A stretch of DNA of 39,029 bases. Source: Bacteroidota bacterium. Lineage in GTDB: Bacteria; Bacteroidota; Bacteroidia; M30B66. Made by a program: the position numbers and the translations under genes. The stretch covers positions 1 through 39,029 of the forward strand of contig JAIXYK010000058.1 in NCBI GenBank assembly GCA_027490225.1. The letters are read 5' to 3'. Below, piece after piece: positions 1 to 39,029 of this stretch (positions are counted from its first letter, which is position 1; every line of letters begins with the position of its first letter). Under the pieces are notes generated by a model that was not told where the DNA came from, made no database searches, and saw only the letters and a program-made list of their open reading frames with translations.

Positions 1-66
<66 letters not shown>

Positions 67-120
67 TGAAAGGAGAAAGGGGAAGGTATAAAGGGGAAAG
101 TTGAAAGTATAAAGTTGAAA

Positions 121-347
121 AGCATTACAAGTATTAACAGCGACAAATAATAACCACGAAGTGATGAAATTAAAAAAGTTAAAAGGGGGAAATTTGAAAA
201 GCATTTTAAGAATTAACAACGACAAATAAAAACCACGAAGTGGTGAAATTATAAAAGTAAAAAGGGGGAAATTTGAAAAGCATTACAAGTATTAACAGCG
301 ACAAATAAAAACCACGAAGTGGTGAAATTATAAAAGTAAAAAGGGAT
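121..347. repeat. 79-bp direct repeat, three copies
   Basis: Copies begin with AGCATT at 121, 200 and 279, a period of exactly 79 bp. The third copy is cut off at about 347. Each carries GACAAATAA followed by an inverted repeat, ACCAC-GAA-GTGGT, which is perfect in copies 2 and 3 and has one mismatch in copy 1 (ACCACGAAGTGAT). The units are contiguous with no unique spacers, so this is a tandem array and not CRISPR. Confidence 0.93.
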
Positions 348-433
348 AGATTAATAATTAAGCATGATATTTCCATTTTAAGAATTATGGAATGACATGA
401 AAATTATGTTAGTGTTGATTTCTAAAATTAAAA

Positions 434-441
434 TACATTTT
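434..441 (+). promoter_or_regulatory. Possible -7 box for the hydrolase gene
   Basis: TACATTTT matches TAnnTTTG at 7 of 8 positions. A TTG at 415-417 could be the -33 element. The box lies 17 bp before the ATG at 459. The match is imperfect, so this is tentative. Confidence 0.35.
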
Positions 442-458
442 TGATTCTTTTTTAATAA

Positions 459-1319
459 ATGAATATTCGAGTTTTAAGTGTTTGGTTGTTAACTGTTGTT
501 TGTGTTTCAATAAGTAGTTGTAGTAGGTATTTTCAGTTTAGGGCTTCTGACAAGCAAATTTATGCTAATTTCGAGAAGAAGAAGGTAGCCGTAAAAGTTG
601 CTTATTATGAATATAAAGAAATAAAACTGAGATATTTGGTAACAGGAGATTCATTAAAACCTGCGCTAATTTTTGTGCATGGTTCTCCGAGTTCAATTTC
701 TGTTTTTGATGGATATTACTTAAACGATTCACTGCAAAGGAATTGTGAAATGTGGGCAATAGATAGACCTGGCTATGGATATACTCAATTTGGAAAAGCG
801 TTGACTTCTATTGAAGAACAGGCAAAATGTATTGTTCCAATGCTTGAGAAAATTGGGAAACATAGAAAGAAGATTTTGCTTGGTACATCTTACGGTGGTC
901 CGATAGTGGCAAAGATAGCAGCAATGCGGCCCGATTTGGTGAACGGATTAATACTTGCCGCACCGGCTGTACAACCCGGAGAAGAAAAAATTTACAACAT
1001 CACTTATCCTACTTCAACTTGGCTGAAATGGGCCACACCTAGAATGTTTAGGACTGCGAATGCTGAAAAACTGGAGCATAAAGCGGAGTTAAATAAAATG
1101 TTGCCCGATTGGAATAAAATAAAAGCTCCAGTTATTATGATTCAAGGTTTGGCAGACGAACTAGTGTATCCTAGCAATATTTTGTTTTTAAAAAAGCAAC
1201 TTTCGCAAACTAATGTGAAGATTTATGCTGTTAGAGACCAAGAACATTTTCTTTCTTGGCCGCAAAAAAAATTAATTACTGCGAGCATTTTTGAAATGAT
1301 GGAGATGCTTGGCAAATAA
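459..1319 (+). CDS. Alpha/beta-hydrolase lipoprotein
   Basis: A 286-residue alpha/beta-fold hydrolase, probably an esterase or related enzyme anchored in the envelope; the substrate cannot be told. The N-terminus is a lipoprotein signal with lipobox I-S-S-C (Cys21). The fold is marked by the oxyanion HG at 74-75 (HGSPSS), the nucleophile elbow G-T-S-Y-G with Ser144, a probable acid Asp233 in GLADE, and His263 in DQEHF, so the triad looks complete. It starts a co-directional run, with the next gene 24 bp downstream. Length is usual for the family. Fold and triad are well supported; function is not. Confidence 0.85.
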   Translation: MNIRVLSVWLLTVVCVSISSCSRYFQFRASDKQIYANFEKKKVAVKVAYYEYKEIKLRYLVTGDSLKPALIFVHGSPSSISVFDGYYLNDSLQRNCEMWAIDRPGYGYTQFGKALTSIEEQAKCIVPMLEKIGKHRKKILLGTSYGGPIVAKIAAMRPDLVNGLILAAPAVQPGEEKIYNITYPTSTWLKWATPRMFRTANAEKLEHKAELNKMLPDWNKIKAPVIMIQGLADELVYPSNILFLKKQLSQTNVKIYAVRDQEHFLSWPQKKLITASIFEMMEMLGK

Positions 1320-1331
1320 CAAGTAAATTGT

Positions 1332-1339
1332 TACTTTTG
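1332..1339 (+). promoter_or_regulatory. Perfect -7 box, probable leaderless start
   Basis: TACTTTTG is a perfect TAnnTTTG match and ends only 4 nt before the ATG at 1344. The -7 box is expected to end about 3-4 nt before the transcription start, so transcription would begin at or next to the start codon. It lies in the 24-bp gap after the hydrolase gene. Confidence 0.6.
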
Positions 1340-1343
1340 AGCA

Positions 1344-1916
1344 ATGAAGTTAGCTATTTTATATTACTTGGGTGTGGCTATAATTGCTGTTTCTATGCTT
1401 TCTGCATGCGATGCTCCCGACAGTGTTAGGTTCGGAAATAATCAACATACTTTATCTAAAGATTTATATGCTTCGATACCTGTTGATTTTTTGAACTACC
1501 AAATTGCTTTAGGCGATACAATTGAAGAAGTACAAAACAAGCTGGGTTTTTACTTAGAAATGAATGATTATGAGACTTACCAACAAGCAGCGTTCGACAT
1601 TCGTTTAAATGATAATTCTGCAAAATCGAAAGTTGAATGTGTATTTGTGAAACAAAGGCTGGTTTCATTTAAGGCGAATTATGATTTAATTAATCACAAA
1701 GAAAACATTGCAGACACTTTACAAGTGCTGGCCAAAATACAACCAAGTATTTTGAATTTGAAAAATGAATTAAGTAAAAACGGAATTTCTATGTATTCAT
1801 TTAAAGAATTAGGAGAGCAGGTTACTTTTACTTTTAAAAAGGACAATTACAATAACTACAAAGGATGTGTATACCAAATTGCTTATCCCGAATTTATTAA
1901 TAACACTACTATTTAA
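1344..1916 (+). CDS. Hypothetical lipoprotein
   Basis: A 190-residue protein I do not recognise. A lipoprotein signal ends in lipobox L-S-A-C (Cys22), so it should be lipidated and sit in the envelope. The mature part is mixed polar and hydrophobic, with no repeats, no further membrane segments and no catalytic motif that I can name. It lies between the hydrolase lipoprotein and three TPR genes on the same strand, ending 6 bp before the first TPR gene, so it is probably co-transcribed with them. A perfect -7 box 4 nt upstream suggests its own promoter and supports this ATG. Confidence 0.75.
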   Translation: MKLAILYYLGVAIIAVSMLSACDAPDSVRFGNNQHTLSKDLYASIPVDFLNYQIALGDTIEEVQNKLGFYLEMNDYETYQQAAFDIRLNDNSAKSKVECVFVKQRLVSFKANYDLINHKENIADTLQVLAKIQPSILNLKNELSKNGISMYSFKELGEQVTFTFKKDNYNNYKGCVYQIAYPEFINNTTI

Positions 1917-1922
1917 TTTAAA

Positions 1923-2738
1923 ATGAAAGTATATTTTGCTATAATTTTTACAATAATTTCTTTTTATAATCTGAATGCCCAGGCTGCTGGAAAACGAAGC
2001 GAAGCTATAAAGCTGATGAAAGACGGTGAACTTGCAAAGTCAATTGTTGTTGCTGATGCGGCTGTGAAAGAAGATGAAGCTGATGCCGAAAACTGGTTTG
2101 TAAGAGGACTCGTGAGGTTAGAAAGTAATAATGCTGCTGGTGCTTTAGAAGATTTTGTAAAAGCGGAATCTTTAAAAATGAGTTCAGTTGATTTATTGTT
2201 AAAAAAAGGGATTGCTTTGAATAATTTAGGAAAGCATAAAGAAGCGATTGAGGAGTTGAAAAAAGCTGAGAAACTGGATGCTAAAAACTATGAGGTTCCT
2301 TTTAATAAAGTATTGGCTTTTGAGGAACTTGAAGATGATAAGAACAAGCTATTAGAATTGAATAAAACAATTGCATTGAAACCTGATTTTGTAGAAGCTT
2401 TGACCATGCGTGCTGATTTAAGTTATAAAAATGAAAATTTCAAGTTATGCATTGCTGATTGTGATAAAATAATTGAATTAAATCCTAACTCGGCTGATGC
2501 CTATTTCTTCAGAGGTGTTGCAAAAGGAGCAACAAAAAGCAATACTGAAGCAATTGCAGATTTTACCAAAACTTTAGAGTTAAATCCAAAACATGATGAG
2601 GCGCTAAGTTATAGAGGCTTAGCGAAATATGTTTCAGGTAATAAAAAAGGGGCATGTGCAGATTGGGAGAAAGCAATAAAACTTGAAAATCCTAAAGCTG
2701 AAGAATATTATAATACTTACTGCGTATCACAAGACTAA
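1923..2738 (+). CDS. Secreted TPR protein (first of three)
   Basis: 271 residues with a signal peptide (about 1-20, ending NLNAQ), then about six tetratricopeptide repeats of 34 residues. Repeat signatures such as ADAYFFRGVA and GALEDFVKA recur. TPR arrays bind other proteins, so a periplasmic scaffold role is likely; no enzyme domain is present. The C-terminus has the pattern G-A-C-A-D-W followed by Y-C, which recurs in the next two genes. It starts 6 bp after the lipoprotein gene and ends 2 bp before the next TPR gene, so translation is probably coupled. The specific partner is unknown. Confidence 0.85.
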   Translation: MKVYFAIIFTIISFYNLNAQAAGKRSEAIKLMKDGELAKSIVVADAAVKEDEADAENWFVRGLVRLESNNAAGALEDFVKAESLKMSSVDLLLKKGIALNNLGKHKEAIEELKKAEKLDAKNYEVPFNKVLAFEELEDDKNKLLELNKTIALKPDFVEALTMRADLSYKNENFKLCIADCDKIIELNPNSADAYFFRGVAKGATKSNTEAIADFTKTLELNPKHDEALSYRGLAKYVSGNKKGACADWEKAIKLENPKAEEYYNTYCVSQD

Positions 2739-2740
2739 AC

Positions 2741-3100
2741 ATGAAAAACATATTAATAATACTTACATTTTTTATTGCAAGTACTGCTACATCACAAAAT
2801 AAAATTGATGAGGACAAAACTTATAATAAATTATACAATGATGGCACAGCTTTAATTGGAGAGAAGAAATTTAAGGAAGCATTGCAGTTGTTTAATGATG
2901 CAATTGAATTAAAAAAAACATCTGCAGAAGCAATATTTGCGCGGGGAACTTGCTATTTAATGTTGAATGAAAGAGATAAAGCATGTGCTGATTTTAATAC
3001 TGCCAAAACTTTAAAGCTGGCTGCATCAGAAGAATATATTAGAAAATATTGTGGAAAAGATTCACCCGGAAGAAAGCAAAAACCTTTAAACAATAAATAA
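2741..3100 (+). CDS. Short secreted TPR protein (second of three)
   Basis: 119 residues: a signal peptide (about 1-18, ending ATSQ) and about two TPR units. It keeps the C-terminal pattern D-K-A-C-A-D-F followed by K-Y-C that is also seen in its neighbours. It looks like a reduced paralogue with most internal repeats lost. It begins 2 bp after the previous gene, and its TAA overlaps the next ATG by one base (TAATG), indicating one transcript with coupled translation. Role unknown beyond probable protein binding. Confidence 0.8.
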   Translation: MKNILIILTFFIASTATSQNKIDEDKTYNKLYNDGTALIGEKKFKEALQLFNDAIELKKTSAEAIFARGTCYLMLNERDKACADFNTAKTLKLAASEEYIRKYCGKDSPGRKQKPLNNK

Positions 3101-3705
3101 TGCGTAAAATCATAATATTTTTTGCGCTATTCTATTCCTATAATGCTATTGGCCAAACTACTGCACAAGATTATTATAACAGTGGTGCTGCCAAGGGATT
3201 AACGGAAGATTATGAAGCTGCTATAGCTGCATTTACCAAGGCACTAGAATTATCTCCGATGTTTGAAGATGCTATTTATAGCAGAGGAATCTGTTATTTT
3301 AGAAAGAAGAATTCTAAAATGGCTATTGCAGATTTTACTAAACTAATTTCGATTAATGCTTCTAACGCCAAAGCTTACAATCAACGTGGACTTTGCAAAT
3401 CACAAATTGGAGATAATAAGGGAGCGATAAATGATTTTAATGATGCTTTAAATTTGATACCCAATGAAGCACAGTTTTTTTATAACAGAGCAATAGCAAA
3501 ATATAACAATGGTGATTATACTGGTTCTATTGATGATCTAACAAAAGCTATCGAAATAGATCCTTCTCAAGGTTCATTCTATTACAAAAGAGGTGTTTTA
3601 AATTATATTTCAGGTTCAAAAATGGCCGCATGCATAGATTTGAATAAGTCTGTAGAACTTGGGCACGTTGAAGGATACGACATTATAAAATTGTATTGCC
3701 GATAA
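3100..3705 (+). CDS. Secreted TPR protein (third of three)
   Basis: 201 residues with a signal peptide (about 1-18, ending AIGQ) and four to five TPR units, shown by recurrent A-I-A-D-F-T-K, AYNQRGLC and FYYKRGV segments. The C-terminal repeat again has A-A-C-I-D-L and ends in Y-C-R, matching the Cys pair of the other two. The start codon shares a base with the preceding stop. rarA follows 30 bp later on the same strand and may be co-transcribed, although its function is unrelated. Confidence 0.84.
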   Translation: MRKIIIFFALFYSYNAIGQTTAQDYYNSGAAKGLTEDYEAAIAAFTKALELSPMFEDAIYSRGICYFRKKNSKMAIADFTKLISINASNAKAYNQRGLCKSQIGDNKGAINDFNDALNLIPNEAQFFYNRAIAKYNNGDYTGSIDDLTKAIEIDPSQGSFYYKRGVLNYISGSKMAACIDLNKSVELGHVEGYDIIKLYCR

Positions 3706-3735
3706 TTAAGTTGGCTGTTTTTTATTATAAAATAA

Positions 3736-5025
3736 ATGAGTTTTTTTTCTAACCAGCCACTTGCGGAGCGCATGCGTCCGGATACCCTCGAATGGTATAT
3801 AGGACAAACACAATTGGTTGGAAATGGCGCTTTGTTAGAAAAGATAATCCAAAATAAATTACCAATACCTTCCCTCCTACTTTGGGGCCCGCCAGGTGTT
3901 GGAAAAACTACATTGGCCAATATTATTGCAAAGAATTCGGGTGCACCATTTTTTGCTTTAAGTGCCATTCAAGCTGGTGTAAAAGATGTGCGTGAAATTA
4001 TAGATTCGGCTTCAAGACAAGGTAGATTGTTGCAAAAACCGATATTGTTTATTGATGAGATTCACCGTTTTAGCAAGAGTCAGCAAGATGCTTTGCTTGG
4101 TGCAGTTGAAAAAGGAATTATTACTTTGATTGGTGCAACTACTGAAAATCCATCTTTTGAGGTAATACCTGCATTGATATCGAGGTGTCAGATATTTGTG
4201 TTGAAACCTTTATTGAATGAGGAATTGATTCAATTAGTGAATCATGCCATAACGCATGATGTATCGTTGAAACATAAAAACATTGTTTTAAAAGAAACGG
4301 ACGCTTTGTTGCAATTTTCCGGTGGAGATGCGCGTAAATTGTTGAATTTATTTGAATTGGCTGTGAATGCTGCAGCAAACCAAGAAGAAATTGAAATTAC
4401 GAATGCTGCTATTCATGAAATTGTGCACCAAAAAACGCAGCTGTACGATAAGACTGGAGAAATGCATTACGATGTTATTTCTGCATTTATAAAAAGCATG
4501 CGAGGAAGCGACCCGAATGCAGCTTTGTATTATTTGGCCTTGATGCTGGAAGCTGGTGAAGACCCGAAATTTATTGCAAGACGCATGTTGATTTTAGCTT
4601 CTGAAGACATTGGTAATGCTAATCCTACAGCGTTGATTTTAGCGAATAATTGTTTCCAAGCTGTGAGCGTAATTGGTTATCCTGAATGCGATTTGATATT
4701 GAGTCAAACGGTTATTTATTTGGCAAGTTCAGCAAAGAGCAATGCTTCTTACACTGCAATTCGGGCTGCGCAAGCTTTGGTTAAACAGTCGCCCAACTTG
4801 TCTGTTCCTTTGCATTTACGCAATGCGCCAACGAAACTAATGAAAGACTTAAATTACGGCGCCGATTACCAATATGCGCATCAGTTTGAAGGCAACTTCG
4901 TAGACATAGAATTTCTTCCTTCTGAAATTTCAGGTACCACATTTTACGAACCAGGAAATAACGCAAGAGAAATCGAGATAAGAAATAGGTTAAAGATACT
5001 TTGGAAAGAGAAGTATGGGTATTGA
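3736..5025 (+). CDS. rarA: Replication-associated recombination protein A, AAA+ ATPase
   Basis: 429 residues, full length for the RarA/MgsA/WRNIP1 family of clamp-loader-like ATPases that act at stalled replication forks with SSB. Visible in order: the N-terminal RMRPDTLEWYIGQ segment, Walker A GPPGVGKTT (51-59), Walker B ILFIDEIH (103-110), sensor 1 GATTENPS (133-140), an S-R-C arginine-finger segment (149-151), and the family-specific C-terminal region with SMRGSDPNAALYYLA and ARRMLILASEDIGNA. It is the last gene of the rightward run and faces the glycosyltransferase gene tail to tail. This is a housekeeping call made with high confidence. Confidence 0.97.
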   Translation: MSFFSNQPLAERMRPDTLEWYIGQTQLVGNGALLEKIIQNKLPIPSLLLWGPPGVGKTTLANIIAKNSGAPFFALSAIQAGVKDVREIIDSASRQGRLLQKPILFIDEIHRFSKSQQDALLGAVEKGIITLIGATTENPSFEVIPALISRCQIFVLKPLLNEELIQLVNHAITHDVSLKHKNIVLKETDALLQFSGGDARKLLNLFELAVNAAANQEEIEITNAAIHEIVHQKTQLYDKTGEMHYDVISAFIKSMRGSDPNAALYYLALMLEAGEDPKFIARRMLILASEDIGNANPTALILANNCFQAVSVIGYPECDLILSQTVIYLASSAKSNASYTAIRAAQALVKQSPNLSVPLHLRNAPTKLMKDLNYGADYQYAHQFEGNFVDIEFLPSEISGTTFYEPGNNAREIEIRNRLKILWKEKYGY

Positions 5026-5040
5026 ATTACACTATAAATA

Positions 5041-5068
5041 AGATAAAGCTATATTTTTAATTTTATCT
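5041..5068. terminator. Weak AT-rich inverted repeat between convergent genes
   Basis: AGATAAA (5041-5047) and TTTATCT (5062-5068) can pair around a 14-nt AT-rich loop. They lie between the rarA stop and the convergent glycosyltransferase stop. There is no GC clamp and no clear U-tract, so a terminator role is only possible. Confidence 0.25.
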
Positions 5069-5130
5069 CTTCTGCTAGCTTTTTATTGATACTTTAATTG
5101 AAAGAAAAAAATATGTAATAAAATTGATTT

Positions 5131-6147
5131 TTAACTCACTGCTAAAGTAGGCTCTAAGAATGGTGATTGGTCAAACAACATTTGCTCAATCAACTGACAA
5201 GTAATATCAGGATAAAAGACCTCAACTTTTTTGTCAGATTGAATCCAGTTTTGCAATGCTACTTGTATGTTATTATCGAATTTCCAAGCAACAGGCACAC
5301 CCATTTGCTCGAGCGCTGCGGCATTGCAAAATTGCTCATATTGACCTTTTATAGGAACTACGAATAGTTTTTTATTCATATACAAAGCTTCTGCTGGCGA
5401 TTCGAAACCAGCCGAAGTAAATAACCCTTCGCAAGTTGCTAAACTGTTTATAAATGTTTCTGATTGAGCGGGACGAATACTCACATTACGCTCAATATAA
5501 GGATTATTGGCAGTTCTAGAAAAAACTTCCCATTTAACATCAGGAATGTTTAATAATACTTTCAATAACTCTGTTTCATTTACGGCCGGCAAATAAACCG
5601 TGTAATGTCCGGCATTAATAGGATTTAATGCCCTAATTTCTTTTCGAATTACTGGTGTGAAAATATAATCGTCGTAAGACTTAAAATGCAAACCAACAGC
5701 ATAAGAAGCTGGAGCAAATCTTTTAAGCACGTTTTTACCTACAAAACTTGAAACATCTGGTTTGGGAGTTAAAGCGCTTAACAAAGAAACCTGGTGGGAA
5801 AATGCAAGACATGGCACATTTTTTTTCCATGCAGCCCAAGCAGATATAAATTCAAAATCGTTGATTATTAAATCGTAATTTGCAATAGGAAAATCATTTA
5901 TTTCTTTTCTAATTCTCTTTATATCAAGCTTTCTAATAGTTTTTAGATAATCAATTCCTCCATTTCCATCATATTCAAAACTTACTCCTTTGCTCTTATA
6001 TTTTACATCAAAAGGCAATTCAATATTCGAATTATTTCCACTTAAAAAGACATCTACATCAACGTATTTTTGTATCAAAGGAACAACCTCTCTTGCACGA
6101 CTTACATGTCCATTTCCGGTGCCTTGTATGGCGTATAAAACATTCAT
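5131..6147 (-). CDS. GT28/GT1-type glycosyltransferase
   Basis: 338 residues resembling GT-B glycosyltransferases of the MurG-like/COG1819 type. The N-terminus has G-T-G-N-G-H (9-14) followed by SRAREV, as in MurG-like enzymes. The C-terminal half carries a probable nucleotide-sugar site (TSAGFESPAEAL, then VVPIKGQYEQ and FCNAAAL). No signal peptide or membrane helix is seen, so it is likely cytosolic or peripheral on the inner membrane. It lies 8 bp after the LpxH-like phosphoesterase on the same strand, suggesting a role in lipid A, LPS or glycolipid assembly. Family confidence is good; donor and acceptor are unknown. Confidence 0.85.
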   Translation of the reverse strand: MNVLYAIQGTGNGHVSRAREVVPLIQKYVDVDVFLSGNNSNIELPFDVKYKSKGVSFEYDGNGGIDYLKTIRKLDIKRIRKEINDFPIANYDLIINDFEFISAWAAWKKNVPCLAFSHQVSLLSALTPKPDVSSFVGKNVLKRFAPASYAVGLHFKSYDDYIFTPVIRKEIRALNPINAGHYTVYLPAVNETELLKVLLNIPDVKWEVFSRTANNPYIERNVSIRPAQSETFINSLATCEGLFTSAGFESPAEALYMNKKLFVVPIKGQYEQFCNAAALEQMGVPVAWKFDNNIQVALQNWIQSDKKVEVFYPDITCQLIEQMLFDQSPFLEPTLAVS

Positions 6148-6155
6148 TTTTTTTG

Positions 6156-7010
6156 TTAAATAGTATTTAAGACAACAAACGTTTCACTTTCAATAAATGA
6201 AGGGGAAACCACTACTTTTTTCTCTTTTTGAAGTTGACCTAAAAGAGCACTCATTTCTTTTTCATAATTGTAAATTCTCCATTCACCTTTATCATATTCT
6301 AAGGCTGTTAAATTTTCAATCCAATCGCCAGAATTTAAATACAAAACACTTCCGTTTTCTTTTTCTATTGTTCTTATTTGAGGTTGGTGAATATGTCCAC
6401 ATACAACATAGTCGTATTTTTGATCTATGGCATGCTGGGCAGCAGTTTCCTCAAAATCATCAATAAATTTTACAGCTTTTTTAACTCCCGCTTTTATTTT
6501 CTTAGAAATTGATACTTTTTCTCTTCCTAATTTTTCCAATATCCAATTTACAGCTCTATTTAAAAGAATAAGATAATCGTAACTTTTTCCAGCGAACTTT
6601 GCAATCCATTTTCCAGTATTTACAGATAAATCGAACACATCACCATGAAAAATCCAGGCTCTTTTTCCATCAAGTTTTAGTACCAATTTATCTGCTAAAT
6701 GAAAATTACCCAAATTTAAATCACTAAATTTTCTTAGCATTTCATCATGATTTCCAGTTAAGTAATAAACTGTTGTGCCCCTTGAAATCATTTTCATAAT
6801 TACCGACAAAACTTGGTGGTGGGCTGAAGGCCAATAACGCTTATTAAATTGCCATCCATCAATAATATCACCGTTAAGTACCAAAATTTCAGGTGAAATA
6901 CTTTTTAAATAAGCTACAAGCTCATTTGCATGACAACCATACGTTCCTAAATGCACATCTGAAATCACCACAACTGGTATTTTTCTGTAAGTATTTTGAT
7001 CGTGAGCCAT
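6156..7010 (-). CDS. LpxH-like metallophosphoesterase (UDP-2,3-diacylglucosamine diphosphatase type)
   Basis: 284 residues from the ATG at 7010. An upstream in-frame ATG at 7043 would add 11 residues with no family resemblance. Calcineurin-like metal ligands are all visible: S-D-V-H-L-G (Asp18, His20), NGDIID, GNHDE, FHGDVFD and CGHIHQP. The IIDGW and KRYWPSAHH segments fit the COG2908 group, which includes LpxH (UDP-2,3-diacylglucosamine hydrolysis in lipid A synthesis). Co-oriented with the glycosyltransferase 8 bp downstream. It could be a paralogue acting on another envelope precursor, so I give no gene symbol. Confidence 0.85.
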   Translation of the reverse strand: MAHDQNTYRKIPVVVISDVHLGTYGCHANELVAYLKSISPEILVLNGDIIDGWQFNKRYWPSAHHQVLSVIMKMISRGTTVYYLTGNHDEMLRKFSDLNLGNFHLADKLVLKLDGKRAWIFHGDVFDLSVNTGKWIAKFAGKSYDYLILLNRAVNWILEKLGREKVSISKKIKAGVKKAVKFIDDFEETAAQHAIDQKYDYVVCGHIHQPQIRTIEKENGSVLYLNSGDWIENLTALEYDKGEWRIYNYEKEMSALLGQLQKEKKVVVSPSFIESETFVVLNTI

Positions 7011-7146
7011 ATAAAAAATTGATAGTTGTAAATTTCCGAGCAAACAATTAATTTAAAGTAACCCGCAGTTTAGCTTTACAAACACTTTATATTAAGAGAA
7101 TACTAATTATTTAATACAGTAACTTTCCTTAAATGCTCTAAACAAC

Positions 7147-7154
7147 TACATTTG
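7147..7154 (+). promoter_or_regulatory. Perfect -7 box for the HEAT-cyclophilin gene
   Basis: TACATTTG matches TAnnTTTG exactly and is followed by C, as in many Bacteroidota promoters. It ends 20 nt before the ATG at 7175, giving a short untranslated leader. No TTG -33 element is obvious. Confidence 0.6.
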
Positions 7155-7174
7155 CTAATAACTACTATGTATTT

Positions 7175-9157
7175 ATGTGTAAATTAAATATTAAGCATTT
7201 CATTTATTCACAATTGCTTGTTTATAGCCTTTTTCTTTTTTTAGCATGTTCACCTGCTAACAAATTTGCTAATACCGAAATGCAAGAAGTGTATATTGTT
7301 CAAGACGAAAGAAACGCACCTGTGTTGATTCAATTTCTGGAACATGAAAATGAAGATGTGAGAAAACAAGCTGCAATCGGATTAGGTTTTTGTTTGGATG
7401 AAAAAGTAATACCAGCATTAAAAGAAGCCCTAAAAAACGATAAAAATGAAGATGTAAGAGCTGCAGCAGCATTTTCTTTAGGGCAACAAAAAGATAGTTT
7501 GTTGGGAAATTTTTTAATAGAAGCTTTTGATTCAGAAAAAGAGAACGATGTAAAAAGTGAAATTGCTATTGCACTAGGAAAATGCAATCAACCAAAATGG
7601 TTTTTAAACCAATTTACAAAAATTGAAAAGAAATTATATGCTGCATTTTCAGAAGGACTATTTCAATTAATATATCTATCTGGTTGGAAAGATAACTATT
7701 TGCAAATGTGCATGAAATTAATAGTAAATGAAAATTGCACTTATTTTACTAGTGCCGCTTTAAGCAGGGCTTTGGTAATTCCCAATATTCATTATCAAGA
7801 ATTTTTAAAATTATACGAGGAAAATAGTAATATCGATATTCGTATAAATCTTTCAAAATGCTTAGTAAAATCTTGTATAAATTTTAAAGATATTTCAAGA
7901 ATATATTCCAAGGAAGAAAATTATATTATTCGCTTAAATATTGTAAAATCAGCTTTGCAATTACCTGAAAAAAGGGCCGATGAAATTGTTGAATTTGCAT
8001 TGAAAGATAACAATTTGCATATTCAAGAAGTAATTGCAGAATGGAGTATATCACACCCTGAAAATTTTGAACAAGAGGAATTAACAAAACTCTCAAATGC
8101 ATGTAAACATGAGCGAGCCAAATATTTTTACGCTAAAACTATTTTATTAAAATTAAAAGATAAAGAAGCTGAGGTATTTTCTAATAAATTAATACAAGAA
8201 TATACCATTCAAAAAGACGAATATATAAAGGGTTATATCCTGAATGCACTTTCAGGATATTGGAAGAATCTGGAATTTATTGAGCAATCATCTTTTGATT
8301 CTGAAAGTATTTTAATACGTGAATTTGGTTATGAAGCTCTTCTTAGTATAAGAAAAGACAAACGTTTTTTGGTTTTTGCAGATGTTTGGAATAAACAGGT
8401 TTCTAAAGGAATTACTTTAGAAAATTATTTTGCTCGCATTATTAAAGACGCAATTGAAACAGAAGATGTGAGTTTATTGGCATTATCGGCTGAAATATTA
8501 AGAGATTCTACTATTTTATCTGTTAATAAATCCAAGATTAAAATAAATTATGCAAATGATTCTTTCTTAGAATCTGCAATGAATAAATTATTGATGCCCC
8601 GAGATGCTGAAATTTATGGAGAGCTATTTAAAACAATTCAATTTAGAAAAGGGAAAATTGTCGAGGGCCGTCTTGTTCCTGAATTTAACAATCCTATTAA
8701 TTGGGAATTAGTTGAAAGAATCCCACAAAACCAGACAATTGAAATAAGAACTTCAAAAGGAAATATCATTCTAGAATTGTGGACTAATGAAGCACCAGGA
8801 ACTGTTGGGCGATTTGTAAAATTAATTACCGATGGTTTTTATAATAGTAAAAGATTGCATCGGGTGGTTCCTGGCTTTGTAATACAAGATGGTTGCCCAC
8901 GTGGTGATGGTTTTGGAAGCACCATGGAAACCATTAGAACAGAAATTGGCAATAAAGCATTCAACAAAGCTGGAATTATTGGAATGGCAAGTGCAGGAAC
9001 CGATACAGAAAGTTGTCAATGGTTTATTACTCATTGCGCTACACCGCATTTAAATGGCCGTTATACAGCTTTCGGTGAAGTTACCGAAGGTATGGACGTT
9101 GTACATAAATTGATGCACGCAGATGAGATATTTTCAATTAAAATAACAGATAATTAA
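7175..9157 (+). CDS. HEAT-repeat/cyclophilin fusion lipoprotein (peptidylprolyl isomerase)
   Basis: 660 residues. A lipoprotein signal ends at L-A-C-S (Cys25). HEAT-like helical repeats follow, clearest in the segments EDVRKQAAIGLG and EDVRAAAAFSLG, and the helical region extends to about residue 500. A cyclophilin-type PPIase domain occupies about 521-658 (IEIRTSKGNIILE, LHRVVPGFVIQDG, SCQWFITH, GRYTAFGEV). The Arg, Phe and Gln of the cyclophilin core are kept. The positions equivalent to human CypA Trp121 and His126 appear to be His and Tyr. It probably assists folding of exported proteins while docking on partners. A DUF2490 barrel gene follows 32 bp later. Confidence 0.9.
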   Translation: MCKLNIKHFIYSQLLVYSLFLFLACSPANKFANTEMQEVYIVQDERNAPVLIQFLEHENEDVRKQAAIGLGFCLDEKVIPALKEALKNDKNEDVRAAAAFSLGQQKDSLLGNFLIEAFDSEKENDVKSEIAIALGKCNQPKWFLNQFTKIEKKLYAAFSEGLFQLIYLSGWKDNYLQMCMKLIVNENCTYFTSAALSRALVIPNIHYQEFLKLYEENSNIDIRINLSKCLVKSCINFKDISRIYSKEENYIIRLNIVKSALQLPEKRADEIVEFALKDNNLHIQEVIAEWSISHPENFEQEELTKLSNACKHERAKYFYAKTILLKLKDKEAEVFSNKLIQEYTIQKDEYIKGYILNALSGYWKNLEFIEQSSFDSESILIREFGYEALLSIRKDKRFLVFADVWNKQVSKGITLENYFARIIKDAIETEDVSLLALSAEILRDSTILSVNKSKIKINYANDSFLESAMNKLLMPRDAEIYGELFKTIQFRKGKIVEGRLVPEFNNPINWELVERIPQNQTIEIRTSKGNIILELWTNEAPGTVGRFVKLITDGFYNSKRLHRVVPGFVIQDGCPRGDGFGSTMETIRTEIGNKAFNKAGIIGMASAGTDTESCQWFITHCATPHLNGRYTAFGEVTEGMDVVHKLMHADEIFSIKITDN

Positions 9158-9189
9158 AGTATCTTTATTTAAAAAATTAATTGGGATTA

Positions 9190-9909
9190 ATGAAAATTTT
9201 AAATTTCTTCTTTATTTTATTTTTTGGTATTAATATTTCAATGAGCGCTCAGGATTTGGGTTCTTGGAATATTGTGAATTTAAAATATCAATTAAATGAT
9301 AAATGGAGTTTATTTGGAGAAGCACAAATACGGTCTTTAAAATTTTATACTAATTTTCATTATTATGAATACAAGGCTGGATTTATATATCAAATTAACA
9401 AGCAATTAAACTTTGGCCTAGGTGCGGGTGATTATGACACTTATAGAGAAGGTGGAAATTTTGTTACTCCAAAAAATAATGATGAATTTAGACTTTGGCC
9501 TCAATTGGTTTTTGTAAATAACCTGGGTAAAATTAAAGTAGAGCATAGATATAGAACCGAGTTTAGGTTTACATCAAATGGTTTCAGAAATAGGTTTAGA
9601 TATAGATTTGCATTGGTTTATAATTTTGGAAAAAGTAAAAACGACTTAAAACCACACCAAATTAACTTTAGCAATGAGCTATTTTTTACCAATAACGAGC
9701 CTTACTTTGAGCGCAACAGAACAATTATTGGATACACTTATAAATTAAACAAAACTATTGCCCTTCAAATTGGTTATCTCCATCAATTTGATTACAAAAT
9801 TAACGATGAAACTGGCAGAGATTTCTTTCTTACGGGTGTGCACATAGATTTAAAATCTAAAAGAAAGAATTCAGATGATTCGATTCCAATTATTCCTACT
9901 GATATTTAA
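9190..9909 (+). CDS. DUF2490-type outer-membrane protein
   Basis: 239 residues from the ATG at 9190; a TTG nine bases earlier is less likely. Signal peptide about 1-20 (ending SMSAQ), then alternating hydrophobic and aromatic strands typical of a small outer-membrane barrel. Examples are WSLFGEAQIRS, VEHRYRTEFRF and FRYRFALVYNF. The opening DLGSWNIVNL and the overall pattern fit the DUF2490 family, whose function is not established. It follows the HEAT-cyclophilin gene and may be its co-transcribed partner. Its last 14 bp overlap the convergent acyltransferase gene. Confidence 0.8.
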   Translation: MKILNFFFILFFGINISMSAQDLGSWNIVNLKYQLNDKWSLFGEAQIRSLKFYTNFHYYEYKAGFIYQINKQLNFGLGAGDYDTYREGGNFVTPKNNDEFRLWPQLVFVNNLGKIKVEHRYRTEFRFTSNGFRNRFRYRFALVYNFGKSKNDLKPHQINFSNELFFTNNEPYFERNRTIIGYTYKLNKTIALQIGYLHQFDYKINDETGRDFFLTGVHIDLKSKRKNSDDSIPIIPTDI

Positions 9910-11017
9910 TTTTACGTATTAAATTCTTATCTCTTAAATCCATTATTGGTTTTTCAAAATATTTATATAATAAACTTGAAATTGATATCACTAGAAACCA
10001 ATAAACGGCGTATTTAAATATGCTGTCGTTGGAATTCTGTGGTGGAAAGTTTTTCATCATTACTTCAACAATACAAGAGAAGTTAATTAAATACATAGAA
10101 TATGAAATCTTACTAATGTGAGTAATACTTTTTGCAATGATACCGCTTGGTTTTTTAATGTTAATTGCAAAAGGAAGTAGCAGCATTACTGAAATGGGGC
10201 TTACACAAAAGTACAACACTTGTAAATAAAAACTCGAAAATGCGGGAATGTAATTAATTGCAAAAATAAGAGTGAAAATACCGAGTATTAAAAGTTGATT
10301 TTTATACTTCAACCAAAGAGAATGATAGTAATAAAATGACCAAGCAGCAAGTAATCCATAAGCTATGCTATCTAAACGGGTGAGTACTATTTTTCTAAAA
10401 AAACTGTCAAATTCGAAAAATGAAATTGAATCATTTAAAATACTCATTCTGTATATTAAAGGAAATAAAATCATTATTAAAGTACTTAACAGAAAAGCCT
10501 TTTTGGGATGCATGAATTTTAAAAACAACAGCAATTGCAATGGAGTTAAGATGTAAAACCACTCTTCAATCGTTAAACTCCATGATTCCCAAAAGAAACC
10601 ATAAAATGGTGCTGAGAAGTTTTGTAAAAAGAAGATAAACTTCCAGTTAAACTGACTAAAGTCCTCATTTATAATTCCATATTTAACAAAAAAGAAGTTT
10701 ACTGTAAGAATTAAATAGTAATTCGGTAAGGTTCTAAACCATCTTCTTTTCCAGAATTTAAATAGTGATTTGGAAATAAATTTCTCATCCGAATTAATTT
10801 CTTTTAATAAAATACTACCTATTAAAAATCCGCTAAGAACAAAAAAGATGTCTACTCCATCTATCAATCTAAAATAAGGAAAGCCATCAATGGCACTATC
10901 TTTTAAAATGATACCACCATGCATAAAAACAACTAGCATTATAGCTGTAGTTCTAAGAATATCAAGACCAAAAAGTCTTTTGTTTTCCATTACTAGTTTT
11001 TGGGAAATGTAATTCAT
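9896..11017 (-). CDS. Acyltransferase 3 family membrane protein (OafA/YrhL-like)
   Basis: 373 residues from the ATG at 11017; the ATG at 10990 (starting MENKR) is an equally reasonable start. An integral membrane O-acyltransferase of the acyltransferase_3 family with about ten hydrophobic helices. Family marks are LDILRTTAIMLVVFMHGG with the conserved His, IDGVDIFFVLSGFLIG, RRWFRTLPNYYL and SWSLTIEEWFYIL. Members O-acetylate or acylate sugars of LPS, peptidoglycan or exopolysaccharide. The substrate here is unknown and the neighbours give no clue. The 3' end overlaps the convergent DUF2490 gene by 14 bp. Confidence 0.92.
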   Translation of the reverse strand: MNYISQKLVMENKRLFGLDILRTTAIMLVVFMHGGIILKDSAIDGFPYFRLIDGVDIFFVLSGFLIGSILLKEINSDEKFISKSLFKFWKRRWFRTLPNYYLILTVNFFFVKYGIINEDFSQFNWKFIFFLQNFSAPFYGFFWESWSLTIEEWFYILTPLQLLLFLKFMHPKKAFLLSTLIMILFPLIYRMSILNDSISFFEFDSFFRKIVLTRLDSIAYGLLAAWSFYYYHSLWLKYKNQLLILGIFTLIFAINYIPAFSSFYLQVLYFCVSPISVMLLLPFAINIKKPSGIIAKSITHISKISYSMYLINFSCIVEVMMKNFPPQNSNDSIFKYAVYWFLVISISSLLYKYFEKPIMDLRDKNLIRKIKYQ

Positions 11018-11182
11018 TCAAATTAAAGCAAAATATTTAATTACAAACAAATATTTATGTTGCTGTGAAAATTAAACACTCAGATAATGAGTTAAATACA
11101 CTGTTTCTTATTAAATACTTTCAATGTTAGTAGGGGTAAATTGTGTTTTAATTGTCACAATATAAACTAACATAAAAACTAT

Positions 11183-11941
11183 ATGAAAACGATTGGACCA
11201 ACTTTAAGCTTGCAAATTTTTAAAAATGTTACACTAATTTTTTTTTCAACGCTCATGCTTGGAGGACTAAATTCCTGTAAAAAAGACTGTTTCCCAATTA
11301 AAGCAAGTGGCAGCAATGTGAGCAAAAACTATTCGGTGCCTGCTTTTTCGGGCATAGAATTGTCAATAAATGCAAATGTTTTTGTGAAACAAGATTCTAT
11401 TCAATCTCTTGTGGTAGAAGCTCCTGAGAATATTCAGGAAAGGCTTTCATTTATTGTTTCTGGTGGAATTTTAAATATAGGATACAAGGAAAATTGTGGA
11501 GCGGTTAGTGGCGGAGAAATAAAAGTTTATGCCACAGCTGCGCAAATTCAAAGTTTGAATATAAGTGGTTCAGGGAAAGTAACAAGTTCTAATGTATTGA
11601 AAACGCCATCACTAAATTTGAGAATTAGCGGTTCTGGGGAAATTAATATGACTACAGAAACCCAAAGTACATTAGCAAATATCAGCGGCTCTGGAAAAAT
11701 AAATTTATTTGGAACAACTAATTTTGAAGACTTGAAAATTTCAGGTTCTGGCGATTTACATGCTTATGGTTTAAATTGTGCAAATTCAACCATTAAAATA
11801 AGCGGCTCTGGAAATGCTGAAGTTTCTGTTTCGAATAATTTAAATGTCGAAATTAGCGGCAGTGGTGATGTTTCTTATAAAGGAAATCCTTCAATAAATT
11901 CAAGTATATCAGGTTCAGGAAAAATTAAAAATACAAACTAG
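11183..11941 (+). CDS. DUF2807 (head GIN domain) lipoprotein
   Basis: 252 residues with a lipoprotein signal (lipobox L-N-S-C, Cys32) and a DUF2807/GIN domain covering most of the mature protein. It opens with YSVPAFSGIELS and then has many I-S-G-S-G motifs spaced about 15-20 residues apart, as in a right-handed beta-helix. The family is widespread in Bacteroidota; an adhesin-like or surface role has been suggested but the function is unproven. There is no clear -7 box in the 165-bp gap upstream. Its stop codon overlaps the 3' end of the convergent TonB receptor gene by 4 bp. Confidence 0.9.
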   Translation: MKTIGPTLSLQIFKNVTLIFFSTLMLGGLNSCKKDCFPIKASGSNVSKNYSVPAFSGIELSINANVFVKQDSIQSLVVEAPENIQERLSFIVSGGILNIGYKENCGAVSGGEIKVYATAAQIQSLNISGSGKVTSSNVLKTPSLNLRISGSGEINMTTETQSTLANISGSGKINLFGTTNFEDLKISGSGDLHAYGLNCANSTIKISGSGNAEVSVSNNLNVEISGSGDVSYKGNPSINSSISGSGKIKNTN

Positions 11942-14379
11942 AACTCAAAAATAAATCCTACAGCAGGGATTGATAACGGTGTTTGATCTTGTAAAAGAAT
12001 CGGAATGCCGTTACTTCCATTTGGTGACAATGCTTGCCCATCAGTTGTTTCAAAACCAGTATTGTCTGCATTTCTTTTGAATGTATAATCTGGAATTGCA
12101 GGACTTGGTGCTCTAAAAAGATTTTGAATATCAATATAAATGTCGAGAGTAGCTTTTTTAAAGTAAAACTTTTTATCAATGCGAATATCGAATTGAGAGA
12201 AGTTGATTAAACGCTGCGAATTTAGTCTAGTAAAATCTAATGTTCCCTGACCTGCTGTAGCGAAGCTAAAAGGAGAAGCAATAGAATCGAAAGGTGTATA
12301 AGGCGTTCCTCCAGCAAATCTGAATTTCGCTCCTAATTCCCAGCCTCGTTTAAGTTTATAACCAAATATTGCAGAAATTAAATGTCTATTGTCCCAAGTT
12401 GAGGCTATTAAAGCACCATTTGTTCCAGAGAATTTTGAACGTACAAATGTGTAGCTAAAAACTGCAAAAGTCTTTTTAATGAGTTTTTGTTGGTAGTAAA
12501 ATTCAAAACCATACGTTTCTCCGCCGCCAATACTTCTAACCGCTTCGTTTCCAAGTACGTCAAATCCTCCGCCTAAGTTTGCCAAGGAAATTCCGTTGGC
12601 AATTGAAACTGGATAGTTATTGTATTTCTTATAAAATCCTTCTAATGTAAATCTCAGCGATTCTTTTGGAAGGTATTCAAAACCAGCTACATAATGCGTA
12701 GAACGAATGTATTTTGCGTTTTTATTTACGAGTTCTCCTTCATTGTTTTTAAAACCTAAAACGGTGTATGCAGGAATCTTGTAATAATCTCCCACAGAAG
12801 CATTTAAGTTAAATTTACTTGAAAGTGCTAAAGACATTGACAAACGTGGTGAAATGGTATTTAAAGGATTGTTTCCAGTATTTGTAAATGAATTTCCGTC
12901 GCTTCTTAAACCAGCAGATATAAGCAACTTGTCTTTAAAAAATCTTTTTGCTGCCTGCGCAAATGCTCCAAATTTGAAGAATTCAATATTCGATTCGTAA
13001 TTGATTGCAATTTGTGGAATTGAATCTCCATTTGGAAGCAAAACAGATTTTCTAATTCTATTGTAAAGTGCATTGTTAAATTTTACATATTGTCCAACAA
13101 CACCATAGGAGAACTTCCAGTTGTTCTTGAATTTATTTACATCAATCCGAAGTTTGTTTTCAATTTCTTGTGACCTGATTTTTAAGATTCTTGCATTTTC
13201 GTTTCCGATGTCTTTGTTCTCGAAACGGTCGAGTTGATTGTCAAACATATTGCGGCTGAGCGCCACATTCACAAATCCATTTTTCACCAATCTCTTTAAT
13301 GAAAATCCTGTAGTGTAATTCCATTGATTAATTGATGGAGTTGAGTTTAAAACAAATGTTTTCTCAGGTGCCGATACTCTTGGAATTCCAAAACTAAACT
13401 CATCAATAGCACCAACACCAATAGCTGTGATTGTAGTTTTAGAGTTAATTCTATGTGTTACTTTATATTGAAAATCCCAAAAATTAGGACGTATTGGTAA
13501 ATCAATGGCTTCGAAAAGTAATTGTAAATAAGAACGTCTGGCAGAAACTAGGTAATTTGTTTTTTTGCTGATAGGCCCCTCTAATGTTGCAGCTAGTTCG
13601 GAAGAGCTTAAGCGGACATTTCCAGAAACGCGGTCAGGATTTCCTTCGCGTTGTTTGAATTGAAAAACAGAAGCCAAAGTATTATCAAAGCGTGCATCGA
13701 ATGCAGAAGAACTTAATTTTACATCTTCAATAAATGAAACATTCAACATACCTGCGGGCCCACCTGATGAGCCTTGGGTTTGAAAGTGATTGATAACAGG
13801 TATTTCGATTCCATCTAAATAATAGACATTTTCGTTAGGTGCTCCACCACGAATTATAATGTCGTTTCTAAAGGATGCCCCCCCAGCTCCAGCAACACCT
13901 GGTAAAACTTGAACTACGCGCGAAATATCAAAGTTTCCACCAGGATTGCTTCTGATTTCTTCGGTGGTTAAGCTTTGCACAGAAAGTGGTGTAATCATAT
14001 CGGCCGATGAGGCTGATTTGCCTTTGTCGAAAGTGATTTCTACTTCTTTTAACTGTTTGTTGTCGGCAACTAATTCGAAGTTCAACAAAATATCGTTACC
14101 AGATGTAACATTTATATTGAACTTAACCAATGCTTGATAACCTACTAATGAAGCTTTTACATTGTAACTGCCAACAGGAATGTTGCTTATTTTAAAATTC
14201 CCGTCAATATCGCTGGAAACGCCAAGTTGTGTATTTTCAATTTGTACAATAGCTCCAATAATGGTTTCTTGTGTGTTTTTGTCTTTTACTGTTCCAATTA
14301 TGCTTCCTGTTTTTTGAGCTTTGACTACACCGGAAATCAGCAATAAGAAGAATAAAGAGATTTTAAAATTAATTGACAT
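11938..14379 (-). CDS. TonB-dependent receptor with carboxypeptidase-like regulatory domain
   Basis: 813 residues, an outer-membrane transporter energised by TonB. Order: signal peptide (about 1-21, ending VVKAQ); carboxypeptidase-like beta-sandwich (about 23-110, GSIIGTVKDKNTQETIIGA); plug domain (about 125-250) with ISRVVQVLPGVAGAGG, IIIRGGAPNENVYYLDGIEI and a following FIEDVKLSSSAF; then a barrel of alternating strands ending in F-I-F-E-F. No SusD homologue is next to it, so a classic polysaccharide-utilisation pair is not present. Substrate unknown. The near-match -7 box TTTCTTTG at 14412-14405 could drive it. It overlaps the convergent GIN gene by 4 bp. Confidence 0.95.
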   Translation of the reverse strand: MSINFKISLFFLLLISGVVKAQKTGSIIGTVKDKNTQETIIGAIVQIENTQLGVSSDIDGNFKISNIPVGSYNVKASLVGYQALVKFNINVTSGNDILLNFELVADNKQLKEVEITFDKGKSASSADMITPLSVQSLTTEEIRSNPGGNFDISRVVQVLPGVAGAGGASFRNDIIIRGGAPNENVYYLDGIEIPVINHFQTQGSSGGPAGMLNVSFIEDVKLSSSAFDARFDNTLASVFQFKQREGNPDRVSGNVRLSSSELAATLEGPISKKTNYLVSARRSYLQLLFEAIDLPIRPNFWDFQYKVTHRINSKTTITAIGVGAIDEFSFGIPRVSAPEKTFVLNSTPSINQWNYTTGFSLKRLVKNGFVNVALSRNMFDNQLDRFENKDIGNENARILKIRSQEIENKLRIDVNKFKNNWKFSYGVVGQYVKFNNALYNRIRKSVLLPNGDSIPQIAINYESNIEFFKFGAFAQAAKRFFKDKLLISAGLRSDGNSFTNTGNNPLNTISPRLSMSLALSSKFNLNASVGDYYKIPAYTVLGFKNNEGELVNKNAKYIRSTHYVAGFEYLPKESLRFTLEGFYKKYNNYPVSIANGISLANLGGGFDVLGNEAVRSIGGGETYGFEFYYQQKLIKKTFAVFSYTFVRSKFSGTNGALIASTWDNRHLISAIFGYKLKRGWELGAKFRFAGGTPYTPFDSIASPFSFATAGQGTLDFTRLNSQRLINFSQFDIRIDKKFYFKKATLDIYIDIQNLFRAPSPAIPDYTFKRNADNTGFETTDGQALSPNGSNGIPILLQDQTPLSIPAVGFIFEF

Positions 14380-14404
14380 TTTATTGGATTATTATTATTG
14401 TTTG

Positions 14405-14412
14405 CAAAGAAA
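14405..14412 (-). promoter_or_regulatory. Possible -7 box for the TonB receptor gene
   Basis: On the minus strand TTTCTTTG, followed by C, matches TAnnTTTG at 7 of 8 positions. It lies 25 nt upstream of the ATG at 14379. Confidence 0.4.
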
Positions 14413-14671
14413 AACTTTAATGTTTAGTATTTAAAATTATTTCAATTGAATTTAATGAGGAAGAAGAAAAACACAAAAATTTTAAAAAGGTTCATAATTT
14501 ATTTGAAATTAATGATATGTTAATGTTTCCAATATTTGCAAAGACAATAGATTTGAAAAAGTAACATGAAAAAAAATGGTTAACCACTAAAGAAATAAAG
14601 TGCTTAATATTTATATTTAAAAAATCTCTTAAAGCTCAGTGACAGCAGAATATTTTGTGAAAAAAAATTAG

Positions 14672-14711
14672 CACAGAGAACACAGAGGAAAAAGCACAGA
14701 GTTTCACGGAG
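14672..14711. repeat. Degenerate CACAGAG repeat
   Basis: CACAGAG occurs at 14672, 14681 and 14695, followed by CACGGAG at 14705, in an A-rich setting. Spacing is irregular (9, 14 and 10 bp). It is noncoding with no clear function. Confidence 0.75.
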
Positions 14712-14803
14712 TAAAAAATGAATTAAAACTCACAAAGTTCCCTGCAACAAGGTTACTTCTAAAAACTCAATGACCTAGATGAATATTATATTGAATCACA
14801 ATG

Positions 14804-14879
14804 CCGGCCCAGGGATTGAGCTAAATACCGCCTGAGGCAAAGCCGAAGGAGTATGAGCGAAAGCCCGCCCGGGGCCCAT
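14804..14879. repeat. GC-rich structured intergenic element (copy A)
   Basis: A 76-bp GC-rich block in otherwise AT-rich DNA, ending 6 bp before the stop of the histidine kinase gene. The ends can pair: GGCCCAGGG at 14806-14814 against CCCGGGGCC at 14868-14876, with one mismatch. Inside are the small palindromes GCC-TCA-GGC and GGC-TTT-GCC (minus strand). Read on the minus strand it shares GCTTTCGC, CTCCTTCGG, TCAATC and GGGCCG blocks with the element at 38039-38111. Confidence 0.7.
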
Positions 14880-14885
14880 AGAAAA

Positions 14886-16841
14886 TTAATTATTTAAGGG
14901 AATGCTAAAACTTACAGCAGTTCCTTCTTTGGTTTGTATTATGAATTTACCACCGATTTCTTTCATGCGATTTTGCATATTGCGTAAACCATTTCCGAAT
15001 TGTTTAAATTCAGCTGCGGGAATGCCTTTTCCATCATCTTTTATTGTAAAATTAATTTCTGTATTAATTTCACATTTAACGGTAATATTTGTGGCTTGCG
15101 CATATTTTAATGCATTATTTACTGATTCTTTTATAACCAAATAAAGACTTCGGCGCTGTAATCCACTTAACTGAATATCAGGAATAATTTCAGGAAATTC
15201 GAAATTAAAATCAGTATTTGCATTTTCTATTAATTCAGAAATTTGTTGACGTATATATGCAATTAAGTCTGCTAATGAATTGTACTCCTGATTCATAGAC
15301 CAGATAATTTCATTCATTTGGCTGGATAAATCATTTGATAATTTACCTATTCTTTGTGCCGTTAATAAAAATTGTTCGTCGTCTTTTGTCGATTGAATGG
15401 TGTGACTTAAGAACATCATTGACGTAAGACCAGAGCCTATTTCGTCATGCATTTCTTGGCTAATTCTGCGGCGTTCAACTTCTTGGCCTTCGAGGTGGCT
15501 TTTGAGTTTGATATTTTCTTGTTCTGCTTTTAGTGTAGATAAAGCTTGTTCGTTTAAAATTCTTTTCTGTTTAAAGAATCGAAAAGCAAAGAATAAAGTA
15601 CCAATTAAAAGAAGGATTCCAATTCCCAAAGTGATGAGCATTTGGTCTTTTTGACGCGTTTCATCATAAATCTTATTAAATGCAAGATTTTTTTCTGCTA
15701 ATGCCTTTTCTTTCTTTACTATTTCATATTTAACTTCAAGTTCTTTTACATCTTTAAGGGAATTATTTCTATTGTAAATTATGTTTGTAGAATCGTATAG
15801 ATTCCTGTAATAGGAATAACTATCAATATTCCCGAGGCACAATTCTATATCTGATAATAGCAGGCTATTTTTAATTATTTCTGATTGAATTCCTGCATTT
15901 TTTGCAATTTCAAATGCTTGTATTGTGTATTTTCTTGCCTCGCCACATTGCTTTTCATTAAAAAATGAGATAGCAATTCCTCTCAAGCAGAGTGCTTCTC
16001 CATAAGGGTCGTTTTGGGCTTTAAAATAGAAATTTGCTTCCTCGTACTTCTTTATTAATTCATCTTTATTTCTATTTGTTACTAAATAAATATCTGCAAT
16101 ATTTACGCATGCATTAGCCTTCAGTTGATAGTTATTTACTTGATTTGCAAATTTATAGGCTATTTCTTGTGCTTTTAATGCCTCATCGTATTTTTTTAAA
16201 TCTTTGTAAGCATTTCCCAAATTAATATAAGCACTACAAATACCGTTAATATTTTTGGAGTCTGTATTTAATTGCACTCCTTTTAATGCATATTTTAGTG
16301 CTTCTTGCGGTTGATTTAAACTTAAATATAAGCCACAAATGTTGGAACAGATTAAAGATAAATGTTTATTTACACCAATCTTTTCGAATAGCACCATGGC
16401 TTTGATATAATATTCGAGTGATTTAGAAAATTCACTATTAAATTGGTATGAAGCAGCAATATTACTTAAAGCAATTGCTTCATTTTTTGGAGATTTTACT
16501 TTTTTAGCAAGTAAATATGACTTGAAATTTATTGCCAGTGATTGATCATATTTTCCAAGTGTATTTAATACTGCAGAATAATTAGAGATGTATTTAAATT
16601 CTCCTTCTGCAGAATTAATTTCTTTGCTTAGATTTCCAGCCTTTTGATAATAGTATATAGCAGAATCAATGTTAAAATTTTCAAAAATTTGGCCTAAGCT
16701 GATGTATGCAAATATCTTTGTTGTGTCTTTGGGAGCAATACGAATTAATCTCTTTAGACTGTCAATTACTTGTTCATTTTGAGCACAGCAAGATAAAGAC
16801 AGTCCAAAAAAGGCTAATAAAAAGATGTATTTAAACTTCAT
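14886..16841 (-). CDS. TPR-containing sensor histidine kinase (HisKA_3/HATPase)
   Basis: 651 residues. Signal peptide or N-terminal anchor (about 1-19, LSLSCCAQ), about eight TPR-like repeats (30-345) predicted to lie in the periplasm, a single transmembrane helix at about 401-423, a short coiled coil, then a HisKA_3 dimerisation domain with phospho-acceptor His465 in Q-E-M-H-D-E-I-G. The HATPase domain has the N box ESVNNALKYA, the G1 box DDGKGIP and GNGLRNMQNR. Kinases of this class usually pair with NarL/LuxR-type regulators, but none lies in this window, so it is an orphan here. Its ATG overlaps the helicase stop by 4 bp (ATGA), so the two genes are translationally coupled. Confidence 0.93.
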   Translation of the reverse strand: MKFKYIFLLAFFGLSLSCCAQNEQVIDSLKRLIRIAPKDTTKIFAYISLGQIFENFNIDSAIYYYQKAGNLSKEINSAEGEFKYISNYSAVLNTLGKYDQSLAINFKSYLLAKKVKSPKNEAIALSNIAASYQFNSEFSKSLEYYIKAMVLFEKIGVNKHLSLICSNICGLYLSLNQPQEALKYALKGVQLNTDSKNINGICSAYINLGNAYKDLKKYDEALKAQEIAYKFANQVNNYQLKANACVNIADIYLVTNRNKDELIKKYEEANFYFKAQNDPYGEALCLRGIAISFFNEKQCGEARKYTIQAFEIAKNAGIQSEIIKNSLLLSDIELCLGNIDSYSYYRNLYDSTNIIYNRNNSLKDVKELEVKYEIVKKEKALAEKNLAFNKIYDETRQKDQMLITLGIGILLLIGTLFFAFRFFKQKRILNEQALSTLKAEQENIKLKSHLEGQEVERRRISQEMHDEIGSGLTSMMFLSHTIQSTKDDEQFLLTAQRIGKLSNDLSSQMNEIIWSMNQEYNSLADLIAYIRQQISELIENANTDFNFEFPEIIPDIQLSGLQRRSLYLVIKESVNNALKYAQATNITVKCEINTEINFTIKDDGKGIPAAEFKQFGNGLRNMQNRMKEIGGKFIIQTKEGTAVSFSIPLNN

Positions 16842-19111
16842 TCAGTTATTGTTGAGAGCTCACTTTTTCGTCTGTAAGCGTTCACAAAACTAAGATTTTT
16901 ATACTCATATTTATCTTTAAGCTTTACTAATATTTCTCCCCATTTTAATTCCTTTTCAAGAATTTCTAATTCAGTATTAATTATATCAAAATCATTTTTA
17001 TCAATTAAAGCAGATACGCTGATCAAATCTTTTTCAATGCTTTTCGCCAGATGTGAAATGATTGTCCCACTTTTAAGTTCTCTTTCTAAAGCAATGGTCT
17101 CAATGCTTTTGCCTTCCATGAACATGGCTAAACTAATGTTAACTGTTTCGCCTTTTACCTTTTTAGAGGAGTTGATATTTCTGTTCAATTTTGATTTTTT
17201 ATCTGCAGGTTGAAGTGATTTTACGGATGGTTGCAATATATCGGCATAAATATTTTCTAACCTATACAAAATTGCTTTTTTTATTTCAATTTCTTTGGGG
17301 AAATCGAGATAAGATTTTAAAGTTTCGTCTGCTACAATTAGCTGCCTAAATATTTTTCTTAACTGAGTTTCTGTATCTTTTAATTCTCTTATTAAACTGC
17401 GTCCATTTTTTGTATGTTGCAGACTTGCAGCAATATTTACCATTGGTTTTGCAAATCTGCTTATAAGTTCATTTATAAAGTACGAAATAGCCTTGCTAAA
17501 TCTCTCTATTGAAGCTTCAGGAACACTTCCTTGCCCTATTTCAGCTAGCATTTCTCTGATACGGGGTTGGTATTGCTGTGCTATTTTTATTAATTCTGGA
17601 TGCCAATTTTCCCAATTTTTAACCTCGTTTAATTGCTCATTATTGAGTGATTTTAAATATGGAATTATAGCATCCAGTGTATTTCTTACGGATAATTTTA
17701 ACCAATTAAAATCTGTTGCATTAATTAGTAAATGTTGAATATATTCTTGACGTGCATTTAACAATTGTGTTCTTATTTTTTCATCTTCAGGAAACAAATT
17801 ATGAAAACTATCAATTTGCTTGTCGGCAGGCAATTCATTTTCAGAAAACATACTCTTTAAAACAAGTCCTTCTAAGGTTCTTAATCTGCTAAGCGCAACG
17901 TAAACTTGTCCAGTTGCAAATGCATTACCGGCATCTATTACTGCTTTGTCGAAGGTTAGTCCTTGACTTTTATGTATTGTAATTGCCCAGGCTAATCGCA
18001 GGGGATATTGTGAAAAATCGCCTTTTTTATTTGTGCCAATTTCATTTTTGTCTGTATTATATGAGTATTGAATATTTTCCCAAACTTCTTTTCCAACCCA
18101 AATAAGTTCATCTTCTGAGCAGCGTACAAGAAATTGACCGCTTTCCTCGTCAAATTCGTCAATCCAACCAATTTTACCATTGTAATAACCTTGATCTCGG
18201 TTGTTCTTAATGAACATTACCTGCGCATTTATTTTCAATTTAAGGTGTTCGTCTGCTGGATAACTACTGGGATTAAAATCTCCATTAATTTCAGCGTTGA
18301 ACACCATTTCTTTGCCTTTTAATTCACTTAATTTTATAGAATTTATTGCATCAGCTTTGCGTACATGCGTTGTTAATGTAATAAAACCATCGGAATCTTT
18401 TGGATTAAATTCAGGTACAAATCTCGATTTTAAAATATCCCGACTTTCATTTTTTAATTCCCCAAAGCGCAAATCATTCAATAATTCAAGAAATTTCTCG
18501 TCATTTTGACGATATACATGCGTTAATTCAACTGGAATATAACCAGCTTTTTTCAGCGCAATACTTTCGAAGAAATAATAACTCGAATAAAATGGTTTTA
18601 GAATGATGTTTTCGTCCTCTTTTATAACAGGGGGCAACTGGTACAAATCTCCAATCATCAGCAGTTGAACTCCTCCAAACGGAAGTTGATTGTTTCTGTA
18701 TTTTTTTAAAACTACATCAACTGCGTCTAATAAATCGCAGCGTACCATAGATATTTCATCAATAATTAAAACATCTAGGTTCTTAATCACTTCAATTTTT
18801 GGATTGTTTAATCTGATACCTCTGGCTAGCGAATATGCTGTTTCTATTTTTTTTTCGCTATTGGTGTTTATGTTCCCGAATGGAATGAAAGTAAAAGGAT
18901 GTAGACCAAAAAATGAATGAATGGTACTTCCGCCTGCATTTATTGCAGCAACTCCTGTGGGTGCAAGAATTACATACCTTTTATGAGTATGTTCTGTTAT
19001 TGATTTGAGTAATGTAGTTTTCCCTGTACCAGCTCTTCCTGTAAGAAAGATAGATTGATTAGTTGCTTCAATAAAGTGCCGAACTAAATCTTGTAATGAT
19101 AATTGTTGCAT
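16838..19111 (-). CDS. Pif1/RecD-like helicase with C-terminal helix-turn-helix domain
   Basis: 757 residues, an SF1B DNA helicase. Walker A GRAGTGKTT (25-33), LAPTGVAAINAGGSTIHSF motif Ia, Walker B DVLIIDEIS (113-121), GDLYQLPPV (155-162 region) and a C-terminal ATITIHKSQG-like segment (AWAITIHKSQGLTFDKAVID) followed by YVALSRLRTLEGL motif VI. After about residue 440 comes a long helical region. Near the C-terminus MFMEGKSIETIALERELKSG fits the helix-turn-helix domain (HTH_40) found at the ends of RecQ and Pif1-like helicases. A role in genome maintenance is likely. It overlaps the downstream histidine kinase gene by 4 bp. Confidence 0.93.
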   Translation of the reverse strand: MQQLSLQDLVRHFIEATNQSIFLTGRAGTGKTTLLKSITEHTHKRYVILAPTGVAAINAGGSTIHSFFGLHPFTFIPFGNINTNSEKKIETAYSLARGIRLNNPKIEVIKNLDVLIIDEISMVRCDLLDAVDVVLKKYRNNQLPFGGVQLLMIGDLYQLPPVIKEDENIILKPFYSSYYFFESIALKKAGYIPVELTHVYRQNDEKFLELLNDLRFGELKNESRDILKSRFVPEFNPKDSDGFITLTTHVRKADAINSIKLSELKGKEMVFNAEINGDFNPSSYPADEHLKLKINAQVMFIKNNRDQGYYNGKIGWIDEFDEESGQFLVRCSEDELIWVGKEVWENIQYSYNTDKNEIGTNKKGDFSQYPLRLAWAITIHKSQGLTFDKAVIDAGNAFATGQVYVALSRLRTLEGLVLKSMFSENELPADKQIDSFHNLFPEDEKIRTQLLNARQEYIQHLLINATDFNWLKLSVRNTLDAIIPYLKSLNNEQLNEVKNWENWHPELIKIAQQYQPRIREMLAEIGQGSVPEASIERFSKAISYFINELISRFAKPMVNIAASLQHTKNGRSLIRELKDTETQLRKIFRQLIVADETLKSYLDFPKEIEIKKAILYRLENIYADILQPSVKSLQPADKKSKLNRNINSSKKVKGETVNISLAMFMEGKSIETIALERELKSGTIISHLAKSIEKDLISVSALIDKNDFDIINTELEILEKELKWGEILVKLKDKYEYKNLSFVNAYRRKSELSTITE

Positions 19112-19385
19112 AACTTAAATAACTTTATAATGAATAATAGATATAATATATAGAAGCAAGATGCAAAAAAATTAAATATTAGCAAATTCATTTTGAAAAA
19201 ATTTATTCTGTTTTCAAATATGAAAAACGACTTTAATTTATAATTAATACTTAAAAATATGTTAATGTATATGATTTAACAATGTTGACTGTTTTTATTT
19301 TTTAAATTCAATTTTGATTATTCAGTTTAGGGGTAAAATTCTATCCTGAAATGACTAATTTAATTCATGCTTTTAACTTCTTAAA

Positions 19386-20006
19386 TTATTTTAAATCGTA
19401 TTTTTTCATAATCTCAGAACGTTCATCAAAAGCAGATGGAGGAAATACCAAACCAAATTTATCATTCAGTTTACCTATTTCAATGTTTTTCTTTTCAGTT
19501 CCGTCTTCGTAGCCATTTTCAACTGTTAATTCATGAAAAATTCTTTCCAAGTATTCTTCAAATGGTTGATTAAAATACATATCGAAAAAACGAAGTGGTT
19601 TATCTGATGCGTTCCAGAAAGTGTGTTTTAACATTCTAGGCCTTAAATGCCAACCTCCAGCTTCTACATGTACAACATCATCTCCTATTAAAATTGATGC
19701 TGTGCCTTCTACTACATACATTAACTCATCTAATTCCTTATGATAATGTGGAGGAGGGCCCATAAGTTTTGGTGCAACTGCGCATTCCACATTGGAAAAC
19801 AAGCCATTGGTCATAGCAGAACGCACCCATGTTTTTATTTGCATTCCTCCTTTATTATCTAATGGTGCAGAAGCTGGTAGTAAAACAGGATTTAAAGTAG
19901 CGCTTAAACTTTCCAATTCCTTGTTATTGCCAGATAAAGCTACACTACTAATACCTGCAAATGCTGCTAATATTCCAGCGTTCATCATAAAATTTCGTCT
20001 TTCCAT
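19386..20006 (-). CDS. Cupin-domain protein with twin-arginine-like leader
   Basis: 206 residues. The N-terminus ERRNFMMNAG followed by a hydrophobic stretch and ALSG resembles a twin-arginine (Tat) export signal, suggesting a folded, metal-containing periplasmic protein. The cupin core contains PPPHYHKELDELMYVVEG (metal ligands H-x-H and E expected) and the second motif with a His in PRMLKHTFWN. The reaction is unknown; cupins range from oxygenases to isomerases and binding proteins. It is divergent from the C10 peptidase gene, with a 160-bp gap, and no partner gene is evident. Family confidence is good. Confidence 0.85.
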   Translation of the reverse strand: MERRNFMMNAGILAAFAGISSVALSGNNKELESLSATLNPVLLPASAPLDNKGGMQIKTWVRSAMTNGLFSNVECAVAPKLMGPPPHYHKELDELMYVVEGTASILIGDDVVHVEAGGWHLRPRMLKHTFWNASDKPLRFFDMYFNQPFEEYLERIFHELTVENGYEDGTEKKNIEIGKLNDKFGLVFPPSAFDERSEIMKKYDLK

Positions 20007-20084
20007 TATTCCATTTTTTAAGTTCGTCTAAAGTATTGTTTAATTATTAAAGAATACACAATTCAGAAACTCAAATTAGGTCCC

Positions 20085-20100
20085 CTACTCTTTTGGGTAG
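20085..20100. other. Small hairpin in a divergent promoter region
   Basis: CTACTC-TTTT-GGGTAG can form a 6-bp stem (one G-T pair) with a 4-nt loop. It lies between the divergent cupin and C10 peptidase genes and could be an operator or chance structure. Confidence 0.3.
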
Positions 20101-20137
20101 TAACGTTTGTTATAGTTTTTTGATAGAAAAATGTATA

Positions 20138-20145
20138 TACTTTTA
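20138..20145 (+). promoter_or_regulatory. Near-match -7 box for the C10 peptidase gene
   Basis: TACTTTTA matches TAnnTTTG at 7 of 8 positions, 21 nt before the ATG at 20167. A TTG at 20120-20122 lies 15 bp upstream and could act as the -33 element. Confidence 0.45.
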
Positions 20146-20166
20146 CATCGTCTAAAAATCAAATCT

Positions 20167-22734
20167 ATGCGTTCAATATTACTTTCATTCCTATTTTCGT
20201 TATTTTTTTTCAGCACATGGGCTGATGAAGTAACTCCCAATGAGGCTAAAAATTTAGCAACTAATTTTTATAGAATTCAAAACGGTTCTGCTCCACAATT
20301 AGTAACACTTGTAAAAACTGAAACTTACAATGAAACACCTGTTTATTACATTTTCCAAGTAAATAATTCAGATGGATTTGTAATTGTTTCTGCAGACGAT
20401 CAAGCTTACCCAATTTTAGGATATGCATTAAGTGGAGTTTTTGTAACTGATAATATGGCGACACAAGTGGCTGGGTGGCTAGAAAAATACAAAAATGAAA
20501 TTACCTATATAATTAATAACGATTCTCCTGCAACTCCAGAAATTGCTGATACTTGGTCAAAATTCAGAAGCGAGGAAACGCCTTCAAATGTTACACGCTC
20601 ATCTGTTGGCCCTTTGGTTGTTTTAGGTTGGGATCAACAGCCATTTTATAACGCCAATTGTCCTTTTAATACGCAATACAATGCAAGAACAGTTTCAGGT
20701 TGCGTAGCCACAGCAATGGCAATGATTATGAAATACTGGAATTATCCTGCGCAAGGCAGCGGGTTCCATTCTTACAATACAGAAAATTACGGAACGCTTT
20801 CAGCAAATTTTGGAAGTACAACTTATAACTGGTCTGCAATGCCAAATTCAGTTACCTCCAACAACCCTGCAGTAGCTGAATTAATGGAACATTGCGGAGT
20901 GAGTGTTGAAATGAATTATGGAGTTGCTCAAACTGGAGGAAGTGGAGCATACGTTGCAAATGCAGCTTCTCCCATTCAGCATTGTTCAGAATATGCGTAC
21001 AAAACTTATTTTGGATATGACCCAACAAGTGTTAGTGGAGTTTTACGTTCTTCATATACTGACCAACAATGGATTAGCTTGCTAAAGGCTGAGTTAGACG
21101 CCAGCCGTCCTATGCAATATGCAGGAATTGGAAGTGGTGGAGGTCATACCTGGGTTTGTGATGGATATGATAACAACAATTTCTTTCACATGAATTGGGG
21201 TTGGAGCAATCAAAATGATGGTTTTTTTAATGTGGATGCCTTAAATCCTCAATCTTTAGGAACTGGCGGAGGTTCTGGTGGTTTTAATGGAAACCAACAC
21301 GTGGTAAAAGGAATTAAACCCCCAGGCGGCACTACACCTCCACCTCCAGCAAGTTTAAGAATTACTAGTAACATTAATATTAGCCCTTCATCATTTATTG
21401 ATTTTGGCTCGGCATTCGACGCTTCTGCAACAATAAGTAATACAGGCAATGCAAGTTTAACTGCTGATTTTGCTGCTGTTATAGTTACAAGTGAAGGGTA
21501 TGTAACAGATTTTATTCAAACATTCACCAATCAAACAATAAATGCAAATGGAAGTGTTAATGCACAATTTAGCACTAGTGGTTCATTAACTACACCAGGA
21601 ATTTATTACGTGGCTATTATTTACAAACAAGGAAGTGGGAATTGGCAACTGGTGCAGCCTGGAACTAATTTTAGTAATCCAGTTCCAATTAATATTAACG
21701 GGCCTTACAATTATATTCAATTGTATACGGCGATGACGCTTACGCCTGCTCAGTTTGTTTCTGGCCAAGCAGCTTCTGTGAATGTAAATCTAGGGAATGA
21801 AGGTATAAATGATTGGACAGGAGTTTATAAGGCTTCGTTGTACGATTTAGAAGGAAACTTTGTAACTACTATAGGAACATTAAACGAAAACCAAGGCTTA
21901 CCTCCTGGATATTCATACCTTTCTCCATTCCTTACATTCTCTACTTCAAATTTGAATGTAGCGCCTGGAAGTTATATTTTAGCCTTAACCGGACAAGAAA
22001 CTGGAGACCAGGAATATTTACTAGGTGGAACATATTATACAAACCCAATAACAATTACTGTTGTTGCTGCACCTTTAAACCCTGATCAATATGAAAACAA
22101 TAACACTTCAGCTACTGCGGCTAGTTTAACACCTTCTTTTAGCGGTAACTCAGCTACAGTAAATACAACAGGATCAAATATTCATATTGGTTCTGATGTA
22201 GATTACTACCTTTTAAATCTTGCGCCGGGTTTCAGTTATGTTGTTACTCCCCGACTTCACGACAGTCAAAATAGCGGAAACGGAAATACATATACTGTTG
22301 ATGGTGTTTTCTCTTTTGATGCAGGTTCTGGCCCGTCGCCAGCAATAGATGATGTTGCGCCTGACGTAATATCAATGGGCAATGGTGGAAATATTTTGTT
22401 TAAGGTCTCACCAATATTTACTGGAAATAATGGAACATACTTATTAAGTCTCGATATCTCCAGAACCGCATTGTCAATTGAAGAAAATGAGAACATTACA
22501 TTTAATATTTACCCAAATCCAGCAAATGAAACTGTTTGGGTAGAAACAAATGTTAGTTTTGAAAAAGGAACTATTGAATTGTTGAATACACTTGGTCAAG
22601 TTGTAACAAAACATACTGTAAATCAACAATCTAAAAAGTATAACTTAGATGTATCAAATATTCCATCTGGTATTTATTTTGTGAAGTTTACAACAGGAAA
22701 TAAAATCGTTACAAAGCCATTATCTATTAATTAA
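20167..22734 (+). CDS. C10 family cysteine peptidase with T9SS sorting domain
   Basis: 855 residues from the ATG at 20167; an earlier ATG at 20131 lies before the -7 box. Signal peptide (about 1-19, ending STWA), a Spi-like propeptide (about 20-130, with DGFVIVSADD and YPILGYA), then a streptopain-type C10 domain. The catalytic Cys179 lies in S-G-C-V-A-T-A-M-A and His327 in GGGHTWVCDGYD, with NFFHMNWGW supplying the Asn/Trp region. Beta-sandwich modules follow (380-760). The C-terminal 75 residues are a T9SS type A sorting domain (IYPNPANETVWV, LLNTLGQVV, IPSGIYFVKF). It should be secreted across the outer membrane as a zymogen. A small exported protein is encoded 7 bp downstream. Confidence 0.95.
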   Translation: MRSILLSFLFSLFFFSTWADEVTPNEAKNLATNFYRIQNGSAPQLVTLVKTETYNETPVYYIFQVNNSDGFVIVSADDQAYPILGYALSGVFVTDNMATQVAGWLEKYKNEITYIINNDSPATPEIADTWSKFRSEETPSNVTRSSVGPLVVLGWDQQPFYNANCPFNTQYNARTVSGCVATAMAMIMKYWNYPAQGSGFHSYNTENYGTLSANFGSTTYNWSAMPNSVTSNNPAVAELMEHCGVSVEMNYGVAQTGGSGAYVANAASPIQHCSEYAYKTYFGYDPTSVSGVLRSSYTDQQWISLLKAELDASRPMQYAGIGSGGGHTWVCDGYDNNNFFHMNWGWSNQNDGFFNVDALNPQSLGTGGGSGGFNGNQHVVKGIKPPGGTTPPPPASLRITSNINISPSSFIDFGSAFDASATISNTGNASLTADFAAVIVTSEGYVTDFIQTFTNQTINANGSVNAQFSTSGSLTTPGIYYVAIIYKQGSGNWQLVQPGTNFSNPVPININGPYNYIQLYTAMTLTPAQFVSGQAASVNVNLGNEGINDWTGVYKASLYDLEGNFVTTIGTLNENQGLPPGYSYLSPFLTFSTSNLNVAPGSYILALTGQETGDQEYLLGGTYYTNPITITVVAAPLNPDQYENNNTSATAASLTPSFSGNSATVNTTGSNIHIGSDVDYYLLNLAPGFSYVVTPRLHDSQNSGNGNTYTVDGVFSFDAGSGPSPAIDDVAPDVISMGNGGNILFKVSPIFTGNNGTYLLSLDISRTALSIEENENITFNIYPNPANETVWVETNVSFEKGTIELLNTLGQVVTKHTVNQQSKKYNLDVSNIPSGIYFVKFTTGNKIVTKPLSIN

Positions 22735-22741
22735 ACTACTT

Positions 22742-23227
22742 ATGCAAGGAATTCTTTTCTCGGTTGCTTTTGGAATAATTTGTTGCTTAACCCAACAACC
22801 TGCAATCAAAATTGAAAAGAATTCCTTTGCATTTGTGCCCGCACCTAATGTAATTGTTTATCAACTAAATGGGAATTGGGAAAACTTAGTTCCTATTACC
22901 CTTTCAAAAGATAAAACCAAAATAGTAGCCTATCCAGGACCTGCGGATCTTCAGAAAATGAAACCTCCAATTTCTTTGAAATACGGTTGGTGGCTGGATA
23001 CCAGAGGAATTTCTCAAAATACAGCTTTTCTATCTGTAACAATTGATGAGTATATAAATTGGAGAGAAGTACCTTCTGTAGACGAATTAATGAAAAAAGT
23101 AAAAGTTATTAAACCATTTAAAAGAATAATGAATTGCGGTAATATTATAGTAAATGCTGAAAATGTAGAAAAGTTGAAATCTCAACTTAGAAAAAAATCT
23201 ATAAAAAAATGCAGTTGTGTAAAATAA
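22742..23227 (+). CDS. Small exported protein of unknown function
   Basis: 161 residues. The N-terminus (about 1-16, GILFSVAFGIICCL) looks like a signal peptide, possibly a lipoprotein signal with Cys14 or Cys15. The mature part has K-I-V-A-Y-P-G-P-A-D-L and GWWLDTRGISQNTAFLSVTIDEY. I recall this pattern from small Bacteroidota proteins of unknown function, but I cannot verify it here. The C-terminus is basic and ends in CSCVK. It begins 7 bp after the C10 peptidase gene, so the two are almost certainly co-transcribed. A role as inhibitor or chaperone of the peptidase is a guess based on position only. Confidence 0.75.
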   Translation: MQGILFSVAFGIICCLTQQPAIKIEKNSFAFVPAPNVIVYQLNGNWENLVPITLSKDKTKIVAYPGPADLQKMKPPISLKYGWWLDTRGISQNTAFLSVTIDEYINWREVPSVDELMKKVKVIKPFKRIMNCGNIIVNAENVEKLKSQLRKKSIKKCSCVK

Positions 23228-23263
23228 AATAGATTTGGTATTGTTATTGAATGCAAAACTTTA

Positions 23264-23271
23264 TACTTTTA
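23264..23271 (+). promoter_or_regulatory. Near-match -7 box with -33 TTG
   Basis: TACTTTTA (7 of 8 to TAnnTTTG) with TTG at 23241-23243, about 20 bp upstream, lies in the 60-bp gap before the PKD lipoprotein gene at 23288. Confidence 0.5.
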
Positions 23272-23287
23272 TCCAAAATAAACTGTC

Positions 23288-23641
23288 ATGAAAAAAATCA
23301 ACGTTTTACTAATTGCTGGAATTTTTACATTTTTTCTTAATAGCTGTGATCCTAATGTATTAAAGGTTTGCTTCGATTCTCCTTCGGAAGTTAAAGTCAA
23401 CCAACGTATTACATTAAATGCTGCTTGCAGTGAAGGTGTAAAAAATTATCATTGGAATTTTGGTGATGGTGAAAACCAAATTACCACCACTCCATCTGTA
23501 GATCATTATTACAAAACTGCTGGAAACTATGAAGTTACTTTACACCATACTGCAGTTATGCCAAACAGTGATGTAGATCATTGTCCTCCAAGCGCTGCTG
23601 CAAATGGCGGTGTTTCTAAAAGAATAAACGTAATAGACTAA
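23288..23641 (+). CDS. Small PKD-domain lipoprotein
   Basis: 117 residues: a lipoprotein signal with lipobox L-N-S-C (Cys20), then a single PKD (immunoglobulin-like) domain. The PKD hallmark YHWNFGDG is at about 57-64, followed by the strand HYYKTAGNYEVTL. PKD domains mediate protein-protein or carbohydrate contacts on the cell surface. No catalytic feature is present. The next gene on the strand, a membrane-anchored hydrolase, begins 10 bp after its stop and may be co-transcribed, though it also has its own -7 box. Confidence 0.85.
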   Translation: MKKINVLLIAGIFTFFLNSCDPNVLKVCFDSPSEVKVNQRITLNAACSEGVKNYHWNFGDGENQITTTPSVDHYYKTAGNYEVTLHHTAVMPNSDVDHCPPSAAANGGVSKRINVID

Positions 23642-23649
23642 TATTTTTG
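23642..23649 (+). promoter_or_regulatory. Perfect -7 box two bases before a TTG start
   Basis: TATTTTTG (followed by C) matches TAnnTTTG exactly and ends 2 nt before the TTG at 23652. Transcription would then start inside or at the first codon, implying a leaderless mRNA. The match could be chance in a T-rich spacer. Confidence 0.45.
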
Positions 23650-23651
23650 CT

Positions 23652-24809
23652 TTGAAACCTCAATTGAGGTCAATTCTTTCGATATTACAAATAATAGCAG
23701 GATTTATCATCCTGCTTTTTTCATTTGTAGCAATTGTTCCTCTTCCAACAATTAGTGGAGCTATTTTAAACATGATGATCATAGAAGGTAAACCATACCT
23801 ACTTTTCATATCAGTTATTTTGCTGTTTTTGCCATTCGCCCGAACATGGAAAAGGTGGCTTTTCCCAATTATTTCAATTGCAATTCTTTGCATTGCACCT
23901 GTATCTTCTTATTTTGTAATCCGAACAATAACGCAATCAATCAATCAGTCTTTTGGTAAATATGTGAAAGTTAGCAGCAGCTTTTCTTTTTCCGATTATT
24001 GTTTATCACCAGCAATTGATTTTGTTCCTCAAAGTGTTTTAACAAAAAATGAAGATGGTATAAACATAGATTTCAATGCATATTTTCCAGAAACAAATTC
24101 ACAAAAAAAACCACTTGTGGTTCTAATTCATGGTGGAGGATTTACGTCAGGAGACAAAACTCATATGCATCAATTAGGGCAATGGTTAGCCAAGCAGGAG
24201 ATAAACGCAATATCCTTAAACTATTCACTTGCTCCCCAAAATAAATATCCTAGTCAGTGCAAAGAAGTAATTGCTTCTATAGATTACTGCAGAAAAAATT
24301 ACAATAGACAAATCAATTTTGATAAAATCTTTTTGGTTGGAGCTTCAGCAGGTGCAACTATCGCGTTAAACACAATAGGATATCTAAAAAACCAAAGCGA
24401 TTCTAATGCTATCGGCACTTTAAATGCTATAAAAGGAGTAGTTAATTTATACGGAATTACAGATGTTCAATTTGAACTAAGTTCACAGTTTAAAAGTATT
24501 TATGACTTAAAAAATATGATTCAAGATTATATTGGGGTAGAAAAGAATAATTTTAGATTGCTGCCAGCAGAAGCTTGTCCTCTTTTAAATAAGGGATTTT
24601 GTAACAAACCTGTAATCAGCATTCATGGTTCAAAAGACAATATTGTACCTTCAGAACATGCCAGGTTATTACATGTAATATTAACACAAAATAAAATACC
24701 CAATCTTTACATAGAATTGCCTTGGGCAACTCATAGTTTTGAACATCCACTTTCAGGACCTTCCGGACAGGTTGTTAGAAATACTATTGAATTTTTTGTT
24801 AAAAATTGA
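23652..24809 (+). CDS. Membrane-anchored alpha/beta hydrolase (esterase-like)
   Basis: 385 residues from TTG at 23652. No in-frame ATG lies between the upstream stop at 23634 and codon 41, and starting there would cut the first membrane helix, so TTG is preferred. Three hydrophobic helices at about 8-32, 48-65 and 69-90 are followed by a soluble esterase/lipase domain of the HSL/BD-FAE type. It has oxyanion H-G-G-G (His160), nucleophile G-A-S-A-G (Ser232), an acid in HGSKDNIVP and a His in WATHSFEHP. The membrane-anchored hydrolase probably acts on acyl esters at the envelope. Substrate unknown. Confidence 0.85.
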   Translation: MKPQLRSILSILQIIAGFIILLFSFVAIVPLPTISGAILNMMIIEGKPYLLFISVILLFLPFARTWKRWLFPIISIAILCIAPVSSYFVIRTITQSINQSFGKYVKVSSSFSFSDYCLSPAIDFVPQSVLTKNEDGINIDFNAYFPETNSQKKPLVVLIHGGGFTSGDKTHMHQLGQWLAKQEINAISLNYSLAPQNKYPSQCKEVIASIDYCRKNYNRQINFDKIFLVGASAGATIALNTIGYLKNQSDSNAIGTLNAIKGVVNLYGITDVQFELSSQFKSIYDLKNMIQDYIGVEKNNFRLLPAEACPLLNKGFCNKPVISIHGSKDNIVPSEHARLLHVILTQNKIPNLYIELPWATHSFEHPLSGPSGQVVRNTIEFFVKN

Positions 24810-24830
24810 TTTTCATACTTTCTAATTTCA

Positions 24831-24838
24831 TACATTTG
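24831..24838 (+). promoter_or_regulatory. Perfect -7 box for the di-haem peroxidase gene
   Basis: TACATTTG matches TAnnTTTG exactly, 23 nt before the ATG at 24862. A TTG at 24806-24808 lies 22 bp upstream. Confidence 0.6.
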
Positions 24839-24861
24839 ATTTGAATTTAAATAACCATCAC

Positions 24862-25989
24862 ATGAAAAAGATTCACTTGTTGCTTCTTGCTAGCGTTTGT
24901 TTAGCAGTTGCTTGTATCAAAGAACCTGTTTTAAACGAAACAAAAAAACTATCATTGAATCTACCTAATCAGCCAGATTCATATTATGATGCATCCTTTG
25001 ACTCTTCTCTCAATCATAAAGCTCAATTGGGAAGAGTCTTGTTTTACGAAAAGCAGCTATCCTTAAATAACACAATCTCTTGCGGAAGTTGCCATAAACA
25101 AGCTTTTGCATTTGCAGACAATGAAAGATTTAGTAAAGGTTTAGAAAATAAACGCACTTCAAGAAATTCACCACCATTACAAGATTTTAGCAATGTAAAT
25201 TTGTTTTTCGATGATGCTGAAGGGCCACCAAATCCAATAGATCTACTTCCAGGTTTTGGCGGAAATGAATTTTTTTGGGATGGTAGACAAAACAATTTAA
25301 AAGATCTGATTTTAAAACCTGTTGCCAATCACATAGAAATGGGAATTAACGACGTAAACATGTTAATTCCTAAACTAAATAACTTACCTTATTATAAAGA
25401 GCTATTCAACAAAGCGTATCAATCTGAAGAGATTACATTGGATAAAATTTCAGATGCAGTAGCTGTATTTATTCAGGCAATGAATACAAATAATAGCAAG
25501 TTTAACAAAGTAATGTTTAATCAGGTGTCTTTTACAGGTCTAGAAAAAAGTGGATTTGATCTATTCTTCGGAAAATACCCATGTGGATCATGTCATCAGA
25601 TTAATCCAGGTTCTTATTTCTCAGGTGGATTTATGAATATTGGCTTAGACGATAAAATTAACGACCGCGGGAGAGCAGCAATTGACAATAATTCTTTTAA
25701 TGAAGGAGCTTTTAAAACACCTAATTTAAAAAATATCATGTTAACTGCACCTTACATGCACGATGGAAGATTCAACACTTTAGATGAAGTTATAGAGCAT
25801 TATTCTACAGGTATCAAAATGAATCCTTCTTTGAGTCCAATGTTGCGCGACGAAAAGGATTTCAATGCACCTAGAAAAATGAATGTAACAAATGAAGACA
25901 AAAAAGCTTTGATTGCCTTCTTGAATACTTTAACAGATCCTGTATTTGTTACCGACCCTAAATTTTCTGATCCATTTGTGATTAACTAA
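24862..25989 (+). CDS. Di-haem cytochrome c peroxidase/MauG family lipoprotein
   Basis: 375 residues from the ATG at 24862; a TTG at 24841 would add seven residues lying directly after the -7 box. Lipobox A-V-A-C (Cys18). Two haem-binding sites, CGSCH at 74-78 and CGSCH at 241-245, and TAPYMHDGRF at about 295-304 are typical of bacterial CCP/MauG enzymes, which reduce peroxide or oxidise a partner protein. An extra stretch of about 20 residues precedes the conserved FFWDGR (138-142). It is anchored in the envelope and co-oriented with a barrel-like gene that starts 2 bp after its stop. Confidence 0.93.
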   Translation: MKKIHLLLLASVCLAVACIKEPVLNETKKLSLNLPNQPDSYYDASFDSSLNHKAQLGRVLFYEKQLSLNNTISCGSCHKQAFAFADNERFSKGLENKRTSRNSPPLQDFSNVNLFFDDAEGPPNPIDLLPGFGGNEFFWDGRQNNLKDLILKPVANHIEMGINDVNMLIPKLNNLPYYKELFNKAYQSEEITLDKISDAVAVFIQAMNTNNSKFNKVMFNQVSFTGLEKSGFDLFFGKYPCGSCHQINPGSYFSGGFMNIGLDDKINDRGRAAIDNNSFNEGAFKTPNLKNIMLTAPYMHDGRFNTLDEVIEHYSTGIKMNPSLSPMLRDEKDFNAPRKMNVTNEDKKALIAFLNTLTDPVFVTDPKFSDPFVIN

Positions 25990-25991
25990 GT

Positions 25992-26702
25992 ATGAAATTA
26001 AAAATACACTTTTTTGTTGCATTAAGTTTTGCAATTCAACTCAATGCACAAAACAATGTTAATCCCGAAAAAGATGAAGAAATTAGAGATAAAAAAATTG
26101 TGCATCAAATTGGCTTTCAAGCCAATGCCCTAATTTCTCAATTGATTCCATTTGACCCAAACAGCCTTCCTGAAAATGTAAATCCTTATATTATTTACTA
26201 TTCATTAAATTCAGCAAAATCTGGTTGGGGTTTTAGAACTGGCGGAGGTTTGGTGTTAGATAAAAACGCGACCAACGATGGTATTACTGCAAGAAACATC
26301 AACAATAATAAATGGGGATTTAGAATTGGTGTTGAAAAGCAGTTTAACTTAAGTGAACGCTGGACCTCGGGTGCTGGATTCGATTTGTTGTATCAAACTG
26401 ACAAACAAATAACTAAAACTGTAACAGAATCTTTTATTAAAGCAACATCTGAAATCAATTCAAATACCACACAATTTGGAGGAGGTTTTATGGGCTGGAT
26501 TCGCTTTGCAATTTCTAAAAATGTTCTTTTAGGCACAGAAGCAAGTTTTTACTATTTAACAGGTAGCAACAGACTAATTACAAGAACTACGCAAGAAGGA
26601 CAAGGATTTCCATTTACAGAAACCAAAACAGATGATAAATTCGATATCAGTAATGGAAATTTTAACGTTCCATTGACATTGTATGTAATTGTAAGATTTT
26701 AA
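25992..26702 (+). CDS. Outer-membrane beta-barrel-like protein
   Basis: 236 residues with a signal peptide (about 1-19, ending QLNAQ). The mature part has alternating aromatic and polar strands (KWGFRIGVEKQFNL, WTSGAGFDLLYQ, TQFGGGFMGWIRFAI) and ends in a terminal Phe (LYVIVRF), which fits an outer-membrane barrel. I do not recognise a named family. It begins 2 bp after the di-haem peroxidase stop, so it is very likely co-transcribed and may serve with it at the envelope. Confidence 0.75.
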   Translation: MKLKIHFFVALSFAIQLNAQNNVNPEKDEEIRDKKIVHQIGFQANALISQLIPFDPNSLPENVNPYIIYYSLNSAKSGWGFRTGGGLVLDKNATNDGITARNINNNKWGFRIGVEKQFNLSERWTSGAGFDLLYQTDKQITKTVTESFIKATSEINSNTTQFGGGFMGWIRFAISKNVLLGTEASFYYLTGSNRLITRTTQEGQGFPFTETKTDDKFDISNGNFNVPLTLYVIVRF

Positions 26703-26783
26703 AATAAATCCTTAAAGAGTTCGATTTCTTATTATTTAATTGAATTATAAAAACTTATTTATAAATTGGGGTAAAACCTTTTT

Positions 26784-26845
26784 CCATGGCTATTCAGCCT
26801 ACTCAACAACACTGCCCAATTATTAATTATTCCTTATTAATTATT
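26784..26845. repeat. 62-bp direct repeat, copy 1
   Basis: From CCATGGCTATTCAGCC to TTATTAATTATT, this matches 28526-28587 with 4 mismatches in 62 bp. It overlaps the last 19 bp of the T9SS gene, so the final residues IINKE and the stop codon are encoded inside the repeat. A 14-bp unit, GGAATAATTAATAA on the minus strand, contributes to its AT-rich end. Confidence 0.88.
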
Positions 26846-28359
26846 AATTTCTTCACCCCCACAATTTCTCCATACTCATTTACCAAACTAAGTACATATA
26901 AGCCATTTGTTACCACATTAGGTATGTTGTAACTTGCTTCTGCTGCAGTTATAGCACCACTGCAGACCTTTTGTCCCAAGGTATTGCTCAGTTCCCAACG
27001 CAGTTGCTGGTTTTTAGGCAAACTGATACTAAATACACCATTACTTGGGTTTGGAAACACCCCAAACTGTAAGCCCTTGGGTAAAATTACTTGCACTCCA
27101 CTTACTATGGTATCGCAAGGACTACCCAGCAATTTGCCTAACCTAAAGTTAGCAAAATTAGATGGGGAAATAAATCCTGTGATATTGATTACAGTATCAC
27201 TGTTTTCAACAAATTGAAAATCTGGATAAGGTGCGTTAGGATTAAATATTGTACTTAAAGTTTGTATACTCGAGTCGCTTGCTGCATCTACAATAATTCT
27301 GCTTCCCATGAGTATATTTTTATAATTTGGTGTTAGCTGAACATTACCAATTTCTGTAAAGTGCTGAAACGCTCCCGTTTCTAAGTCATATTGTAAAGTA
27401 CCTCCACCTTCTAAAGACGGACCAGGCACAGAAGACCTTCTTATATACAATTTACTTCCATCAGGGCTTATAGTGCAAGCTGTCCAATCACCGGGTTGTA
27501 ATGAATCGCTTAAATCGTGAAATTCCATATTGCTTAAGCTACCGCGACATCTATCAAAATCGTATCCGTACAAATACTTATTTTCTTTGCCAGTAAAATG
27601 AATCAATCTATTCCCTTCTTGGTTAAAGTAAGTAAATGTCTCCCCTTGTTCCCTGTGGGTAGCTTCAGGAATTGTTATTTTTTCAAGTAATAGCCCCGAA
27701 GGACTTAGTATACCTATATAATATTCATCTTCATACCTGCCAGGTTTTATCACCCACCAATCTCTGCCATTGGCATGCCTGCAAGCTTGCATATCACCAG
27801 GAGCCGTGAGTTCATCTAATAAAACATTGTTTTTAGAAATTAAACTTTGAGTAGGAATATCCAAATAAGCATAAGTAAACAAAACATCGTACTTACGCAC
27901 CCCCGTGCCTAAATCCATAATTTTATATTGTCCATAAAACAAATACGCCTTTGTGCTATCGCCTGGATCGTTTAAGAAAAGTGGCCCTAAAGAATTTAAA
28001 ACCATTGTAGAGTCGTAATTGTCATTAGGCCACGGTATGTCTGCTCGCCATAATTTATGCGCTAAAATATTGCCTTGGCTATTTACTAGTCGCCAGCCAT
28101 TACTCGCAAATAGCAAATCTCCCGTGGTATTATCAGAAAATGCCGCCCTACTGTAACTGGTAGATAAATTTAAACCAGCATTCTCATTAATACTTTCTAA
28201 ACTATCTATATTAAATTTATAAATACTACTACCATAAGGTATATTACATCCTTGAGGTAAAGAGTAATCACAATAACCTACAGCCAAACAATCTGCTTCT
28301 CGTTGTGCATTTAATCTAAGAATACACGCAAAAAAAATAAAAATAAAATTAATTTTCAT
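26827..28359 (-). CDS. Secreted protein with T9SS type A sorting domain
   Basis: 510 residues. Signal peptide (about 1-18, ending RLNAQ), then a large region of strands and turns with repeats such as KYLYGYDFDRC and SPDGSKLYIRRSS, compatible with a beta-propeller-like fold. The C-terminal 80 residues match a T9SS type A sorting domain (GVFPNPSNGVFSI, LSNTLGQKV, TNGLYVLSLV, ending KKLIINKE). It should be exported through the outer membrane and attached to or released from the surface. No enzyme motif is visible. It is monocistronic with repeats on both sides. Confidence 0.85.
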   Translation of the reverse strand: MKINFIFIFFACILRLNAQREADCLAVGYCDYSLPQGCNIPYGSSIYKFNIDSLESINENAGLNLSTSYSRAAFSDNTTGDLLFASNGWRLVNSQGNILAHKLWRADIPWPNDNYDSTMVLNSLGPLFLNDPGDSTKAYLFYGQYKIMDLGTGVRKYDVLFTYAYLDIPTQSLISKNNVLLDELTAPGDMQACRHANGRDWWVIKPGRYEDEYYIGILSPSGLLLEKITIPEATHREQGETFTYFNQEGNRLIHFTGKENKYLYGYDFDRCRGSLSNMEFHDLSDSLQPGDWTACTISPDGSKLYIRRSSVPGPSLEGGGTLQYDLETGAFQHFTEIGNVQLTPNYKNILMGSRIIVDAASDSSIQTLSTIFNPNAPYPDFQFVENSDTVINITGFISPSNFANFRLGKLLGSPCDTIVSGVQVILPKGLQFGVFPNPSNGVFSISLPKNQQLRWELSNTLGQKVCSGAITAAEASYNIPNVVTNGLYVLSLVNEYGEIVGVKKLIINKE

Positions 28360-28394
28360 TAAATGGTTTAGGCTTGTAATAACATTATTTTCTT

Positions 28395-28402
28395 CAAAAT
28401 TA
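28395..28402 (-). promoter_or_regulatory. Perfect -7 box for the second T9SS gene
   Basis: On the minus strand TAATTTTG matches TAnnTTTG exactly. It ends 35 nt before the ATG at 28359. No clear TTG -33 element is seen. Confidence 0.55.
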
Positions 28403-28430
28403 ATCGAATTATTGAAACTAGATAAAAATT

Positions 28431-28489
28431 TGGGTTAGAACCCAATGGAAATTGGAGGAATTCATAAATCCATTGGTTAAAACCAATGG
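28431..28489. repeat. Two perfect palindromes
   Basis: TGGGTT-AG-AACCCA (28431-28444) and CCATTGGTT-AA-AACCAATGG (28470-28489) are perfect inverted repeats with 2-bp spacers, in a stretch full of CCAATGG/CCATTGG words. They could extrude as cruciforms or bind a dimeric protein. The ordered repeats suggest a family of intergenic elements rather than an operator. Confidence 0.85.
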
Positions 28490-28541
28490 CAATGCAGTTG
28501 AATCCCTTGGCAATGCAGTTAAACCCCATGGCTATTCAGCC
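28487..28541. repeat. 21-bp tandem degenerate repeat
   Basis: TGGCAATGCAGTT (28487), TGGCAATGCAGTT (28508) and TGGCTATTCAGCC (28529) start exactly 21 bp apart. The third unit begins 3 bp inside copy 2 of the 62-bp direct repeat, so the two features overlap. Confidence 0.8.
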
Positions 28542-28587
28542 TACTCAAGTAGACAGCCCAATTATTAATTATTCCTTATTAATTATT
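28526..28587. repeat. 62-bp direct repeat, copy 2
   Basis: 58 of 62 positions match copy 1 at 26784-26845, including CCATGGCTATTCAGCCTAC and the GGAATAATTAATAA unit (minus strand). Copy 2 is noncoding and sits upstream of the T9SS gene, so the two copies flank that gene in the same orientation. Confidence 0.88.
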
Positions 28588-28628
28588 CCTTTGCCTTTCT
28601 AATTCTCACACGCTCTACCTTCCTAAGA

Positions 28629-28694
28629 TGCCCGCACGAGTGGGTGAGCCAAGCACCTTGTGCAGGCGAACACGCGGCCCGCAGGGACGTGCCC
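28629..28694. repeat. GC-rich structured intergenic element (copy B)
   Basis: A GC-rich 66-bp block just downstream of the DoxX-type gene stop (28721, minus). Minus-strand reading: GGGCACGTCCCTGCGGGCCG, then CGTGTTCGC, a GCAC-AAG-GTGC hairpin, GGCTCACCC and CGTGCGGGCA. The outer GCACG and CGTGC can pair. The TTCGC/GCTCA layout resembles copies A and C, though sequence identity is weaker. Confidence 0.6.
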
Positions 28695-28720
28695 AAAAAA
28701 CATTTTTTAATGGTAGTTCC

Positions 28721-29854
28721 TCATTTAAAATACGTTTTTTTCACCGCATCTAAAGCAGGAAAATCATTATGGTGCCACATGCCCACAACCACCGGACCTT
28801 TTAAAAGCATGAGTCCAGGATTGCTGCGAATCATGGTTTTGAGCTGTGTGGCGTCTGTTATGTAATAGTTGTAAGGCGCTTGCACTTCGTGGCGGAATTC
28901 ATCTATTACAGATGGAATATCAGAGGTGAGTCCGTAAAATGGAATCTTGTTTTTTTCGCATAAACTGGCAAAATCGTTTACTTGGGGCTGCACACCTCTG
29001 TCGGCTTTGGCCAAATTGTAACTTACCAAGAAAAACTGGTAACCTTTGTAAGCGAAAATGTCTTGTGTAATGTCCTCCCCTTCTACTGTTGAAATGTTAA
29101 AATCGTGAATGGGAGCCTTAACTTCTGGCGTAATTTCAGTCTGCTTTTGGTCTACAAACTGGTATTTCAAGGTATCTACTTCCCAGCTGATGGTGTCTTG
29201 ATAAGGTGGCTGCTCAAATTCTTCTACTTTGCCAGTTTGCAGGTTCTTGTATAAAAATTTAGTATCGAACTTGGGAGGAATGCCGCCTTGCATGCCTTTT
29301 TGAATGTCTTTACCAATAGCATATGGACGGAAATCTATCACTGGCAAATGGTTGTAAGTGTAAAAAGGAAAATAAATGGTGAATGCCAACGAAACTAAAA
29401 ACAACACATTCAACACTTTAGCACTCGCCAATGGACGAATGTATTTTTGACCAATTAACAAAATACCAATTAAAACAAGCAATGCAATGTCCTTTTGGAA
29501 AGATTCCCATGGCTTTAATTTTAAGGCATCGCCAAAGCAACCGCAATCTGTAACTTTATTGTAATAAGCTGAATAAAAGGTGAGGAAAGTAAAGAATACA
29601 ATCATCAACATTAACAACCAAAGCGTAAGTTTAATGCGGCTTCCCAGCAATAACAAAACACCGAGTGCTACCTCAACAATGCAAATAAGTGAAGCTTGTA
29701 AAACGGCTGTTGAAATTAAAAATTCGGTACCAAAAACCTGATAATATTCTTCCAGTTTGTAAGCAAAACCTATGGTATCGTTCGCCTTGATTAAACCTGA
29801 AATGATGAATAAAACGCCTACTAAAATGCGGCAAATGAGTACTAAATATTTCAT
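28721..29854 (-). CDS. BT_3928-type DoxX-family membrane protein
   Basis: 377 residues. The N-terminal about 130 residues form the four-helix DoxX region (LICRILVGVLFIISGLIKAND, VALGVLLLLGSRIKLTLWLL), followed by another hydrophobic segment at about 145-165. The C-terminal half (about 230-377) looks like a soluble thioredoxin-fold remnant with no CXXC. This layout fits the conserved Bacteroidota BT_3928 family as I remember it; the function is unknown. The DUF1599 gene ends 49 bp upstream on the same strand, a pairing I recall as conserved in the phylum. The triose-phosphate isomerase gene often found next to them is not here. Confidence 0.85.
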   Translation of the reverse strand: MKYLVLICRILVGVLFIISGLIKANDTIGFAYKLEEYYQVFGTEFLISTAVLQASLICIVEVALGVLLLLGSRIKLTLWLLMLMIVFFTFLTFYSAYYNKVTDCGCFGDALKLKPWESFQKDIALLVLIGILLIGQKYIRPLASAKVLNVLFLVSLAFTIYFPFYTYNHLPVIDFRPYAIGKDIQKGMQGGIPPKFDTKFLYKNLQTGKVEEFEQPPYQDTISWEVDTLKYQFVDQKQTEITPEVKAPIHDFNISTVEGEDITQDIFAYKGYQFFLVSYNLAKADRGVQPQVNDFASLCEKNKIPFYGLTSDIPSVIDEFRHEVQAPYNYYITDATQLKTMIRSNPGLMLLKGPVVVGMWHHNDFPALDAVKKTYFK

Positions 29855-29903
29855 AATGTTGAATTTTATTTTTTAAAAATCGCGGTGCCCCATTCGACAA
29901 AAA

Positions 29904-30449
29904 TCAAGCCTTTTGTTCTTCAATTTTTATGAGCGCAAAAATAGCATAGTTCACAATGTCCATGTAATTGGCATCAACTCCTTCTGAAATCAAGGTGGTG
30001 CCTTTGTTGTTTTCTATTTGCTTGATACGTAGCAAACGCACCAAAATCATATCGGTAAAAGAACTGATGCGCATGTCACGCCAGGCTTCCCCATAATCGT
30101 GGTTCTTGAGCATCATTAAATCTTTGATAGATTGAATTGTTGCGGTGTACCAGGATTCTGTAGTTACTAAATCGAGTTCTAATTTATGAATGTCTTTCCC
30201 TTCCAATTGAATGAGGCCCATGATGCCATAATTCACAATTCCAATAAATTCAGGTTCAATGCCTTCTTCTATTAAATGGGTACCTTTTTCTTCAATTCCA
30301 CGAATTCTACTTGCCTTTATATACAGTTGATCGGTTATAGAACTTGTTCTTAATATTCGCCATGAAGTGCCGTAATCTGCCGTTTTCTTCATAAATATTT
30401 CTTTACATTGTGCTATAACTTTGTCAAATTGTACCGATGTTTGCTGCAT
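29904..30449 (-). CDS. DUF1599 protein with internal duplication
   Basis: 181 residues made of two similar all-helical halves, about 14-82 and 109-177. Each half has D-Y-G-x-x-W-R, an R-I-x-x-I-E segment, an E-G turn and I-V-N-Y-(A/G)-I near its end. The family is DUF1599, of unknown function and typical of Bacteroidota. The first ATG at 30449 fits the family start; the next Met (codon 20) would remove the first helix. Its start codon shares two bases with the folP start on the other strand. The BT_3928-type gene follows 49 bp downstream. Confidence 0.9.
   Translation of the reverse strand: MQQTSVQFDKVIAQCKEIFMKKTADYGTSWRILRTSSITDQLYIKASRIRGIEEKGTHLIEEGIEPEFIGIVNYGIMGLIQLEGKDIHKLELDLVTTESWYTATIQSIKDLMMLKNHDYGEAWRDMRISSFTDMILVRLLRIKQIENNKGTTLISEGVDANYMDIVNYAIFALIKIEEQKA
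30416..30423 (+). promoter_or_regulatory. Perfect -7 box for folP, inside the DUF1599 gene
   Basis: TAACTTTG matches TAnnTTTG exactly and lies 24 nt before the folP ATG at 30448. It falls inside codons 9-12 of the divergent DUF1599 gene, so one sequence serves as both code and promoter. Confidence 0.6.
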
Positions 30450-31329
30450 GAACCTTGATTTAAACAGCGCGAAAATACATCCATCTTCTCAAATTCCTAC
30501 ACTTCAACTGCGGGGAAATATCATAACTTTTGAAGAAACCCAAGTAATGGGAATTGTAAATATTAATTCGGATTCGTTTTTCGCCGGAAGTCGCGCTACA
30601 GCATTAGACGCCATTTTAAAATTAACAGAAAAACACATTACTGAAGGTGCCACATTCATTGACATTGGCGCCAGCAGCAGCAAGCCCGGTTCTACAATAA
30701 GCAATGCTGAAGATGAATGGAAAACGCTGGAAAGCATTATTCCTGAATTGCTACAAGCATTTCCAAATACTTATTTTTCAATTGATACTTACCACAGTTT
30801 GGTTGCAAAAAATGCCATTGAAATGGGCATTGATATTGTGAACGACATTTCATCTGGAAGCATTGATAACACGATGTTTGACACAATTGCCGCATTGAAT
30901 GCTCCTTACGTGTTGATGCACATGCAAGGCAATCCTCAAAATATGCAAATTGCGCCTCAATATGAAGATGTTACAAAAGAAGTTTTACTGTTTTTCTCGC
31001 AACAAATTCAAACCTTGAGGCAAAAAGGTGTTACTAACATTATTGTAGACCCTGGTTTTGGATTTGGAAAAACCCAAGCCCATAATTACCAGCTTTTTGA
31101 TGCTTTACCCCTATTTAAAAACCTACATGCACCAATATTGGTGGGCATTTCGCGTAAATCTATGGTTACAAAAGTGTTAAATGTTGATGCAGCCAATGCT
31201 TTAAACGGAACAACAGTGCTCAACACCTTAGCAATTCTAAATGGTGCAAATATTTTAAGGGTGCACGATGTGCAACAAGCAAAAGAGGCCATACACTTAC
31301 TTACATTTGCAAAAAATAATACCAATTAA
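30448..31329 (+). CDS. folP: Dihydropteroate synthase
   Basis: 293 residues from the ATG at 30448 (a TTG at 30421 lies within the -7 box and is unlikely). The enzyme condenses dihydropterin pyrophosphate with p-aminobenzoate in folate synthesis in the cytosol and is the sulfonamide target. Visible motifs: V-M-G-I-V-N-I-N-S-D-S-F, FIDIGASSSKPG, SIDTY, VNDIS, VLMHMQG, DPGFGFGKT, GISRKS and RVHDV. In the loop usually S-(T/S)-R-P-G the Arg is Lys here. The stop overlaps the cdaA ATG (TAATG). The start codon shares bases with the divergent DUF1599 start. Confidence 0.96.
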   Translation: MNLDLNSAKIHPSSQIPTLQLRGNIITFEETQVMGIVNINSDSFFAGSRATALDAILKLTEKHITEGATFIDIGASSSKPGSTISNAEDEWKTLESIIPELLQAFPNTYFSIDTYHSLVAKNAIEMGIDIVNDISSGSIDNTMFDTIAALNAPYVLMHMQGNPQNMQIAPQYEDVTKEVLLFFSQQIQTLRQKGVTNIIVDPGFGFGKTQAHNYQLFDALPLFKNLHAPILVGISRKSMVTKVLNVDAANALNGTTVLNTLAILNGANILRVHDVQQAKEAIHLLTFAKNNTN

Positions 31330-32108
31330 TGCTGCAATTATTTATTACCATTAGGTGGATTGATGTGGCCGATATCATTATCGTTGCCATTCTTTTATAC
31401 CAATTGTATGCTTTGGTAAAAGGCACTTCTGCTATCAATATTTTCTTTGGAGTGCTCATTTTCTACCTGCTTTGGTTGTTTGTAAAAGCACTGGATATGC
31501 AATTGCTTTCTACCATTCTGGGACAATTTATAGGTGTTGGTGTAATTGCTTTAATTATTGTGTTTCAGCAAGAGTTAAGGCGTTTCTTGTTGATGGTAGG
31601 CTCCAAAGGCATTTTCAATAAAGACAATTTTAAATCGCTTTCTGGTTTGCGTCCCAGTAATTTTATTGATTTGAATGTAGAGAATATCGTGATGGCCTGC
31701 CAAAAAATGGCGCTACAAAAAATTGGTGCTTTAATAGTAGTTGCCAGAAAATCTGACCTTAAATATTACGTAAACACAGGCGAAAGAATTGATGCTGAAA
31801 TTTCGAGTAACTTACTGGAAAGCATCTTTTTTAAAAATAATCCATTGCACGATGGTGCTGTAATTATATATGATAATCGCATTAGAGCCGTAAAATGTGT
31901 ATTGCCATTGACCGAAAATACTGTATTTCCTTTCCAATTAGGTTTGCGTCACAGAGCCGCCGTTGGAATTACAGAACAAAGCGATGCTATTGCAATTGCC
32001 GTTTCAGAGCAATCGGGTGAAATTTCTATCTCCAGAAACGGAGCGCTTAAAACCAATATTACACCCAAACAGCTCAAGGAAATTTTAACCGAAGAGTTCT
32101 CCGATTGA
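31329..32108 (+). CDS. cdaA: Diadenylate cyclase CdaA
   Basis: 259 residues. It joins two ATP into the second messenger c-di-AMP at the inner membrane. Three N-terminal transmembrane helices (about 12-29, 36-54, 61-79), then the DAC domain with both signature motifs: D-G-A (175-177) in LHDGAVIIYDN and R-H-R (207-209) in LGLRHRAAVG. The start shares a base with the folP stop, so translation is coupled. Firmicutes place cdaA next to glmM; here it follows folP, an arrangement I recall as common in Bacteroidota. Confidence 0.96.
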   Translation: MLQLFITIRWIDVADIIIVAILLYQLYALVKGTSAINIFFGVLIFYLLWLFVKALDMQLLSTILGQFIGVGVIALIIVFQQELRRFLLMVGSKGIFNKDNFKSLSGLRPSNFIDLNVENIVMACQKMALQKIGALIVVARKSDLKYYVNTGERIDAEISSNLLESIFFKNNPLHDGAVIIYDNRIRAVKCVLPLTENTVFPFQLGLRHRAAVGITEQSDAIAIAVSEQSGEISISRNGALKTNITPKQLKEILTEEFSD

Positions 32109-32141
32109 TTTTCAGAATGTTAACATTCGTAACAATGCGTT

Positions 32142-32149
32142 TACATTTA
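32142..32149 (+). promoter_or_regulatory. Weak candidate -7 box for accA
   Basis: TACATTTA matches TAnnTTTG at 7 of 8 positions in the 84-bp gap before the accA ATG at 32193. A second candidate, TACCTTGC at 32162-32169, is one T short of the consensus spacing. Neither is convincing. Confidence 0.3.
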
Positions 32150-32192
32150 TGAAACATTTAATACCTTGCACGCCCGCAAAAATGGTAGTAAA

Positions 32193-33149
32193 ATGACTTT
32201 TTTAGAATTCGAAAAACCCATAGAAGAACTATTTTCTCAGCTCTTAGAAGCCCGCGAATTGGCCGACAAAAGCCAAGTTGACATGAGCTCAGCCATTCAG
32301 GAATTAGAAAATAAAATTGATAAAGAGCGCAAAGAACTTTACAAAAATTTAACGCCTTGGCAAAGGGTTCAGGTAAGTCGTCACCCCGACAGACCTTATG
32401 CTTTGGCGTATATCAATTACATGACTGATGGAAACTTTGTAGAAATGCATGGTGACCGAACAGTTGGCGATGATAAAGCGATGATTGGTGGTTTGGGCTG
32501 CATGGACGGGCAATCGGTAATGTTTATTGGGCAACAAAAAGGTGCAAATACCAAACAAAGACAGTATCGTAATTTTGGAATGGCGAATCCTGAAGGCTAT
32601 AGAAAAGCCTTACGCTTGATGAAATTGGCAGAAAAGTTCAACATTCCGGTAGTTACATTCATTGATACACCCGGTGCATTTCCAGGTTTAGAAGCAGAAG
32701 AACGTGGTCAGGGTGAAGCCATTGCCCGCAACTTATTCGAAATGGCAAAATTACGCGTTCCTATTGTTTGCATTATTATCGGCGAAGGCGCCTCTGGAGG
32801 AGCATTAGGAATTGGTATTGGCGACAAAGTATTGATGTTAGAAAATACTTGGTATTCAGTTATTTCACCAGAATCTTGCTCTTCTATTTTATGGCGTAGC
32901 TGGGATTTTAAAGAGAATGCAGCCAACGTATTAAAGTTGACGGCGCAAGACATGATGAAAAATAAACTCATCGACGGTATGATTCCAGAACCAACAGGTG
33001 GAGCGCATAGCAATTATGATGAGATTTTCAGAAATGTAAAAACAGAAATTAAAAAACACCTTTCAAAACTTAACAAAATGAAACCCGAGAAACGTGTGCA
33101 TGAGCGCATCGAAAAATTTTCTCATATGGGTTCATTCATAGAATTATAA
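32193..33149 (+). CDS. accA: Acetyl-CoA carboxylase carboxyltransferase subunit alpha
   Basis: 318 residues from the ATG at 32193 ([12 protein letters not shown] is the usual AccA opening; the TTG at 32166 is less likely). AccA and AccD form the carboxyltransferase that makes malonyl-CoA for fatty-acid synthesis. Typical AccA segments: [80 protein letters not shown] and [11 protein letters not shown]. Full length for AccA. An MCC-type beta subunit gene begins 2 bp downstream; accD is not in the window. Confidence 0.97.
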
Positions 33150-33151
33150 AA

Positions 33152-34786
33152 ATGGCAACTTCCATCGAATTTAACCGCAACGAAGACAAAATGAAATTAT
33201 TAGTTTCTGCAATGCGGCAGAAATTAGATAAAGTAATGCAAGGTGGTGGAAAAGCCAAAATAGAAAAAGAACACGCCAAGGGCAAAATGACGGCAAGAGA
33301 GCGCATCGCTTTTTTGTTAGATAAAGATGCTCCTCAAGTAGAAATTGGTGCTTTTACAGGCGAAGGCATGTACAAGGAACATGGCGGTTGTGTAAGTGGT
33401 GGCGTAATTGTTATAATTGGTTACATCAAAAAAAGGCAGTGTATTGTGGTGGCCAATGATGCCACTGTAAAAGCCGGAGCATGGTTTCCAATTACAGCTA
33501 AAAAGAATTTAAGGGCGCAGGAAATATCCATAGAAAACAGGTTACCAATTATTTATTTGGTGGATAGTGCTGGCGTTTATTTACCCATGCAAGACGATAT
33601 TTTTCCAGATAAAGAACATTTCGGGCGAATTTTCAGAAACAACGCCATGATGTCTTCAATGGGAATTTTACAAATTTCTGCTGTAATGGGCAGTTGTGTG
33701 GCTGGTGGAGCATATTTACCAATTATGAGCGACGAAGCCATGATTGTAAAAGAAACAGGCACCATTTTCCTTGCAGGTTCTTATTTGGTTAAAGCAGCAA
33801 TTGGCGAAGATATCGACAACGAAACACTGGGCGGCGCAACTACGCATTGCGAAATTAGTGGTGTTACCGATTATAAATGCGAAAACGATGCAGATTGCCT
33901 CAACCGTATTCGTAACATAATGGACAAAGTGGGCGATTTCGACAAAGCTGGCTTCGACAGAACCACACCTCAGCTTCCTGCCAAAGACCAAAACGAAATT
34001 TATGGCATTTTGCCCGAAACTCGCGATAAGCAATATGATATCTTAGACATCATTCACCGCATTGTAGATAATTCTGAATTTGAAGAATACAAAGAAAAAT
34101 TCGGACAAAGCATTGTTTGTGGTTTAGGTAGAATTGATGGCTGGGCAGTTGGAATTGTAGCCAATCAGCGTAAAGTTGTGAAGAGTAAAAAAGGCGAAAT
34201 GCAGTTTGGTGGTGTAATTTATAGTGACTCCGCCGACAAAGCTGCACGTTTCATCATGAATTGTAACCAGAAAAAAATTCCATTGGTGTTTTTACAAGAC
34301 GTTACCGGATTTATGGTTGGTTCACGCTCTGAGCAAGGTGGAATTATAAAAGATGGAGCAAAAATGGTAAATGCAATGGCCAATAGTGTGGTTCCAAAAT
34401 TTACCATTATTTTAGGAAATAGCTATGGAGCAGGTAATTACGCCATGTGCGGAAAAGCCTTTGATCCACGGTTAATTGTTGCTTGGCCTACAGCGCAAAT
34501 TGCAGTGATGGGCGGAACTCAAGCAGCCAAAGTTTTGGTGCAAATAGAAGTTGGCGCACTAAAAGCCAAAGGACAAACCATCACGCCAGAAGTTGAAAAA
34601 GAATTGTACGACCGAATTTTCGCACATTACGAAGAAACTACCAGCATTTATTACTCAGCCGCTCGCTTGGTTATTGATGCCATTATCGACCCGATAGAAA
34701 CCAGAAAAGTTATTTCAATGGGCATTGAAGCAGCCAACCACGCACCTATTTTGAAACCATACAATGTTGGCGTAATTCAGGTATGA
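33152..34786 (+). CDS. Acyl-CoA carboxylase beta subunit (methylcrotonyl-CoA carboxylase type)
   Basis: 544 residues, full length for a biotin-dependent carboxyltransferase of the MCC/PCC beta class. Segments such as VDSAGVYLPMQDDIFPDKEHFGR, MGSCVAGGAYLPIMSDE, TIFLAGSYLVKAAIGE, FLQDVTGFMVG, YGAGNYAMCGKAFDPR and IDPIETRKV resemble methylcrotonyl-CoA carboxylase beta (leucine breakdown) more than AccD. It starts 2 bp after accA, so the two are co-transcribed. The alpha subunit (biotin carboxylase) is not in the window. The stop overlaps the next gene by 4 bp. Substrate is inferred, so I withhold a symbol. Confidence 0.92.
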   Translation: MATSIEFNRNEDKMKLLVSAMRQKLDKVMQGGGKAKIEKEHAKGKMTARERIAFLLDKDAPQVEIGAFTGEGMYKEHGGCVSGGVIVIIGYIKKRQCIVVANDATVKAGAWFPITAKKNLRAQEISIENRLPIIYLVDSAGVYLPMQDDIFPDKEHFGRIFRNNAMMSSMGILQISAVMGSCVAGGAYLPIMSDEAMIVKETGTIFLAGSYLVKAAIGEDIDNETLGGATTHCEISGVTDYKCENDADCLNRIRNIMDKVGDFDKAGFDRTTPQLPAKDQNEIYGILPETRDKQYDILDIIHRIVDNSEFEEYKEKFGQSIVCGLGRIDGWAVGIVANQRKVVKSKKGEMQFGGVIYSDSADKAARFIMNCNQKKIPLVFLQDVTGFMVGSRSEQGGIIKDGAKMVNAMANSVVPKFTIILGNSYGAGNYAMCGKAFDPRLIVAWPTAQIAVMGGTQAAKVLVQIEVGALKAKGQTITPEVEKELYDRIFAHYEETTSIYYSAARLVIDAIIDPIETRKVISMGIEAANHAPILKPYNVGVIQV

Positions 34787-35319
34787 TCAGATTATTGGGC
34801 ATATTAGCGGGTTTATTAATTTGTTGCAACATAACTTTTGGGCAGGTTGATACGAATTTTGTGAATGTAAAACCTTCTAAAGGTCCTAAATCTGGTGAAA
34901 CACCTAAATATCTAAAAAATTCCTATTACTTCGAGTTATTGGGTTCAACTTACGGCCTGGGTGTGAGTTATGAATTAAGATTAGCTAATACACCAAATGT
35001 TATGTTAAACGCAAGAATTGGTATTGGTTCTTTAATCTTAATAAATGCTGCACCTACATTTGGCTTAAATGCATTAATCGGAAAAGAAAAGAGTTTTTTT
35101 GAAATAGGATTTAATGCCATTCGTTCTTATGATGTAGCGTTTTTTTCTGATAATTGGGAAACCAATTGGCTGGCTAATCCAGTTTTAGGGTATAGACTTA
35201 TTACCTCGAAAGGGGTTATTTTTAGAATAAGCCTAACCCCATTTATAACAAATTTTTTAGAAGGAAATAATATAAATGTTATTCCTTATGGTGGATTGAG
35301 TTTGGGGAAAATGTTTTAA
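34783..35319 (+). CDS. Small outer-membrane-like protein, paralogue 1
   Basis: 178 residues with a signal peptide (about 1-20, ending ITFGQ). The mature protein has about eight short alternating strands and ends in LGKMF, suggesting a small outer-membrane barrel. It is clearly paralogous to the next gene (shared V-D-T-N-F-V-N-V-K-P, YFELLGSTYGLGVSYE, APTFGLNALIGKEK, GLSLGKMF). The ATG lies in the stop codon of the carboxylase gene (ATGA, 4-bp overlap). No named family recognised. Confidence 0.8.
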   Translation: MIRLLGILAGLLICCNITFGQVDTNFVNVKPSKGPKSGETPKYLKNSYYFELLGSTYGLGVSYELRLANTPNVMLNARIGIGSLILINAAPTFGLNALIGKEKSFFEIGFNAIRSYDVAFFSDNWETNWLANPVLGYRLITSKGVIFRISLTPFITNFLEGNNINVIPYGGLSLGKMF

Positions 35320-35360
35320 AATCATAATCATTTCATACATTAGAATTCAATTTCGTTGTT

Positions 35361-35888
35361 ATGAAAAAAATTATCTTATTATTCATCATATCATTCATAA
35401 GCAAACTTAGTGCTCAGGACACGAATTACATAAATGTAAAACCAGCTCCTAAAATTCATAATGAATCCGCTCGAAATGATTCAAAAAATGCAGTTTATTT
35501 CGAATTATTAGGTTCTACTTATGGCATTGGAGTGAGCTACGAGCGCAAAATTTTAAACACTCCATTCCTCTCATTAAATGCAAGAGTTGGGGTTGGTACA
35601 CTAGTTTTAGTAAATGCCGTTCCTACTTTTGGCCTGAATACATTGATAGGAAAAGAAAAACACTTTTTAGAACTAGGTTTTAATGCAACGCGCACTTTTG
35701 GAATAGACCTCTTTAGCATCCAAGGAAACATCACTTGGATTGGAAACCCAATCTTAGGTTATCGGTTTTTTTCTGAAAATGGTTTTTTATTTAGATTATC
35801 ATTTACTCCGCTGGTAAATACATTTTCCGCCGACATAGGAGCTGAGTTTTTCCCTTTTGGAGGAATTAGTATTGGTAAAATGTTTTAA
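35361..35888 (+). CDS. Small outer-membrane-like protein, paralogue 2
   Basis: 175 residues with a signal peptide (about 1-18, ending KLSAQ), a paralogue of the preceding gene with matching strands (DTNYINVKPAP, YFELLGSTYGIGVSYE, VPTFGLNTLIGKEK, GISIGKMF). The two probably arose by tandem duplication. A TACATTAG box (7 of 8 with an A for T) at 35336 may give it its own promoter. It ends 7 bp before the terminator hairpin. Function unknown. Confidence 0.8.
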   Translation: MKKIILLFIISFISKLSAQDTNYINVKPAPKIHNESARNDSKNAVYFELLGSTYGIGVSYERKILNTPFLSLNARVGVGTLVLVNAVPTFGLNTLIGKEKHFLELGFNATRTFGIDLFSIQGNITWIGNPILGYRFFSENGFLFRLSFTPLVNTFSADIGAEFFPFGGISIGKMF

Positions 35889-35895
35889 AAAAAAA

Positions 35896-35930
35896 TGCTC
35901 CTGAAACAATTACAAAGTGTTCCAGGAGCA
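35896..35930. terminator. Hairpin terminator between convergent genes
   Basis: TGCTCCTGAAACA (35896-35908) pairs with TGTTCCAGGAGCA (35918-35930) around a 9-nt loop, 12 of 13 positions complementary. A run of A at 35887-35895 gives a U-tract for the minus-strand PspC gene. The plus-strand side has only a weaker T-rich tail, so it probably serves both genes but best the minus one. Confidence 0.9.
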
Positions 35931-35949
35931 ATTCTATTTATGTTAATTT

Positions 35950-37593
35950 CTACAATTCCCCGTCTGCATTCAAACAACTTAAGCAAGTCAAACCTTCCTT
36001 CGTCATTTTAAAAGTTTCACCGCGCATTTCTTCCCCATCTAGATTCTGAACATTCGGAATATCCCATAACAAATCAATCATGTTCTTATCGAATTTTACT
36101 ATTTGATTTTCCTTTAAATGGAGCACATAAGTAACCCTTTGCCCTCTCCATTTTTCTCCATCCTTTAAATTAAAATTAGAATTAAACACCAGTTCATTTC
36201 CATTTTCTTTTACATACGTATTAATTTGCCCTGCGCTTTTAATTGCTACTTTTTTATCTTCTCCACGTGCCAATTTCTCTATGGTCATGTAGTTATTTTC
36301 ATTGCCAGCATTCACCACATTTAGTTTAATACGCCCAGTAATTAGCTCATCACCATCATTAAAATAAAAACTCCAGTGGTCTAAACTTAAATTCTGCTTT
36401 AAGTTTACAGTGTTATCCATATTTGGTTTTACGTATAGCGTATCTGCGTCCTGTATTGCAAATGGAACCGATTCTAAAATCTTTCCCTTGGCTCTAAATT
36501 GATTGGTGAGCAAAACAGCTGCAACAATGCACAATATTAATCCAATGGTAAAAACTGCACCATTCACTGCACCCGGCCAATTCACATTTTTAAAACGTGG
36601 GTAAAAAATCAGTTTTATTCCAGCAATCAACAAAGCAATAACTGGTGCCAGCAGAAACAAAGCAAGACCAATGGCTGCAATATTTACATGTTTATCGTTG
36701 GCAAAAAATGCCGACATAAAAGCTTTTAATGAAAAACTTGAAACACCCTCATCATCATTAAAAGAAATTGCTTGTCCTTGTCCAATCACCGTTGTTAACC
36801 AAGTAATAAAAAATACAATACCTAAAACAAAAAGAAAAACACCAAAAGACCTACCCATCCAACGAATTAAATTTCTTATAAAATTTAAAATCGCTTCAAA
36901 TAACTCATTCAAAAAATTGGTAGCCCTCGACCCTACTTTTTTATCACGCAAAGTTCTGGATGCGCCTTCTGTAAATTCTCCCGCTTTTTTATTAATGCGT
37001 TCAAATTCCTCTTTAATCTTTTTTTCAATCGATTCAATAGTCACTGCTTCTCCACGCATTTGTAGTTTTTCTGCCGTAGTTTCGGCTTTTGGCAATGCAA
37101 TCCATAAAATTAAATACAACAATGGACCACTACCAAAGAAAAATAAACCAACCAAAAACGTAATACGCAACCAAACTGGATCAATGCCTAAATAATGCCC
37201 AACTCCAACACAAACACCACCCAGCATTCCCTCATCAGGATCGCGAAACAAACGTCTTTTTTCTTTTGAGTAAGCGTTTTCTTGCGAAAAATTAGACGAT
37301 TCATTCGCTGCAGTATTCGCATCAGTTTCCGCCTCTTCAGCATATACTTCTGGCTTGCCCATTATTTCAATCACATCGGCAACATCTTGCTCCAATACTA
37401 CCTGTTTGTTCTTCAATCGCTCTTGAAACAACTCTGCAATGCGGCTTTCAATATCACCAATTATTTCGTCCCGCCCTTCAGCAGCGCTAAAATAATTTTT
37501 AATGGTTTGAATGTATTTTAACAATTGGTTGTAAGCTGCCTCTTCAAGGTTAAACAGCATTCCACTTAAATTAATACTAATGGTCTTATTCAT
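35950..37593 (-). CDS. PspC-domain membrane protein
   Basis: 547 residues from the ATG at 37593 (MNKTISINLSG). A longer frame to 37671 adds sequence that lies within the upstream PadR gene and is not family-like. N-terminal domain with conserved RIAELFQERL, then the PspC domain at about 113-170 (RRLFRDPDEGMLGGVCVGVGHYLGIDPVWLR, with a hydrophobic helix to ALPKAE). Three more transmembrane helices lie at about 250-400, and the C-terminal half is a beta-rich soluble region. PspC proteins relate to envelope stress. The PadR-type regulator gene overlaps its start by 8 bp, so the regulator probably controls this operon. Confidence 0.93.
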   Translation of the reverse strand: MNKTISINLSGMLFNLEEAAYNQLLKYIQTIKNYFSAAEGRDEIIGDIESRIAELFQERLKNKQVVLEQDVADVIEIMGKPEVYAEEAETDANTAANESSNFSQENAYSKEKRRLFRDPDEGMLGGVCVGVGHYLGIDPVWLRITFLVGLFFFGSGPLLYLILWIALPKAETTAEKLQMRGEAVTIESIEKKIKEEFERINKKAGEFTEGASRTLRDKKVGSRATNFLNELFEAILNFIRNLIRWMGRSFGVFLFVLGIVFFITWLTTVIGQGQAISFNDDEGVSSFSLKAFMSAFFANDKHVNIAAIGLALFLLAPVIALLIAGIKLIFYPRFKNVNWPGAVNGAVFTIGLILCIVAAVLLTNQFRAKGKILESVPFAIQDADTLYVKPNMDNTVNLKQNLSLDHWSFYFNDGDELITGRIKLNVVNAGNENNYMTIEKLARGEDKKVAIKSAGQINTYVKENGNELVFNSNFNLKDGEKWRGQRVTYVLHLKENQIVKFDKNMIDLLWDIPNVQNLDGEEMRGETFKMTKEGLTCLSCLNADGEL

Positions 37594-37936
37594 GGTGCGT
37601 AGTTTCAAAAGGTTTAGTACGTGTATTTGCAACAGATTCCACCAGTTCGTCCCAGGTGGCAGTGAGTTCATTTAAGAAACTTCGTCCTTTTTCAGTAAGT
37701 CCGTAGTACTTTCTGGGCGGTCCCGATAACGATTCCTCCCATCGGTATTGCAACAGTTCAAAATTCTTTAATCGCGTAAGTAGTGGATATAACGTGCCCT
37801 CAACCACTATGAGTTTGGCAGCTTTCAAACGCGCTATGATGTCGTTGGTATAAGCATCTCCATCTTCTAAAACAGATAAAATGCAAAACTCCAAAACTCC
37901 TTTGCGCATTTGTGCTTTTGTGTTTTCAAGATTCAT
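37586..37936 (-). CDS. PadR-family transcriptional regulator
   Basis: 116 residues, a PadR winged-helix repressor of the small (subfamily 2) type. Typical pattern: RKGVLEFCILSVLEDGDAYTNDIIARL, VEGTLYPLLTRLKNFELL, SGPPRKYYGLTEKGRSFL, then a short C-terminal helix for dimerisation. It lies directly upstream of the PspC gene with an 8-bp overlap (ATGAATAA), so the two form one operon that the regulator probably represses. A perfect -7 box ends 4 nt before the ATG, suggesting a leaderless message, and a repeat array overlaps this promoter. Confidence 0.95.
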   Translation of the reverse strand: MNLENTKAQMRKGVLEFCILSVLEDGDAYTNDIIARLKAAKLIVVEGTLYPLLTRLKNFELLQYRWEESLSGPPRKYYGLTEKGRSFLNELTATWDELVESVANTRTKPFETTHHE

Positions 37937-37940
37937 GCTG

Positions 37941-37948
37941 CAAACATA
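37941..37948 (-). promoter_or_regulatory. Perfect -7 box for the PadR-PspC operon
   Basis: On the minus strand TATGTTTG, followed by C, matches TAnnTTTG exactly and ends 4 nt before the ATG at 37936, implying a leaderless or near-leaderless start. Confidence 0.6.
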
Positions 37949-37989
37949 GAACTATTTTAAATACGGTACTATGCATAACACAGTACTAT
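37949..37989 (-). promoter_or_regulatory. Candidate PadR operator: three repeats at 17-bp spacing
   Basis: G(A/T)ACTAT occurs at 37949-37955, 37966-37972 and 37983-37989, each exactly 17 bp apart. The middle copy starts an inverted repeat, GTACTATG-CATAA-CACAGTAC (37966-37986; one mismatch). The array begins directly next to the -7 box and covers the expected -33 region. Binding by the encoded PadR protein is an inference from position. Confidence 0.55.
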
Positions 37990-38038
37990 TTTGAAAATAA
38001 TATGTAACTTATTTATTATCAGTGATATTAATTTTATT

Positions 38039-38111
38039 GGGCGGCAATTCACGCTTTCCGCAATAGCTCCTTCGGAGGCTATTTGCGTCAATCGTGGCCG
38101 CAGGCATTTCG
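38039..38111. repeat. GC-rich structured intergenic element (copy C)
   Basis: A GC-rich block between divergent genes. It contains a near-perfect hairpin, CGCAATAGCTCC-TTC-GGAGGCTATTTGCG (38059-38087, two bulges), flanked by GCTTTC and GTCAATC, then GTGGCCGCAGGC. Blocks GCTTTC(C)GC, CTCCTTCGG, TATTT, TCAATC and GGCCG align in order with copy A (14804-14879, minus strand). Non-coding. Confidence 0.7.
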
Positions 38112-38163
38112 ATTTAGAGGTAAATTATCTTATAAATTAACATTCAATTCATATCAAAATTTT

Positions 38164-38171
38164 TACATTCG
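38164..38171 (+). promoter_or_regulatory. Weak -7-like box before the SRPBCC gene
   Basis: TACATTCG matches TAnnTTTG at 7 of 8 positions and ends 49 nt before the ATG at 38221. Weak evidence. Confidence 0.3.
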
Positions 38172-38220
38172 TTTTGTAAAACGCTACTGCATCAATTTTA
38201 ACCAAATCAAACTAAACGCT

Positions 38221-38763
38221 ATGCAAATTCTACTCATTATTCTTTCCATTCTGGCAAGCATTATTGTACTAGTCTTCCTCATTGCTATTTTCGTTAAGAA
38301 AGATTATTCAATAAGCAGAACAATTCCCATTTCAGCTCCAACTCCAGCAATTTTTAATTACATACAATTGCTTAAAAATCAAGATAATTACAGCAAATGG
38401 GCCATGATGGACCCTAACATGAAAAAAGAATACACAGGCACAGATGGAACCATTGGCTTTGTTTCAGCCTGGGACAGCTCGCATAAAAACGTTGGTAAAG
38501 GACAACAAAAAATCACCAATATCCATCCTGGCAAAGGCATAGAACTAGAAATTCAATTCATAAAACCATTTCCTGGCTTAGCCCAAGCTGCGATGAACAT
38601 TGATAAAATTAACGATAATCAAAGTAATGTAAGCTGGAGCCTTAAAAGTTCTATGAAATACCCAAGCAACATCATGCTCCTTTTTTTAAACATGGAAAAA
38701 TTAATCGGAAATGACCTCGAAATTGGATTAAGCAATCTCAAAAAATTAATGGAATCTAAATAA
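38221..38763 (+). CDS. Membrane-anchored SRPBCC-domain protein
   Basis: 180 residues from the ATG at 38221. A longer frame from 38083 begins inside the GC-rich element and lacks family resemblance. One N-terminal transmembrane helix (about 3-24, LLIILSILASIIVLVFLIAIF) anchors a SRPBCC (polyketide cyclase/START-like) domain of about 150 residues: YSISRTIPISAPTPAIFNYI, WAMMDPNMKKEYTG and GIELEIQFIKP. Such domains bind small hydrophobic ligands. The ligand and role here are unknown. It is divergent from the PadR-PspC operon and has no operon partner on the same strand before 38883. Confidence 0.85.
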   Translation: MQILLIILSILASIIVLVFLIAIFVKKDYSISRTIPISAPTPAIFNYIQLLKNQDNYSKWAMMDPNMKKEYTGTDGTIGFVSAWDSSHKNVGKGQQKITNIHPGKGIELEIQFIKPFPGLAQAAMNIDKINDNQSNVSWSLKSSMKYPSNIMLLFLNMEKLIGNDLEIGLSNLKKLMESK

Positions 38764-38858
38764 ATATTGATGCTCCATCAAACAATAAGTTAATTGACGC
38801 GTTGTTTATTCGGTTTCACAAAGACGCAATTTTTTCAATTAAGCAATCAACAATTAAC

Positions 38859-38866
38859 TATCTTTG
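38859..38866 (+). promoter_or_regulatory. Perfect -7 box for the terminal partial gene
   Basis: TATCTTTG followed by C matches TAnnTTTG exactly, 16 nt before the ATG at 38883. It supports that ATG as a real gene start. Confidence 0.6.
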
Positions 38867-38882
38867 CGGCCTTAATTCTACA

Positions 38883-39029
38883 ATGGAAAAACAACTCAGA
38901 AAAAGCCCAATTTGGAGACAAGAAATGGGGTTTTTAATTCTTCAATTCGTTCCTTTATTGGCATTTTTCACAATAGTAAGACCAGTTGACTGGTACATTG
39001 GAATATTCTTATATTTTTTCAGAATGTTC
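38883..39029 (+). CDS. Probable acyl-CoA/fatty-acid desaturase (N-terminal fragment)
   Basis: The reading frame from the ATG at 38883 runs open to the window edge (49 codons), so only the N-terminus is present. It reads MEKQLRKSPIWRQEMG, then a hydrophobic segment (FLILQFVPLLAFFTIV), then RPVDWYIGIFLYFFRMF. The Y-F-F-R-M-F end resembles the segment just before the first His box of delta-9 acyl-CoA desaturases (membrane di-iron enzymes). The His boxes would lie beyond the edge, so this is a tentative call based on similarity recalled from the family. Confidence 0.5.
   Translation, partial: MEKQLRKSPIWRQEMGFLILQFVPLLAFFTIVRPVDWYIGIFLYFFRMF

Follow-up and report, generated by a model that had tools for sequence, protein, structure and literature searches.

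The GC-rich block at positions 14804–14879 of the analysed stretch of DNA (the window, 39,029 nucleotides) and its two relatives in the same window are copies of one dispersed family, and it is established that copies of this family spread to new intergenic sites while keeping their folded form. The structure of the family is supported by covariation, its copies lie between genes without a fixed orientation relative to them, near-identical copies are found at unrelated loci, a T-run stands at one end of the element, and presence or absence varies between species of one genus. In its behaviour, the family is closer to a DNA element that gets copied than to a conventional RNA gene. The explanation that we favour, with moderate confidence, is that each block is a copy of a non-autonomous dispersed element, representing a divergent subfamily of the class-wide Flavo-1 superfamily and dependent on a putative mover.

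Copies, covariation and anatomy of the element

The blocks described in a previous sequence-only reading at 14804–14879, 38039 and 28629 are all present there, and they belong to one family, since the model R2 matches all three. R2 is a covariance model built from ten copies with boundaries chosen by hand, copy 3 being left out. Searching the whole window with filters off gives exactly three strong matches, the next best having an E-value of 2.9. The elements are as follows:

14800–14877, minus strand: copy 1, full element, from GGGCC (5' outer stem) to GGCATT; core at 14808–14868
14843–14851, minus strand: apical CTCCTTCGG of copy 1
28628–28694, minus strand: copy 3, full element, with a short side arm CCCTGCGGG and a short apical hairpin; core at 28636–28677
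28695–28700, minus strand: T-run directly 5' of copy 3 (A on the plus strand)
38039–38109, plus strand: copy 2, full element, with outer stem GCGGC/GCCGC; core at 38049–38098

Copy 1 begins 9 nt past the stop codon of a histidine-kinase gene. The succession of blocks which had been noticed in both copy 1 and copy 2 occurs twice in the window and in none of 100 dinucleotide-preserving shuffles. The R2 scores are 68.1 bits for 14808–14868 (minus strand) and 55.4 bits for 38049–38098 (plus strand). Since these two copies helped to build the model, only the match to copy 3 (28636–28677, minus strand; 29.0 bits, E = 5.3e-6 in the window search) is independent within the window, and it bears out the proposal that the 28629 element is related to the others. 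Folding of individual copies as RNA is only mildly better than that of shuffled sequences (z from −1.0 to −3.9 for copies 1 and 2, and 0.0 for copy 3), which means that single sequences prove little, while the comparison between copies does.

The real test of the family is provided by the genome-wide copies, beyond the window matches. Used as a blastn query against the genome, copy 1 returned four clear relatives (E-values from 8e-7 to 2e-5) and several weak ones. The covariance model scan of the genome, suggested earlier as a check, found further copies beyond the window, with at least 76 at E ≤ 0.01 in the 3.77-Mb genome; this is a lower bound, as 150 of 955 candidates were scored in the first pass. 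Copy 3 was also recovered by R2 in a local search, and seven of nine other members of the same taxonomic family contain between 1 and 11 R2 copies.

In the alignment of ten copies, 10 of the 17 pairs show double-sided changes, a value as high being reached in 0 of 500 shuffles. With 75 distinct copies, 93.1% of the cells pair, double changes are seen in 15 of 17 pairs, and the covariation score is 0.545, compared with 0.155 for shuffled and at most 0.088 for slid alignments; the 75-copy alignment was fitted to the structure, so the ten-copy test is the less biased of the two. The outer stem covaries as well, with a mean complementary run of 4.21 in 66 anchored copies against 3.19 ± 0.09 when the tails are permuted. 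Together with the genome-wide copies and the near-identical partners presented below, this covariation fully supports the earlier description of a dispersed family whose flanks are fixed and whose hairpins vary: the family is real, and was spotted correctly.

Read on the strand used in that description, the element is non-coding, 70–160 nt long, and consists of a T-run, GGGC(GC), a side arm, the core, GCGC and GGGCATT, in this order. The fold is a three-way junction, in which an outer stem (GGGCGC/GCGC) meets a side arm that can be replaced and a core hairpin with imperfect pairing. The side arm takes one of three forms: a short CCC..GGG hairpin, seen in copy 3; a long hairpin rich in A and T; or, in copies 1 and 2, a linker only a few bases long. 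The core follows the order NNG, mismatch, NN, TC, GCC, variable hairpin, GGC, TC, N'N', mismatch, CNN. The central hairpin of copy 2 had been described as different from that of copy 1, and indeed the apical hairpin and the second arm vary freely among copies. Between the first two stems, 46 of 78 copies have a C.T mismatch and the other 32 a T.C mismatch, with no other state, and the TC/TC internal loop is nearly invariant in the same 78 copies. On the other strand the core mismatches read as G.A, a type of mismatch that can be stable in both DNA and RNA. At the 5' end, T is found in 88–92% of the 78 copies at positions −1 to −3 and falls to background by about −11; several of these T-runs resemble terminator tails by eye.

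The evidence as to which strand folds is split. On the given strand, the twelve basal pairs contain 15 C.A against 1 G.T, an imbalance that speaks for the opposite strand (the one on which Flavo-1 is modelled) as the strand that folds. The apical stem, where T.G prevails (at one pair in 54 copies), points the opposite way, yet this is largely one inherited state. A hammerhead-like core, which the three-way form and the GA pairs brought to mind, was set aside since the NN positions are covarying Watson-Crick pairs. The attC sites of integrons also resemble the element, being imperfect hairpins that contain an unpaired spacer and vary in their terminal part. By inspection, the attC boxes RYYYAAC/GTTRRRY are absent from the conserved columns of alignment A4, and the element differs from attC in having an outer junction stem and a side arm.

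Relation to the Flavo-1 motif

The sequence-only reading had left the identity of the repeats unconfirmed; they can now be identified as divergent and larger relatives of the Flavo-1 RNA motif (Rfam RF01705; Weinberg et al. 2010, PMC2864571), which Rfam files as an sRNA and which is among the most abundant bacterial sRNA families listed. With Rfam models at their gathering thresholds (42 bits for Flavo-1) there is no match in the window. The best score of a window copy is that of copy 2, which gives a marginal match on the opposite strand (23.6 bits, E = 0.059 in a 2.5-kb search). A sibling from the same genome (L150) reaches 34.5 bits with E = 5.9e-5 in the same small search, in which one further copy was matched at E = 1.6 and 17 others had no Flavo-1 match, including copies 1 and 3, which gave none up to E = 5. 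A locus from another taxonomic family (L056) matches both R2 and Flavo-1, the latter on the opposite strand (30.1 bits, E = 0.012), and R2 matches a Flavo-1 locus (L127) at E = 0.004. The order of the core stems and the internal mismatches agree with Flavo-1 on the same strand, and for L134 and L150 the alignment is end to end.

Of the 247 genomes sampled from the class Bacteroidia, 95 contain Flavo-1, several of them in at least 18 copies, and the source genome itself also has 24 Flavo-1 matches, some above the cut-off. Flavo-1 copies of other families carry outer stems (GCGTTA/GCGTGA..ACGC), a CCC..GGG arm and a GCCCAAA end; they have the whole junction in common with the window elements, and the Rfam model covers its core alone. 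The elements studied here thus have in common with Flavo-1 a core hairpin with the GATTGA..GAAAG internal loop on the same modelled strand, a variable apical hairpin, many copies per genome and occurrence in Bacteroidota, and with the copies of other families the outer stem, the side arm and the GCCCAAA end. They differ in that the window copies score below the gathering threshold, in that their internal loop is TC/TC (GA/GA on the other strand) where that of Flavo-1 is longer, and in that the Rfam entry describes a core filed as an sRNA and not a dispersed junction element. Considering the matches of L150 and L056 and the junction common to the Flavo-1 copies, the window elements belong to the Flavo-1 superfamily, not to Flavo-1 as set by its threshold.

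The strong covariation and the cataloguing of Flavo-1 as an sRNA are both in agreement with a structured non-coding RNA family, whose copies would be transcribed and whose folded RNA would bind a protein or serve as an sRNA or UTR element. To our knowledge, Flavo-1 has no known function. Published transcript data from Flavobacterium psychrophilum are on the whole unfavourable to this reading: some 5' transcribed regions coincide with Flavo-1, but the hits are sense or antisense to transcribed regions alike and many fall outside them (PMC9723704). Considering also the distribution of the copies described below, we find an RNA family of this kind rather unlikely.

Dispersal among intergenic sites and between species

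Out of 78 copies, 74 are clear of ORFs, and the 73 with both neighbours seen lie between divergent (22), convergent (16) and tandem (35) genes. This absence of an orientation rule relative to genes led to the rejection of a role as transcription terminator or leader, and it also speaks against the RNA family, as does the existence of 76 copies with freely replaced arms. A partner with at least 90% and up to 100% core identity was found for 31 of the 78 copies, the flanks being at background identity. Such near-identical copies occupy unrelated intergenic loci, which is again difficult to reconcile with a conventional RNA family. Six pairs of copies are located within 1 kb of each other (L021, L038, L041, L073, L076 and L079), and all six are convergent, an outcome with a probability of (1/4)^6 under random orientation, in a test chosen after the data were seen. 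One of the convergent pairs encloses an ORF6N-domain gene; as a partner of the element this gene was rejected, since it is absent from G017 and G029.

The copies are not stable between species. Among four species of one genus, the element upstream of htpG (L057, L071) is present in G008 and G003 and absent from G006 and G007, the absences not being base-exact empty sites. Between G008 and G003, one pair at this site has changed from T-A to C-G in a compensated manner (read from the alignment by eye), which hints that selection acts at the site itself, as would be expected from a host function. This compensated change at an orthologous site is in favour of the non-coding RNA family, and likewise of a DNA structure that the host maintains through selection and gene conversion, such as the binding site of a nucleoid, repair or recombination protein. 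The latter could also draw on a subfamily of eight copies (L026, L029–L034 and L039) whose cores are 97–100% identical, slightly less for L026, while their side-arm loops, always 35–38 nt long, show no more similarity than shuffled letters do (61% versus 59.5%). A divergent loop beside a near-identical core could mean that the core is under selection, that gene conversion is at work, or that the loop is exchanged when a copy disperses. However, an essential site would not be expected to range from 0 to more than 70 copies in one taxonomic family or to be missing from most genomes of the class, and a host-maintained structure has in our view a very slim chance of being the explanation. The possibility that the side-arm loop acts as a guide to its own locus was rejected, with a score of 9.6 for its own locus and 9.6 for other loci.

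Comparison with REP elements and candidate movers

The elements had been called REP-like, which holds in a loose sense: as for the REP/BIME (REPIN) repeats associated with RAYT/TnpAREP, they are short, folded intergenic repeats dispersed in many copies, some of which form inverted pairs. The stricter sense does not apply, since a three-way junction of 70–160 nt stands here in place of the 20–65 nt hairpin of REP, the ends consist of a T-run with GGGC and of GGGCATT instead of a 5' GTAG or GTGG foot, and no cognate Y1 transposase flanked by the repeat, that is, no linked RAYT, was found. The proposed check for a RAYT gene led to a single Y1_Tnp gene in the genome, whose motifs (DHVH, WQ and YIANQEEHH) fit subclass 1.2 of TnpAY1; genes of this type are flanked by another hairpin repeat, not by the one studied here. 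No REP has been reported for this subclass (PMC6006769).

A Flavo-1-type copy located approximately 207 nt from this only Y1_Tnp gene, in addition to the dispersed intergenic hairpins and the convergent pairs, raises the question of whether these are REP/BIME repeats moved by a RAYT (Y1 HUH) transposase which has since been lost from some genomes. The tnpA loci, the Y1-free genomes and the co-occurrence data all argue against it. No Flavo-1 match is found near similar tnpA genes at 19 of 20 loci, and R2 copies are near none of 30. Five genomes with Flavo-1 copies (G017, G023, G006, G001 and G007) have no Y1_Tnp, and the first three of them are near complete, contrary to what a RAYT would predict. 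Across 247 genomes, tnpA is weakly associated with the presence of at least one Flavo-1 copy (p = 0.018) and not significantly with at least ten copies (p = 0.47), both values ignoring kinship. No preference for the leading or lagging strand is seen in G000 (13/25), G197 (8/17) or G029 (11/22, counted manually), which counts against a lagging-strand ssDNA transposon, as this would predict a replication-strand bias. Membership in the REP/RAYT system is thus not supported, and movement by a lost RAYT is very unlikely.

For the non-autonomous dispersed element that we favour, the folded strand would be bound and copied by a putative trans-acting enzyme, which may recognise the junction and its mismatches and put copies next to T-runs, any host effect being presumably secondary. 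This mover is unlikely to be a Y1/RAYT transposase, since the absence of a strand bias, like that of Y1 enzymes, speaks against an IS200/RAYT route. Possible candidates are tyrosine recombinases, other nucleases, or a copying process that goes through RNA. Neither Y1_Tnp nor ORF6N, the two examined, proved to be an enzyme partner. More speculatively, and with less than even confidence, Flavo-1 and its relatives may not be an sRNA family at all but a very widespread non-autonomous mobile element of the class Bacteroidia, a single-stranded three-way junction recognised via its conserved G.A mismatches, inserted beside T-runs, and mobilised by enzymes of a class so far unconnected with repeats of this kind. 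Viewing Flavo-1 as part of a larger, dispersing three-way-junction repeat changes the question from what the RNA does to which enzyme spreads the repeat, which is testable; it also carries the warning that what automatic annotation counts as sRNAs in Bacteroidota may be repeats.

The loci of subclass-1.2-type tnpA genes (L153–L182, from many Bacteroidia) are themselves ringed by short CCCnnnGGG(A/G)TG hairpins, at a density of 1.77 per kb compared with 0.04 per kb in controls taken mostly from other genomes, with two or more hairpins at 19 of 30 loci. In the window, a triplicate 84-nt repeat at positions 111–352 holds CCACGAAGTGGTG, a variant of this hairpin, and positions 1–110, at the contig end, are occupied by a low-complexity array of AGTATAA units and related heptamers.

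Follow-up and report, generated by a model that had tools for sequence, protein, structure and literature searches.

A conserved dyad as putative autoregulatory operator of the PadR-HAAS/PspC operon in Bacteroidia

The window (the whole stretch of DNA analysed, 39,029 nucleotides from a Bacteroidota bacterium) carries short repeats directly ahead of a gene for a PadR regulator, which raises the question of whether PadR controls its own operon through them. An earlier note had proposed this for the segment 37934-37989, describing three equally spaced sites that might be bound cooperatively. The repeats prove genuine: two of them form a 21-bp dyad that is conserved widely, and the third, weaker copy is a local addition. 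We put the probability that the segment is an autoregulatory operator of the PadR-HAAS/PspC operon at roughly 0.83.

The operon and its promoter

The two genes of the presumed operon are both on the minus strand.

37586..37936, minus strand: PadR regulator of the PadR-s2 type, 116 amino acids (PF03551, 61.2 bits against a cut-off of 27)
35950..37593, minus strand: HAAS-PspC-LiaI/LiaF-TM-Toastrack membrane protein (Pfam PF22564, PF04024, PF22571 and PF22744)

The regulator is small, as PadR-s2 proteins are (about 100 residues), has a PF03551 domain and shows their two winged-helix tyrosines and helix-4 tryptophan. Its nearest solved chain is PDB 5h20 (E 3.8e-40, residues 1-104), which we take to be from Bacteroides fragilis. 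Y29 and Y50 are tyrosines in all 145 PadR loci and align with tyrosine in all five PadR chains compared; W95 is tryptophan in 144, the remaining locus having no residue aligned there. We infer that these are the signature tyrosines and the helix-4 tryptophan named in PMC6457526 and PMC5050560.

The PadR stop codon overlaps the ATG of the HAAS/PspC gene (ATGAATAA), the two reading frames sharing 8 nt. All four domains of the second protein score above their cut-offs, HAAS narrowly (28.4 against 27 bits), and a PadR winged-helix gene here adjoins a HAAS protein fused to PspC, LiaI-LiaF-TM and Toastrack, the arrangement of the HAAS-PadR-PspC/Toastrack systems. Wherever the sequence runs on for at least 800 bp, at 139 loci, a PspC-like gene follows PadR without exception; the other 6 of the 145 are too short. 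The same neighbourhood is described in PMC11237479, which proposes signalling from HAAS to PadR as an alternative to a two-component system; that study, in its accessible text, deals with proteins and gene neighbourhoods and does not describe an operator.

The repeats lie in an intergenic region of 281 bp, bounded by the PadR gene and by a plus-strand gene with a weak polyketide-cyclase match. On the plus strand GAACTAT starts at 37949 and GTACTAT at 37966 and again at 37983, so that G(A/T)ACTAT does recur in steps of exactly 17 bp, as the earlier note had it. The array proper is 37949-37989; the rest of the segment first proposed, 37934-37948, is taken up by the PadR start codon and the -7 box with 4 nt between them.

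37936, minus strand: predicted transcription start, on the A of the PadR ATG, giving a leaderless mRNA (4-nt gap from TTTG to ATG)
37948-37941, minus strand: -7 promoter box TATGTTTG, consensus TAnnTTTG (consensus and position at -12 to -5 from PMC9723704)
37949..37955, no strand: third, degenerate half-site GAACTAT (ATAGTTC on the minus strand), immediately upstream of the -7 box
37966..37986, no strand: candidate core operator, a 21-bp dyad GTACTATGCATAACACAGTAC (minus-strand reading GTACTGTGTTATGCATAGTAC) with arms GTACTATG and GTACTGTG, conserved in the class and of a TACT-N11-AGTA plan like that of cdPadR1 (PMC5050560)

The equal spacing of the three copies is by itself weak evidence, as it is only mildly improbable. 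When the 281-bp region was shuffled 2000 times with its dinucleotides preserved, a scan for three equally spaced 7-mers with at most one mismatch summed and a step of 8-40 found triples of this quality in 1.4% of the shuffles. Over the whole window the same scan counted 74 triples where 20 shuffles averaged 1.9, but a tandem repeat at the start of the window accounts for 69 of the 74. That repeat (1-500) shows steps of 14, 21, 28 and 35, which implies a 7-bp base period. A hairpin-like intergenic stretch at 38036-38116, with the core AATAGCTCCTTCGGAGGCTATT, is a small dispersed palindromic repeat: parts of it recur in the host genome on C55, on C62 and as two neighbouring pieces on C8, at 85-96% identity over 26-54 bp.

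Because GTAC is self-complementary, the direct repeat at 37966 and 37983 and the inverted repeat at 37966-37986 are one thing seen twice, and the only copy additional to the dyad is GAACTAT. A reading as direct repeats with three equal sites is rejected: the class-wide unit is the dyad, whose GTAC arms mimic direct repeats.

In Bacteroidetes promoters the -7 box spans -12 to -5 (PMC9723704). As only 4 nt separate the TTTG of the box from the PadR ATG, transcription is predicted to start on the A of the ATG, and the padR mRNA is apparently leaderless. Leaderless mRNAs are a known minority, 5.5% (PMC9723704). Of 277 long open reading frames in a sample of the host genome, 79 have TAnnTTTG in the 120 nt ahead of them, against 25 for the reversed motif, and the 4-nt gap forms a peak (6 of the 79; none at 3 or 5, one each at 6 and 7). 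A sigma-70 scan does not extend to promoters of the Bacteroidetes type.

With +1 on the A of the ATG, the dyad spans -50 to -30, and across the class too it sits on the promoter. TAnnTTTG follows the dyad at 11-18 bp in 93 of 98 confident sites, with none in range in the other five; the distance is 11-13 bp in 85 and 17-18 bp in 8. In a side control that includes pattern-found loci, 114 of 120 sites had the box downstream of the dyad and 3 had one on the upstream, opposite-strand side. The dyad contains TTG in 78 of the 98 sites, by arithmetic 19-21 bp from the -7 box where the spacing is 11-13 bp. Bacteroides promoters are reported to combine the -7 TAnnTTTG with a TTTG at around -33, a motif not found in Flavobacterium johnsoniae (PMC7366714). 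The dyad therefore normally overlaps the -33 element, and a dimer bound there would hinder the polymerase.

Conservation of the dyad across the class

The earlier note had suggested looking for the repeats upstream of orthologous operons, and what such a search finds is the dyad. PadR orthologues throughout the class carry a 21-bp GTAC(T/C)WTG-N5-CAWRGTAC upstream. The strict form GTAC-N13-GTAC occurs within 700 bp upstream of PadR at 60 of 124 distinct loci found by protein search; each other GTAC spacing from N5 to N30 occurs at no more than 6 of these loci, the 6 belonging to N30, that is, a 34-bp step. A position weight matrix (PWM) of the dyad, trained on sites from the same set of PadR loci, scored above the maximum of a null of mononucleotide shuffles at 98 of the 124. 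At the other 26 the score within 700 bp did not exceed that maximum, and there the operator is either not universal or situated further upstream. The full set of 145 loci includes 21 that were fetched with the dyad pattern, so the 124 give the unbiased dyad frequency; PWM training, the third-site offset counts, the -7 side control and the dyad-B, PspC, residue and 17-bp register counts all drew on the 145.

Among the nearest relatives, the window's PadR has matches in 32 of 40, two of them at paralogue level only. The consensus is visible upstream at most of the 30 orthologue loci; the strict form lies within 700 bp at 19 and the PWM exceeds the shuffled null at 28. The locus whose PadR is 91% identical to PDB 5h20 (L051) likewise carries the dyad.

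Searches that began from the DNA gave a similar picture. Of 295 class genomes, 95 contain the pattern GTACNNTGNNNTNCANNGTAC, at 102 places altogether; read backwards, it turns up in 5 genomes (6 strand matches). PadR positions are known for at least 70 of the 102, among the matches listed, leaving 32 unplaced; of these 70 sites, 60 precede PadR by 24-500 bp and 10 are found elsewhere. By hand count, 210 genomes have a PadR orthologue (E at most 1e-15) and only 90 of them the strict dyad, against 5 of the 85 that lack the orthologue (Fisher 3e-11), a co-occurrence that is partly circular because the dyad sits in PadR's own promoter. In the host genome the window's dyad is the sole match to a looser pattern at up to one mismatch, the backward control giving 2 forward and 2 reverse matches. 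The host's second PadR gene (contig C43) is without the dyad, the genome having that one match only at this tolerance, and the single paralogue promoter that gave a result (L164) has none, an observation to which we attach no weight.

Chance repetition in AT-rich intergenic DNA has in its favour the frequency of the lone triple in the shuffles. Conservation across the class refutes it for the dyad, and as an explanation of the repeats we regard it as hardly credible. Binding by a different regulator, or a transcribed hairpin, is improbable. Similar dyads do precede other genes in a few genomes, but the position and plan of the dyad fit PadR (cf. PMC5050560), and it lies upstream of the predicted start, hence outside the PadR mRNA in which a hairpin would have to form. 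Two sites away from PadR precede genes that by eye resemble creD and a TetR regulator, and similar sites may be used by other proteins too.

Some of the dyads seen elsewhere deserve a record of their own. At L216 a related dyad, GTACTTTGAATTTCAAAGTAC (locus offset 1445, minus strand), stands ahead of a creD-like gene, identified by eye, and may serve a different winged-helix regulator as its operator. In L207 and L208, two genomes of one family, another dyad stands before the gene of a small, apparently exported protein, its -7 box again 13 bp away. That gene is likely a second PadR target, and the pair of sites suggests that the factor acts in trans on a small regulon in this family. Several Bacteroidia lineages have, between dyad and padR, a small gene whose product is apparently exported and belongs, by eye, to differing families (L029, L047-L050, L065, L133, L137-L139, L145-L147, L152, L158 and others); it is likely the first gene of the PadR operon in those lineages.

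The plan of the site has a precedent in a different phylum. cdPadR1 of Clostridioides difficile R20291, also PadR-s2, binds TACT-N11-12-AGTA in its own promoter, as proven by EMSA, and its operator gives extra shifts at higher occupancy (PMC5050560). The window's 37967-37985 is TACT-N11-AGTA, likewise in the promoter of PadR itself. The cdPadR1 promoter has two separate dyads and the genome about 200 predicted motif matches (PMC5050560), whereas the window has one dyad and one half-site, a single match in the genome and a Bacteroidetes TAnnTTTG promoter. The words PspC and HAAS are absent from the main text of PMC5050560. LftR of Listeria monocytogenes, a PadR-2 protein with the signature tyrosines, has a partially palindromic operator (OP-1) in its own promoter with a Kd of 6.2 nM; its target is a putative multidrug transporter, and the likeness to the window is in regulator type and in the placement and partial symmetry of the operator (PMC6457526).

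A literature search returned no operator paper for the PDB 5h20 protein among the matches listed. None of the listed matches described a Bacteroidetes operator for this PadR by title, subscription papers lying outside the scope of the search, and of 1,816 papers containing any of four 8-mers of the motif the 20 listed looked unrelated by title. The PadR-s2 site type is already known; its class-wide presence on the Bacteroidia HAAS-PspC operon was not seen among the matches listed.

The third copy in family f1

The earlier note had taken three equally spaced sites as a hint of cooperative binding. The inverted repeat that it placed at 37966-37986 is the class-wide dyad, the conserved unit has two arms, and what is left of the proposal concerns GAACTAT, which reads as GTTC on the minus strand (37949-37952). 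A GTAC-like third half-site at +34 from the left arm occurs at 6 of 113 non-redundant loci, all of them in the window's family, f1, which is no more than background (4.2 +/- 3.6 per offset). As a class-wide feature in the window's register it is rejected, all six loci being in f1 with no enrichment elsewhere.

The f1 sample comprised 10 genomes, and an order-level sample gave the identical 10; one has no PadR match. GTTCTATGTTTG is present in 8 of the 9 PadR-bearing members, the ninth (L013) having a class-type promoter. From GTTC to the middle GTAC the distance is 17 bp in six loci and 18 bp in two. The TTTG-ATG gap is 4 nt in seven of the eight, the window among them, and 5 nt in one. These eight are also exactly the loci in which the -7 box lies 17-18 bp from the dyad.

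That coincidence suits an account in which the third element belongs to the promoter: GTTC would be kept as an upstream extension for a -7 box 4-5 bp further off, or simply by descent. In the 93 class promoters with a box, 85 have it 11-13 bp after the dyad and the eight at 17-18 bp are the f1 GTTC loci, where the shift takes the dyad's TTG out of the -33 position. Such an account is quite possible, somewhat short of even odds, but GTTCTANNTTTG has 13 matches in the host genome against 13 for its reversed control, and the sequences ahead of 75 host -7 boxes show no preference for GTTC. A general role for GTTC in extending the -7 box is accordingly unsupported.

That GTTC is not a general promoter element favours the other account, in which the 17-bp half-sites form two overlapping dyads with the middle GTAC in common, and a second PadR dimer, cooperative or in an alternative register, would cover the -7 box.

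37949..37969, minus strand: possible second, overlapping weak dyad (dyad B), GTACCGTATTTAAAATAGTTC, with the middle GTAC in common (PWM score 5.2)

Retention of GTTCTATGTTTG in the eight f1 loci stands out against its surroundings: the spacers from middle GTAC to GTTC have a mean pairwise identity of only 67%, and a single column of 25 upstream of the dyad is invariant, although the loci were chosen for GTTC and its own invariance follows from that choice. Dyad B scores 4.5-6.9 in 4 of the 9 f1 loci, while the maximum in this register at 111 non-f1 loci is 3.4; in the other 5 it scores below 0. NNTG, the signature of a left arm, follows the middle GTAC in 6 of the 9 but in only 3 of the 111 others, yet in the window itself CGTA comes after the middle arm, and the right half of dyad B is without the CA of the consensus. 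The 18-bp spacing in two of the eight loci and the want of enrichment at this register outside f1 also speak against a second dimer. Extra exact GTACs near dyads do favour the register, 6 of 19 falling at multiples of 17 bp (two at -17, four at +51) where about 0.5 would be expected. This test was post hoc, however, on 110 loci that included some found by pattern; the next best register, 18 bp, had 3 matches, and at least two of the six loci have a common leader sequence. We hold the overlapping dyads only tentatively. We read the third copy as having been added at the level of the family, whether as a supporting half-site or as a sequence tied to the displaced -7 box; of three equal cooperative sites, what survives is the eight f1 loci of nine and a weak preference for 17 bp.

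A candidate feedback loop

We infer that PadR represses the PadR-HAAS/PspC operon, a reading that is well supported because the dyad is class-wide, placed in the promoter, built on a cdPadR1-like plan and the single such site in the host. The first claim made for this locus, a candidate PadR operator with autoregulation, is thereby strengthened, the co-occurrence with PadR counting in part only. The direction of control comes from what is known of the PadR family.

A PadR dimer would sit on the 21-bp dyad with one winged helix on each GTACTATG-like arm. So bound, it would cover the -33 region and block sigma-A RNA polymerase at the leaderless promoter. The PadR and HAAS/PspC genes are presumably co-transcribed and translationally coupled, and since they overlap by 8 nt and would share one transcript, repression by PadR would close a negative feedback loop. 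The loop would presumably be released on envelope stress sensed by the HAAS/PspC protein. In f1 the third, weaker half-site against the -7 box may raise occupancy of the promoter.

A bolder extension, which we consider doubtful, is that in f1 an ancestral one-dimer operator has grown into a compact array of three half-sites, on which PadR switches register or binds cooperatively to give a sharper HAAS-PspC switch. If that were true, the middle GTAC in f1 would serve two dyads, the second abutting the -7 box where it has been displaced ahead of a leaderless mRNA, and other lineages with extra GTACs in this 17-bp register would have arrived at the array independently.

For the class as a whole, the dyad is a marker with which further targets can be found. 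From its fixed relation to the Bacteroidetes -33/-7 promoter one would expect repression to be simply steric, and the dyad makes the HAAS-PadR-PspC system directly testable.
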